Source of the DNA: Opisthorchis felineus
Lineage: Eukaryota; Platyhelminthes; Trematoda; Opisthorchiida; Opisthorchiidae
Reading direction: 5' to 3'
DNA length: 64,000 bases
Assembly: GCA_004794785.1 (NCBI GenBank)
Contig: SJOL01008902.1
Coordinates: forward strand, 372,636-436,635
The notes beneath the pieces were generated by a model, which saw only the letters and a list, made by a program, of their open reading frames with translations, ran no database searches and had not been told where the DNA came from. Positions 1-64,000 of this stretch are shown here, piece after piece. A program made the translations under genes and the position numbers. Position 1 is the first letter of the stretch. Every line of letters begins with the position of its first letter.

Positions 1-98
1 TTCACTCCTACCGTGAGGTTCTCGCACACTAGTGTGTGAAGGATTCATTTGAACTAGAGCAAATTCTTGACTAATCGTCATGCAGTACAAAAAAGATG

Positions 99-1380
99 TT
101 TTCCGTTGATGTCAAGTCTTTGTTTGCCGGTGTTTCTTTGCACCAGAGTGTTTGTGCGATTTCATTACCACCCACAAAATTCTCACACATATCCCCTTAT
201 TCTCCTATGCACTGAAAGCATCCATATAAACAGTTCGATACAGCAACAGTGGGTAGCCCACTTGGACTTTCATTAGCACATATCTTTTCGGCGTGATTGA
301 AAGATAGCTGTCCGATCATATCTCCAGTGCTTCGCTGTACAAGCGATATGTGGACGGCATTTTACTTTTCAAAGGATATAACCGCATTGAGAACCTGTTC
401 AACCACAGGAACATTTTACGTCCAAACCTCTCAGTGTCCTCTACTCCCGCGCCATCGTCCAAACCCTCCTCCTGCTTAAAAACCACTATTTTTGCGTCCA
501 CCTCAGGAATTATACATGCCCTCGTAGTCCTTCAGTGAATTTTGGCAGTTGACCTGTTTAACCAATTTTGGCGAACCTTTTACGCGCATTTTGACCACTT
601 GCCTTACCGCGTGGCTTCGGCTGCACTCGTTCATCGCTAAATTAGATCGATTTGCCGTTTCTTAATGGTACGCTGTTTCTACAGCATTTTAGGAAACTTT
701 TTAGGCTTTTTTTGCACTTGTACCAATCAGTGCAACAACTAGGACGCACATCTCCTAAATATGAGGTCAGTATCTTTTTCATATGCGTATTTTGCACATG
801 TAGTAGTATTTCATGGATAAATATGAAAACCTCGTGATTCTTGGCTTGTGATTTCGCGCGTCACTCAATTAGGCCCTCCCGAATACTTTTGAAACAGAAA
901 TTGGTTACAGCCGTGCATTTTAGATATTCTGTACCGAAAGCCCACTTAGACGTGGATTTATTTACGAATCTCCAATTTTATTCCTTTTGCTTGTAAAAGA
1001 CGTCTGGTGCGCTCCGTTCGACCGCATCAGACGTATTTGTACTCCTAACTCTTCAGAAAGAACAGTTCCTAACAAGGACGCTGATTTCTAACGGCTATCC
1101 AGAGAAATTTATCAAGGTCCACAGCACACCACGACATAAGCAGGGGCCTGACCACTCAGTAAAATATAGGGTTTTTATGAGAGTACAGTTAAAGGGCGAT
1201 CACCTAACCACAGCCATACGGGAAAACTCACATGCTGCAATCGGTCGCGCGTACCCGAACGTCCGACTAGCTCTGGCCTCATCAACGATAAATCAATCTG
1301 CTACGTTCACCATGTATGGTAACCCGTCTCTCTGCTTCTCACATGTAGTAAATCACATTCCATTGCAATGAAACGTATAT
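99..1380 (+). pseudogene. PLE-1: decayed Penelope-like reverse transcriptase
   Basis: Fragments of a Penelope-like element (PLE) reverse transcriptase follow one another in the right order but in shifting frames. An FSVDVKSLF block lies at 99-125, a GSPLG block at about 252-290, and the catalytic box at 347-358 reads YVDG where the family has YVDD. LPFLNG follows at about 653, a YRKP-type block at about 921-955, FDRIRRICTP at about 1018-1047, and a degraded GYPEKFI block near 1093. The GDHLTTAIRENSHAAIGRAYP stretch (within 1177-1368) corresponds to the linker before the GIY-YIG domain; the endonuclease itself is not clearly visible. Stops, frameshifts and the changed catalytic Asp make it a pseudogene. 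It resembles PLE-3 more than PLE-2. The 5' end is probably cut by the window edge or truncated. Family is well supported; exact ends are not. Confidence 0.75.
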
Positions 1381-2691
1381 GGGCAAAAAAGAATCTGTTA
1401 CGAAGCAATTACGAACAAGTCTAAGAATATTTGCCTCGTTATTTGAGTTTGGTGACTAATCGAAAGACCGATGACCAGCAATCTGAGAACCAAAAACCTG
1501 CTCATCGATCGCCCAATACATTCTATCCACTGGAAACAAAGTTCACCCCAGTACAGCGTTCAAACTTTTACTGCGCGATGCCAACGTGAAATTGCTGGTT
1601 TTCAGTCAGGCCATATCGATCAATTATTACCTACTCAGCTTGCGCTCACAAGAGATCCTGACACAAGCTATCAGCCTGCTTTGGACTTAAAACCAGACTT
1701 AATTGGCCCACCATACGAGTGGATCTGTTCTACTGTTTTATCGCCATTTATTCCTAATTATGATGTAAAATCGATGGGCTGTAGTGCTGCAGCCGATGAG
1801 ATAACAGCAACACCATCGACATCCTGCAGCCTTTACCTTCTTGTTGTCATATTCAAATGCAAAAACTGTCCATCGGAAAAATATTTAGGCTGCACGCAAT
1901 GCTTCAACAATACCACTTTCTTTGAGTTTACACACTGGAAGATTTGATAAAGATAACGATAAAAGTCTGAATAACGGATACTAAAGTGCAAATATGATTG
2001 GTGGTGTGCAGTTTGTCACTTTTATGGCGTGTTTAAATTGGGATCTACTGATGACTGATTAATAGGAGAGACCAGAGTCATCGCTTATCCGCCGTGCTGT
2101 ATGTAGTGAATACGGCAACCTAGCTGATGTTGCCGCACGACTGCCAACGTGGAATGTAGTTGATTTTGTCTGCGTAGCCCATGGTTACATGTGGACGCCC
2201 AAATTTGAAACAGAGCGTGATCGTTGTCCTCAATTGAAGCATTCGTCTCAAAAGCCTGAGAGCAAGGCACTAGTAATGGGCATTAAAAAACAATAGTAGT
2301 CGCGCTTTTATGGAACATGCTGAAACGCATGTTCTAATCCCCAATCTAGGGGGCTAGGAGACTTTGTCAGATCTTTGTTCACTGGCCAACCTGATGAGAG
2401 AAACTCTACAAACTTTTAATCGGCATCCTACAATATAGCTGAGTACTTGAGTAATGCGCAATAAACGACACAGATGGGGAACTGGGAGACGAACTGAACA
2501 CGAAGAGATAAACTGCTTGGACAAGGATTAAAAAACGACTGAAGCAGCGACTGAAGGCTGAAAAAATATCACATAAGCTAAAACTGATTTTATATTTTAT
2601 TGCATTTGGTACGGCTCAGTACACCGGACAGAAACGGTATTGTGTTGCCGCGACACAACTAACGGACCACGCATCTTTGGAATTTTTAAAG
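1381..2691. other. No gene recognised
   Basis: A 158-codon frame at 1471-1947 (+) is open but has no recognisable domain. Its length is not exceptional for this base composition, and its first part may be the decayed end of PLE-1. Nothing else could be assigned. Confidence 0.5.
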
Positions 2692-2703
2692 GGAAACGTC
2701 CCT
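2692..2703 (+). repeat. Target-site duplication, left copy (PLE-2)
   Basis: The 12-bp sequence GGAAACGTCCCT occurs here and again at 4037-4048, exactly bracketing PLE-2. A perfect 12-bp match directly at the right inverted end is best read as the duplication made on insertion. Confidence 0.75.
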
Positions 2704-2783
2704 ATAGAGGAAAATGTTGGTAGCTCAGGTAGCGTAGATGGTCGTTGGCTTGTTCACTGAGCTGGGCAATTTTGATTGCAAAC

Positions 2784-2814
2784 GTTTCATCACCAATCGA
2801 GGTGACATCATCAG
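2784..2814 (-). ncRNA. Hammerhead-like motif in left end of PLE-2
   Basis: Read on the minus strand, CTGATGA (2814-2808) is followed by a TCACC/GGTGA hairpin with a 6-nt loop and then GAAAC (2788-2784). TGCA on each side can pair to form a short stem I. Stem III is essentially absent (GAAAC-GTT). There is an unpaired extra base or two between the core and stem II, so activity is doubtful. Minimal hammerheads in PLE flanking repeats are established for metazoans; the assignment of this copy is by inspection. Confidence 0.55.
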
Positions 2815-3139
2815 TGCATTATTGGGGAGCGTAGTGGTGCGTAGCGATCGGTTGGTGGTTGTGCGTTGAGTAGTGTTGCGTGTGTGTTAATATACGTGCT
2901 GCTAACCGGGGCTGACCTTTGATCGCGATTAGTTGTTCGGTCGGGCGGTTCCATTGGTCGTTCCGTTGTCCTGTGTCCTCATTCGCCGATGCCCTTTGAG
3001 CTTGGCATCCCCTGTCGTCGTACTCTGGTCGATGCTGGAGTGACCTTTGTCCTTGGCCTTTCCGAGTTCCGGCTTGTGACCTTTATTGACCTGACTCCAA
3101 GGAGTTCCTTGTTTCTTTGCTTGTGTGTTTGCGTGGTAC

Positions 3140-3984
3140 CGCCCATCATCAATCCAAAGCTGTGGATCCGCTAAGTGGACGACACCTTCGTCATCATGAA
3201 ACGAGATTCAGTACAAAATGCACATGAACTGCTCAACACCACGTTTGAAGAGATCAAGGTTACAATCGAACTGGAGAAAAACAATCGATTACCATTCCTA
3301 GACGTTTTGGTGAACAGAAAGGTGGATGGGACTCTGGAAACCTGCGTATACCGGAAAGAGACACATACGGACCAAATACTGAACTACAACAGCAATCATC
3401 CTGTAAACCACAAGAAGAGCTGCGTCCAAACCCTGTTCAAGAGGGCGGAGACACATTGCAGCAACAGGGAACTACGGAAGAAGGAAGAAAACCATCTATT
3501 CAGAGTATTCCAGAACAATGGATATCCAGGGAATTTTATCAGGAGAAGCTTGAAGAAGAAGACATCTCAACAACAGCAACAGCAGGAACAAGCCACCAGA
3601 CGAGTAGTTCTGCCTTACATCAAGAATATATCGGAACTCGCAACCAGATTATTGGCTCAAAAAGGAATTCTCGTCGCTCACAAACCGAATGCCACCCTAA
3701 GAAAACTAATCTCAAGACCGAAGGACAATCGAGACAAAACCAAGAGTAACAATGTGATATACCAAATCAACTGCAGCAACTGCAACAAATTCTACGTTGG
3801 ACAAACTGGGAGGAAATTAGGCACACGAATAAAGGAACACAAGGCGGCTGTCAGGAGACATGACCCTCTATCCTTGATATCCATACACGAAGACCAAGAA
3901 GGCCACAAATTCAGTCTGGAAAACGCAAAAATTTTGGCACACGGAGACACGAGACACGGAAGAGAATTTCTGGAAGCATGGTGA
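3140..3984 (+). pseudogene. PLE-2 RT C-terminal half plus GIY-YIG endonuclease
   Basis: The 269-codon frame from 3175 is the longest recognisable coding stretch in the window. It opens on VDDTFVIMKR, the catalytic RT box; the Tyr that should precede VDD is replaced by the stop TAA at 3172-3174, and the matching upstream residues (PKLWIR) sit in frame before it from about 3153. Next come LPFLDVLVNR (residues 40-49), a YRKETHTD block (59-66), a Gln-rich run (about residue 137), a linker, and a GIY-YIG nuclease domain: NVIYQI with a CxxC pair (SNCNK) near residue 200, then FYVGQTGRKLGTRIKEH (about 206-222). GIY-YIG nicks target DNA to prime reverse transcription in PLEs. The first half of the RT is missing, apparently deleted between the flanking repeat and about 3140. 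The stop codon (3982-3984) lies inside the 3' hammerhead-like motif. Confidence 0.85.
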
Positions 3985-4011
3985 TGATGTCACCTCCATT
4001 GATGATGAAAC
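3981..4011 (+). ncRNA. Hammerhead-like motif in right end of PLE-2
   Basis: This is the inverted partner of 2784-2814. On the plus strand GTGATGA (3981-3987) replaces the core CTGATGA, a weak stem II follows (CACC/GATG region), and GAAAC is at 4007-4011. The change of the first core C and the weakened stem make it a probable relic. Confidence 0.45.
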
Positions 4012-4036
4012 GCTTGCAATCAAATTGCCCAGCTCA

Positions 4037-4048
4037 GGAAACGTCCCT
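4037..4048 (+). repeat. Target-site duplication, right copy (PLE-2)
   Basis: A perfect repeat of the 12 bases at 2692-2703, immediately outside the right inverted end (CAGCTCA, ending at 4036). Confidence 0.75.
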
Positions 4049-7000
4049 CTTCAACTGAAAGATATTCTTCTCCGTTCACAAAATCAGGCGATCATAACAT
4101 TGGCAGGAGTGTTGTTTGTAAATAACTCTATACTGTGAACTCTTTACGAGCCACGGCAGCAAGGGTCCCAAAGTCAGCTCACTTCCTCTGAATGGCTCGA
4201 ACTGTACGGCTCGTTGCTCGTATTTTCTGTCCTTAAGAAGTTGTGATTAACTTATGTTTCCTGTGGTCTGATGAAGACGCATTGAACATAAAATTATAAC
4301 TCACATAAGGGTAGGTAATTTGTGGTTTAAAAACCACCTTAGCACTATCAAATCGTGGAAGACACGAGTGGCTGAAACAGTGGTCCATGTTCTGATCCAC
4401 TTTTGACCTTCAAGCTCAATCAATTTATGGACGGAAAACCTATTAAGCCAAGTTTCTCACACGATTTAAGGCCCTCGGCTGTGCAAACCGGTCATCAGTC
4501 ACGCGATTCTTTGTAAAAACAGCCTGAAACTGCCGGCCAAGGATAACATCATAGGACTGGCTTCGTTCGGGGACAAGAGGCTCCGTTTGGCTGAATTTTG
4601 CGGAATCCAGCTACATCTTTTCGTTAAGCTTTCTAAAGTTGCTTAGATGAGGAAATACAAATCCAACGTAAATTACCGACAATTCCTGTTTCACCTTCCT
4701 CCTGCCAAATAGAAACCCGACACGTCTGAATTATTCCCATGTGAACTTCGAAAAAAAATTGAATACAAACTCTGAAGTCACTGAGTCAATTTTGAGATTC
4801 TTATAAATATCCCACTGTGTTTTCCTGAAAACTCATCAATCACCACTGAATATTGATAAATTTCCAGCTGGTTGTGGATAGATGATTTGTAACTCACCCA
4901 CTCATTGTTTCTATCGAAACGATGATAGATTATAAACCCACACAAACTGCCTGACTCCCAATCCAACATAATTAGGGATTCTTCAACAAACTGGTTTCAT
5001 GCGAAGAACAAGCAACTCTTCTAATTTAATGAAAATACAGTCTGCAATACCCTGTACCTAAAATAGGAAATAGTACGAGCAATTTTTAAACAGGGCAATT
5101 CTTTCCCAGATAAAAATACGTATTCACGAAAAACTGAACAAACCGGAAAGTGATAAATGTCATAGTGGATAATTCGTCTCTTCGTCATAAGTCTACCTAA
5201 TTTCGGTCCAGTTTCGGTGATATCCATCTTTCTTTATCCACTACATCTCTCACTTATTTCCAGACAGACGTAAAACGAAATAATTGAACATTCCCAACTA
5301 TTTTTTCACCAACTTTTACAGGAAGTAAAGTGCTAGCGCATAGTTAATCCACTATGATTTTATCAGGCAGACTGTCCAGCATCTAATTATCCACTTAAAA
5401 AGTGAACAAAACCCTCGATGGGACATTGTGTCTAGACTGCGCAGAGCTCGACTGGTACGTAAAGAAAGGTGTTCCTGGTTTGTGTAGAAGAATGACTGCA
5501 CCAAATTTGCAAGATGACCTCCATTTTGTTTGAATACTGTTAACCTGATAAAACAGTCAGCTGATCTTCTGGTAGGGGTCTATGTGGAGGTATCATAAAC
5601 TTGTATCCAAGAAACCGGTTTTAACCTGTTCATAGTCACGTGCATTTTCAAATCGCTGTTGTCGTTAAACTCGCTCAGGAGTGCCGGCATTATGGACCGT
5701 TTCACCTTTTCGGTTATGTGCTGTTAATTGAGGAATGTCCAATTATTCGTAAACACTAAAACCCTGACACTTTTGTCTAACATGGCCAAATTTTTGCTGC
5801 TGATGCCACCAGTTATCTTTTGCCAGTATGTAGGCACAATATTGAGAAACTGGTGGACTGTATAGAAAACAAAGGAGAGAACGCGTAAACGACTCATATG
5901 GTGCGTTCTTGTTGCTCGTTGGTAACTGTGAACCATTCACGACATCTCTCTAACTCAGTTCACAAGAGACAGGAGGGATAATATTTTTCACTGTGAACTT
6001 CAAGGATACACCGTAAAGGGTCGATCAACTGACAATCATCCACCAAGGATTTTGTTAGGTTGGAGAAATCTGCGCTACTGATAAAGGAGAGAAACAGCTG
6101 ACCTCCTTCACATTCCAGAAAACCGTAGGACGTTTGGGCTTTCTTTGTGTGCCACACAAAATATACGGCTGGAAAACAACTAGGATTCTCGAAGATGAAC
6201 GGATGATGAAGTTGTCACTAGTCGGGACAAAAATCCCACGGGGAGAATCAGTTAACGAGAGATCAGCAAGTACTGTGTTCGCAAAACACCACTCCAGAGA
6301 AGGTATCCGTCCACTGAAGCCAATTTTAACATGTACAACTAGGAGCTAAGTCTAAGGAAATGTGCACAAAGACGAAAATTTATTGTAGTCGATTGTAATT
6401 AGAAATAACTGTAGGAGGGACCACTTCACTCCCTTCATGCATTCAGTTTCCTTCGTGAATCTATCGTGATAGCAGATAGAAGCATCATAACAGAAACCGA
6501 ATTGAATTATTTTGCCCCTATCGTCAGCTTTTACATACGACGTGATAAGTGAACAGGCATAAATGCGCAGAACAATGAAATCAACATAGTGAGCATCAAA
6601 TACCAGATGAACTTTGTCGATGGCAATAAGGTTGCAGACGTGGTCCAATGCCGCTCTTACCATGGCATTTGAGATTAGCTACCAATTCCACTTGGTTGCG
6701 TAAATTGGGTGTGACTTCCAAACGGTGTTGCTTCAGTGAGACAACTTTTGTTCTGGCACTTAATGAATTTGGATGACTGTCCTAGTTCTCCGAATTCGGC
6801 GCAAGTCAGCAACAATTCAGCGATTCTGCTGGACGCACTTTTTAACCAGTAAGCTCTAAATTCATGAAGAGGTACTTGAAAATCCCTTTGGATAGCTATT
6901 CCATAAATCCGATGTACCTGACATCGGAAATGCGCTCAAGTTTATATAGACCGGATAAGGAAACCAAAGAGTTGGGTTTGTCTAAGTTTGATTCTGTAGG

Positions 7001-7054
7001 AGCTCAGCATTTTGTTATGCACTAAGTAGACTGATGCATACTGACAGATACATT
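4049..7054. other. No gene recognised
   Basis: Only short frames of up to about 100 codons occur (for example 6352-6663 minus), none with a family signature. No second copy of any part was found in the window. Confidence 0.5.
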
Positions 7055-7225
7055 TCACTCACTCACTTTACTCACTCACTCACTCACTCACTCACTCACT
7101 CACTCACTCACTCACTCACTCACTCACTCACTCACTCACTCACTCACTCACTCACTCACTCACTCACTCACTCACTCACTCACTCACTCACTCACTCACT
7201 CACTCACTCACTCACTCACTCACTC
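7055..7225. repeat. (TCAC)n tetranucleotide microsatellite
   Basis: About 42 copies of the tetramer over 171 bp, with one interruption (TTTA) near 7067-7070. Because 4 and 3 are coprime it reads as an endless Leu-Thr-His-Ser frame, which is not a protein. Confidence 0.97.
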
Positions 7226-7275
7226 CAGTCTGTGTTAGGACATCATTATATTCTCATCACAATTGCGGTCGATAA

Positions 7276-8112
7276 TTAAAAGCTGCAAATAAAAGCCACC
7301 AAAAGGCAAGTAAATGGAAAAGCAGGTGTGAGACTGAGTCTTGAGTGTCTCAGGAATAGTAAGGTAACCAGCAGAAACGGAATTACAGGCCTGTGTACGC
7401 CTGCATGTCTTGACTGCAAGGCCTCGTTGATGAGAGACCTAAACATAGTGGGTGAGACGCATAACTGAACATGTGTGAGTAAAATTGTGAACGGGAACAT
7501 TACAACACGTATATGAGACGACATGCAAGCGCATACAAGCAAATATGGTCCACCAGATAAATGACGTTTTGGAACAGACAAAAGCCATTGTTCAGTAAGA
7601 CGCAGAAAGCGACAGAAGAGATGTGCAAATTGATGAGAAACACAAGAGTATGTGAGCTTATACATAGGATTGTGGGGGCAAGTGAACTGGCACCGCTCCT
7701 TCATCGTTGAGAAAATCTTTTCAGCGTGTGCAGTTGAAATTAGAGTACAACAAAACCCAACCCCTTTATACCTTAAGCAGCTGGACTCAAGGAATACATA
7801 CCCACGGTTGAAAGGACGTTGCGAATGGTCTTTTGGAATGACATGAAACCGCCATTTTCCTGTTTCTAGGTAGTTTATTTTGTGAGTCTGTTTAGGAGCA
7901 AGAGGAGTGTATACTGGCCAATGTCTCACAATTACAAACGTAGGATTAGACGGAATCAGCGCAACAAAATGCAAAATCAACCTTATAAGTAGTATGCTAA
8001 GCCAAGAAAATTCACCGGTAACTTTCAAGGTTTTAGCCGGGTGAACGGTTCGAAGATAATCCGTGTGACGCACACAAAGAAATGCCGATAAATTGAAACG
8101 GGAGGAGAGCAC
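7276..8112 (-). CDS. Unrecognised 278-codon open frame
   Basis: This is the longest open frame in the window. The first codon taken is GTG; there is no early ATG, and the frame stays open upstream to a stop at about 8184, so it could be an exon or a decayed gene rather than a complete one. The predicted protein is rich in Leu, Ser, His, Phe, Arg and Cys. It has three hydrophobic stretches that could be membrane segments: about residues 35-60, 190-215, and the last 40 residues, which end in LLVAFICSF. No motif or family was recognised. At this base composition a stop-free run of 300 codons is unlikely by chance, but the minus strand is pyrimidine-rich here, which lowers stop frequency. No splice signals or promoter were identified. 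It ends 50 bp from the (TCAC)n array. Confidence 0.25.
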   Translation of the reverse strand: MLSSRFNLSAFLCVRHTDYLRTVHPAKTLKVTGEFSWLSILLIRLILHFVALIPSNPTFVIVRHWPVYTPLAPKQTHKINYLETGKWRFHVIPKDHSQRPFNRGYVFLESSCLRYKGVGFCCTLISTAHAEKIFSTMKERCQFTCPHNPMYKLTYSCVSHQFAHLFCRFLRLTEQWLLSVPKRHLSGGPYLLVCACMSSHIRVVMFPFTILLTHVQLCVSPTMFRSLINEALQSRHAGVHRPVIPFLLVTLLFLRHSRLSLTPAFPFTCLLVAFICSF

Positions 8113-8189
8113 TGGAAACGAGATACACTGGTGTCGACATTCACCAAAGTGTACTAAGCTTCTAAGTTTCGCTGAGCAAACTTACTTCA

Positions 8190-11100
8190 GTGTACCCTGG
8201 TCACGAGAAACAAAAAAATACGGATGGTCCGTTGTGACGAGTTTAAAACTTGTCTTCATTCGTGCATACTGGTGGCCGAACCATTTATGTTGTTTTTTTC
8301 CATCAAACATGCACTGTGGTGCACCATGGAGGTAATTCCACTCCACGTATTAAGTTTTCATATTTGTCAAAAAATAGCCGCTTTACTAATGCATCGTTTG
8401 TGGGCACACAGTCGCTCTAGATGTCTTGTTTTTATTTTGGTGCTCTGCTGCTGTCGGACTATACCAACGCTACAAATAAATTTGCTTACCATTCAGACTA
8501 GTCAAGCGGTCATACTGGATAACAAATATCGGGACGTTGGATTTCGTACGCTAAATCAGTCAAAAATAACTGGCTATGTCTATTGATCGACTACTTTGCT
8601 TTGTTGGTACTCGGGAAAGAAACAGCTGTAGACCTCGATTTTCTCCCCGGTTGACTGACACCCGAAAAGCTTCCAGCAACCGTTTCAGTGTCCAGATTTA
8701 TCATTGTTCTGGTGTAACAATTTTATCGGACTTTTTTCAGCAATCTTTGTTAGACAACATTCTATCTGTCTGTTTTGTTGTGAATTTGGACAAGAGTGCA
8801 GGATAATTTACGCTGTGCAAAATGGAAATTTTATAAAGGAACGAAGTTGTGCATCTCTGTAGGTTTTAAGCAAAAAGACTGAATCAGTGCCATCTAGAAA
8901 CCTGGAGCATCGTTTTTCGATTCCTCGGGACAATGAAAACATCCTAAAAAACCGAATAGAGACTTACTGAGCCAGCTGAACTCAGGTTGATGACCTACAT
9001 TTTTTTGGAATCATAAGTGACTATATATATATATATATGTGTGTATACGTATATGCATACATATATATATATAACTTTACACTTGAATAGCTCAAAGGTG
9101 TACCGTGATCCCCGACGCATCACCCACTATGGCCACTTTGGAGCTACTGCTTTGCACACTGACACTAAGGGCCAGAAAACAGTGCTCTACGTACGTAAGT
9201 TTATTATATATTCAATTAAGGCTCCATCCTATAAGTGAGGCCGAGATACAAGTAGCTGAGACCGAGAAATAATTCACGAGTTGCGTTAATCTTCGACCCA
9301 AGAAGTCGTCATTAGAGGAGCCAGTCAGTCATGACCACGTGATGTGAATTCCATGACTGAAGGATGACTGGCACGGGTTTTAGTTTGAGATGCGAACTTC
9401 TGATGGCTCTCAATAGAGATGCGCGAGCTATAACGTGCTTCTCGGCTTTTCAGCATACATTGACAACAATTGCAGGAGGAAATCCCGATTAAAATTCATA
9501 AAAATTCCATATTCTTTCAATGTTTTGCAGTTTATATTCTGGTATGGTACGAAAGGAACTAGGCGGATAATTCCGTACTTCAGAAATACTTTATTACATT
9601 ATGTCTCCTTTGTTATTTTATACACAGTACTGTACTGAAAGTACTGTACAGTACTTTCAGGACTAATCCTTCCTAGAATCACTTAGCAAGGTCCACAACT
9701 GCAGTAAATATTGTAGAACAAATGAGTGTAACAGACGCAGGAACTAGTGGGGTACATCGTCGTCTGTTTTGAATACCCATGTAGCTCTCTGTTCATGTGG
9801 TACACCTTTCGTTTGTTTTCCTGGCTGTAAATTGCCAGTTAGGGTGTTGACAGCTGCTTCTGACAAATGATGTTCTGCAGCGTCTATCCACGAGAAATGC
9901 CGCAAAACCCTGATGGACTCACGCCTTTTGTCTATCGAGGAGTGGCTTAGACGAAGGGTCACATCTTACTCATGCTTTCGCTGCTATTGCACACTGGTGA
10001 CAAACGTGGACAAGCAGTTCCAACTGCCTGTAGGTAAATCGCCAGCATACGCAGCGTCGTGGGTGAGGCTTCGTCCTGCCTACATTTACTTACACACATG
10101 ACCTGTGGTCATCTGCTGATGAAGAGCGTTGCTGTGGATTTTCGGAATGATGTTACTGTCGGCTATCATAAGACAGTCGTCAACGCAAGAAAAACTGTCC
10201 ACCTTCCGGCTCTGTGATCTTTTGCAGCCATTCATTATTTAGCCGTTGCACCACCTACAGTGGGACGGAATCCCCCACTGTCTCTAGAAGTCATTTGTAA
10301 TGTAACCGGTGGATGCAAAACGACCTCTGGAAATGCCAGTTTCATCCCAGCGTTTGTTTTAATAGCTGTGATTGCATTGTTTTCACCCTTTTTGAACACC
10401 AGTGTACCATTTAATTGTTCAAGTGCATCAGCTTGGTCGAAAATGTGTCTTACTTTGCACTGTGTCTCATAATGGCAAGTAAATACCGTAGTTCCCAATC
10501 GCAAAAAAGACAGTTAGTCGCGGTCATAAAAACACCTTTTTGTATCCGACTATTGGTAACAGTAGCTCATACTTAATCTGGCAGGTAAATTTTCGTTTCT
10601 ACAACCGAGATGCACGACGAACGGCATTTTTATGCCCACTGAAATACGAACGTAACAAAACGGTATTTATACCATATCCATAGGCATTATAGGCTACAGT
10701 AATAGAGAATTGGAGTTTGGAATGTGTTAGAAGCATATCTGATAAGAGATCGAGAGGGGCTTCCGGTGCTCTTTGAGACAGTACCTCAAACTGTTTTCAG
10801 AAAGCAATCCATTAAAGGCTGCCAGCAAGCTATGTATATGAGGAACAAAATTTCCGTTCCACTGCAGTTGTGACATACCGAAAGGTGGAAACAGTCACAA
10901 TAGCCCAATGTTTTTCTAGTTACGCGCGATGACCTTGACTATGTATGATTGAACCTAATTGGTGGATGCTTGGTAGCATAAACGGATGCTTCTTTGGACT
11001 CGTCTTGAATCCGAGAGACTGGATATAGGAAACGTCACCTTTGAGGTGATTGATATGAGTGTAACCCGATGGATTGGCATTTACAAGAACATCGATTTAC

Positions 11101-11385
11101 GCCAAAGCTTACGTCAAACCGGTTGGTATCGTATTTATCACCAGATGGCAAATTTTCTGTGCATTTTTGTTCAACTGATACGGTCTTCTGTGTTTATTAA
11201 CTGCCACGAGTTATTGACAAGCTCTGGGTCTTTAAACTGGGCGTCAGAAAACCCTATTTTGAAGAATGCCGTTCCGCCGTTAGGACTTCGCAAATATGTG
11301 CTCCGTCACCGGTGACGTATACTGATGGGCTTCAGGTGGTTCACTCAAACAAGTTGAGAAGTTGTCACAAGAACGTATAGAAGTT
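8190..11385. other. No gene recognised
   Basis: Contains an AT/GT dinucleotide tract at about 9021-9075 and a 26-bp perfect palindrome (listed separately). Two short minus-strand frames (9744-9962, 10235-10504) lie close together but show no known motif. Confidence 0.5.
9635..9660. repeat. 26-bp perfect palindrome
   Basis: CTGAAAGTACTGT is followed directly by its reverse complement ACAGTACTTTCAG. A further GTACTG precedes it at about 9628. It has no spacer, so it would form a cruciform rather than an RNA hairpin terminator. Confidence 0.9.
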
Positions 11386-11473
11386 GGCAAAATACACACA
11401 TTTGCAAACAAATTTGGTTTTGCGAGAGAATCACCTGGAACCCAGCGTAATCTCTCGTTTGTGATGTTTCCAG
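11386..11473 (-). repeat. Hammerhead repeat fragment (end module)
   Basis: The terminal module shared with 32315 and 50713: AATACAC, then TTTGCAAACAAATTTGGTTT, then a CACCTGGAACCCAGC block, then TTTGTGATGTTTCCAG. It is in minus orientation relative to the 50.7-kb copy. There is no ribozyme core. Confidence 0.8.
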
Positions 11474-13024
11474 AAGTGTTTTTTCGATGACCAGAATGCC
11501 TGGGGTGACTAAACAGAAGCAGTTCACTGGACGTATGATTCTGTCCAGTTCTGCATCTTATTACGAGATGACTACAAAAAGAACGCTGCAGTTTGGGGAA
11601 GGTACAGGTTTTATTCAAGGTTTTGAGTAAAATAATGCTTGCAGTTTCAAATGCATCTCACATGTCCTGGTAAAACCCAGTATGGAATTGTTCGTGATCA
11701 CAGTGGATACATAACGCTTGGTACAGTTTTTTTGAGGAGTGGGGGGGGGGGTGTTAAAATCTTAAAGGAACTCCAAATGTCCAACCTCTCTATCCAGTCT
11801 ATCCGAAGAAGGTTAGGTTTTTCATATTCGGCGATGTAACAGATAACACGGGATGAAATGGAACAAAACAGAACCCTCATTCAGATGTTATCTGTTTCCC
11901 ATCCTTACTTCTAGGAACATGCGTGCAGGCTGGTCGAATAAACATTCGCGCAGGACGGGTTATACACGTTATGTTCAATGCGGTGTCGAACCGTAAAAAA
12001 ACGCCACACTGCTTGATGAGAATGGTGATATAGTTTCTTTGAAGCCGCAATTCGTGGTTTGATTTTGCAAACATAAAATTAAAGCGACTTTCATCTTAGT
12101 GCAGATTTTCCGAATACGTCCCATTGCAGTGACAACGCAACTGTTCATACCCGACACGTGTAGGATTTGAAATAACAAAGCTTCATAAAATGGCATTTTT
12201 GCAGTCCCAACATCTCATCGGAAGTTAAGTGGGCGCGCTGCACTGGGGCTGCTTAGTTTCAATGGTTTGGTTTTAATACTTGCTGTATAAAGCCCCATCG
12301 CATCCAGCTAAAGTTGACTAGTCAAACTGTTGTAGCATTAGTGTATCATAGTTCAAGTTTTGTATATGCTTCCCCCCTTCCTTGACAGCTTGCAGCATAT
12401 CATCTGGTTTCAATTCCGTTTTCCTCCTTTTATCAATAACTTTGTATAGCTAAAGACGGTAGACCGAAATCAGCTATCTATATTGATCAATAATCGATTC
12501 GTTCTGTTGAACTTTCTCAAACTCTTTACCAGCTGCAATAGCATATGATACTAAATCATGCACCATCCGTTTCCTTAGGTGAAAGCAGTAATTTCGTGTG
12601 TTACTGACAGACGGTTATTAAATAGTTTGATGGATGCTTAACAGTTTGCCGAAATAAAAACTCACTGAGAAGCCGCGGAAAGATGGAACACTAATACTGG
12701 TCCAGTGATTCGAAGTTTATGCAAAAGTTAACGAACAAGGACTGAACAATTCAAATTTATTACATTTACCTGGGATAGGTCCTCTTATCGCTCACAGTGG
12801 GGTTAAAAATGATATTCCAACGTCCAGTGCGTAAGCAAACTTTGGAGTGACTTCTGTCAAATTATCTATCAGTGTTTTTTACACACTAAGTTGATGCTGA
12901 TGGAAGACTCGAGTGGAATACACATGAATCTCTCCTTTATAATAGTCGTCCTATTATTCGAATGCACAAAAGCCATCTCATGTATCGACTGGAACTATAT
13001 TCAGTATACCGAAGTGTTCCAGTA
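11474..13024. other. No gene recognised
   Basis: Short frames only. A run of 12 G lies at about 11741-11752. Confidence 0.5.
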
Positions 13025-13190
13025 CCGGCAGCAGGCTATCCGGTATTTTCATCAACCGCGTGAGTACTAGCTCAACATAACTCGATGTTTTGAATTTCTT
13101 TACAAATGAAACGGGAAGCGGCCTTTGTGCAGCACATTCACTCGAGGACTATTATAACCGAGGGATCCAAGTGAATTTTATCTGGGTTTC
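13025..13190 (+). repeat. Hammerhead repeat fragment (body)
   Basis: A degenerate copy of the body that follows the ribozyme. ATTTTCATCAACCGCGTGAG matches the stem I 3' flank at 50830-50850, and AAGCGGCCTTTGTGCAGCAC at about 13118 matches about 50908-50925. The ribozyme core upstream is lost. Confidence 0.65.
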
Positions 13191-14379
13191 TGTTAACACT
13201 ACATTAATTTTCACACGCAGTGTTTCTCGAAATATATTTACAGTTTGGTTCCCAAGTGGAAAATGAAGTTGATAAAAATTTGAGCCTACTTGATGACTTT
13301 CAGCAACTACGAAACCGGCAAACGACCGTCCAAGGTTTTCATTGGCCTGACGATGAATGCTGAAGTGATATCCTTAGTTTGCACTGCGCGTCTTTTTACT
13401 GTTGCCTGACAAGCGCCTGCTTTTCGGGCATATCTCGTCTGAATGTACGAGACTTTCACCTATCGGCACTTGCTTTATTTATTGGTGTCCAAAACCCATA
13501 CTCGGACTGACGAGTGGACAAGTTGACTATTATTCTAGAATCTCTTGACCTAAAGTAACCACCATGTCGTGGTGGTCGGCCTTTTGTGCCGCAATGATCC
13601 CACGAACTGTGCTGGCTGAAACTAATTTCCTAAAGGATGCAAAAAGGAGATCAACCACGAAGAAGAACAAGTCCCGGTACTGCGAGAAATCGTATTCCGA
13701 GGCTGTCTGGAAGTAAAGTCATCGGAGTGTGAGTGAATTATGGAGTTCCCCCCAGACGACCAGTATGCCCATATTCCTCGAAGCAGAGATGCTTCCTTCC
13801 CTTGAAGAAGGACGGGTTAGAAAAGGTCGACCTAAAAACGGCACACTCTAATAACCCAACATTTAACCATGACCACTGGCGAATTATTCAATACGGTTTA
13901 AGTACTTTTAAAAACGAAGAGTCTGGTGCTGCTCAAAAGGCACCTGCTATGCGCAGCCGCATCACGAATGAGACAGTGATGCCTTAATCCCTGTGTTTTC
14001 GGAACAGGCCTGTACCCCGCAGCCAAGTGTGTCCGAATATTGAGTCTTTGGCCGCGGGAAAAGCCCTAAGAATGGCTGCCTTACGGTTCAGAATTGTGAG
14101 TCAGAGGTTAGGGGAGGGGACCCTGAACAGAACTCTACATATTCACACTGCATTGTGGGTCGGACTTTTGAGTCAAAGGCTTCCGGTAGGGTATCTCAAC
14201 CAAACCCCCTTTTTCGGCTTGAGAAACCGGGAAATATCATTCACTGTTTCAAGTGTTCGCTCACCGGCCCCCACCCACACACACTCCCCACCAGTCAAAA
14301 AATGCAATACGATCAACCCCTCGGCCAGTCCTCTAGCCATTGCTCCGTATCTAAACCGTCACCCAGAAAAATAAACCAA
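13191..14379. other. Possible LINE 5' region, otherwise unassigned
   Basis: Two overlapping frames (14027-14374 and 14155 onward) lead into the LINE endonuclease, and the second continues into it. The part from about 13990 may be 5' sequence of the LINE. Nothing can be said about 13191-13990. Confidence 0.4.
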
Positions 14380-15110
14380 AATACTAACGTACTATGTCAA
14401 TTTGAGAAACAGACATCTGTTGCTGAAACCTTGCTTTCCCTAACTATCGACGTATGCTGTGCCTCCGAAACATACATACATGATCCCAGTTCTGTGGTGC
14501 ACTGCAAGCCGCTTAGGACGAAATCAGGTATTCCCCATTTCTTTCTTCGAGTATCCGGTGATCCTGAAGCAATGGCTCGTCATATCTAAGATGTGGAAGT
14601 TGCATTCAGTCCCAAGGCAGAAAGTGCGTTACTGGACTGGATTCCAGTAAGTAGTCGTCTTTGCGCTGTGCGGTTGTCTGGATCAATTAAGATCGATGCA
14701 GGTCGATGCGTTAAATGTGGTTTAGTTGTCGTATCAGCACACGCCCCGAAAGACTTCAGTTCTCAGAATAAGAACAACGGGTTCTATCGAGATATGTCAT
14801 GACTGCTTCGGTCAGCAAGATGAACGGATATAATAATCCTGGCGGGTGATATGAATGCTTATGTTGGAGGACTAAGCCCGGAAGAGCCACAGTTAGGTGG
14901 TAGATTTGGTGTCGATGCGATTATTTCAGTTGTGATCATCGTTTACTCCTGGCTAGTGCGGACTTCCAGCACAAACGCTCACATCGAGTTACTTGGAGGC
15001 CACCAACCGCAAGACATTTATGGACTCAATTAGACCACGCGACTATCATTTACGGGTAGAGAGCCTCAATTAGGGATTGGGCTACGCAGATTGACTCTGT
15101 TCATGGCGTT
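14380..15110 (+). pseudogene. LINE-1 apurinic-type endonuclease, degenerate
   Basis: Starts with LCQFEKQTSVAETL and the metal-binding Glu in CASETYIHD (Glu codon 14467-14469). GDPEAMA follows at about 14562, then a stop at 14587-14589. The fold continues in another frame: LLDWIPVSSRLCAVRLSGSI at about 14629-14690, VVSAHAPKD at about 14728-14754, GDMNAYVG (14845-14868) with its Asp and Asn, WRPP at about 14997, and the final catalytic pair Asp-His in QLDHA (15033-15038; the family usually has IDH). A frameshift lies after about 14930. The catalytic residues are thus largely retained although the frame is broken, suggesting decay after a functional past. Confidence 0.85.
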
Positions 15111-15749
15111 GTGCAAGCCCGCTTATCACTTCGGTTTCCGTCAGGATTGTGCGTGCCAAAATATAGCAGTTCCATTCACCAAATTCGGTAAGCTTCAGTA
15201 GCTCAAGAGTATCCAGATACTCTGGTTAGAAAGCTACTGGAAACGCACACTTTTGCGGATGACAAAGATTGTTTGGAGTTTCATTGGAAGCGGGTTAAAA
15301 AAGCTATGTTCTCCGCTTTCAGAACTGTTTGTCCAAAATGTTTGACTCGGCTAAACGAACACTGAATATCGTTGAGATCAGCAGGTCTTATTGATGCCAG
15401 GAAAGCCACACCAGCAACTAGCAACTTTAATGCTGCGCGCAGATCCTTCAAACACTAGATAATCAAGAGCCTGAAGAATGGCAGAGAACTCTGGTGGATT
15501 TCAAAGGCCCGGGAGATGCAGAAGACTTTCCGCGTTTTATTTCAGCTGGCCCAATCAACTGGTCAAAAGAAGACAAAATATGGAACAGAAATTCACTCAC
15601 AACATCGCCGTCTTGTTCTTTGGTGAACATTTCAGCTGGTCTCCTTAAACACAACCACTGAAAGAACCCAGAGAACCTGAATGGAACATCGACACCAACC
15701 CGCCATCAATAACAGAAAACCAGTGTAAGTTATCAGTCTTGCAAAGCGA

Positions 15750-16980
15750 ATAGGCACCTTGTCAGGATGGTCTGCACTCCCACTCTTCAAAGTAGGTAAC
15801 GAGGTTTTTGTGAACAGTATGGCAACCATACCGCAGAAGATTTGGAACGCAAACAGAATGCCAGTCAAATGGAGATCTTCGACCATCATCACAGTCTTCA
15901 ATAAGGGTACACGCAAAAATCATCGTCGCATCAGTCTGGTATCCGTCGCAACTAAGGTGATCTCTGGCATTATTTTGCACAGGTTGATCGATTATCGGGA
16001 GTGGCAGATTGATGAGAATCAAGTTGAGCTTCGCCCTAGCCGAGAATGCATCAACCATGTCTTTACCTTGAGACAAGTTCTTGGGCAGCACCACTTCTTC
16101 AAACGCCCACGTTGGTCGTTTTTCTTTGTCTGAACGCCGTTTTCGACTCTATTGATCGTCAGAAACTTTGGCAGTGTCTGGCGATCAAATGTATCCTTTC
16201 CATGTTTATATCCCTTATGAGGGCGTTGTATGCGAACTCCTGTGGACGGGTACAAGTATGCGGGAAGCTTTCGCCCGAGTTCACCTCGTCCAATGGTGCA
16301 AAACAAGGCTGCCATCTCTCGCCTTTTCTCTTTAAATTTGTTATTGATGTGCCCTTGAAATTCCTCTGCCTGCCTCTGAAACCTCGGGGGCCAAAATGCT
16401 CCCGGGGCGTTCCCTTACAGACATTGAGTCTGCGGACGATATTGCTCTCTTTGGTTCAGATCCTCCAAAAATGAAAACCATTTTAAATAAGCTAAATGAC
16501 TCTGTCGCACGGTTTAGCATGCATTTCACACGCGCAAAGTGAAAAGCGCTGCTACAAGACTGGTTGGGATCAAACTCAGATGAGCCAGTCAACCTGGTAG
16601 ATAAATTTGTTCACTTGGGCAGTTTCATAAGTTCCGGTGGACTGGCTGAAGAATAGATTATTCCCCGAATCGGACCAAACTACAACATATATGGCGCCGA
16701 CGTGACATCAGTTTGCCTGTCAAGGGTAGAGTTCATACCGCAGCAATACGATCCATACTGCTTTACTCATCAGAAACGTAGTCTCTTCCCTCAGAAAACA
16801 TAGGACAGTTGCCAGTGTTCGGCCATCGGTGTCTCCGGAGCATTCGTAGGCTCTTGTGGGAACACTGGATTAGTAATGCTGAGGTATGCCAGATGGTTTT
16901 GTGAAGAAGGGACTCTCCAACGATAGATGAATTACTCAGGCTCCATAGGTTACGCTCGCTAGTCCATGTACTCCGCATGC
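15750..16980 (+). pseudogene. LINE-1 reverse transcriptase, degenerate
   Basis: RT motifs appear in order. A SLVSVATKVISGIILHRL block lies at 15935-15985, the first catalytic Asp in VFDSIDRQKLW (about 16139-16170), SNGAKQGCHLSPFLFKFVID (about 16289-16347), the catalytic box ADDIALFG (16432-16455), and DKFVHLGSFIS at about 16600-16632. C-terminal LINE sequence with arginine/leucine-rich segments follows. At least four frame changes and several stops are needed to read through, and the YADD-type box has Ser before ADD. The shadow frames on the minus strand (for example 16019-16315) have no meaning. Confidence 0.85.
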
Positions 16981-18015
16981 CAGAGGGCCGTCTGGCTCAC
17001 CGAACTCTTTACGCCCAGCCTTGTACTGTACGGAAGTGACGAAGAGGTGGATAATGTCTGACCTGTCAACAAAGTATGAAAACACTAACCAGTAATCTGA
17101 GCCGGTTTGACAACTTCCGCCTCTCCGGATGGGGACCCCGGGGCTCAACTCACCAATGGTTAGTGACACTGGCAGAAATGGCGGAATCGAGCAGTCAGTG
17201 GCGCTCATGCATCAAAGCAATCGACTTCAATGCCTAGCTTCTCAGTTTTCCGAACTAGCCGAACATGCCAAAGGCTCCAATAGTCGGCTGTATGTCCCAC
17301 ACTCTCCCACTTTCTGCTCTAGCATCTGGAACCGATGTACCCATGGTACACGGTTGATAGCTGATAAGTTGATTGACTAATTGCTTGATTCTAGCATCTT
17401 AGAAGGGGATAAGATAATACATACCAAACACAGTAAGCAGTTAGAAAGCAGGACAAAGGAAAGCTCAGTGGCGTATGTAAGCTGTGGATCATAAAGCACC
17501 ATACAATTAATTATTCGAGTCAGCTGTCTAAATATGAAAGCTGAATGCTAAATAGGTGAGCCATGTGTGAATCACCCCATACAGAAACCCAGTTTTCGAC
17601 TCTGTCGGGGCATTTACAAGAAACAACCAATACGGCTTTTACTCCTCTCGTTACCAAGTCAGATATGCCAGTTAAATCTCTCTGGTGTATTGGTTCCTCT
17701 ATATTTCTTTCATCGATTGGTTACAACCCTTTCCGACCAGCCAGTGTACCCCAAGGGCTGCATCGTAGGAAACACTTAGAGTTTATCCCTCAGTGGAAAC
17801 AGAAGTAGCGCATACCTGCTATTTTTAGATGGGCAACTCAAATCTTTGGGGATGACGTTTAGTTCCCACTGATAAGTATGTAAATCCAAATTTTATGCGT
17901 CACATCGTGTACTGTCAATCATGTTTTTTTAAACCTAATACATTCCGGTCACTAGAACACTGTCGATAATGAGGGGAGATTAGGACATTTTCCACTGCTT
18001 TTTCGTCCTGTAAAT

Positions 18016-18100
18016 GATGCTGGAAAGTTACGAGACACCCTACATCCGTTTTATTCTAATTGGGAATCATCAGCAGTGCGCGGCTCAAGAAACTCCATGG
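18016..18100 (+). repeat. Repeat B, copy 1
   Basis: Shares ATGCTGGAAAG, then TTGGGAATCATCAGCAGTGC and a following AACTCCA block with 25581-25690 in the same order and spacing. Confidence 0.75.
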
Positions 18101-19722
18101 ACTTTTGAACGATAGCTCAAATGAAACTCAAATAAAGCACAAATCTATATGCACTACCATCAGTCTATAAGTGGGCCGGAGGAAGACTTACATAACGAAA
18201 TTTGAAATGAATATTAGGAGGCGATTAGAGGAGCATTTACAATAGAATGTGGAATACAAGGCGATGGTTCTGAAGAAAGGAAAACGGCTTTTGAAATCAT
18301 AACACAAAAATATGTGTTTACTCTACTCGTTAATGTTGAATCATCTCGGGACCATGTTAGTCGCATCCAGCATCAAGAAAGATGCGACCTCCCACACGCC
18401 TGACTCTATTTCCTGAAGAACACCGTCGAGTTTTGAAAAAAGATTCTCACCATTGGAAGCCACAAGGAAACGCAAGACTAAAATGTTCCACAATCAGGTT
18501 GATTTTGACTTAGACATAAAATGAAAATGAAAAAAATCAGGTCGCCTCGTATCCAAAATCCGAGAACGTGATAATGGAAAATACAAAATATAGCGCAGGT
18601 GCAAAACATTTCATTGAACGGTAGTGTACAAATTGTTCTTTACTCTGTTTCTCGAACGAGTCTACTCAGTTAGCCAGTAAGAGAAAGTAAATTATTGCAC
18701 AAGGAGTTACAACATGTATTTTCACCCTCGCCACCATAGCCAAATTGTGGGATAAACTCTTGTAGAAATGTTTGAACAAGTGTTAGGATAACAATGTCTC
18801 AAGAGCGACCACTTTATGCCTTTTGTTCAAACGATAAAAAATCTAGATTTGGAAATCAGTCTCTAAGAAAACCAGCCCTGGGCTAATCAAATCTGGCGCG
18901 TACTATTTCAATAGTACAACAGACAATTCAAATGAAATTTAGAGCTGCAGGGGAATTCGCTCCGTTTTCAAGTTTGGAGACTGGTAAATTAGGTTAGCTG
19001 TCTCAATCAGGACATTGTGCTTGCAGGGAAACAATTTCTCACAACAAAGCAACGAGTGAACTCCGAAGCGAAGATTTGAATCAGTAAAACAATGAACATG
19101 AAAGGGAAAGATTCATGCGCGGTCTCGAGTTATGGCTACAATTAGCCCCAAAAATTTCCAGCAACTGTCGCTTTGTTGCAAATGTACAGAAAGCGCCGAC
19201 AAAAATTAAACATATGGTCACAACAATTTTTAATAATGCATAATATATCTCATGAGCTAACTAAATTATGTTACACGTTCTCCAAATTATACTGTGAAAG
19301 ATATTTCTATACAGAATCAAAACGTCTGCATCTTCTTGTTCGTGATATTTATTTCACCCTTCAAAGTGCGCTTTCCCCAAACGTTCCAAATTCCTGATTC
19401 CTGTATTCAAAAAGCACCCACATTTGCCCGTTTTTTCGCGATATCCCAGATCATGTCAACTCCGAACACGTCAGTGTTCACCCTAAATAACCGTTCACCG
19501 CTCAAGAGACCAATGTCATTCTTGAGACGGAGAACGAAAAACTATTCGGACCATTTCACGGATCCGATCAATAGCAGTCCTTTGGTTGCACTCCGCGCGA
19601 TGCTCTGAGTCATAAGGATAGTATTGTAGAAAGTAATAAGCAATCGTGGTTTGGTCACTGTTCTGATATATGAAATGTAATAGCGCACTGGAGTTTGTCG
19701 AAGGACACCTCGATATCACTGG

Positions 19723-19725
<3 letters not shown>

Positions 19726-19760
<35 letters not shown>
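19726..19760. repeat. (AT)n microsatellite
   Basis: About 17 copies of the dinucleotide. Confidence 0.95.
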
Positions 19761-19761
<1 letters not shown>

Positions 19762-20470
19762 TTACATACAAAGCTTTGCACGACCAAAAACTCCCGGAAA
19801 ACTTAGCTAGCCGGTCTCTGTACAAGTTACCAAGGAAACTATGGGTTTGCTACAGACTCTGCACCGTACTGCAAGACGGAGAAAACCAGTGCCTTGAATT
19901 TAAAATACGTCTATCTGTGGACTAACTGTGTTCAGAAATTACCAACGGATTTTCCGTATCTGAAACATGTTAGGGTAATAAAACTCTCATGACCGATTAG
20001 ACTCCATGTGAAGCATAGATTCAAGCCAGCATGAAGTGATATCTCTTAGGATCATTGATCAAAAATAAGGTCGTTCAGTGATGATGAACAGTGAGGCCTA
20101 GACGATCCACGTGACTTGTTTGCCAGTGGTATGCTGTGCGAAAAGGAGGAGAAATCGCAGTGATCGAAATTCTCCTGTGGATGCCTTATTTGTTAGCAAA
20201 CGTCATGTGCCTAAACAAGACAGGAATATCACAGTCAAGTCCTAATTGGTAATCATATTTCTTTGTTGTTTTTTTTAAAAAATCATAACAATTAGAAACA
20301 CAGCGATGGCAACGCCTCAACACACTACACAAGTAAAAAGCCCGTTGTTCCTATCCTGAATATTTAATAACCGGACTTTTTACATGTATGCGCAGCGTGT
20401 TGACGAGATTAGTCTACAACCAAACAGAGCACTTCGGCTCAGCAAATTGACTAAAGAGAGCTTTCACGAA

Positions 20471-21250
20471 GAAACTGGACCTTACCGTGGTGTGACTGTT
20501 TATGTACCTCTGCGACCCATATAGCTATACTGGAAGGTGTCCGCGTGACACTGGCAGTCTTTCATACCAGGTTGGTCAATGGTTGGAGGTTTGACGGACA
20601 GGCTTCTGGTCCTCCAGGTTGGGGATTAGAACACGTGTGATGACTTGTTCCGAACAATGGTAATTTACCTGCATTTCCGGTCAAACACCGCTGCCTTGAA
20701 GTTAGGCATTTGAGGCGGAGGCTTTGGTTGAGGACCCTAATCGTCCTCCTGTCTAGGTGTGCGCGCCCTGACAGTATCTCAGCCCAAGTACAACCATAAA
20801 ATTATGCCAGATCGGCCGTCACGTGGTGCCATCAGCCGGGTCGCCTTACGTGTTTCATACGACAGGGTAAGCAAGCGAAATCAGGCTACTGCTGACGCCT
20901 CCTTTCTTTCTCTTTCACATACTTTTTCTTCTCTCTCTCCCTACCCCATTAATAACTCTCTCCCTGTAGGCCTAGCACTTAGGATTGATGACTCCGTTGG
21001 TCCTGCATCGGTTTTGCAAGCAAAGTCTGTGCGTCATCCGGCACCGGCATCCTCCGGTGTTGGAGACGCTGCAAGATATGACCGCTAATCAATGTCAATG
21101 GCGTTCTTGTTGTCAGCTTCTATCCAGACTGCCTGGATGAGTGTCTGGAGGCGCAGGCACCTCGGAATGATTGTAGTAAGCTAGCACTAAGTCCCTTCCC
21201 CATCCACCTTTATCCTTTTCGTCATAATAAGGCTTTCAATTAAATCATGG
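20471..21250 (+). mobile_element. Repeat C, long copy with intron-like segment
   Basis: The first 290 bp (20471-20757) are repeated at 63711-64000, where they interrupt a Gypsy protease, so this is a mobile repeat. It opens with ACTGGACCTTACCGTGGTGT and contains CTCATACC- and CCTCCAGGTTGGGG-type blocks. Downstream (20758-21250), for which no second copy is visible in the window, a 110-codon frame (20759-21088) runs through a segment with textbook intron signals (GT at 20867, long pyrimidine tract, AG at 20969). The end is AT-rich with AATAAG near 21225. It could be the 5' untranslated part of a larger retroelement, or a SINE-like retroposon. No known protein. Confidence 0.6.
20867..20969 (+). 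other. Candidate spliceosomal intron in repeat C
   Basis: GGTAAGC donor at 20866-20872, a pyrimidine-rich tract of about 65 bp at about 20900-20966, and CTGTAGG acceptor. The 103-bp length suits small flatworm introns. Splicing is inferred only. Confidence 0.45.
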
Positions 21251-24200
21251 TTGTACGGCAATGAAGCATCAGTTTGGGACACTGATGTCATCCTGTCGAT
21301 GATGATGGTGACTAAACAGAGAGCCAAAGATGTGTGATGGAACCTCAGGTCAAAACTTACGCGTTATTCAACTTGCATAATGCAAAATAACGTCACCTTT
21401 AAGAGGTGAGTGATGAGGTACATGTGCCCAAAAACTATTGAGTTCACCCTTAGCTCAGATTAGCTTTGGTAGGATCCCACCACGGTTCAGCTTAAAAGCT
21501 ACGTTTTAGAATTCCTATGTAAATCGAAGCACTATCTGTCATAATCCCAGCAAAAAGCTGCCTTAACAGTGATGACGTGCATGCTTGGAGCTAAGCAGGG
21601 GCAGGAATTTCAGGCCCAAGAGGGACTCAGAAAATGTGGATGTAAACCTCTTAAGCCGTCTAATTTACCACCGGACTTACCCAGACGAACTTGTGAGAAC
21701 TTTCTACCTAAAGCACTGACATCCACTAGCCAGTGTTCAGATGCAGATAAGGTTTTTACGTGGCCATCGTCCAAAAGAAAAATGCAGGATAATGTGCCCT
21801 AAATCTCGGAATAGCGGATGAAGTAACCCGCCTTTATAGAAGATAAAAACTTGATCTAGAAGGAACCAGGAGTTACGGCGTGAAATTCAGATGCCGATTG
21901 TTGGATACTTGTTTAAGTCATGGCTGTGGATGTGTGGATGTAAATCTGTAATTTATCCTCCAAAGCAGCCTAGTGTGACATTTTAAGGGGCTTAATTTGA
22001 ACACCAGGAAAGCCTGACCTGCAACATTCACGCTTGGAAGCAAACCCCACTCTCACCGTAAATGAGAGAATTTGGAAATGGGGCTAGCTAATCCATCCAT
22101 GTGTTTCATTTCACAGCGTAGTGGTGGGTTGTTGACTACGTAGCTGGAAAGTACCTTTGTGTTATCCCTATAACCAAGCCAGTTTCTGATTCAAACAACG
22201 GTAAATTTATTCCCCAAGTGAAAACATCAGTGTTGGTCAGCCGAACGATAAACGTCCAATGTTTATGGTGCTACCGATACTTCATCATGTTCAACAAGCG
22301 GTTCTGCTAGAAACGGTTTAAACCAGCTTAATCGATAGTAACATATTTGAAGAAGTATCACTACTGCAATGTGTTACTGCTGCTTCTGGAACACGAGATG
22401 AAACAATACATGGTAACCCAGTATTTGTGGGATGTTTTTCAAGCACAATTATTTTTGATTTTGCTTCTTGCTTGTAGGACATACATATGTTATTTATTCA
22501 GTTTAGATTACCGCCTCCTATTGCAGTTATACGAGTGCACGTTGCTGTTCTGCGAGCTCACCGACGGCGACTTGTTAAGAGGCCTCTGCCAGCCTAAGTG
22601 TGATTAAATTACAGTGAACTGTAACAGCGCAATAATAAATCATTTGCTAGTGACTTCTATCAATTCCTCCACAATAAAACAATCTTATTCGCCGAAGGAT
22701 ACCATGGATGAACCATTTCGGTTGTCATAGCTTAACAGGCGGTGCAAATGGGGTGGGGATTTTAATGTATTTTTAAGGACAAGAACAAAGTTATCTCAAC
22801 ATTCGTGAACGGTGCAGCATAGTATTTCACAAGTTTGAGTTTGTTCACGAAGAGATGTGCATAGGTTGAGTAGCTGTGTAAATTTACTCGTGCTTGTCTT
22901 TCCGAGTCGCTTGCGACTTAACCTTTGACGTTTCGAAATAAACGTGGCGCACTCCTCCAGTTAACTCTATCCATAAACAGACTTTTCCGCAAAATGAAAC
23001 CAGAAAGATTGTTCGTTTAACTCATCCGAAGGAAGATTCGGTTTCCCCTGGCACTTGTTTGAAAATACTATCCCATGCCGTGCGTTACACATGACTTACT
23101 CGGCGAGGCTGGTTGTAAAATAACATGCTATCAACTTTGTATATTTTCTCCTTTTGAGGGATCTGAGCATTCTGGATCCGGCCTAACCAATACTTGCACA
23201 TAATCCTCCACGGACACTAAAGATGAAATTGATGGATGAGTCGGATATGGTGCCGTCCATGATCCACTGCCGCATGAAACACAATGGCATATCCATGCTT
23301 ATCTTTCGAGATGTTTGCTGCTGGCAGACTATCGAAACAAATATTGGACAAACGGTCCTTTTATGCAGAAGCGGTGGGTGCATGTTCGTGCAGGCGCACA
23401 ACATCAAGGTTGCAGGTTGAACTGTACCGAACGGTTGATGCTCCTACGGCGAAGTACCACACCGGTTGGAGTCGTTTATTACAGTGTGACGATGCACACT
23501 ATTTTCATTTTCATACACGCATGTAACATATAGCTCAAAGCAGCAACTTCCCCATGAGAAGCCGGACTTGTGATGAGCCTTGGATGTAACTGACAAGCTG
23601 CGATCTGTTTAATTCCCACTTTATCGGTCATAATGTTCCAACAGTCATTGGTTTCTGTGCGTCCATGAATAAGATTAGAATAAAAGAGGAAGGCGCTAAA
23701 TTCAGACGTCATCTATGGTTGAATAGTATCATATCAAACCGGTGAGTTCAAGGAGTGGGGAAAACCAAAAGGGTGCGTCGGCGGTTACCGTACCTTCGGT
23801 AGAACATGTACATTGAGTGCATTAATATAAATTAAAAAGTGGACGTTGTCGAAATGAAAGTTTAGGGTGCAGTGAAAGATCGCCCAATTTCAATGCGATC
23901 TTTGCAAAACCGAGGGCTTGTAGTGAATTTGGGGCTGAAATCATGGTTTAGTAGAATGGTTACCATGCTGTAATCGACATCTAGAACAAACCGCTAGTGA
24001 TAAACGTAAACAGCACAGCTCTACTTATGATTACTGGCACTGTGAGTTCCTGTTTTTAACTGTTGATCACTCTTGTTCGAACGGCAGTTAGTTGTTGGTC
24101 ATCAATTCCTATGTCATACGCGGGTTGAGCATGATTTATTACAGTAGCTTTCTGCATATTGTGGCACGTTTCCATGGCGTATTTTGAGTTGAATGCAATT

Positions 24201-25580
24201 TTGATTTGAGCAATTCCTTATAATTCCCTGTTAGGACCTGGAGCAATAAAAATTTGTTTGAAAAAGTTGTGTTCCGTCCTTCTAAATATCACACAGAGCG
24301 TTAGAAAAACTGAATATGTTCCTGCTAACTTTAAAAATTCTTGAGTGTGATTGGCAGTTTATTCAAAAAAGCACACAATCAAAATCAGCCGCGTGAAACA
24401 GCCGTGGTCCAGTTTATTTCCTTAAACCTTACTTTTTACGGCGGCACACCCTAAGGAACGACGGAAGAATTTTGGTCATAGTTTGGTTGATCCTGGTTTC
24501 GAGACCAGATGTTTCGTAGTAATTGCCGTGCGTCGTTCCATTGTAAACCTCAATGATCCAGTCCTTGATTGATCATTCGTAGAGTATAGGTGACAGTAAA
24601 CTCATTAGATGATACTCAGCTCAGTGTCCAAATGAGTGTCTGTTTGTCGAAGCGAAACAGTGGACCTACCCTTGACCAGTCAGGCTTTACTTTCAATGCA
24701 ACAGCTTGCTCGTTCACAAAAACGTACGGTTAGCGCTGCCAAGATGGATCAGTAGAGAAGCTATCCAGTGATTGTATTTTTCTACCTAAGCTGTCATCAA
24801 GTAGGACAACATTTTCTTCGCAGAAAACACTAAAAACTGATGTATTTTTATTCCTAAAACTTAATAGCATGAAAGTTTCGTGTTTCCGACTTTCAAACAC
24901 TGTGTGATCAGAATGAAATTTTCCACTTTTCCGACCTCAAACAGTATGCTCAACTTGAGCACTAAGGAATGATGTTTTGGACCAAATGCACTTCCACGGC
25001 ATTTGTGGTCCCCTAAACATGTGTCCCTAACATGAACGTGAATGTGCCATGCAATCGTTTGCTTTCGTAAACCACAGGCTTTTGGCAATGCGCTCACATG
25101 TGAAAATCTTATTATCAACACAAAATCCACTTCCTCTTACCTTGTTCAAAAAAGCAACGCACCAATAGATGTGCTCCCTACCGCCTACACTCAGCGTTTT
25201 TGTCTGATGTTGAAGCAGATGACCAAGCGTTCCTTTAAGTTAGTCCAAACAAAACCGGAAGTTTTAGGTTACTTCATTCGTTGCCCATGGTAACAAGACT
25301 AAAACACAGTCATGCGGATAAGATTACCTGATTGATAACATAAAACTTGTCATAAATGGCATCGTTCTGTGACACGTTAATCTTTCAAAGTAATGTTCGA
25401 AACCGTACCGAATTGTGTCGCTCTTTGTTACGTTCGCTCATTACGTTGTTTAGACAGGCTTTTAACAACAAGTCTAATTATCAACGACATATGTGGGAAG
25501 GCCGGCTTCAATTCAGTTAGTGGACGTGCAAGCAAAGGCAAAGTAGTGATTGAGATATCGTCCTGTAAGCGAAACCAGTC
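21251..25580. other. No gene recognised
   Basis: Short frames on both strands (for example 21569-21802, 22347-22607, 23183-23407 minus), none recognisable. TGTGGATGTAAA occurs twice (21635 and about 21930), the only internal similarity noticed. Confidence 0.5.
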
Positions 25581-25700
25581 AATGCTGGAAAGCCGAGAAA
25601 CATCGTACAGCTGGTCATCGTTATTGGGAATCATCAGCAGTGCACATCTCACGAAGCTCCAGAGAGTCTCAACCTATAGGCTAGTGGCTTGAACACTTAA
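25581..25700 (+). repeat. Repeat B, copy 2
   Basis: The best copy: AATGCTGGAAAG, GAGAAACATCGTACAGCTGG, TTGGGAATCATCAGCAGTGC and CTCCAGAGAGTCTCAACC. Compare 31433-31560 and 18016-18100. Confidence 0.8.
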
Positions 25701-25960
25701 CAATTCGACCACTAACAGTTGATTCAGCAGTGTTTGAACATCTCCCGAGCGTCGGATGGCAGCCTCCTGGAAAACAGGATGGGTCCGATATATCTGCATG
25801 AGAGAGGAATTAACGTGAGTTGTTATACCACCCCAAGATGTCCAGCCTTCAAGACAGAGTTTAACTGCAATCTCTGGGCTTTCAGTTAAGAACCATATCA
25901 GATTTCCGTAGGCTTTGGTGGTGCTACCCATCCCGACTACGGCGAGTGCTGTCTGCCACC

Positions 25961-25962
<2 letters not shown>

Positions 25963-26016
<54 letters not shown>
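25963..26016. repeat. (TA)n microsatellite
   Basis: About 27 copies. One undetermined base (N) follows at 26081. Confidence 0.95.
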
Positions 26017-26018
<2 letters not shown>

Positions 26019-26470
26019 ATTTGACAACTCAAACACCGTCACACATATAGGGGGCCAACTGTTGTCTTTTTCACGTTCGANAGGATTTCACACCAGGCTT
26101 GGCTGATTCTATCATATTAGGCACACTATTTACATATGGTCACATCATTGTGGTCTGCCTGTTGCGGCCACCTTTGTGGCCACGGGGAGTGTGGCTCCGT
26201 TGGCAGTTGATTTGGTTGATCTGACCAAGGTCTCATAAAAGCTTATACAATGGTGTTCAGCGAAGATACACATCTGCGGCCACGATTAGAGCTGTGGAAG
26301 GCCAGGACTGCGGATGATCACCTCGTAGTTAGCTGGTTGCAGTTTGCGCCGTTGACGGAGCGCGCTGCGTCCATTTCAGATAGCAAGTCGAAATCTGCCC
26401 TTTAACAAATACACGGGCAAAAATTGATCAAGTTTTCCATCACTGGAGGAGCACTACTCCTGTGCCGCTT

Positions 26471-26750
26471 CATGGTTACACCGAATCTTTACGCGACTGG
26501 CAAAAATTCCTAATTTTCAGCTTGTTTTGATGTTAACGGGACACTTAACCGAGTTCCAAACGAATCCCTCATGTGTGCTTAGTATTCAGGATCATTTTAT
26601 TTAGTGTAAACCAAGATATTTATCTACCTAAAACGCACCATGTTTTCGATGTAGCACTAACTGAACATATGTTGACTGCCTACAATGAAGGTAGATGTGA
26701 CTTAACCACATAAAGCTCTCACAGAGGTGAAAAGGCACGTAATCCTGGAA
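26471..26750 (+). repeat. Left arm of long inverted repeat
   Basis: Pairs with 27679-27956. It ends ATCCTGGAA, after which the two sides diverge abruptly (GTGAGT versus AATCAA). Confidence 0.9.
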
Positions 26751-27022
26751 GTGAGTATGGGAATTTCGGTTGCTTTGGGTTTTTTTGCTTTATCGTGTGT
26801 TCAAAGATTAAAACAGCCAGAATGACTCTGACCATTCTAGCAGTGATAATACCTTTTGTAGAAGGGATGTTGGCTGTTTCGATCAAGTTTTTCCTCCTAT
26901 GGTGTCCAGTTTCGGTTTCTTATACAAAAGGAAGACTGCGATCACTTACGAACCTGACTGACCTTTAGATCTCATATCCACTCTGAAACCGCATCGTCGT
27001 TTTCTTGCTGTTCTGAGGCAGA

Positions 27023-27349
27023 ATGTACGCGGTGGCCCGACACCACGTGGCTCCACTACCAACGTATCGGCTTGTTATCACCGGATTTCAGTATGAACCC
27101 GACATCACCGCTTACCATGGGCGTAATAACGTATTCAGGGGCACGGCAAAAATTATGGAATCGTTTGCACAAAAATTACCCAAGACGTTTATGTGCACCA
27201 GAATGATTTATCGACCAAAACGATATCCACATCCATATTGCCGGGTGGCTCAACAAACTCATATAATATTAAATCTATTTTCCGGTTATCAATCTCAAAA
27301 CGTTTTACGGAATACAACATTTTTCCGTAGGATGCTTCGGAACAACTAA
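27023..27349 (+). CDS. Unrecognised 108-codon frame inside long-TIR element
   Basis: Starts at an ATG and is basic (many Arg, Lys, His) with a C-terminal FFRRMLRNN. The length is not significant by itself, but it is the only frame of note in the interior of the inverted-repeat element. No domain was recognised and no function is proposed. Confidence 0.2.
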   Translation: MYAVARHHVAPLPTYRLVITGFQYEPDITAYHGRNNVFRGTAKIMESFAQKLPKTFMCTRMIYRPKRYPHPYCRVAQQTHIILNLFSGYQSQNVLRNTTFFRRMLRNN

Positions 27350-27678
27350 AGAATTATGTGAGCTTTGAGAAGCCACAAAGGCACGCAAAACCTATGAAAG
27401 CTGCTTTGTTGATGTTGACACTGTTTGAAGACAAAACGTTAAACTGACCGACGTTGTTCGATCAAACTGTGCTTTGAAACGTGATGAACTTCTAATGCCG
27501 ATGAAGCCACAGAGTCGAATGATAGTTGTCGTTCTGACGAAAGAGGATCAATACGAAATCAAATCGTGGATAATTGTTTACGATAAGGCTTCATTATGTT
27601 ACACAAAGTTACAAATATTTACGCATTAGTTCCGACTCTCAATTAACGGAAGCGAGGGATTCCAAACTGGAGTTGATT

Positions 27679-27956
27679 TTCCAGGATTACGTGCCTTTTC
27701 ACCTCTGTGAGAGCTTTATGTGGTTAAGTCACATCTACTTTCATTGTAGGCAGTCAACATATGTTCAGTTAGTGCTACATCGAAAACATGGTGCGTTTTA
27801 GGTAGATAAATATCTTGGTTTACACTAAATAAAATGATCCGGAATACTAAGCACACATAAGGGATTCATTTGGAACTCGGTTAATTGTCCCGTTAACATC
27901 AAAGCAAGCTGAAAATTAGAGATTTTTGCCAGTCGCGCAAAGATTTGGTGTAACCA
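27679..27956 (-). repeat. Right arm of long inverted repeat
   Basis: Reverse complement of 26471-26750 with about ten substitutions and no obvious indels of more than a base or two. Confidence 0.9.
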
Positions 27957-28006
27957 AGTAAATCATAATGTTGAAGGAACCTCGGAGTCTAGAAAATGAG
28001 GCCCAC

Positions 28007-28037
28007 GACCGGTTCCGTCCTTTCTGGGGCTCATCAG
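28007..28037 (-). ncRNA. Hammerhead ribozyme relic (GAAA mutated)
   Basis: Minus strand: CTGATGAG, stem II GCCC/GGAC with one mismatch, then CGGAAC in place of CGAAAC, then CGGTC. Stem I GGCCTAC/GTGGGCC is 7 bp. The substitution in the invariant GAAA probably abolishes cleavage. Confidence 0.7.
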
Positions 28038-28099
28038 GTAGGCCCAGGCCCCGAGATTCCGACAACTTTATGTCCTGCTTGAACCCGAATTGCACGAAA

Positions 28100-28235
28100 T
28101 TAGCAAAATACACTCGTTCGCATACCAGTTTGGTTTTGACGAGAGACTCACCTGGAACCCAGCTGAATCACGTTCAGTTCCAGGTGAGTCTCCCGTCAAA
28201 ACCAAATTGGTATGCAAATGAGTGTAGTTCGCTAA
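28100..28235. repeat. 136-bp hairpin of two end modules
   Basis: TTAGC...GCTAA ends, arms of about 60 bp, and a centre around GCTGAATCACGTTCAG. Both arms are the end module of the hammerhead repeat. Confidence 0.9.
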
Positions 28236-29343
28236 GAATAAAGGACCTTTGTCTCTCAGAGGTCACGATTATTGTTATTTGTGGTAGTTTATACATTTAA
28301 TCTCGAAACCTCATACTTATTCACTGGTGGTCTGTGTTCGATTTATTTCAAAGCTAAAAACCATGAGTTGAAAGCGGGTGAAGATTTGTAACCTGCAACA
28401 TCAACGGGATTACAGCGGTCCGTTAAACCGGATAATGTAAGACAAATACGTAATTTAAGTTAAAAGAACTTCCCAATGAATGAAGGTAGTGGTACGTCCC
28501 TCCGTCCTTATTATTTGCGTGTTTTTATGTTCAAAACACGGAAATAACTTGTGATTAGTCCAGTTATTGAAAACAAAAGACAAGGAGTTTGAAGTGGCTG
28601 GTCTGCATACCAGTGACAGTTTTTCAATGTCGCATCACTGTTTGCTTTTATCAAAGCCTTCCTTCCAAAGCCTTCCTTTAAAAACACCAGTGAACTACTG
28701 GGATTTCGTACCGGCACGCAAATGATCCGCCCTAAGGTCTGTCAGTTGTTTCCACAAACCCGTCTGTCGAAGACCTATTCAGCCGTATCTCCTCTACTCT
28801 GATCTCCGATACATCCAAAACAATAGAGACTGTATATTGTTCCCGAATCGGTCAGTTCATTTGTTCACCCATCAATAGGTAAACATGAAAACAGGAAAGC
28901 CTTGACAATTGTCCCTGCTTTCAGTTGCATGTTGTTCTTTGTTCATTTGTATTCCGGTAAACCTAGCCCTGATGTTGAATCATTCTGATGGTGGTGAAAC
29001 TTGGTGCATGGAATAAAAGCTATTTTTAAAGCTGCGTGATCCTCCGTAGTTGAAACATTTGAGTAAAAAGCAGCCGAATTTTCGATGTATTCAACCAGTA
29101 CTCCCCCAGAATGTTTGTTCAGTCTTCGGAGTCACTTCGATCTGTGCTAAGCGTAATTTTGCAGCTGCTTCAGATTTGACGCGCGAATCCCATGGATCTC
29201 TGTGGGGTGGTGGGAGTCCTGACATACCGCTACACTTGGCTGAGCAGCAGTGGAGTTGACCTTCGGCATATAGCTCCCTGCAGCAATCAGCCTTGTCAGG
29301 CGGATGCCTGAGTGAGAATGTCGCATAGGAGTCCACAGGTAAT
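28236..29343. other. No gene recognised
   Basis: Overlapping short frames on both strands near 29050-29366 without motif. Confidence 0.5.
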
Positions 29344-29470
29344 TCACCAGATACTCTCATTTGCACATTACTTTAGTTTTGACAGAAGATCCACCTAAAT
29401 GTGGCTGAATTACTTGTTGGTGATGACCGGAAAGTCTTCAGAAATTCTATGAGTAGTGTGTTACGTCTAG
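29344..29470 (+). repeat. Hammerhead repeat fragment, degenerate
   Basis: The end module (ACTCTCATTTGCA...) is followed by a remnant of the ribozyme 3' part (GACCGGAAAG, TCTTCAG) and by CTATGAGTAGTGTGTTACGT. This is the same order as 50713-50865. The core is not recognisable. Confidence 0.65.
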
Positions 29471-31432
29471 CCCACGGTCAACTTATGAGGTAATTTTCCT
29501 TCTGCACAGATAACTACCCTAGCTAAATCCCAGCCAATATATGACTGTGCGCTCGATAATTTCTTGTGTGATATCCATCTCAGCAAACTCAACCTGGGCC
29601 CAAACGTGTCCCGAACCAATAAGTTTACAAATGGACTTTTCTTGAAGACTTTTTGATGCACTCTGTTAATCGGTACCCAGCCATGCAGTTTTTTCTGAAG
29701 TAATAATCGTATTTATTGCCCTAAACATTGGGAGCTTGCCATCAGCTGGTGAAACATAACATAACTTGTCCAAGAAGAATTCAGTTTCTGAAGAATTACG
29801 AGAAACAAATAGGTGTGAAAAAGGCTCAGGAGTGATCACGACGGAATTTTTCGGCCACTTGTCCCCGGCATCAGCAAAAATTACCGGTCGCTCATTCCAC
29901 AGGGAGATTGATAATCAGCCTTAGAAGAAATTCGTGCTGAACCGAAACCTCCGCTCATCAGGTAAGGCGTCAAATTATTTGCAAAGAAATCAAATGGTCT
30001 TCTACTCCAACAAAGGGGGCTTCATGAACTGAAGTGGGCAAGGCAAAATCGATGTAGCAAAGCCAAAGCACCGACTTGCGTGACTTACTTGGAAATTTAT
30101 GGATTCCTTCAATACCAAAAGGGCGAAGGAACCTGTCGTCCTGTGGCATCGTTTTTTTGTGGACCGAAACATGAGAACTCAAAAAAGCTTTTTTTTCCAC
30201 TAAACACAAAATTTTAAATCACAGTCATTGTTCAGACTTGGCTAGCCCCGCAGGTTCATTCAGTCGTTTTTCTACCTGAAGTGAAGAGAAAATTTTGTAT
30301 TTGCTTGCCTTATCGCTTATCACATGCAGTGCAGAATTTCGAAATCAGGTAACTCAGACAGTTTAGGCTTTTTAACCACTTTAAACCGTCCGAAATGCGC
30401 CCATTTTTCCTTCTCCCAGTAGTCAGCCTCGACGACAAGTTCAACCACCCACATACCTGCAACCACTGTGACGAAAAGATAATTTTACCACGAAAAACGC
30501 TAGACCATTCATCATAGTTATGTTGTCTAACTGTCGCATTTCGTTTTTATGAGGTGATCCACCCAGTTCACACGCACTGTAAACTAATGATCCATCGAGT
30601 TTAACATCACTTTAAGTGACCCTTCAGTATTTCGCACAAAGAACTGCTAGGATATCAAATCAACTGTTGCTTTTGTGTGGAACAGACGTAAAGACCACGT
30701 TTTACTCATTATACATGCTGCCTTGAGTTGCTAACTTGTTTAGATCCCTTCGACCAACAGAGGTGATGTCATTAACGTCCTCTTGGAACTTGTGGACTAA
30801 GCCGACCTGCTGGACTTCAAACAGAGCTCAAGCGGCATTGGGGTGTCGAGCGATTTTCATCAACACAGTGATCAGTATATTATATCAAGGCTCAAACTAG
30901 ACTCGTTTAGATCGAGTTAATTTCCTTGAAGCACTCTTCTATAATCTCAGTCAATTGACTGCCTCTGGTACCCACCATATATTCGGGGTTACCTTCGCTA
31001 CTAAACTATAAGATTAAAACAAAAACGTCTTACTATTTGTGAAACAATAGCAAGTTATAAAATTCTGCCACGGTTTAACCTGATTTTTATCTCAGACCTC
31101 CTGTGAATCGCATCAGCTTAAGATGAGTACTTGTCTGCTTTTAGATGAACGTTTCGGAGTTCTTTCTCCGTTTTCAATCACCGTAGGCACACAGCTCTCC
31201 CTGAATAAACCCTCCTCACAAGGTAGTTATAATTCATCGTTTGGATTTGTTGCTCTATGCCGCTGTTTATGCTCCCAGCACAGAAGACTCACATGAGATT
31301 TGCATCCTCTCCCCGTTATATTTACGATTGTCCTACGGGCGTCAGTCATCACTTTCGCCTTTATCCCTCATATTTTTGATCACAGTGTGTGTGGGGGATC
31401 GAGGTTAAATTGATATTTTGTCCTACAAGTGA
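29471..31432. other. No gene recognised
   Basis: Short frames only. Confidence 0.5.
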
Positions 31433-31560
31433 AGCCAACCTATGCTGAAGAGCTGAGAAACACTGTACGGCTGTTTCATCCTTATTGGAAACCATCTATA
31501 GTGCGCATCGCACGGAACTCCAGAGAGTCTCAAACCCGCGAACTACCGGCTAGCTCTTTG
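31433..31560 (+). repeat. Repeat B, copy 3
   Basis: GAGAAACACTGTACGGCTG, CATCCTTATTGG, AGTGCGCATCGCACGGAACT and CCAGAGAGTCTCAAACC align with copy 2. Confidence 0.8.
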
Positions 31561-32314
31561 TGCTTTAAGCCAGTGACTTCTATGTTTTATAACAATTCGT
31601 CCCCTCACAATAACAAAGACAGCAAAGTTTATCAGTGGCCAGACACGCAGTAGCATTCCACAGGCAAGTGAGCATGGTAGCAGCCGTACTCTAGTAAGAT
31701 GCCTCAAACTGGATTTCACCGTTCAACCACGTCTACCCAACCATCACCGAAGCACTTCACAACTGTTCCTCTTCAGTCTCAGAACAAAATCACAGTTTAC
31801 ATTTCAAGGTATCTTGTCGGTAGCACCGACAAACTGCCACCAACCTATGCAGGAGGGAAAAAATTTCACTGCCTACATCAGTTTTGTAGCTGCAAGTTTA
31901 TCACTCGGGAACCAGTCAGCAAGTGATCAATGGATGTGAATTATATGATTAAGTGTTGAATGGTGCTATATCTGATCAGCCACTCGTGGTCGAATTCCAT
32001 AGTGCTTAACCACTAACCAGAATGTCGATAGTTAAATTTCTCCAATGGATTCGTGAGATGGACAATACGGACGAGTCTCAACAGGGAAGAAACAGCCTTA
32101 CAGTGCTTCTCAGCTTCCCAGCGCAGATTGACATCAGTTGCACGATAAAGTCTGGTTTGAAACTTTCAGTGTTCCTCGCCGTAAACAAACTGCGTTTTTC
32201 ATTGAAGGTCCAGCTCCGGTTACCTGGTGTTCTAGCTGGAATAACTTGAACCAATGGCGAAGCGTTGCGAGCATCAGTACACAGGTAAACTGCTGTCAAA
32301 AGAAGAATCAGTAT
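31561..32314. other. No gene recognised
   Basis: Short frames only. The first part may be the tail of repeat B. Confidence 0.5.
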
Positions 32315-32510
32315 GGCGAAATACACTCATCTGCAAACAAATTTGGTTTTGCGAGAGACTCACCTGGAACCCAGCTGAATCTTCGTTTGTGATGTTTCCA
32401 GGCAACTGAATGTGCTGCACCAGGCCGCCTCATGTTCCAGTTGCTACGATATTCGAGATATCGCGATACATGTATATTCGTGATGCACTACTCATAAGGT
32501 TGTTGAATCA
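32315..32510 (-). repeat. Hammerhead repeat, body without ribozyme
   Basis: On the minus strand it contains the body and end module nearly as at 50840-51024, including the small hairpin CGATAT-loop-ATATCG, and stops just short of the ribozyme. Confidence 0.85.
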
Positions 32511-33773
32511 GTATGAACTATGCAAGATAACAAAAGGCGCTGGGAAAATCTAGGTGAATAAGGCGTAGAGAACTGTTTACTTGTTGCAACAATGGGGTTA
32601 TTCTCATTTAAATTTGAGAGGCATTTTGTTGATTCTTGGTTGAACATTACTCTCAACCGCACTCGAGCTGTCCCGAAATCTAGGGATTGCATTCATTCAA
32701 GCTAAAGAACCACTGCCTTCGAACAAGAATGAAACGAAACACGTTCATCTCCTGATAAGCATACTTTGGGGGGCGACAGCTGGGACTATAGCGATCTATC
32801 ATTTACTGCAGCCTCGAACTCTTAGCTATTCAACGGTGCAATAACCTAAGAATAAACGATGCTTTTCTGAAAATAAACCACTGAAATGAAAGGTAGATGC
32901 CTCACGCTAATACGTAGCTGACGAGGGGTTCAATCTTTCAGGTTTAGTGCACACAAGCTTGTGTTTGTAACTTGGACTGGTTTTATAACGAATATTGCAA
33001 TACTTGGCTTAAAAACTTTGGGTAGCTGTCTAGACGAGAGGTCTAGAAAGAAAATTCATCTCCAGCAGAACATCTCACCAGTAGAACAACTTCTCGAGGT
33101 AGATCTTATGAAGAGAAATCACACTTCAGGACAGTCTACAACAGCATTTACTGTCAGACGTGGTCTATGTTACGCTCTTAGGAAGAGATGTATGATTCGC
33201 AATTTCGCCGTGAAATCCGCATTTGACAATGATTGTATGCAGATCACCATTAAGATGCAGGCTATGATTACCAAACCATGAATGAGGGAAATTACCCTAA
33301 ATCATTAGGCAACCTCCGGATTGGTAACGACTCATGTTGACTGCATAGGTTTTATTGTTTGGTACAGTACAATTTATTAGCCGACAACAACTGAAGGCCA
33401 AATTGGCAATCCAAATAATGGAATTGATCATTTGGAACTTATTCTGTCTATTGCCCAAAAACGAACGGCCCAAGAATTAGTTCTCTTAAGTTCCCGATAG
33501 GTGATGCAACAATGAAAGCTGCACTTTTTTTCTAAACAGCGAACTGTGGGCGAGAATGCAAATAATTAGGTAAGGGATAATCCCATTTAGCGGTCTGTTT
33601 TCGTGATTATCATCAGAGCTAGATAAAAAAAAGGGTGGCTGATAATTCTTCCCCATCCCCTTTGCTGGATGAATTAGTGCGTTAAAAGGAGTCCGCAAGC
33701 TTTGGTCATGGAAAATCCCCTGAAACATGTAACAATGATGTCCAGTACAGGCTCACTCAACTAACTAGCATAT
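32511..33773. other. No gene recognised
   Basis: The frame at 32961-33281 (+) has no known motif. Confidence 0.5.
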
Positions 33774-34040
33774 TCGCGAAATACACTCATCTGTACACCA
33801 ACTTGGTTTTCCACTGGAGACAAATGAATCCCAGCTGATCCGTTATTGATATTCTACAACCGAACGTGCTGTATAAATACCGCCTCATATTTCAGTTGGC
33901 ACCAAATCCGAGGTATCACAATATATTTTTCTGAAGGGAAAATGCAGGCGAGTTTGCTGACAACTCATCGACATTCCACGACCGGTTTCACCCTTCCTGA
34001 AGCTCATCAGGTAGGCGGAGTCCCTGAGATTCAGCTGAGA
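33774..34040 (-). repeat. Hammerhead repeat, nearly complete unit
   Basis: One diverged unit from linker through ribozyme (34010-33980) and body to the end module (33774). Confidence 0.8.
33980..34010 (-). ncRNA. Hammerhead ribozyme, core intact
   Basis: CTGATGAG, GAAAC and the GTC cleavage triplet are all present. Stem II is weakened to GCTT/GGGT (wobble pairs) and stem I keeps about 4 bp (CTAC/GTGG). The zero-loop CCGG stem III suggests a dimeric ribozyme. Confidence 0.7.
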
Positions 34041-37000
34041 TTCCATTGAATCTCCTGATAAAGCAGCAGTTAGAACCCGACCTCTGCATCAAAACTTCTG
34101 TCTAGGCTTGGGCAGCTAGAGCAACCTGGCAATATCCCAGCCCTCGTGCTTCCTTCGGGTAGCATGGCAGCTGGGCAACGAGAGGGTGTTACAGCTGCAG
34201 GAAAAGGGAGAAAACTGGTTTTACAAATTCGTAACCAGGCGACAGAATTCTAAATTAAACAAGAAAATGTCAACGCGTGGACCATATGAACTCAGTAAAA
34301 GATAAAGAGATAACACTTTTGGCCTTTAACAATGAGGGAGTTTTAGAAGCGATGGTGTTTCTAGGTGGTTCTATGGGTAGGGTAACTAGCATCCATAATG
34401 CTATCACGCAAATATTGTGCAGTAGCCTTCATTGCAGAACCAAACTTAAAACGCAAATCATGCTACGAAGAAAATGACCTGGCTCTGCTAGACGCAGTAG
34501 GTATAACTGACATCTTCGGCGCAGAATTAACGGATAACTTATGACGTCAGTCACATCAAGTAGTTCAACACAGAACAAGTTCCCATTTGATGGAGGGAAC
34601 AGACCTTTTGGTGTATTAAGAACACAAAAACCTCCGGAGATTATTTGACGACACAGCAACATAGAAGTTACGTTAAACGGCCTGGCTAGAGGTAGGAAGT
34701 TAAACAACGACGTCATTTCAAAAGGCCAATTCACAACCTACCGTGACACGTTTTCTAAAACAACGGTATACTACTTGCGAGTAGTTGCAAGATTTGCAAA
34801 AACTGTATCCATTTCACTGGTGTCGGAACAGTCTTCCCGCTGTTCTGATGGGACTATTTCGTCCACTCCATGTTAAGAAAGGGAATAACTGAACTCCGGT
34901 TTTCCCCTCATTAAGGCTGATAAATCATGCTTTACCTCTCATGATTTCTTCCCGAATAACTAACAGCTGAAATTTATAGTCACCAAGACCTCGAACATTT
35001 CCGTAGGACTTTCTTTTTTTCAGGATGAAAAGTGGGAAAGTGTTCATCTACATTATGAATTTGGAACTTGTTTAAAACTGTTTACCATCTCTCGTAAACT
35101 GTGAAGCTGAATTGCCATGGCTACGGAAGTGTTGCATGTTCGAAGTTGTTAAGCCTAGTGAAACAAGATATGCGATGAAATAACCTGTGAGCGTGTAGAG
35201 CAGTTAGTATCCTGTTTGTTTCAAAGGTGCAACAAATTAACATGCTCGGTTTTGGGGACTGTGCTTTGCGTGCAGCAAAAATGACACGGGACGATTTTAG
35301 GTTTGAATTAATTTGGGAATAAATTATAATACACGCACATGCAAGAAAAGGATTTCTCCGTATCCGCGTTGAGTGAAATGTATCAGTAGTGGCAGGATGG
35401 CCCTGGGAAAGTTTGATTTGTGGGGGGGGGGACCGTACTCTGCATGTGATTCAGGTTTCCGAAAAATGGGGTGCTTTAGAATGACGTCCTGAGTGGCCTG
35501 AGTGAACATAATTATTGGATAAGGCGGAAACTTTGAACGAAGCACTCGGTCTTCCAAATGAAACAGTGATGGTAATAGATTTAAACTATCCAGCAGTGAG
35601 CTGATGGCGGTGACATTAAGTCAGTCATTCTAGAATGTATTTGAGGAAAGAATACCTCGATAGCTTAACTAATTACCCCAATGAGATCTCGTGCTCTTGA
35701 TAAACCATAGATGAGCGGTTCATTTGGGTTTACAAATGAATCATTTATTCAAAATGTGCGATATTTTACTTTGACAAAACAAACGTGATCGACTGAAATT
35801 CGGAAGTATACTAACATGACGAGCCATAGACAGAGCATAACCGGCGATGAACAGTTGGTGAAAATACTGTCTTTCGCCGGCTTGATAAGATATGCTAAGC
35901 AAAAAAGAAAAAGGCATTTTTGGTCGCTTTTGTTGACATGCAGTGAATTACTCTGACACCATAATTTAAATTTAAAGGAAGAAAATTGAAAAACAAAAGC
36001 CGTTTGATGGGTTCAAAAATAGTAAACACAAGCAAGCTGCTTACATGAGCGATACTCATTGTTCCTCAAATGGTCTAGTTCAGTTCTATTTCTTGCTGAC
36101 CGTACGTAAACGAGCACTGCTAGAGTGCGGCTCACCCTTTGGCTTCACAATGATGGTCTTTGGCTAATCACGAGTTCAGTGCCCGTCGATCTGACGATGC
36201 AGCAGTTGAAATTGACACCGAAAAACAAAATGTTAAACTTTCTTGAGGGGCACCACTGAAAAAGCCTGAAGACTTGTTTTGGTGGTTGGCCTCTTACTGA
36301 GAAGTAGTGGAACGTTGCAGTGAAGCATTTGCTTTCTTGATTACGTAAAATGAGCTTACTCAATATTTTTTTCTTTTCTTTTCATCTATATTCCCCAAGA
36401 ACTGGCTCCCCATTTAACAGCATAAAACTTTGTAAGTCACAACTTAGGGAAAGTTTATCGTGCATTACAAGCGACCTCCTCAGAAGACATTGACGGTAAC
36501 CGAAACGAGAACATTAGAGCTATAGATGACGCCATTAGCTCTACTTGTGGTCTCTAGCAATACCTCATCCGAGGGGCTCTATTCCTCAGATCCAAATTCA
36601 TAGTTACCCGGCAGCACAAGCGTAGTCTGTGTGCGAACACACAGTTATGGTGGAATCGCACTGGAAGAGGCTAATGTAGATGTGACTTCGCTGATGCTGT
36701 TCCAGTCAGTCCGCATAACAAAGACTAATACGCACTCTGCGGGTAAGTTACTCAAAAATAAGATTATGGCAAGAAGAAGAAGAGAAAGAACTGGCGTCCA
36801 GATCACTGTAAGGAGCATCTTCAACAACGGTGTATTAGGAACTTCACCCTTGCACCTGTATCTTTCACTCTAACCGCTCATTTTGAGCCATGGTGTATGA
36901 GTTTAGACAGTCCATCAAGCTTTAAGCGACTGATGCTTCTTTCTATCTTAAAGAGCCATTGGGCCACTGGGCCAGAGGGGCTTCCTTGGTCATATTCGAA

Positions 37001-37689
37001 GATGGAATGGAATCCTAGGTCTCTGTGTTGACTAGGCTGTTTGTACCTATCTGGAAACAATAATGAGTTCCACAGACTTAGGACCACTTTTTTGTGGTAG
37101 TTGTGCTTCGTAACAGGGCTACTGACTTCGCCTTTATTGCGCCGCTGAGCTGTGGCACGTGACAAGCAGGTTAAAGGGAATCGAAGCGGTATGGCAACCT
37201 GGTAGGGAGTACAGTGAACATTTATTTACATTACGAAAGGTGCTTGGGCGATGTCGAGCACACCGCCGACCGAAAATCGCAGTTTCCACCGACTCTAACT
37301 GAATCTTTGACTGTGTGGATAAATTGCCTTTTCTAATTGGTCTCGGTCAGAGGATTACACCCTTGAAATTCACCTACGTTCTTTGTGCTCTTTAGTCCCA
37401 TACAATACGAATAATTACGCGTTTCTAGTGGCGCTAGTCAGGGTTGATTCCTCTTTTTTTTCAACTTGGTCATAATGTTGTCACTGAATACACAATCCAA
37501 ATAATCATATATCTGGGTAACTTAATCGCCTTTGGAGAGTGAGTACTACACTTGGATTATGTGGACGAATTTGTCTTGCTGGTCCGCACAGTGTGCTCTA
37601 AAAAGAATTTTGCTATTGGTTCCATTTTTTAAGCACATTTTGTACCCTCAGGGGGAAAAGATCTAATTCGGGATTTCTATCGCATTGTG
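34041..37689. other. No gene recognised
   Basis: Short frames only. GC-richer, repeat-like sequence at about 34080-34200 may belong to an element not otherwise seen here. A run of 10 G lies at about 35421-35430. Confidence 0.45.
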
Positions 37690-38240
37690 CTTTCCTGGAA
37701 CTTCAGGATGAAGAGTTCGTTGATCGGTTCACATATCTTGGCAGCTGCATAGGTCGCAATTTGGCTGTAAGGAATGAATTCAGTAGACGGATAAGCAAGT
37801 TATCTGCAACCTTCTTCAAACTGTGTCCTTTCTAGGGTCACAAATGGTTTTCCTGTAGCAAAATAATGGCTCATAAAAGGCAACGGTAATGGCGGTCTTT
37901 TTTTTACGGTTCCGAACCTGGGTTCCTCCGAAATAAGTATAGTAATCTTTTGCAAATATTTCATAACCGGTCTGGCATAGCAAAAATTAGCTGGCTGCAG
38001 TGAATACGCAACCCATCAGTGTGTTGGCGAGTACTTGATAACGGATCGGAATCGTCATAACACTAAATTCGATTAAGTGATGCCATCTACCGCTCATGTC
38101 CAGCCGCCGTTCACCCAAGAAAACGATGTTTTACGTTCCAAACAGTCATTGATAAGAACTTACTGGGCGGTAGTCTGTGCCACGAAAACAGCTGTAGGAT
38201 CTTCAATTCTTCCTGGCTGTAGCCCCAGTGATCCTACTAG
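37690..38240 (+). pseudogene. LINE reverse transcriptase C-terminal fragment
   Basis: DRFTYLGSCIGRN at about 37720-37758, followed by NEFSRRISKLSATFFKL, FFYGSEP at about 37899-37919 and AKISWLQ at about 37983-38003. These are the thumb and C-terminal blocks of a LINE RT (the catalytic box is absent). It is a different and more decayed copy than LINE-1, and the 5' part is missing. Confidence 0.65.
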
Positions 38241-38244
38241 GGGA

Positions 38245-38325
38245 CCGTGCCTACCTGGTGGGCCCCAAGAAGGATGAGACCCGTTGTGGACTGTCGAATA
38301 GTATTCAGCAACCATGTGAGTAGTT
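38245..38325 (+). repeat. Hammerhead repeat fragment with degenerate ribozyme
   Basis: The ribozyme relic at 38255-38285 reads CTGGTGGG, CCCCAAGAAGG, TGAGAC and CGTT: three to four core substitutions. Stem I is still mostly pairable (GCCTAC/GTGGAC). CAACCATGTGAG follows, as in the 50.8-kb copy. Confidence 0.65.
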
Positions 38326-41300
38326 CGCTTTGCAATCCGTTTTCCAACCGGACATGGGAGTATTTCGCACTGTCATACTCCTCGCTTTTCTCCCCACCAG
38401 TTGCTACCACTATTTGTTCGCATATTCAAGATTGCGTGGCACTGAACTGCTAGTATGTACTGCTGGTGTATTGCTGTCACTGATGACAATGAGGGTCTAT
38501 CTTTTGAGGAAAGGGAGCCGCCCGGAAGAAACCATATTTGTATGATTATTTCAGGTGAAGGAAAACTGTTTTTCCACAGGTAATCTCAGTTAAAGCAGGC
38601 ACCTTTCCTATCTGCGAGACATTTCTGCTACTTAACTGTCCAATCATTAACTTATCTAAATAGTAGTGGTCGTTTCTGCTGTTATCTTGTTCACAACCTC
38701 AGTGGCGGTTAACTAGGGGTTCTATGAAAGGTGGAGATGGTTGTTTAGTGGAAATTCAACCATGGGAATTTTGTCCAACCACGGTACACGCTCCCCGACA
38801 CTATACAGTTTGGCTACAGACAAGCCATGGCTAATTTAAGGTTAAAAAACTGTCATAACTCTTTATTATTTCATGGTCATTTCATGCTTATTCCACTGTG
38901 CAGAATTGACAGAATGCGGTGGGATAACTACAAAACAAACATCAACTAACTGCCACATAATCTACGATTTATGGCTTGAAAAAAAAACAAATACAGAGGT
39001 TAAGTAAGTAACCAAAAATTCCCAAACTGGCTATTTGCAGGGAGGTTACCGGTTATTCAACAATGAATTCGGTTGAAAGAGGTTAAATAGGCCATGGTTA
39101 AATTTTAAAAAAGTGTCCCTTTAGGTTTTCTGATGATGAAATGTGTGCACACAAATTTGAAAACGGGAGACCGCAGCGACTTTGAATACACTGGGTCTGA
39201 AATTCGAAACAGAAGTCTGTGGTTGTAACCGGTGGTCTATCAGGACCCATTTTTGTGACTTACGGTCTGAAGACCTCCCGCTGACAAAAACTGCGTATCG
39301 GAGCAACCTCGACTAGGAATAGTCGCAAGCTTTAACCACGTAACTCAGGTGTACTATGGTTAACTATGATATACCCACAACGTAGTAGTAATATTGTTTT
39401 TAGTTTACCGCAAAATAACTACTCAATAGGGTTAGGCATGGTTAAATAACTGCGAAATGCCCAGTTCATGTAATCCAAAATCTATGTTCCTTATAATGAT
39501 TCCTAGTAGGAGCTGTGAAAAAGGTCTGATGGATAGGTAATATGTTTACAGTACCACTGAACTAAGTGTTTTGTACTGGAATAGGATTCAAGGTATTCAA
39601 AATATCTGAGATGGTCTCATTTATCATGGTAATAAAGATTCTTCGACAGTTCACTGCCCTAGTTGCACCCCATTTGCATGGTCCTCGAGTTTCCGATAAT
39701 TCTATTTCGAACAAGAACACCAGTTCGGACTTATGTATGGCTAAACATTCATTTGCAGCTAACATTTGTGTTAATGGGAGACCTGGTCGATTCCCTCCTT
39801 TGTGCTGTACGTCCACCGAGTGAGCCCAACACAGTTTCCACTAATCTCACGGGGTTTAGCATCATAGTGTAACTTTTTACCCCTACCAGTCAGGCAGAGA
39901 CAATAAGAACTATTCATTCCCCTACCAAGAACAATGATCAGTCTATAAAAAATTTGTTCGTTGTGTTTTCCAACCTGAGATTTTGGATAATTTTTCCTCT
40001 CAAGTGCGGGATAGTATTTTTGCTTTAAAACAACACCAACGCCTGAATAACTAATTTGGCACACTTACAGGACACTTCCCCTATGTGATGGGGTGCGTTT
40101 CTCGGGTGTTTTCATCAAAGTGTTTCGTCTACTCACGCAAAAATTACTGTCCACAAAGTGTTGTTCCGTACCTACGCGGGTGCGACGAATGAGTTTGTGG
40201 TTGTAAAATAACAAAGGAGCAATGCAAAATGAAGTCAAACTAAATCCAACGCGATACATGTTTACTATGGAGTACTTGTTTTCCAGCTGGATGCTCGGGT
40301 GACTCTAGTTTGATTTTTTCCTTCATATATCAAACCTCTTGATCCGGAATTTAATCTTTTAAACTTAAATTTGGTTTTGATTTTAATTTTTTGATTTGAA
40401 AGTGGAGTTCCTCGGAGATTTCTCGGCAAAACCTGGAAATGAAAGGAAAACAAATGGATAAAGTACACTCATGGCCATGAAAATGAGGTTAAGTGTTTCT
40501 GCGGAGACATACACTAGCTCGACTGACTTCTTTCATGGTTTCGCCAACAAATAATAAACTGGCGTGGGTTAATAAAAATAGGGAAGAAGGAACCGATTGA
40601 TAATGTCCCCAAAGAGTCGTCGATTTTGTATATGATCATTTGTAAGAGATGGTCTGCTGACCGCAGCAGTATGGCCCTCATGAACTCAGGCGGCAAGACA
40701 CCACATGACATTTCAGGTTAAGTCTTGTTTGACGATCCATGACTGACTGATTGGCAAATGAAATGATGCGGATCTGCCGCCCAGCCGTTGGTTTTTTATC
40801 CGCCTGGAAGCTGGAATTTCGTAAGCATAAGCCAACGTCTGAGATCAACTTTTCGAAAATATCAAGACTGATGTCAACGATACGACCGGTAGTCATTATT
40901 TGGAAAAGTACTTCCCACAATCTCCCGGAAATCTCTTTTTTCCAAATCAGTGGAATGGGGCCTGCTGAGTCCGTGGACGACTTTAGGATTTGGGATTTAC
41001 CTGTATTAAGCTAAATACGTCACGATCCGAGGAGCGCATGGGTGACTGTTCGAATCAGGCAAATCAGTGTGCAAAGAATGTCATTGTTGAACCTAATTTG
41101 TTTGATTTTGATGTTGCTAGGTTGCTCCATGTATTTCGGAAGTGTAGTTACTTTCGGTTAGATGTCATTCCACCTTTAGAGATATTTGTGACTTTTCATC
41201 CGTTACCGTTAATACTAATTCGACCAGGTAGAATTTAATCCATTAACGTTTTCAAATCTCGCTTGGCTTTCTACCTTATTCGACAGGAACTGCATTAGCA

Positions 41301-44300
41301 GCTTTTCGCTCGGCTCTCTAAGCCAGATGGTTTTGTTGTTTTTGATAGGTTGATTGTGCAATGTGTCCACACTCTATAGCACTTTCTGCTATCATTCAGC
41401 CCTGTGCAAAAAAGACAATCGTTAATGTGATTGGGTAATCAAGCCTATCTTGTTGATACCGAGAGGTGCTTCATGTCATTTCGTTTTTTATATTGTCTTC
41501 ATCTGCATCGGTGCACCTGGCTTTGGCCGTTTGTGACCTTGCGTGCTGAATTATTGTTGTAACCACGAGTCCATGGTCCCCATGGCCGACTACCATCGCT
41601 TAGTGCTGTCCGATGGGATGTTTGAGGATGGTGACAATCCTGGACGCTTTCCGGCGTACAGTGAGGCCCGTAGCCTTCGTCCTCTGCGTGGCCAGAGAAC
41701 GGCCTTTCAGTTTTCAATCATTTCTTCTTCTATTTTCATCCTCCTCCTGGCAACCTTCCTCTCTCATACATTGAATATGAATTTGGAATACCCGAAATTG
41801 TGCCTCAGAACAGACATAGTACACAACTATTCAGAAGAAATCAGTGTGGGAAACTTAATGACCATTATCCTGTTCTGAAATTCAGTATTTAATCAAATAA
41901 CTTCTGGGCTCTTATTTATAACTCATGCTACTCCGTTTAGAATATTAAATGAAAAATCGTGCCTGGTGTTTTCAATACTTTGTCTTACATGGGTTTGGAA
42001 CAAACGAAGATCGTGAGTCAATATCGGAGTGATTTAATCAGTATCGCATTTTTCTTACAGCTATCTATACAGAAAAGGCAAGAAATGCATCCAGAACAAA
42101 ACACAACAATGGTCAACTGACAGATATTAGACATCTATGTGCGTAGAACATGTGTCTCCAGGTTTCCATTGATCCCCAATCGATAAGTAGACCTGAGGCA
42201 CTCGGAGAGGTCAGGTGATCTTCGGATGCTGCCGATGGTGCCTTGGTTTTGGGGAAACACATTGGTGGAAAATAATTTCACAGAAATGAAGACCAAGGCT
42301 AAAGTACATTGTCTGGTATTGGAACGGATCTCTGTTGGCAGAGGAAGGCGATCAGAATATTTGTAGTAGACTGTTAATTGACAGCCCTTAAACCAGATAA
42401 TCTTCCTTTTGTTTGTGTGCTGACCTGTTTTAACCATTGTGACACAGTCTGAAACGTACCGCTTGATGTTGCAGAGCCAGTGGAACCAAAATTCAGGCAT
42501 GATTTCGTTTCTGTGATTTGTCCCGCTTGTTTCATTGACGAAACAAGTCTTTAGTTTAATTCTGGTGGTACATCCCTAGTATCTAGCACATGTTTTGCTA
42601 TCAGTAATGATAGGAAAAAATTAACATCTTGCGGTCATCTGCTTTAACAGGACAGAAATAGCTTTTTTAAAAGGTTGTCACGCCTCACGTTCTTCCATTT
42701 CCTAATGTCCTCCAACCCTCCCCTCGCAGTCCAACCTAGCCAAACATACCCTCAAATGCCCATAGTCGTGTTCAATAGTTGTGTATGAGAGTAACTTACT
42801 ATTTGTAAATTACGTACACAAATTTACGTATATGGTGCCGTTACATTTTTAGCTCACTGAATGAGAATGCAAGTAGCTTTAGTTTGTTGCAGGAAGTTTT
42901 ACCGCGAGGAAGGCAAACGATGGATAAAAATACCACAAAGGTGCACCTGATGCACTACTGCTACCACCTTTGTAAATTCAAGGTGACCTATCCTCGATTC
43001 CGATTGAGAGAGTTCATCACATAACCAAATCAATCTTCTACAACCGTGAGTCATTTTATTTTATGTTAGCTCATTTTCGGGAGCGATACGTTGGGTTTAC
43101 ACCAATGTTTAGAAGCAACCCTATCTGCAGTCGGTAAGCTCGTTGCATTATGTGTTACTAATCAACAACTCAGTAGTGTATTTAAACAACAACGTTTTAT
43201 CAACTCAGCTCCTATGACTACACCGGTGCCTCCAGTGGACACAAGAACTAGGTTGATGGGCTTGGACTGCTTCCAATAGTTTGCATTGCTTGAGTGCACA
43301 CTTCAACTCTGTTATCTTGAAATGGGCAAAACAATGAGATACTGGCATCGAGAGATGAGTAGCATCGACAGTTCACCGTAGGCACCACATCACACGCTGC
43401 TTTTCAAAAGAAGTGACCGTAAGTGACGCTATCAGGATCTGAAAAAGGGGAGATATACAGCATACTGATCAGTTCTGTGCAACAAATGCTGGAAAAACAG
43501 TCTCCGCGTACGAAATTAGAATGTCGACTAACACGTTTTTTTCCTATCATGCCGTATGGTTTTTGCAATGTATTTTCGGAATTCTAGTGGTAGGTCAGTT
43601 TCTCCCGCGATACTACATTCATGTCTTTTAGAAATCGACCATAACACCCGCTCGCTTCTAGGCTATCCTAGGGGAGATACAATTTTTTGGGGTAATCGTC
43701 TGAAATATGTTGTCCGGTTTCCATCGCTGAATCACTTTTCATCTTAATGCATCATGAAAAGCCCAACAGTCTAGGTTGTTCCGAACGGCGTCACGATTGC
43801 TAATAACTTGCAGATGCGCTGGGTCTTTTAGGAGTGTTGATTGTTTGCTGCCAATAAGTAGTGATAAGTTCTGCAGCCGCCACTTTCTTCACTTCCGTTT
43901 TCCCATATGTCAGTAGCTGTATTCTCAAAATATCCCAGGATCTTGATACGCCTTTAGTCATTTTAAGTACGCCCGGTGGAGCTGAGGATCGAATATTCCT
44001 AGGCAACAAGGCTTTGTGTATACGTGGTAACAGCTAAGGAACTGCGTCGCGCTTGTGTTTAAGAACCGGGGCCTAAAATGACACACATGTGGTTGCACAC
44101 AAATTTATTGCAGACGCTGTAGCAACATGAATGAGCGGCCTCATACCTTCCATTTTTGTCTAATAACTCCGTGCATGACTAACATAGATCTACGTTCAAA
44201 AGAAGAACTTTTCAGAAACCACGAAAATGCAGATGCGCCATCGACAGAAGAAATTTATGTACGGGCTCAGTGATACAAGCGGTATTTCCGTTGTACCACC

Positions 44301-47300
44301 ACCACCACCACAAGAAAAATATTTACTCAGTCATCTGGTTTGTGATGTGGAAGGGACCTTATTAGGATCACAGATGAAGGATGCACTGTAATGAAAGTTA
44401 TAAAGTATAAAGTTTGACAAAAGCTTATAGGTAACGGATGGATATAGTGACCTTAGAACTAGTAACGGCACAATGGGGTTAGACCCTGTTTAGAATCTTC
44501 CGATAAAAATAGAAATTCTTCAGTAGCAATACAGCTTTCCAGACAAAAAATTCAGATAAACATTTATGACAAACTAAATAATTGGTTGTAACCGACTGAA
44601 TTACAGATAGATTTCCGTTTTGGATGAAGAATCCTCACAATGGACAGCATCATACGGCTCACAGTTTCAAAACTATTTATGGTCAGTAGAAACCTCATCT
44701 AAAAGGAGAGCTCACTCGTAAAGCTTTCCTTGGGTCTGACCTCTATCGACAGTATGATTGTCGATAGAGGATAGAATACTCGGAATGTAGGCCCGATTCT
44801 ATGAGACAAACAAAATGTGGACTGGTCACCAGCAAAACAATTTCTAACTTAAATAATCTGGATTGATTTGATAAACCGACCGAAAATTTTCTGCTCATTC
44901 TCTAACAATGATTCTGGATAGTTGAAAAAAAAGAGACATGGAACTTTCGTACTTGCTAGGACCGTCTAGATTACAGGTTTGAGTTTGTCGAGAATTTCGG
45001 TACTTAATTAATTCAGGAAGTCCCTGGGGGAATAGCATGCTTCCCAATGTCTCTGACTAAAGACCGTATTTATTTCGTGAGAATGGGTTGACTGGATGGG
45101 AATGCCCTCATAGATGCCAAATTACACGTATTATCGAAAATCATCTGATGGATCGAATAAGCTGATCCACAATCGATCTATCGGTCGGCAAGTTATTTCA
45201 GTCACGTGATACCACTATTATATAGCTTAACGTTGCACTGAAAACCGTTTCTAAGTTTAAACAAAACAGTTCGCACACAGCTGTTGCGAAATAATCTGGG
45301 GAGAACGGTACGCACACGGACGATATTTCCTCATATGACGGTGAAAAGTTTGCAAGCCGACTGCCAGGTTTGGCGAACAGATGAATTGCCACCTGACCAA
45401 TAACCAGTGTATGCACTCGAGATGTCAATAGTTAGACATAAGGTGGGGGGTTTATCTGAGTTGCATAATTCAACGAAAGTAAAGTTTGGTATATTCGAGA
45501 TAAATAATATGTGGTAATTACTTAAAATCCGCAGGAAGCCCATTGCCAACATAGCCTTGTCTGAGACCCATCAGTTAGTCGTGGCCCCAGAAATATGCGA
45601 AAATCAATCTCTGATTTGGAAAATATTTCAGTTAACAGTTGGCTTTTGAATTGTTGGAACTGGGGGGGGTCGATTGAACCCCGCATATCCAGTATCACAC
45701 TGACATTCTTTGGCAGTATGGGCAGCACACAAGCTACTGACCTAAAGTTTACTGTTGTTTACATCTTTAGTTTAAGAAGATTGCTTAAAATTCGCGGATA
45801 TTCTGACACGGGTTGCGCCCTGTTTGAGACTTACCAGAGGAGGAGTAGCTCCTGAACTTCAGTTAGCCAAAAGATAACTGAATTATTTTAGAACTCATCA
45901 AGCTACCAAACGTTTGCCTTTCTGCAGTATCCGCAAAGATATATTTTCCATGCCAGACTGCGTATTATAACAATCAAGAAACAATTTAAACAGATGAATG
46001 AAGCAACACATATGAAGAAAAACCTGTTCACGTGCATTTCCTTGTGTGCCAGGGTAGATCGTGTGACTGATCCACTGAAGAAGCCTTTGTTCTTACTCTC
46101 CAGTTCGCCTCAACTCAAAACAGTCGAAAATCAAACAATCGAGACTCAACAATGAGCAACAATCGAGTCTTAATAAATGGACCACCGACTGTTTATATCC
46201 ATCATAACCTGAGTCATAGTTATACACAGGTAAGCTTCCTATAGGACTAACGTTGTGTACATTTACGTCTGATGGTGCCTGTCAATCATAACTGTTGGAC
46301 AAAAAATGTAAACACCCATCATGACTGCCAGCAAAATCTGTGATCGGAATACAAGCGATTCTGACAGATTCAAACATAACAGGTGTTTTACACATACAGT
46401 GTGGGTGGGTAACGCCCTAAATCAAGCTCACTTCCTGGCCATACTTGCAACCATTACACGGTACCATTGCGCAGTAAACGGGTAATGAAACTGACAGTGG
46501 TTTTCTATAGCACACTCCATTCAGTTGGTGAAACCATAACATTTATTCCTGACAAATTCGTGTAGTTTTATTGCCTCGATTCATAAATCGGACGAACAGG
46601 AAACTGTAAACATACTCTACTCTTATTGTAGATAGCTAAAGACTGAGTCATGAATACAAGCAGGGCTGACTTCTTGAGGATTTGTCGGTTGATTTGTTGG
46701 TTAGCTTCCAATATTTTGTAAATCCTGCGTAGTAAGCTGCTTCAGCGGGGTGTATAGAGCAGAGTATAAAACTTATCCCCATTGATAGCAGTACAAAGAA
46801 GTTGGTAGGAGCAGTCTGTATATTCTTACCTAGTGGGGACGAAGAAATGCAATAAAAGGCATCGACACCATTACATGCGATTGTGGAATTGGTCTTGCTG
46901 TCTGAATTCCATTTATGCTTCATACTTAAAGGAACAATAAATTATTTGGCATGGTCTCGCCTCTCTGGTTCAATCTGACTTCGTGTGACTTGAACGCACG
47001 CGCTCGGAAATTGAAAATGTATTTTGAAATGTAGAAAAATCCGCTTTAATGTAATAAATTACCTCTCTAAAATGTGCAATGTTCGAAAAGCAATATGCAA
47101 ACCTCCGTCCAAAATTACGCTCACACATTTCTTTCTGGGTCTCAGTCTGCTATTGAGATTCCCTATGAGCAGCCTAGAACACGTCGGATGAAGAGTCCAA
47201 CAGACTGAAATGCGTGAATCTTCCGTTCTGTCTTCGTCACTCTTCAGATAGATTGGGGTGGACATGCAATCAAGTAAATTGATTCGCGTGCAATCCATTG

Positions 47301-47589
47301 GCGCAGCACGACCGAACTATGTGTTCGTTGCAATGTGAAACCTACGACCAAGGTTTGCTGCCGCTCCGAATCACCCAATTCAATATCTGGAGATTTTAAC
47401 GATTCAAAACCGAAAATGGAAGTCACGTCAAGATGAAAACAAGCCATTCGCATAAACTAAACTTCGGTTTAATTTTCTCCCATATGGGTTGTTCTCTTCA
47501 TAGGCGAGCCTTAGAAATAAATAAAGGATTCTATTATTTCATGGGTGAAGGGAATTTGGGGTTTCAAAACGATACTTCATTCTGCCATT
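38326..47589. other. No gene recognised over 9 kb
   Basis: Only frames of up to about 120 codons (for example 42135-42500 minus, 41543-41878 plus, 36 bp of (CCA)/(CAC) at about 44291). None resembles a known family. A shared block with TGGTGTATTGCTGTCA links about 38463 and about 54700, hinting at one more low-copy repeat. Confidence 0.5.
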
Positions 47590-47665
47590 GAAGACAGTTT
47601 ATGCTGAAAAGCTAAGGAGCGAGTTCAACTCTGTGTACTGATATGCGTATTGCTGACGACTCCCA
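47590..47665 (+). repeat. Repeat B, copy 4 (partial)
   Basis: ATGCTGAAAAGCTAAGGAGC resembles the start of copy 3 (ATGCTGAAGAGCTGAGAAAC). Confidence 0.45.
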
Positions 47666-47669
47666 ACAA

Positions 47670-47757
47670 TGGTGAAACATTATAGACAAGAGATCCAGCC
47701 GGGTTTCAGGTGTCTCCCGTCAAAACCAAAACGATATGCAAATGAGTGTATTTGTCA
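47670..47757 (+). repeat. Hammerhead repeat fragment (end module)
   Basis: The TATAGACAAGAGATCCAGC, AGGTGTCTCCCG, CAAAACCAAA and ATGCAAATGAGTGTATTTG series, as at about 50945-51018. Confidence 0.8.
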
Positions 47758-48799
47758 AAATGGTGAAACAAATCTCACGCCAAGAACGAATGTGCCACCA
47801 ATCTTGGCAGCATTCGGAACGTGGAACGAAGGCCAGCTTCTCGAAATCGTGTATTAGAAATCCTGTAATTCATTGGACGTCCGAAACTTGATGCCTAAAT
47901 CGTTCTTAAAATCAAGGTAACATGAAAAAAAGCCTAAATACCAAATGAAGTCACTGATGGAAAATACGAAGTTCCCAACCAATCCGGAATAGCATGTGCA
48001 CAAGTTTTCCTTGCTGATATAGGACCACATGTCATTGAAGATGTTGTCTCCAGACTCAAAACTCCGAATGTTCTGGTCTGAAATTATCTCGAGATGTAAA
48101 AAATAAACTTGCGTGATCAGCCTTCTGACATGGAACCAATTTCGGAGCTGGACTTAAAAAAACTAAGCTTGTTTTGTCAATATCTCGGGTATAAAATCAG
48201 AGACAAACGGCTATTAACTGAGTAAGAATGTAAAGTTTTTAAACATTCTTACGCAGATGGTCATATACTGTCTTTTAAGCCTACTGAATGAGATCTTTAG
48301 ATAAAGATGAGTAAGATGCTCGCAAATGACTCAACATTAAAAAAAGTGGCAAGTGAGGAAGGATAAAACACATTAGCTAGAACGCCACGTCCAAAGTGAT
48401 ACGCCATCTGCAACAGAATCACTGACACCAACACCCACCAGAGAACTCAGTGCCAAATTATCTTGATTGTGTAGTATTCTATTATTTATTACCCGACCCC
48501 ATGGTCCTTCATGGATGCCCATCCTCCACATTTTCAACCCTCCATATCATACTGTGGAAAAAATGACCTATTGGTCTACTGAACCTTTTCGGGGGACACA
48601 TTGTTCACTTTCGTCGGATGAACGACACATGTTCTCTATCAGTTTATTTTAATTGTTCCCTAGTTCACCGCACAGAAGACGACTGATTACATCTGTGACT
48701 TGATTGAATGCATTGACGGAGCCATCTCGGACTTCAGATTAATCCGCACCCACAGTATTTAATTCAGCTTTATCAATGAGCTATACCGGTCAAAAGGCG
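47758..48799. other. No gene recognised
   Basis: Short frames only. A small hairpin AGAATGT...ACATTCT sits at about 48225-48250. Confidence 0.5.
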
Positions 48800-49640
48800 G
48801 TGGCTCAATAGGACGAACACCAGGTGCGGATTTCCGAATAGCATTCTCAAAACCAGGTCATTAGGCTTGTATTCTGGTGTAGCTACATGGATAGCATTTT
48901 TGTCGTAAAAATGAAATATCAATCCCATCTGCATCATAGGGTCTTCAAATCACTGTATCCCAACATTTTGTTGACTGTGGAACCTGAATACAATAACCAT
49001 CTGCGTTTCCCGAGGTGTAAAAGTAGAAAACAGAAATATTCAGCGTAAAATGTACCCAGAACGAAATTCAATCGGAGGGCACATTCACTTCGACAGTTTT
49101 GCTCCACTAAAGTAGAAATAAGACTTAATACAATGTTTAACCGAAAGAACCATGAAGATTTGTTGCCGAAAAATTTCATAGAATTGTCTACTATGAACGA
49201 CTATCCACAACAATTTATACTGAGAACTATACGGTCTGTGGAAACAAAACCTGGGATACATTCTGTCGGGAAGAAAAAGGCTGACCTCTATCTGCCGCCT
49301 ATATGAAAGTAAATTGCTATACCGGTCACCAAAAGGCTATGAACATAGTTGATCTCAATCTCAAAGCCCCTCATTCGAACTTGACTTCCATTCCGATCGC
49401 TGCCATTGGGTCCCGAATAAATACCCGCTGCCAAAAGCTTTCGCATCTGCCTATTTGCTTGCTCGTATCAAGCACTGTATTTCGGTCGCAATACAAGCCA
49501 ATTACACCAAGTTTTCGAACAAACAATTCAAGCTATTATGTTTCCTATTCCGTATCATTTACTGGGAACTTTCAAATGGATCACAAACAATTAGCTTCAG
49601 TGTGTTATCCATTTTTGAGGTCATTGGAGCCAGGTTACTG
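48800..49640 (+). pseudogene. PLE-4: decayed Penelope-like RT and linker
   Basis: FWCSYMDSIFVVKMK (about 48875-48919) is the RT catalytic block with YMDS at 48884-48895 instead of YVDD. NILLTVEPEYNNHLRFP follows, then in the next frame a RKMYPERNS block and HIHFDSFAPLK (about 49080-49112). DYPQQFILRTIRSVE (about 49200-49245) and LYLPP (about 49290) mark the linker before the GIY-YIG domain. The region to 49640 keeps open frames but no clear nuclease motif. At least three frame changes and several stops are present. The N-terminal RT is absent. Confidence 0.75.
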
Positions 49641-50712
49641 AACCCACAGTTCTGTGTACGAAAGAAGCCAGTACGGCGTTTGACCTGATGTCGATCAAAG
49701 GCCAGTTCCACTAAACCCCAACGTTGTCACTTTTTAGTAAGCCAATTTACATCCTTACTCCGTTTAGCTGTCTGTTCTAGGTGAGTTGCCTTATTGAGGG
49801 CAACCTCCATGGAAGTGGACCGAACAGTGAACAAATGGCTCTTCTCATAACCGTAAAGCCAAGCTATGCCATACGGAGGACCATTTGTCGGAACAACAAA
49901 ACTAGTTGGTTTATACCTCAGTAATTGAAAAATACCAGAAAGATTCGTCACTTGGGGGCTAGGAGGACTCACTAGCTTGGTAGCCTTCTAACTCCTGATC
50001 ACAGGTTAGGGTGTTGTCGTTTGTTGCGCTATACAAGGTTTAACAACAAGCGGTCATATGCTGTGAAAGTCTCTCAGACAAAGGTCTCCCTAATTAGACA
50101 AATTCTGGGTCAGGAGACCCCCAATTAACCTGACAGGTTGAAGTTAGAAAATCCAGTCTCTGGAACACCTAGTCGTTCTACATTAATTTGCGTATACCAG
50201 AAGGAGTTTCACCAGTTACGCTCTCTGGAACGGATGGAACGCTCATTTTCAAGAAAAACTTACCACTCTTCTGTTACGAACTGGAAGTCTAACATTCCGT
50301 AGCGTGATAATACAGCATGAGGTGACTGACAGGCAGTTCCGCTGAACACACTGCACGCAAGGTGGAAAATGTCATAAGTGGTGGTCGAGCGGTTCCCCAA
50401 TGGGGCAGTCTGACGACATTAGAACGCGTTTCTAACAACCTTTACCTCAAAATACCGGATGACGAACTTATGAGGAAGTCCCATGTCGTGATTGACTTTG
50501 TAGCTGAGGGTTGCCTGATGGCAATTTGGACGTCAGTCATCTTCGTCTCAATCCAGCTGTGGTGGCCATTCACGATCGCGCAGATACTGCTGCCGATCAT
50601 GGGACGAGCGCAGCTGCAGTGCACGTCATCCATTTATCCTGGATAAATTGGCCGCAATGAAAAAAATAAGCAAAATTTTGTTACAGTTTCCTCTATCAGC
50701 GTAGGTGATCTT
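49641..50712. other. No gene recognised
   Basis: The frame at 50362-50646 (+) has no known motif. Confidence 0.5.
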
Positions 50713-50772
50713 TTAGCGAAGTACACTCATTTGCAAACAAATTTGGTTTTGCGGGAGACTCACCTGGAACCC
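50713..50772 (+). repeat. Left inverted end of hammerhead element
   Basis: Near-perfect reverse complement of 50965-51024. Confidence 0.9.
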
Positions 50773-50779
50773 AGTCTAC

Positions 50780-50810
50780 CTTATAAGCCACAAGAAGGAC
50801 GAAACCGGTC
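50780..50810 (+). ncRNA. Hammerhead ribozyme 1 (core damaged)
   Basis: CTTATAAG replaces CTGATGAG; CGAAAC and the CGGTC cleavage triplet are intact, and GTGGGC follows. Loss of the invariant GA in CUGAUGA should prevent cleavage in this copy. Confidence 0.7.
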
Positions 50811-50964
50811 GTGGGCTGTCGAGGAATTTTCAGCAACCGTATGAGTAGTGTATTACGTCTATACATGTATCGCGATATCTCGAATATCGTACCAACTGAA
50901 ACATGAGGCGGCCTGGTGCAGCACATTCAGTTGCTTGAAAACATCATAGACGAGAGATGCAGCT

Positions 50965-51024
50965 AGGTTCCAGGTGAGTCTCTCGCAAAACCAAATTTGT
51001 TTGCAAATGAGTGTATTTCGCTAA
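50965..51024 (-). repeat. Right inverted end of hammerhead element
   Basis: Ends TTCGCTAA; mirrors 50713-50772. TA dinucleotides lie at symmetrical places at both borders. Confidence 0.9.
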
Positions 51025-51080
51025 GTTCGTGCAATTTGGGTCCAAGTATAACATAACGGAAACTCGAACACTGCGCCTAT

Positions 51081-51111
51081 CTGATGAGCCCCAAGAAGGG
51101 CGAAACCGGTC
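51081..51111 (+). ncRNA. Hammerhead ribozyme 2 (intact core)
   Basis: CTGATGA, stem II GCCC-CAAGAA-GGGC (4 perfect pairs, 6-nt loop), GAAAC and GTC with predicted cleavage after 51111. Stem I pairs GCCTAT (51075-51080) with GTGGGC (51112-51117). Stem III is CC/GG with no loop, so a monomer would be unstable and two copies probably act together, as proposed for minimal PLE hammerheads. All catalytic-core positions I can check match the consensus. Confidence 0.85.
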
Positions 51112-51165
51112 GTGGGCTGTCAAAGAATCTCCAGCAACCTTATGAGTAGTGTATTACGTCTAAAG

Positions 51166-52639
51166 TGATCTTTTGTTCACTTAAAAAACAAATCACAGTT
51201 CTAAAGAAGAACTTGCTGTTCTTCAGAGTACCAGAAGTGCAGCGATGTAATGGGGAGCCACCAAAACGCCTAAAGCTGAAAGTGCTCCGCCTCGGCTTGT
51301 TACTACACGCAAAGAAAATCACACTGACTGTTATAAAAATGTTTTAAATCCTGTATCCTACGGTAAACTTCTTCCCTTCCCCAAAATACCTGTTTCTTTG
51401 CAGACAATCAACACTCTCGCAGAGTCCACTGTCACATCAGATTCGTTCCAAACCGACTGACCAACATGTGATACGGTTGCCACCAAATCTGAACAACAAC
51501 CTGCACAACAACAACAACAACCACCACAACAACAACAACAGTCACAATGGCCTGTTTCTATTGTTGCTTATAACACAGTTTAGGCATGTGTAGTGCCACG
51601 GCTTTTGGAACCCCACAGTCACCTAAATCTTGCTTAGTTCTGTTTTTAATAATGTGATCAGCTGGCTCACAGAAACGTGACCACAAGTTACTTATGCTCA
51701 GATTTTGTTTGCTTATCTCGTTGGTAATCATTAGGTGGTGGTGCGATATTAACCTGTCGTTCCAGTGGCCTCGATTTCGTGTGTCGATGACAACGGAATC
51801 CAGTTTGGATACCCATGGGTGTTAGTACAATTTGTCGAATTTGTATTGAGCACACAAGCTGAATTCGCGCCTTGTAATTATTCCGTCTTCAAATAGCTGA
51901 ACAAAGGAGCAACTTTGTTGAAGAGAACTTACCAAGATGGGAATACACAGGCTCCCTCTGTTTGTCTGGAGTCTGTCTGTTTTCGTAAAAAGCCTTACAA
52001 CCGAAAGGTTGGATTAAATATGTGGCCCGAAATTTGAAAACAAACCTCTAAGTCAGGCTATTGAAGATAACGGGTGAAATCTTCACCAAAAAATGCGTAC
52101 CATTTATCATTCAACCTTCTCTCAGACTTAAGGTGCGGAGAGATGTTATCTTTTTATCCAATTATCCCAGTCGGGAGATTTTCACTTTCCTGTCGAAGAA
52201 CTCGCAGAAAAACGGGACATTTTAATATGAAAACGCTGAGGTCTTCTCGATGTTCCATGTTACCAATTAAGTCAAACATACACGAACAAAACAGGTGGCA
52301 ACACACCAACAACATAGCATATCCATTCAATTCTTTTCGATTCCGCTATGCCCTAGTGCCATCCTCTGCTAGGATACTAATGACATTTTTGTTTGAAGCT
52401 TGCATCACAAAGGGTATCCCATCAACGACTTGGAGCTTAAAGCACCCAGAAAAGTGAACTCATTGCCTGGATGTCTTTAGATTCCTATCAGGACATCATA
52501 CTTATCCCATCAAAATTTCAAGTCCGGTCGATTCTGTCACGTCCGCATTACAGGTGGGATAGAAACGGTAGCTTAGAAATCTGGCCTCAGGTGCCTTCTG
52601 CAGTGACAACTTAAAAATATTTAAGGCATTCGACAATAG
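51166..52639. other. No gene recognised; (CAA)n tract
   Basis: A CAA/CCA triplet tract lies at about 51491-51541. The frame at 52074-52457 (+, 127 codons) is not significant in length and has no motif. Confidence 0.5.
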
Positions 52640-52915
52640 ATTAATTTACATATCAATTTGGTTTCCATGAGAGTGTTCATCAAGTGAATATGCTGCACCA
52701 AAACGTTTCATGTTTCATATTCGGGATATTGCAATATAATGTTTGGATGCAGCACACTACTCATAGGGTTGCTAAAAACACAGACTAAGTTTCATGCATG
52801 TGAGCTTCGAGTAAAGAAGCCTCAAAACTGACGGAAACTCCGGGACTGCGTCTACCTGATGAGCCCAAGAAGCGCGAAACCGGTTGTGGACTGTTGGAGA
52901 GTAATGTCCCTTAGA
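52640..52915 (+). repeat. Hammerhead repeat, head-to-head copy
   Basis: 52640-52790 is a diverged body in minus orientation (GAATATGCTGCACCA, CACTACTCATAGGGTTGCT). From about 52820 the linker and ribozyme run in plus orientation. Confidence 0.75.
52856..52885 (+). ncRNA. Hammerhead ribozyme (intact core, GTT triplet)
   Basis: CTGATGAG, stem II GCCC/GCGC with one mismatch, CGAAAC, and GTT instead of GTC. Stem I GTCTAC/GTGGAC is fully paired and differs from the 51081 copy by a compensated pair (C-G to U-A). Confidence 0.75.
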
Positions 52916-55410
52916 AGTTCACCCGTTTGAAATAACCATCTTTACCTCGTCATGTCACCGTTTGCTGTTGAAGTATTTTACCACATTACCTTGGCTGACT
53001 AGAAACCGACAGGAAGCGCTGTGTCTAGAAGTAGTGGTCATTCGTTTGGGTTGGGTTCAACCAAAAGAAGAGAACATGATATGTGGCCCAACACTAACAG
53101 GTTTAAGTACTGAATCCTCCACCCAACCGCATATAACTGGAACCTTCCCAGGCGTAGAACGGAAATGCTCCACTGAGTGTAGTTCATCAGCAACAGAACC
53201 GTGCAACGAATGGCCGAATATCACCAAGCTTACGAGGCCCACCCAATCTCTGTAGATGCTGCGCGGTCACCAACGGAACATGAATGAACGAAACAAAAAA
53301 AGACGTCGGGGAAAAAGTCTTATAATCTTCTTACTGCTGAATAAGAATGTCAAACACGGATTTATCAATCGGTGTACACCGATATATTTCTTATGATGAG
53401 GGAAGTCTGCAAGTGAGTTCTGTTCTTCTTCACCACACCCTAACTCTGTTTCAGTAGTACTAATGGGCCACCTGTGGATATAATTCGGACTTTACTGGCA
53501 CATAGAGAGACTGTACAAATGACACCGCATGACCATCAGGACCGTAGGTCACTTCAAAAAACTAGTTTACTGGCCGAAATTAGGCTACCTTAAAGTGATG
53601 GGTAAGCACTCAGGTTGCCTAGAAACTATTTATGGTTATTTATATTTATTTATATATTTGTATGCATGTATGTATTTATATATATTTGAAGATATCGGTT
53701 ACGAGACTGTTTTTCATTCGTCTTATTTATCTAGTATTCGAATAAACCAACGTTCATGCTTACTAATTTTAGGTCATTTCAGTCCACTAACGACCTGAGC
53801 TTATCCCTCGTTGGTTGCAGATGTTCAGCTAGGGCTCGTGTGTTGGCTATATAGGCAATGGGGAAAAAGTTTACAGAAATACATTCATGTTCCTGACTGG
53901 TATCACCTTAAATAACCACCAGGCTTCAGTCTGTACTCAAAAATCGAACGTCTCGACCACCCCCATAGAGTTCAGTGTAGAATTTGTCTCCATTAGGACC
54001 CCATCTCATTAGCCTCCTCACCTTAATTTGTTCCACGCTTTCGAAAACCGTCTAGGTTGATTATAAGCCGAAAACACACGCACAACCAACTCAATCTGGT
54101 GCTACCAGCTTATACAACGTGCAGTACGGATTTCTCTATTGTTACTGAAATTGCAGTGGCTATTACTTTTGTACGTCTTGAGCAAACGAAAAGCAAATTT
54201 GTGATGTTCATGAATTGGTAAATTTCTGTTTGCATTCTAGAGGTAATCACAATCAGACAAGCTCCCATTAGAGTGGTTGCCTCAAAACGTCCACAGCATT
54301 AAGTATAGCATTACGTACAGCGAGCAAAGTATAGCACCGCACAGGTTATGTGAGCTCACATTCATTCACCGCCTACCAGCCCTTTGTCCTTGAGCTGACT
54401 GCTGCGAGCAGAACGTAAAAGTTGAAAAGTTGGATGAGAGCATGGTAGTACTCACTGTGGTAATAAGGGCTGAGACTGGAAAGGTGGTTGGTCAGTTTAG
54501 GGGTGCAAGCTCGATAATGACTGCAATACTCTATCCTATCAAAAAGTGTATATAGTAAAAGATGTAGCCGGTGAGCTTTATCGTCTGGTCCCAAGACAGT
54601 TAGGCGACATTGAACGCTTTCTTACCTCGATAGTCTGTCGATGACTGACCACTGCTCGTTCGTTTCCAGCTCACCAGTTAAGCGCCAGTATGTTTCACTG
54701 GTGTATTGCTGTCAGTGATGATGATGACGATTCTACCTCACCAGAGTTTCTCAGATAGTGTTGGGTGCGTTGGAGCTCCCCCGATATTTTGAACGCATGA
54801 ACTACACAGGCTGTACCGCAGTCCTTCGTTGAACGAGTTTTGGCCCTTCATCTTTGTACACATTTGCACTGTCCACCTGATTCGTTAACTTCACTGTATC
54901 CAGTTGGTGGTGGACAACCATGGTAAAACAAAGATGGTGGGCTTTTGCGCACCTGAAACGTAGCGGTGGGCCGGTCATACAAGCGAATAAGATTCTTGTC
55001 TTTGATCAACAGCCCGACGTAAAATTCTGCGGTACGTCAAAAGGAGAGAGCGGTGCAAAAGTGGAGTGGCTCCACTTGTCCTGTAGGTGTCCTCAACAGC
55101 AGCATGAGAACAGGAGCATTCATAAGTCCAGAGGTGTATGAGTTTGTCAACTTTCGCTGGCGACAACATCTTACGGAAAGAGTGAGGACATTACTAATTG
55201 TTCCGTTGCGAAACTTTTTTCTTTTTTAAGGTTCAGAAGGCACGCAGCACAAGTTATTCTGTCGACTAAAACAGCGAGTAAAGGTAAGGAGTGATTTCGT
55301 CTCCGTACCCAATTTCGGCAAGTATGGCATTCGGAAGAAGCTCCACCGGCATGGATTTGGGGCCGCTTCCAACAGATGATTAATCACGAATCTGGTGATC
55401 AGGTTGTTCG
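52916..55410. other. No gene recognised
   Basis: An AT-rich TTTA/TA tract lies at about 53629-53690; otherwise short frames only. Confidence 0.5.
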
Positions 55411-57715
55411 CTGAGCTCGACAGTTTCGCTGGAAACAGTTTATCACCCGTCGATGTGACATTATTGCCTTGTTGTGAGGCAAAGAGGAACCGTGCTTTGT
55501 TGGTTGTGCGTTGAGTAGTGGCGTGCGCGATTACGTAGTCGCGGGATTTGTGTTCTGATTGTTTTGATCGGCCGACGTCCAGGTGGTCTTTGAACCTGCC
55601 CCTTGCAATTTGTACTCCATGACCTTTACAGGACTGTTCCAGCGGTCGATCCTGTCGTCTGATGCACGGTAGTGTTTGCATTTTTAGCCTCAGTTCGCGA
55701 TCTCTTGCTCATGGAGCTCCATAGATAGGATCCAATGCAACGTGTAGGTTGATTGAGTTCGTTGTTGACTACTATGCTTCCTGGAATCCCTTTACGTGTT
55801 TAGCATCTCCACGCACCAGAATTAGGATTACTCACCTGGGCAACCAATCATAATCGAAGGTCACCCGCTTCAGAAGTATGTATATAGACTCACACACACC
55901 ACTACTCAACGCACAGCCCATTCCACTTCACAACAACGCATTGCTGATGTCACTCACTGATATCCACAAGCTGCAGAACCAGCAATCCCGCACGTTCATC
56001 GTACAGTTAACCGCAGTCAGCCAGTGCTTGTATGTGCTGCTTGTAGTGCTGCACGTAAAAAAGGTGAATGATTGACAGTTCCTGCACTTAATTCACTCTG
56101 GGCAAGTGAACCTGAGAGAAGTGCCCACTCTTGTCTAAGCCAAAACGATCGCCATACCGGACACTGTCCAACCTATAGATTGTGTGGACGTGTTTGGTCG
56201 AGTGTACCATGAGCTATGGGGATGAGCTTTCGGGTTGGACAATCCGAGTCCAGTAAGCTCCTGGACTTACTGTCACCTTACATCCACAACCATCTATGCT
56301 GGAGACCTCAGTGGGTTTGTTACACCCGCATGGCCGATAACAGAGAAAAACGTGTGGTTAATCTAGAAATTATTCGTCCGCCAAACGTGTTTGTGAGTTC
56401 ATGGGACGTACCCGTAATCGACATAGAAGGGAACCATTCTACTTTCGTGCCACAATTTGAAACCGATGTCCGCCAAGTGGTTAAAGTGCCCAGTCACTGT
56501 ACAGTCTCAGGCTATTCAGTGCATCGAGAGCCACACAAGTACTGGAAGCAACGATGACAAAGACACTCTCGAGAACCAGGTTCCTCCAGCATGACGCCTC
56601 AGCGATAGAAACGCTGAAGTCAAACACTGGCTAATTCAGATCTACAGACGGGAGTAACAGATCCCCATCAGGAATTCAGCAGTATTTTCGCTACCTAAAA
56701 TTCACAAACCAGGTGTCCGCATAAGATCAGTAGGGGATGACATAGGTTCGCCATCACATGGGCTAGCCAGATTCCGGGCAGGTATTCTTAACCACTTACC
56801 GATAGGTCATATACACATCCTTTGGAGCTAGACGAAGTCCTCTTTAGTCTTGTTGTTAACGCCATGTATGTGAATGTTCCTAAGATGGACACTCTGGGAG
56901 TAGCAAGAGGGTTGCTACTGGCAGACACAACGCTGCAAAAACGAACGCAACTTTCCCTCGGTCACTTTGTTTTTCACTCACTTATGTACTCTCAAGAACT
57001 AGGTATGATGATGAGATCTCCAATACCCTTGATTTCGGCTAATATGTATATTGAGGACTGAACGAAAAGGTTCAACCAGATTCGAGTCTCACCCGAGTTT
57101 TCTGGTACTATGTAGGTGACAAGTTTGTTGTGATCAAGCGTGACAAAGCCAATATCTGAACGCATGTTAAGTTAAGCATGGACCTAGAACCCACTTCGGG
57201 TAATTGCCCTTCCTTGACTGCGTGACACACAGGAGAGGTGGAAAACGAAATACTACTGTTTACCAGAAAGAAACATAGATTGGTGCGGTGCTAAACTACT
57301 CACCAGCCCATCCGAAAGCACCACATTCTACTATAGTTTCAGTAGTGTTTAATCGAGTAAAAGCTACATGCACAGAGGAGGTCGACCGAACAGTTGCACA
57401 AACTAAGGTAAAAAGGAGACTTCACGATAGCGGATAACCACTGGGTTTAATTAAGCGGTAACTAGGAGGGGTATTGATCCCAACACCAAGTCCCAAAAAG
57501 GAGCGGTTCGGAACAGCAGTTATCTTATACAAAGTAAGGATATCTGAAGTCATTGAAGGGTGTTAAATCCGGCCAACATTAGAGTAGAATTCCAGAAGGG
57601 AGCAGCTTTTCACCCATTATTGGTGCAGTTGAAGGATCACCTCCCAGTTGATAGAACTATGGACTGCGTATACAAAATAAAATGTAGCACGAAGGTTTAC
57701 AAAAGTAGAATACAC
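55411..57715 (+). mobile_element. PLE-5: Penelope-like element with 5' flanking repeat
   Basis: The left end (CTGAGCTCGACAG, 55411) aligns with the left end of PLE-2 (2757 onward), including a ruined hammerhead region; GTGCGTTGAGTAGTG at about 55505 is shared too. An inverted copy (ACTACTCAACGCACAG) at about 55902 shows the folded-back pLTR layout. The RT frame remnants follow from about 55930 and the GIY-YIG start near 57690, where the element is cut off. The 115 bp before 55411 may also belong to it. Confidence 0.75.
56680..57715 (+). pseudogene. PLE-5 reverse transcriptase, degenerate
   Basis: LPKIHKPGVRIRSVGDDIGS (about 56690-56750) and HGLARFRAGILNHL are the N-terminal palm blocks. LDEVLFSLVVNAMYVNVP at about 56830-56883 is the first catalytic region with its Asp changed. 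FWYYVGDKFVVIKRD (about 57099-57143) has YVGD for YVDD. CTEEVDRTVAQTKVKRRLHDSG-type sequence (about 57370-57440) and AVILYKVRISEVIEG (about 57510-57560) mark the linker. DCVYKIKC with KVYKS (about 57664-57710) is the beginning of GIY-YIG. Many stops; not functional. Confidence 0.8.
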
Positions 57716-59536
57716 TAAAATCGGTTAGCATAAACAGATCAGCAAGAAACAAAGATGAATATCGGGCGATATTAAAGACTTGGCACTGCCAGGACATGCG
57801 CTGGACAGTTGGCAGAGAATGGATTTGGAAAATGTGGAAGTTTTGAGGTAAGGACAAGTATTCACACCGCAGTGACTGTTGGCCGAGGGGGTGACGACCA
57901 GCCGCCTGGCTGAAAGAATCTATGGTCGGATTACGGTGGCTGTGAGTGTTGTGAACGCCATCTGTTAGATCAGCACCGCTATTGTTCTAGTTTTGGTGAC
58001 ACGGTGCATTATATCGCATATCGATACTTTCGTTTAACATTGTGAGAGATCGTATTGCTTTGGGTAGATATCGTCGAAACCAAACTGTTCGTTTACTCTA
58101 GATTCTCTAATGGTATTTTGCGGAGTTCGACGCGTCCACATACTCCGTGAAACTGGAGCCATTTCCTCAATACGTAACATCCCACTGGTGACGATGGCTA
58201 TGATCTCGCAAGTAACGGGTTCTCTTCAGATCGGCCCGACTAACAACTTCTATTATGTTCGCCGCGTGGTTGAAAAGCCAATATCGCACACGGTAACTGT
58301 ATGATTTGACAAGGAATGGTTATGGTGGTATAACAGTCTCTCCTCAAGATGTGACTTGTGATGGGACCTCAGAGGAGACGCTTCCCAGCCGCCGAAATGG
58401 CTAATGCACTTCATGATAAGGAGGGCACGTTATGATGATTAGGAGTTTCCAACTGGGCAACATGAATCTACTGGCTGAACCGTCAATGTCACTAGAACAC
58501 GTACCTTGAGCCTCGTCTACATAATCGTACGCCATTCCGGTCTAAATGAGTGAAGTAGCTTTTGTGGTGCACATGCAGCTGTTTTCTCTGTTCGGAAGTT
58601 AATCGATTGGGCGGGTGAACCTTTGACTTATCCTGTTGAAACACGTAGCTGATTGTGCACGCCAATGATATAAACCCGATAGGCGACGTTTCGGTATTTT
58701 CACTTGAGGGCATCAAAGACACACTCGATGTTGCAGCGTTATCGGAGCAGTCGTTTTGGCTTGGTATACAATTTCCGGTGTTTTCATAACCCAAAAAGTC
58801 GATCATTCGGAATGATCGACTAATGAAATACCTGGATCCGTGCACAAGCAGTCCCAATCACTGCTGCGACGACCGTTCAACTTCGATAGTGCACCTTTAT
58901 CCGGTTGCACAATAGCGCTGCAATACTGCTCACTGTGGCGTGGTACATGGCCGTACCACGATATACCATTGAAGGTGCTTGACCAAAGTGAAGACAATAA
59001 ATCACAGCAGTCTCGTTTTTTCGTTCATTCTGTCGTTCAGATTATCGTAAATTCGACTAACGGCTGATGTAAGCTTAAACTGCATTAGGGTCTGTCGAAC
59101 AAGGTGGTATGATCATGCCAGGTAGGGTCTGTCTGCCGGGAAGGTTATCACGCAGTACACATTCCCTCCTACCGAATGAACAAACGGAGGTGATGAAGGC
59201 GATGCGACGTTTCACTCTGATCAGTTGACGCAGATATGGCAAATAATAATGGGTCAGAAAAGCATCAGAGGCGGATGGCAAAATGCTCGGATTCAGCCAA
59301 CAATCAAAGTAAACTTTAACCCTTTCTCAGAAAAGTATAGCGAAGATGTTGAAAAAGCCTGTACGGAACCCGGTTTTGTCTACATGATTCCAAAAGGTTC
59401 GGACGGTAGTTCATTTTCGCATCCATTCTCGAGAAAAACGAATTTCATCCAAGAAGAATTTTGACGTATTCTAAAGGTGCTTTCTCGATGGGAGAGTACT
59501 GTGCCATATAGCGATGGTCAAAATGGGACGTAGAAC
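57716..59536. other. No gene recognised
   Basis: The frames at 58492-58857 (-, 121 codons) and 59225-59464 (+) have no known motif. Confidence 0.5.
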
Positions 59537-60640
59537 TTATTTGGATAATCGGATGTTAGTATCAAGATAGACATGTTCTGAATCAATGGCACACAAAACT
59601 GGTACACAAAAAACTGCCTCTTTATCAGCATTGTCACGCCGAATGCTGTCATGCGCTGTGTTTGACTTCGCAGTGGAATGACTTGTGACTGGCAGACGCC
59701 TTGCAGTCGATGATGCTGGGCTTCGGGTTGGAAACTGGTCACTAACTGACTGTTGTCCCATGGATTGTATCAGATATTTTGGTACGTGCCCAGCGATTCT
59801 TTGAAGGAGACAGCTATTTCCTCTCCCGCTGTAAGTCTCACCGCAACTGCAGGTGAAGTGATAGACGAGATGGGCCACAAGAAGACTGTCCCATCGGAGT
59901 TGGCCAGTTGGAAGTCACACAGCGCGGCTGTTAGCCTCTGTTTAAGGTTTGCGAATATGTGATCCTCCTTGAATGGTAGTTGCAAGAAGACCTTTTTCAT
60001 CGGAACAGTAGCAACCGTGTTTGTTCTGGCTTATTCCGGGCTGTTGTTTGGACAAAACGTTCCGGACAGTCATTTTAGGAACTCCTCTTCTGTACACAGT
60101 TTAACGAGGCGCAAATGTTTACCGCCCTGTAGAAGATTGTCTTAGGCAAGTCGAGTTTATACGCCATTGGCGCAAAACTTGAAAAGTGGATGTAGTGACT
60201 ACTTCAGCGGATAGCACGGGTTAGTGTGTCATCCGGGCGTCTTTTGGGCAGAATAAGCAAGAACCTCAAACTCCCTGAAGAAAAACATCATAAGCCACAA
60301 CCAAAACCAAATTGGTATGCAAATGAGCATGTTTGTCCAACCCGAAACTATTATCATTAATAAGACCTGAAAACCAACTAGAATGTTCCTCAGTAGTGAA
60401 AATCAGGATGTCGTCAACATGACGTCTAAAAAGTTTCGCTCTCATAATATTACCACATAAGTTCTTTTCTACGATAGGTAAGAATAGTTCAACAAGTTCA
60501 GGACCTAAAGGACTGCCCATGGTGATGTCACCAACTTCGTGCTACGTAAAGTAGCGAAAGTCAGAACGACTATTTTGTGTATAGCGGAGACGGGACACCT
60601 AGTGAGATGTTTTTCAAACTATGTAATCGCAAAAATCAAA
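59537..60640 (-). pseudogene. PLE-3: Penelope-like RT plus GIY-YIG, degenerate
   Basis: Read on the minus strand, SDFRYFT (about 60545) and a stop precede GDITMGSPLGPELVELFL (to about 60480). The catalytic box reads RHVDDILIF with VDD codons at 60418-60410 and His where the family has Tyr. The frame continues into an inserted hammerhead-repeat fragment (60337-60279). Decayed linker blocks (a CTEEE-type stretch near 60080) lead to KKVFLQLPFKEDHIFANLKQRL (60000-59935). HLVYHFTCSCGETYSGRG (59872-59819) is the GIY-YIG core, then HVPKYLIQSMG. The frame between linker and nuclease shifts once. Same subfamily style as PLE-1, different from PLE-2. Both RT Asp residues of VDD are kept, but the gene is broken. 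Confidence 0.85.
60279..60337 (+). repeat. Hammerhead repeat fragment inserted in PLE-3
   Basis: AAAAACATCATAAG, then CCAAAACCAAATTGGTATGC and AAATGAGCATGTTTG, as in the end module; internal bases are deleted. Confidence 0.7.
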
Positions 60641-62699
60641 TGAATTATTTTTTAATTTTGCTGGATCATCGATGGAATGTTACTGATGCTACAAAGGTGC
60701 TCTCCGCTGGTGTTAATTTACTGTTTTCTGACCTATCGTTGGGCTAAACTGATAGCCTGACCCCTCTTGGCCTTCCCTCTGAAAGTTCCAGTTGGTGGCT
60801 ACTAATGAGGAGCTTGAGTGTAATTGGTCGTACATTGCGTGGCTTTTGTTCCTGTGTCCGCTACACAGGGTTATCAACTTAATACACAGCACTGGCAAAC
60901 ATGTTCTCAGGCCAAACAGGTAGGAGAACCCAAAAATTTCCCCCAGCTAAAATAATTGAATTTGCGATGAATTCCTGTCCGTCGGCTTGCCACCAACATG
61001 TGCAGAGTCAGCTGGCCGATGTAATAACGGACAAGCAACCAGCTACGGCGGAAGAGACTATACACGAGCAACTGTCAGGATGAGATGAGGGCAAGTGGCT
61101 ACCTGTCCGGCTTGCCGTACAACAGAGTTTGGCCCCGACACTGCCAGTTTGCCCACCTGGTCCGTGCTGTGTATAGAGACCCCGCCCTTTTAATTTGGCA
61201 CTTGGTTTTGTGATCCGGCGGATGTCATGTCAAGGTTGCTCTCGTTAGTTACAGTATTGAAAATCGCGCCACATCTATTGTCTATTATTACCTTGCTTTG
61301 ACGTCCTTATCATTATGGATGTGAAGTTCATTTGACCCAACACACAAAGCGTCGTCTTATTCTACCCTTGTGCCGAGGTGCACATTTTTTTATTAAAAGA
61401 ACACAGAAGGACCACGAACTGTAGATAGAAATTGATATTTTTGTTTTTATCGACCTCGAAATTACGGGCATTGACGCCAGACGTTACAACTGTTGCCAAT
61501 GACCTTCGGAATCACATTGTACTTGTACACAACTTCACGCCCTATCGAATGGCGGCTTTGTTGTTCAACACCTTTAAATAGAGTATACCATGGAACAAGT
61601 ATAAAATGGCCCACTTTCGCCTCCGGTGAACATTTTGAGCCAGTGCTTGCTTACTGCTCACTGAAGCTTTCACAAAACTTCCGAAAAGCTCGGAAAGTTT
61701 TCCCATGCATGGACAAACTGAAGTAAAAACTAGGTATTAATCTTGAATACTTTTACGCAGAATGATCAATTCAGGTGTCGATTTGGTTTCTTTCACTGGT
61801 AAATCAGTTAAGGTAGATGACCCAGGCTCCAAGGAGGTAGTCTCCAAATTGAATTCTGTTGAGTGAATGAAGGCACAAACGACCATATAATGGCGCCATT
61901 TAAAAGACATCCTTGTTATCATGTATCTCGTGTATTCTACAAGTCCTCCATCAGTCCATCCACAAAAGATATTATGTGCGTAGGTATAAACTACCAGGTG
62001 CTGTGCTGTCGGACTCACAAGCTGTCATCGCATCCGTTTGCTGTGTACCACTTGCTCCAGCCTTTGTATCCCGGATGAGAATTCCATTCGGCGTCACTTT
62101 ATGCACATTCAGTGCGAATATCGTAGTGGATTTATGCGACAAGTCACGTGTGGGAGCCAGACAGCCCACATTCATAGATTATATAGTAGAATTTCCAGGT
62201 CATGCTTCACCTAACAGAGTGACCATGGGCTTTTTGTAGAACGACGACGCACCCACGACTGAGCGTCTGTGAGTCAGTGCACCCAGACTCGGACACCCGA
62301 TATACTTCCCACAAGTAGGTGTACTGGGTTTTCGCTTTACGTTCTCTGCCATGCACAAGTACCCTAGGATAGCAAAGCAAACGGGATACCGGAACTCGGA
62401 AATATCATATGGTCATTACCATTTTGTAGATGAAGAAAACAAATTTGATATCATACAAGTAGACAGCCGCACGCCGTTATTTGTTGGTACACAGTAGTTT
62501 TCCCAATAGACAGCCTCCCGACATGCAGTCACCCTGCTGAAGGAAACGGCTCTATCAAACCAAAGTTCTGCAATGAGATACCGCCGAAAATTGCAATCAC
62601 ACATGAAAATCTTTTCCATTATTTTGCAATTTAGTTACATTGTCTGATCCAAGTGTCATGACTGTTGTCTGCTTATCATAATCACCCTACGCACTCGTA
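60641..62699. other. No gene recognised
   Basis: The overlapping frames at 61737-62018 (-) and 61863-62239 (+) show no motif. The part near 62700 may be leader sequence of the Gypsy element. Confidence 0.5.
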
Positions 62700-62841
62700 C
62701 TGAATTTTGTGTGCACATTTCAGCTCATCCACGCTTGTTCTTGGACAAGTAAAACATTGTTTATCCCCTATAATTCGGACTTTCTTTTCACTTGTTCTCG
62801 GACGCATTCTAAAACTCTCAATTTACTTGGCTAGGAATACA

Positions 62842-63710
62842 ATGGATCCGCAGCTACGACCTAGGTTCTTCGACGCCGACGCAAACTCTGCAGATGCAGC
62901 CAAGCGCTGGAATCACTGGTTAAGTACCTTCGACACCTATCTGCAAACTGTCGAATCTTCTAAACCCGACAAACTTGAAACTCTCATCCACTTTTTGAAC
63001 CTGCTGGTGTACGGTCACATTACACTGAATATGAATCTGCGACCGAAAATTACACGTCCGCCCCAACAACGCTACCTGCTAAAGACCTACAAGCAAGAGC
63101 ACGGACAAGCTATTGGTCAGTTCGAACGAAAACTGAAATTATTAGCCGAAGACTGCGAGTTTAAATTAGCATCTTCAACTGAATATCAAGATGAATGCAT
63201 GCGTCATGCTATAATTAACGGCCTGGGGTACTCTTCCATCTGTGAAAAACGTCTAGCAAAGAGCTAACTCACTCTGGACCAAGTATATCAACTTGCTCGA
63301 ATTGGCTCACAAACAGTCGCAATCATATGCTAGGAACGAACCTATATCCTGCTCTACGATTTGGCCCATCTTACAGAATCCCGAACCAAGCACCAATCCG
63401 ATCACTGCTTCTGTGAAACCCGTTCAAACGTGGGATTTCCGTGTTTATGATAGACATCCTCGTTCAAAGTGCCCCACTCGAAAAGCCGTTTGTAATCTTT
63501 GTGGTGAACGCGGTCACTTCCGCCGCGTGCGCCGTTCGAAAAATACCACCGACTTCCATACAAATTGTACAATGAATCCCACTTTATCGTCATTATTCGT
63601 TGCAGCAGCACCTACCTACCTGGCACGTGCCATCACAACCATCAAAGTCCACGGAATCGTTCTCCTTGCCCCGGTCGACACTGGAAGTTCTTGTTACTTT
63701 CCGTCACGCA
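62842..63710 (+). pseudogene. Ty3/Gypsy gag and protease fragment
   Basis: Gag starts at ATG 62842 (MDPQLRPRFFDADA) and runs 141 codons to a TAA at 63264. It contains a WNHWLSTFDTYLQTV capsid block and a RYLLKTYKQEHGQAIGQFER block. The capsid continues past the stop (LTLDQVYQLA) and then in the +1 frame from about 63290 (LELAHKQSQSY). A zinc knuckle at about 63486-63530 reads CNLCGERGHFRRVR: the CX2CX4HX4C pattern with the last Cys changed to Arg. The retropepsin active site VDTGSS is at about 63673-63690. Directly after it, repeat C is inserted. Reverse transcriptase, integrase and LTRs are not in the window. Gag packages the RNA and the protease matures it; neither can work here. Confidence 0.85.
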
Positions 63711-64000
63711 GAGACTGGACCTTACCGTGGTGTGGCGGTTTGTGTACCTCGGCGACCCATTGAGCTATACTGGGGGGGAGGGGGTCCGCGCGACACTCAC
63801 AGAGTCTCTCATACCAGGTTGGTCAATGGGTAGAGGTCGGACGAACACAGTCTCCTGACCCTCCAGGTTGGGGGTTAGAACATGTGTGGCGACGTGTTCC
63901 GTAAAATTGGCAATGTACTTGCATTTCCAACCCAACACCGCTGCCTTGCGGTTAGGCTTTTGAGCCAAAGGCTTTGGTTGAGGACCCTAATCGTCCTCCT
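63711..64000 (+). mobile_element. Repeat C, second copy (runs off window)
   Basis: GACTGGACCTTACCGTGGTG onward aligns with 20471-20757 with scattered substitutions, to the last base of the window. It interrupts the Gypsy protease just downstream of its active site. Confidence 0.85.

Follow-up and report, generated by a model that had tools for sequence, protein, structure and literature searches.

A decayed non-LTR retrozyme copy in Opisthorchis felineus and the scar of its probable two-ended insertion

The insert and its hammerhead modules

The window analysed here, the whole 64-kb stretch (64,000 nt) of Opisthorchis felineus DNA under study, contains at positions 50715–51164 an insert of 450 nt, which is flanked by two copies of GTGATCTTTT. 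The insert region holds a pair of inverted arms (50713–50774 and 50963–51024; 62 nt, 95% complementary) and a direct repeat (50776–50861 and 51077–51162) with a spacing of 301 nt and an identity of 88%. Its parts are listed below; TSD denotes a target-site duplication, and S1 and S2 are the two sites at which copies of the repeat usually end.

50705–50714, no strand: TSD, left copy, GTGATCTTTT (sequence reading and TSD test)
50715–50773, minus: putatively S1-primed piece, which repeats the S1 end of the unit in inverted orientation (inverted repeat and segmentation)
50716–50728, minus: outer end of the S1-primed piece, GCGAAGTACACTC, which is site S1 (like the end in other TSD-bounded copies)
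50774–51164, plus: putatively S2-primed piece of approximately 1.3 units, terminating at site S2 (repeats and segmentation)
50776–50816, plus: hammerhead 1, broken core CTTATAA at 50780–50786, cleavage position after 50810 (sequence reading)
50843–50860, plus: internal copy of site S2, GAGTAGTGTATTACGTCT (sequence reading)
50963–51024, plus: right arm of the inverted repeat (inverted-repeat detection and segmentation)
51009–51021, plus: internal copy of site S1, GAGTGTATTTCGC, inside the right arm (sequence reading)
51063–51130, plus: hammerhead 2, intact core CTGATGA at 51081–51087, GAAA, GGTC, cleavage position after 51111 (Rfam HH9)
51144–51161, plus: terminal site S2 (like the ends in other copies)
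51165–51174, no strand: TSD, right copy, GTGATCTTTT (sequence reading and TSD test)

The initial annotation had read the arms as long inverted ends with symmetrical TTAGC/GCTAA borders, like those of a TA-target MITE. The arms exist, at the length and complementarity given above, but they are not the termini of the insert: the right GCTAA border lies within it and, since a single GTGATCTTTT duplication encloses all 450 nt, the supposed MITE ends are not the insert's ends. The inverted arm corresponds to the stretch of the unit that was copied from each of the two sides.

The two same-orientation hammerhead modules of that annotation, with cleavage positions 301 nt apart, were confirmed, as was their common flank, with GAGTAGTGTATTACGTCT following each module; the modules are 88% alike. 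Only the downstream one has an intact core; the upstream core is altered at positions 5 and 8 (usual numbering), and a hammerhead with the core CTTATAA should be inactive. The downstream module scores 35.7 bits against Rfam HH9 (E = 5e-7), which is below the HH9 gathering score of 52, and no match in the Rfam scan of the window and of locus L028 (see below) reached the gathering threshold. The pattern CTGATGAGN(2–25)CGAAAC occurs twice in the window (51081 and 52856) against 0.01 occurrences expected; the exact hammerhead pattern gave no match in IMG/VR.

As read from the sequence, helix I of the downstream hammerhead comprises six pairs (two being G-U) and connects the motif to the remainder of the unit (a type I hammerhead), whilst helix II has four pairs. 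Helix III is a single A-U pair closed by the palindromic CCGG and would therefore fold poorly as a single module; the axolotl Amex1 ribozyme, the helix III of which is one pair with a palindromic tetraloop, acts as a dimer, according to the accessible text of PMC7229834. CTGATGA, GAAA and GTH occur together in 37 of the 70 distinct hammerheads, and there is little covariation in the helices across copies. The unit at 50811–51111 has a GC content of 45.8%; its circular fold, in this decayed state, is no better than that of shuffled sequences (z −0.5, 100 shuffles).

Genomic copies and their 3′ ends

A search of the 630-Mb assembly with positions 50700–51200 as query gave 7771 first-look candidates, 40 of which were scored. 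Our sample comprised the window, the surroundings of scored copies (38 stretches) and 20 stretches of 10 kb taken at intervals along one contig; L001–L008 were left out as duplicates of the window copy and of L009–L015. As 38 of the 59 stretches were retrieved with the 50700–51200 copy, the targeted figures are helped by the query; the untargeted set (the window and the 20 stretches; 239,810 non-N bases) includes the window holding the finding. BLAST mapping placed 24 insertions in the untargeted set, and the copy number extrapolated genome-wide is 47,000 (from the 20 stretches alone) to 63,000.

The headline counts derive from a strict segmentation which permits strand switches (68 insertions, 105 arms), with unit positions (u) numbered from the cleavage site on an actual 307-nt unit from L028. 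BLAST mapping (66 insertions, 100 segments) gave the same picture overall, its alignments running through short inverted arms; it scored the window copy, L042 and L044 as one-directional, and the large lap difference it gave for L044 is an artefact. L016 is compound (−+−+, with one +− neighbour inside) and was left out of the pair counts; L040 was counted as one-directional despite a 16-nt S1 piece at its right end.

Elsewhere in the window there are ten more mapped pieces of the repeat, including:

28001–28235, minus: second head-to-head copy, with S1 at one outer end and an unclassified outer end at u6 (BLAST and segmentation)
32314–32507, minus: one-directional copy ending at S1, 5′-truncated, TSD GAATCAGTATG (segmentation and TSD test)
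33772–34032, minus: one-directional copy ending at S1, with hammerhead (BLAST and segmentation)
47674–47753, plus: one-directional copy ending at S1, 5′-truncated, TSD AATGGTGAAACA (segmentation and TSD test)
52681–52900, both strands: two decayed head-to-head pieces, 52681–52778 (minus) and 52829–52900 (plus, hammerhead at 52856), scored as two insertions in the segmentation

The window also holds a (TCAC)n array at 7055–7225 (42.5 copies, 97% matches) and, at 62704–63763, two overlapping ORFs which by eye resemble a retrotransposon gag, with zinc-knuckle-like and protease-like DTGS motifs; a Pfam search of these ORFs gave no match.

The recurrence of the roughly 300-nt spacing among genomic copies, which the earlier reading called for, is present: tandem units of 301–307 nt and many dispersed copies were found, the unit being 301 nt long in the window copy and 307 nt in L028 and other loci. 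At L028 (900–3049, reverse strand) seven consecutive 307-nt units are without any difference, with partly different units on either side; its origin is either a single recent rolling copy or recent growth of the array. The L028 unit has a GC content of 46.6%, and its circular fold gives a z score of −4.9 (100 shuffles). With its tandem type I hammerhead units, dispersed copies and TSDs of 8–15 bp, the family has the retrozyme layout first proposed, and the locus 50713–51165 is a decayed (fossil) copy of this abundant non-LTR retrozyme.

The 68 insertions comprise 34 simple head-to-head pairs, 33 one-directional copies and the compound L016; no simple tail-to-tail pair occurs among them. Among targeted insertions 26 of 43 are head-to-head, among untargeted ones 8 of 25, L016 being additional to these, and the length and inner edges of the inverted arm differ among copies. 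The 3′ ends fall at two sites, S1 (GAGTGTATTTCGC) and S2 (GAGTAGTGTATTACG), which lie about 146–161 nt apart on the unit. The windows used for counting (u200–222 for S1, u34–64 for S2; together 54 of 307 nt, or 17.6%) were defined after the first ends were known; they contain the 3′ ends of 83 of the 105 arms (39 S1, 44 S2) and the 5′ ends of 11 (5 S1, 6 S2). Within head-to-head pairs, 57 of 68 outer ends and 5 of 68 inner ends lie there. The concentration is also found in the untargeted set and the sites are therefore not merely an artefact of the query: in its eight head-to-head copies, 12 of 16 outer and 1 of 16 inner ends lie in S1/S2, and in its one-directional copies 9 of 17 3′ ends and 4 of 17 5′ ends do so by segmentation (the earlier BLAST mapping was sharper for these 3′ ends, at 13/16).

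Were each end to choose its site independently, same-site pairs would be expected to be common; amongst the 34 head-to-head pairs, 25 have one S1 and one S2 end, nine have at least one unclassified end, and none has the same site twice.

The resemblance between S1 and S2 is weak. The score of the pair in the window copy was reached by none of 8549 pairs of unit 30-mers and by 64 of 3000 random 30-mers from the window; the L028 pair is unremarkable (1327/8549). Outside the first mapped segments, the S1/S2 motif gave two matches, both adjoining retrozyme pieces. Structure prediction places S1 and S2 each within a hairpin of the L028 circle, and poly(A) is absent from the copy ends listed. The S2 ends of L041, L058, L013 and L049, in which GAGTAGT is followed by CTCC, CTTCC or TTCC in place of GTATTACG, represent a subfamily.

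TSDs could be sought in 62 of the 68 insertions, the remainder having N or short flanks. A score of at least 9 was reached by 24 of the 62, two of which are element sequence (L019 and the second L024 piece), leaving 22; 0 of 600 random pairs reached it. The other 38 have no TSD of score 9, an absence due at least partly to age. The duplications are 8–15 bp long and varied in sequence. In several loci the TSD encloses a complete head-to-head structure (L009, AAGCCTGAAG; L020, CTGCAGATTATAT; L038, TATACTTGTCTCTG; L044, CAAGAACAACTGT; L045, AAATGACAAATCCA), which indicates that both pieces were inserted in a single event. There are 17 TSD-bounded head-to-head copies, 13 with one S1 and one S2 end; the other four, namely L015, L038, L039 and a copy in L058, end once in S1/S2 and once outside the windows.

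Template, candidate enzyme and insertion mechanism

Ribozyme-cut linear monomers were considered as the usual template and rejected, as run-off 5′ ends are not in excess at the cut site (2/105, against 4.1 expected, with no pile-up). Of the 105 arms, 59 cross this site and 44 exceed one unit in length; the usual template is therefore either circular or an uncut multimer. Identical laps, which count for circles, number seven in L028 and two each in L017 and L031.

The notion of one single circle per insertion throughout was not supported, because the arms and laps of one insertion often differ. The laps adjoining the identical run of L028 differ from it at 8/307 and 20/186 positions; the arms of L010 are 5.0% apart and its laps 1.0%, and those of L030 6.8% and 1.3%, respectively. 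Such differences can exceed the effect of age, so that the template was often more than a single RNA, or else a multimer of heterogeneous units; they would be accounted for by dimeric circles, by template switching or by multimers of this kind. In L039 (599–1373), the laps differ at 8/307 positions, and the outer two have rare bases in common (u217, u247) that are missing from the middle lap; this is what a dimeric circular template would give. Opposite arms have 79 minor variants in common, against a matched null of 48.1 ± 7.4 (reached in 1 of 5000; segmentation), or 70 against 47.6 ± 6.7 in the BLAST mapping. This excess is real but modest, and may be caused by subfamilies.

A candidate for the mobilising enzyme lies in the same window, as an apparently 5′-truncated Penelope-like element (PLE):

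2692–4048, plus: PLE, apparently 5′-truncated (TSD, inverted piece and ORF fragment)
2692–2703 and 4037–4048: PLE TSD GGAAACGTCCCT, 12 bp (sequence comparison)
2704–2813: inverted 3′-end piece of the PLE (inverted repeat)
3175–3984, plus: PLE ORF fragment with a GIY-YIG domain (domain search)

A 12-mer is shared by 2 of 2000 random pairs, which provides a null for this TSD. The element has two different 3′ ends, 54 nt apart, one of them with a 54-nt tail. Near both ends is a CTGATGATGTCACC...GGTGATGAAAC motif, which we take to resemble a minimal PLE hammerhead; Rfam lists no hammerhead at these ends. A Penelope ORF in the window has 81% identity with a protein of Clonorchis sinensis and, over 42% of the query, 84% identity with one of Opisthorchis viverrini. 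A search of the assembly for PLE ORFs gave 5964 first-look candidates, of which 143 were scored; matches no more than 5 kb apart, judged by eye among the 144 listed, form seven head-to-head, four tandem and one tail-to-tail arrangements.

In vitro, a PLE protein in purified form cuts both strands and extends them, with internal starts at two sites (PMC11167929, in its accessible part), and the anatomy of the window PLE is what that work would predict. The retrozyme copies have the same insertion anatomy: an inverted head-to-head 5′ piece, a short TSD and two alternative 3′ ends. As to the suggestion that the insert is PLE-derived, it has this anatomy in common with the window PLE, but no PLE sequence was seen in it; at 450 nt it is too short for a reverse transcriptase/GIY-YIG ORF, and no ORF of 150 aa is listed there. 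No sequence common to S1/S2 and the 3′ ends of the window PLE was seen, and the link between retrozyme and PLE thus rests on anatomy. The case for a PLE as the mover of the retrozyme is strengthened, although unproven.

Taken together, the locus is probably best explained as a decayed non-LTR retrozyme copy inserted by two-ended target-primed reverse transcription from S1 and S2 on circular or multi-unit RNA, with a PLE enzyme most likely responsible. Tandem genomic units would be transcribed; the hammerhead, having a short helix III, would, by analogy with published hammerheads, cut best as a dimer, and cleavage would give unit-length and multi-unit RNA that can be circularised. A reverse transcriptase, most likely that of a PLE, a kind of element abundant in this genome, would cut both target strands some 8–15 bp apart, and both target 3′ ends would then prime inside the RNA at S1 or S2, where fixed 3′ ends are observed. 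Both cDNAs would proceed the same way round the unit, past the cut site and in some cases through more than a full unit, before being joined head to head, with gap filling producing the target duplication; the stretch copied from both sides would be the inverted repeat. A more specific and tentative possibility is that a single (or dimeric) circle, held by a dimeric Penelope-type reverse transcriptase at its two start sites, templates both strands, each cut target end being extended from its own site; the pattern of one S1 plus one S2 end would be the trace left by such a complex.

LINE activity, too, can yield head-to-head joins and 5′ truncation, and a LINE-type reverse transcriptase carrying out ordinary twin priming, as in L1 5′ inversions, with the same insertion mechanism otherwise, is an unlikely alternative. 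BLAST overlaps of at least 2 nt at 18 of 32 junctions, a count inflated by BLAST extension, hint at microhomology joining and would fit it. L1 twin priming, however, starts at the poly(A) tail and an arbitrary second site, whereas both starts here are usually fixed internal sites and the ends listed have no poly(A); moreover, it is the window PLE that has the matching anatomy.

We give little credence to an ordinary hammerhead satellite DNA spread by unequal exchange. The seven identical units of L028 could also have come from recent unequal exchange or gene conversion, and unequal exchange may explain the growth of long arrays, but the short copies, which are dispersed and have TSDs and fixed 3′ ends, speak against it.

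Snap-back self-priming of one cDNA, or an antisense template, was proposed for PLEs of Adineta vaga, which have palindromes at the inverted junction (PMC3846280, in its accessible part), but is very improbable as the origin of the head-to-head copies here. It needs near-identical unit positions at the inner ends; those of the paired pieces are separated on the unit by a median of 104.5 nt, and lie within 15 nt of one another in only 1 of 34, which speaks for two separate initiations. Snap-back also leaves the different sites at the two outer ends unexplained.

A miniature inverted-repeat DNA transposon that acquired a hammerhead, to which the 62-bp arms edged TTAGC/GCTAA might point, can practically be dismissed, and a MITE hybrid is not needed, as the right edge lies inside the insert, the arms differ among copies in length and in their inner edges, the TSDs are 8–15 bp and varied (GTGATCTTTT here) with no constant TA duplication, and 33 of 68 insertions have no inverted arm.

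According to the accessible part of a 2020 review (PMC7761336), animal non-LTR retrozyme repeats have no conserved motif pointing to an autonomous mover. The insertion scar offers a testable answer on the mover: two-ended target-primed reverse transcription from two internal sites, like the scar of the window PLE. For this family, it also serves as genomic evidence against the linear monomer released by the ribozyme as the usual template, and makes priming from both strands a better account of the head-to-head copies than self-priming.

Comparison with known systems

In a literature search with thin coverage of subscription journals, we found nothing uniting hammerhead, SINE and twin priming, and nothing on a hammerhead ribozyme in Opisthorchis. 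A plant LTR retrozyme, with type III hammerheads in its LTRs and a 4-bp TSD, was considered and rejected, the window copy having a 10-bp TSD and a type I hammerhead. Amongst trematodes, Sm-alpha is a schistosome hammerhead repeat. Schistosome W elements, compared by description only, are likewise trematode hammerhead repeats; the accessible text of PMC8490949 mentions TSDs and inverted repeats inside the element for some of them, but no two-ended insertion scar.

The resemblance to PLEs is one of anatomy. Endonuclease-containing PLEs, as far as they are described in the accessible parts of PMC3846280 and PMC11167929, have partial tandems, a head-to-head inverted 5′ piece and one TSD (theirs of 8–10 bp), and their 3′ end takes two alternative forms, one with a 'tail' and one without; their in vitro reaction cuts both strands and extends them from two internal starts (PMC11167929). 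They differ from the retrozyme in the spacing of the two sites, 30–40 nt against about 146–161 nt for S1 and S2, with no terminal sequence seen in common, and in that the retrozyme insert has no space for a reverse transcriptase/endonuclease ORF.

The family goes with the animal non-LTR retrozymes, which in the accessible text of PMC7229834 (Cervera and de la Pena 2020) have tandem units of approximately 170–400 nt with a type I hammerhead, a GC content below 50% (46–47% here), TSDs of more than 4 bp and thousands of copies, with PLEs coexisting; amongst them, the axolotl Amex1 ribozyme matches the one-pair helix III with palindromic tetraloop found here. That text describes tandem copies, and makes no mention of inverted pieces, two fixed 3′ ends or a pattern of one S1 and one S2 end. 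What appears new relative to the animal retrozymes described there is that the copies of the present family probably record two-ended, two-site reverse transcription.
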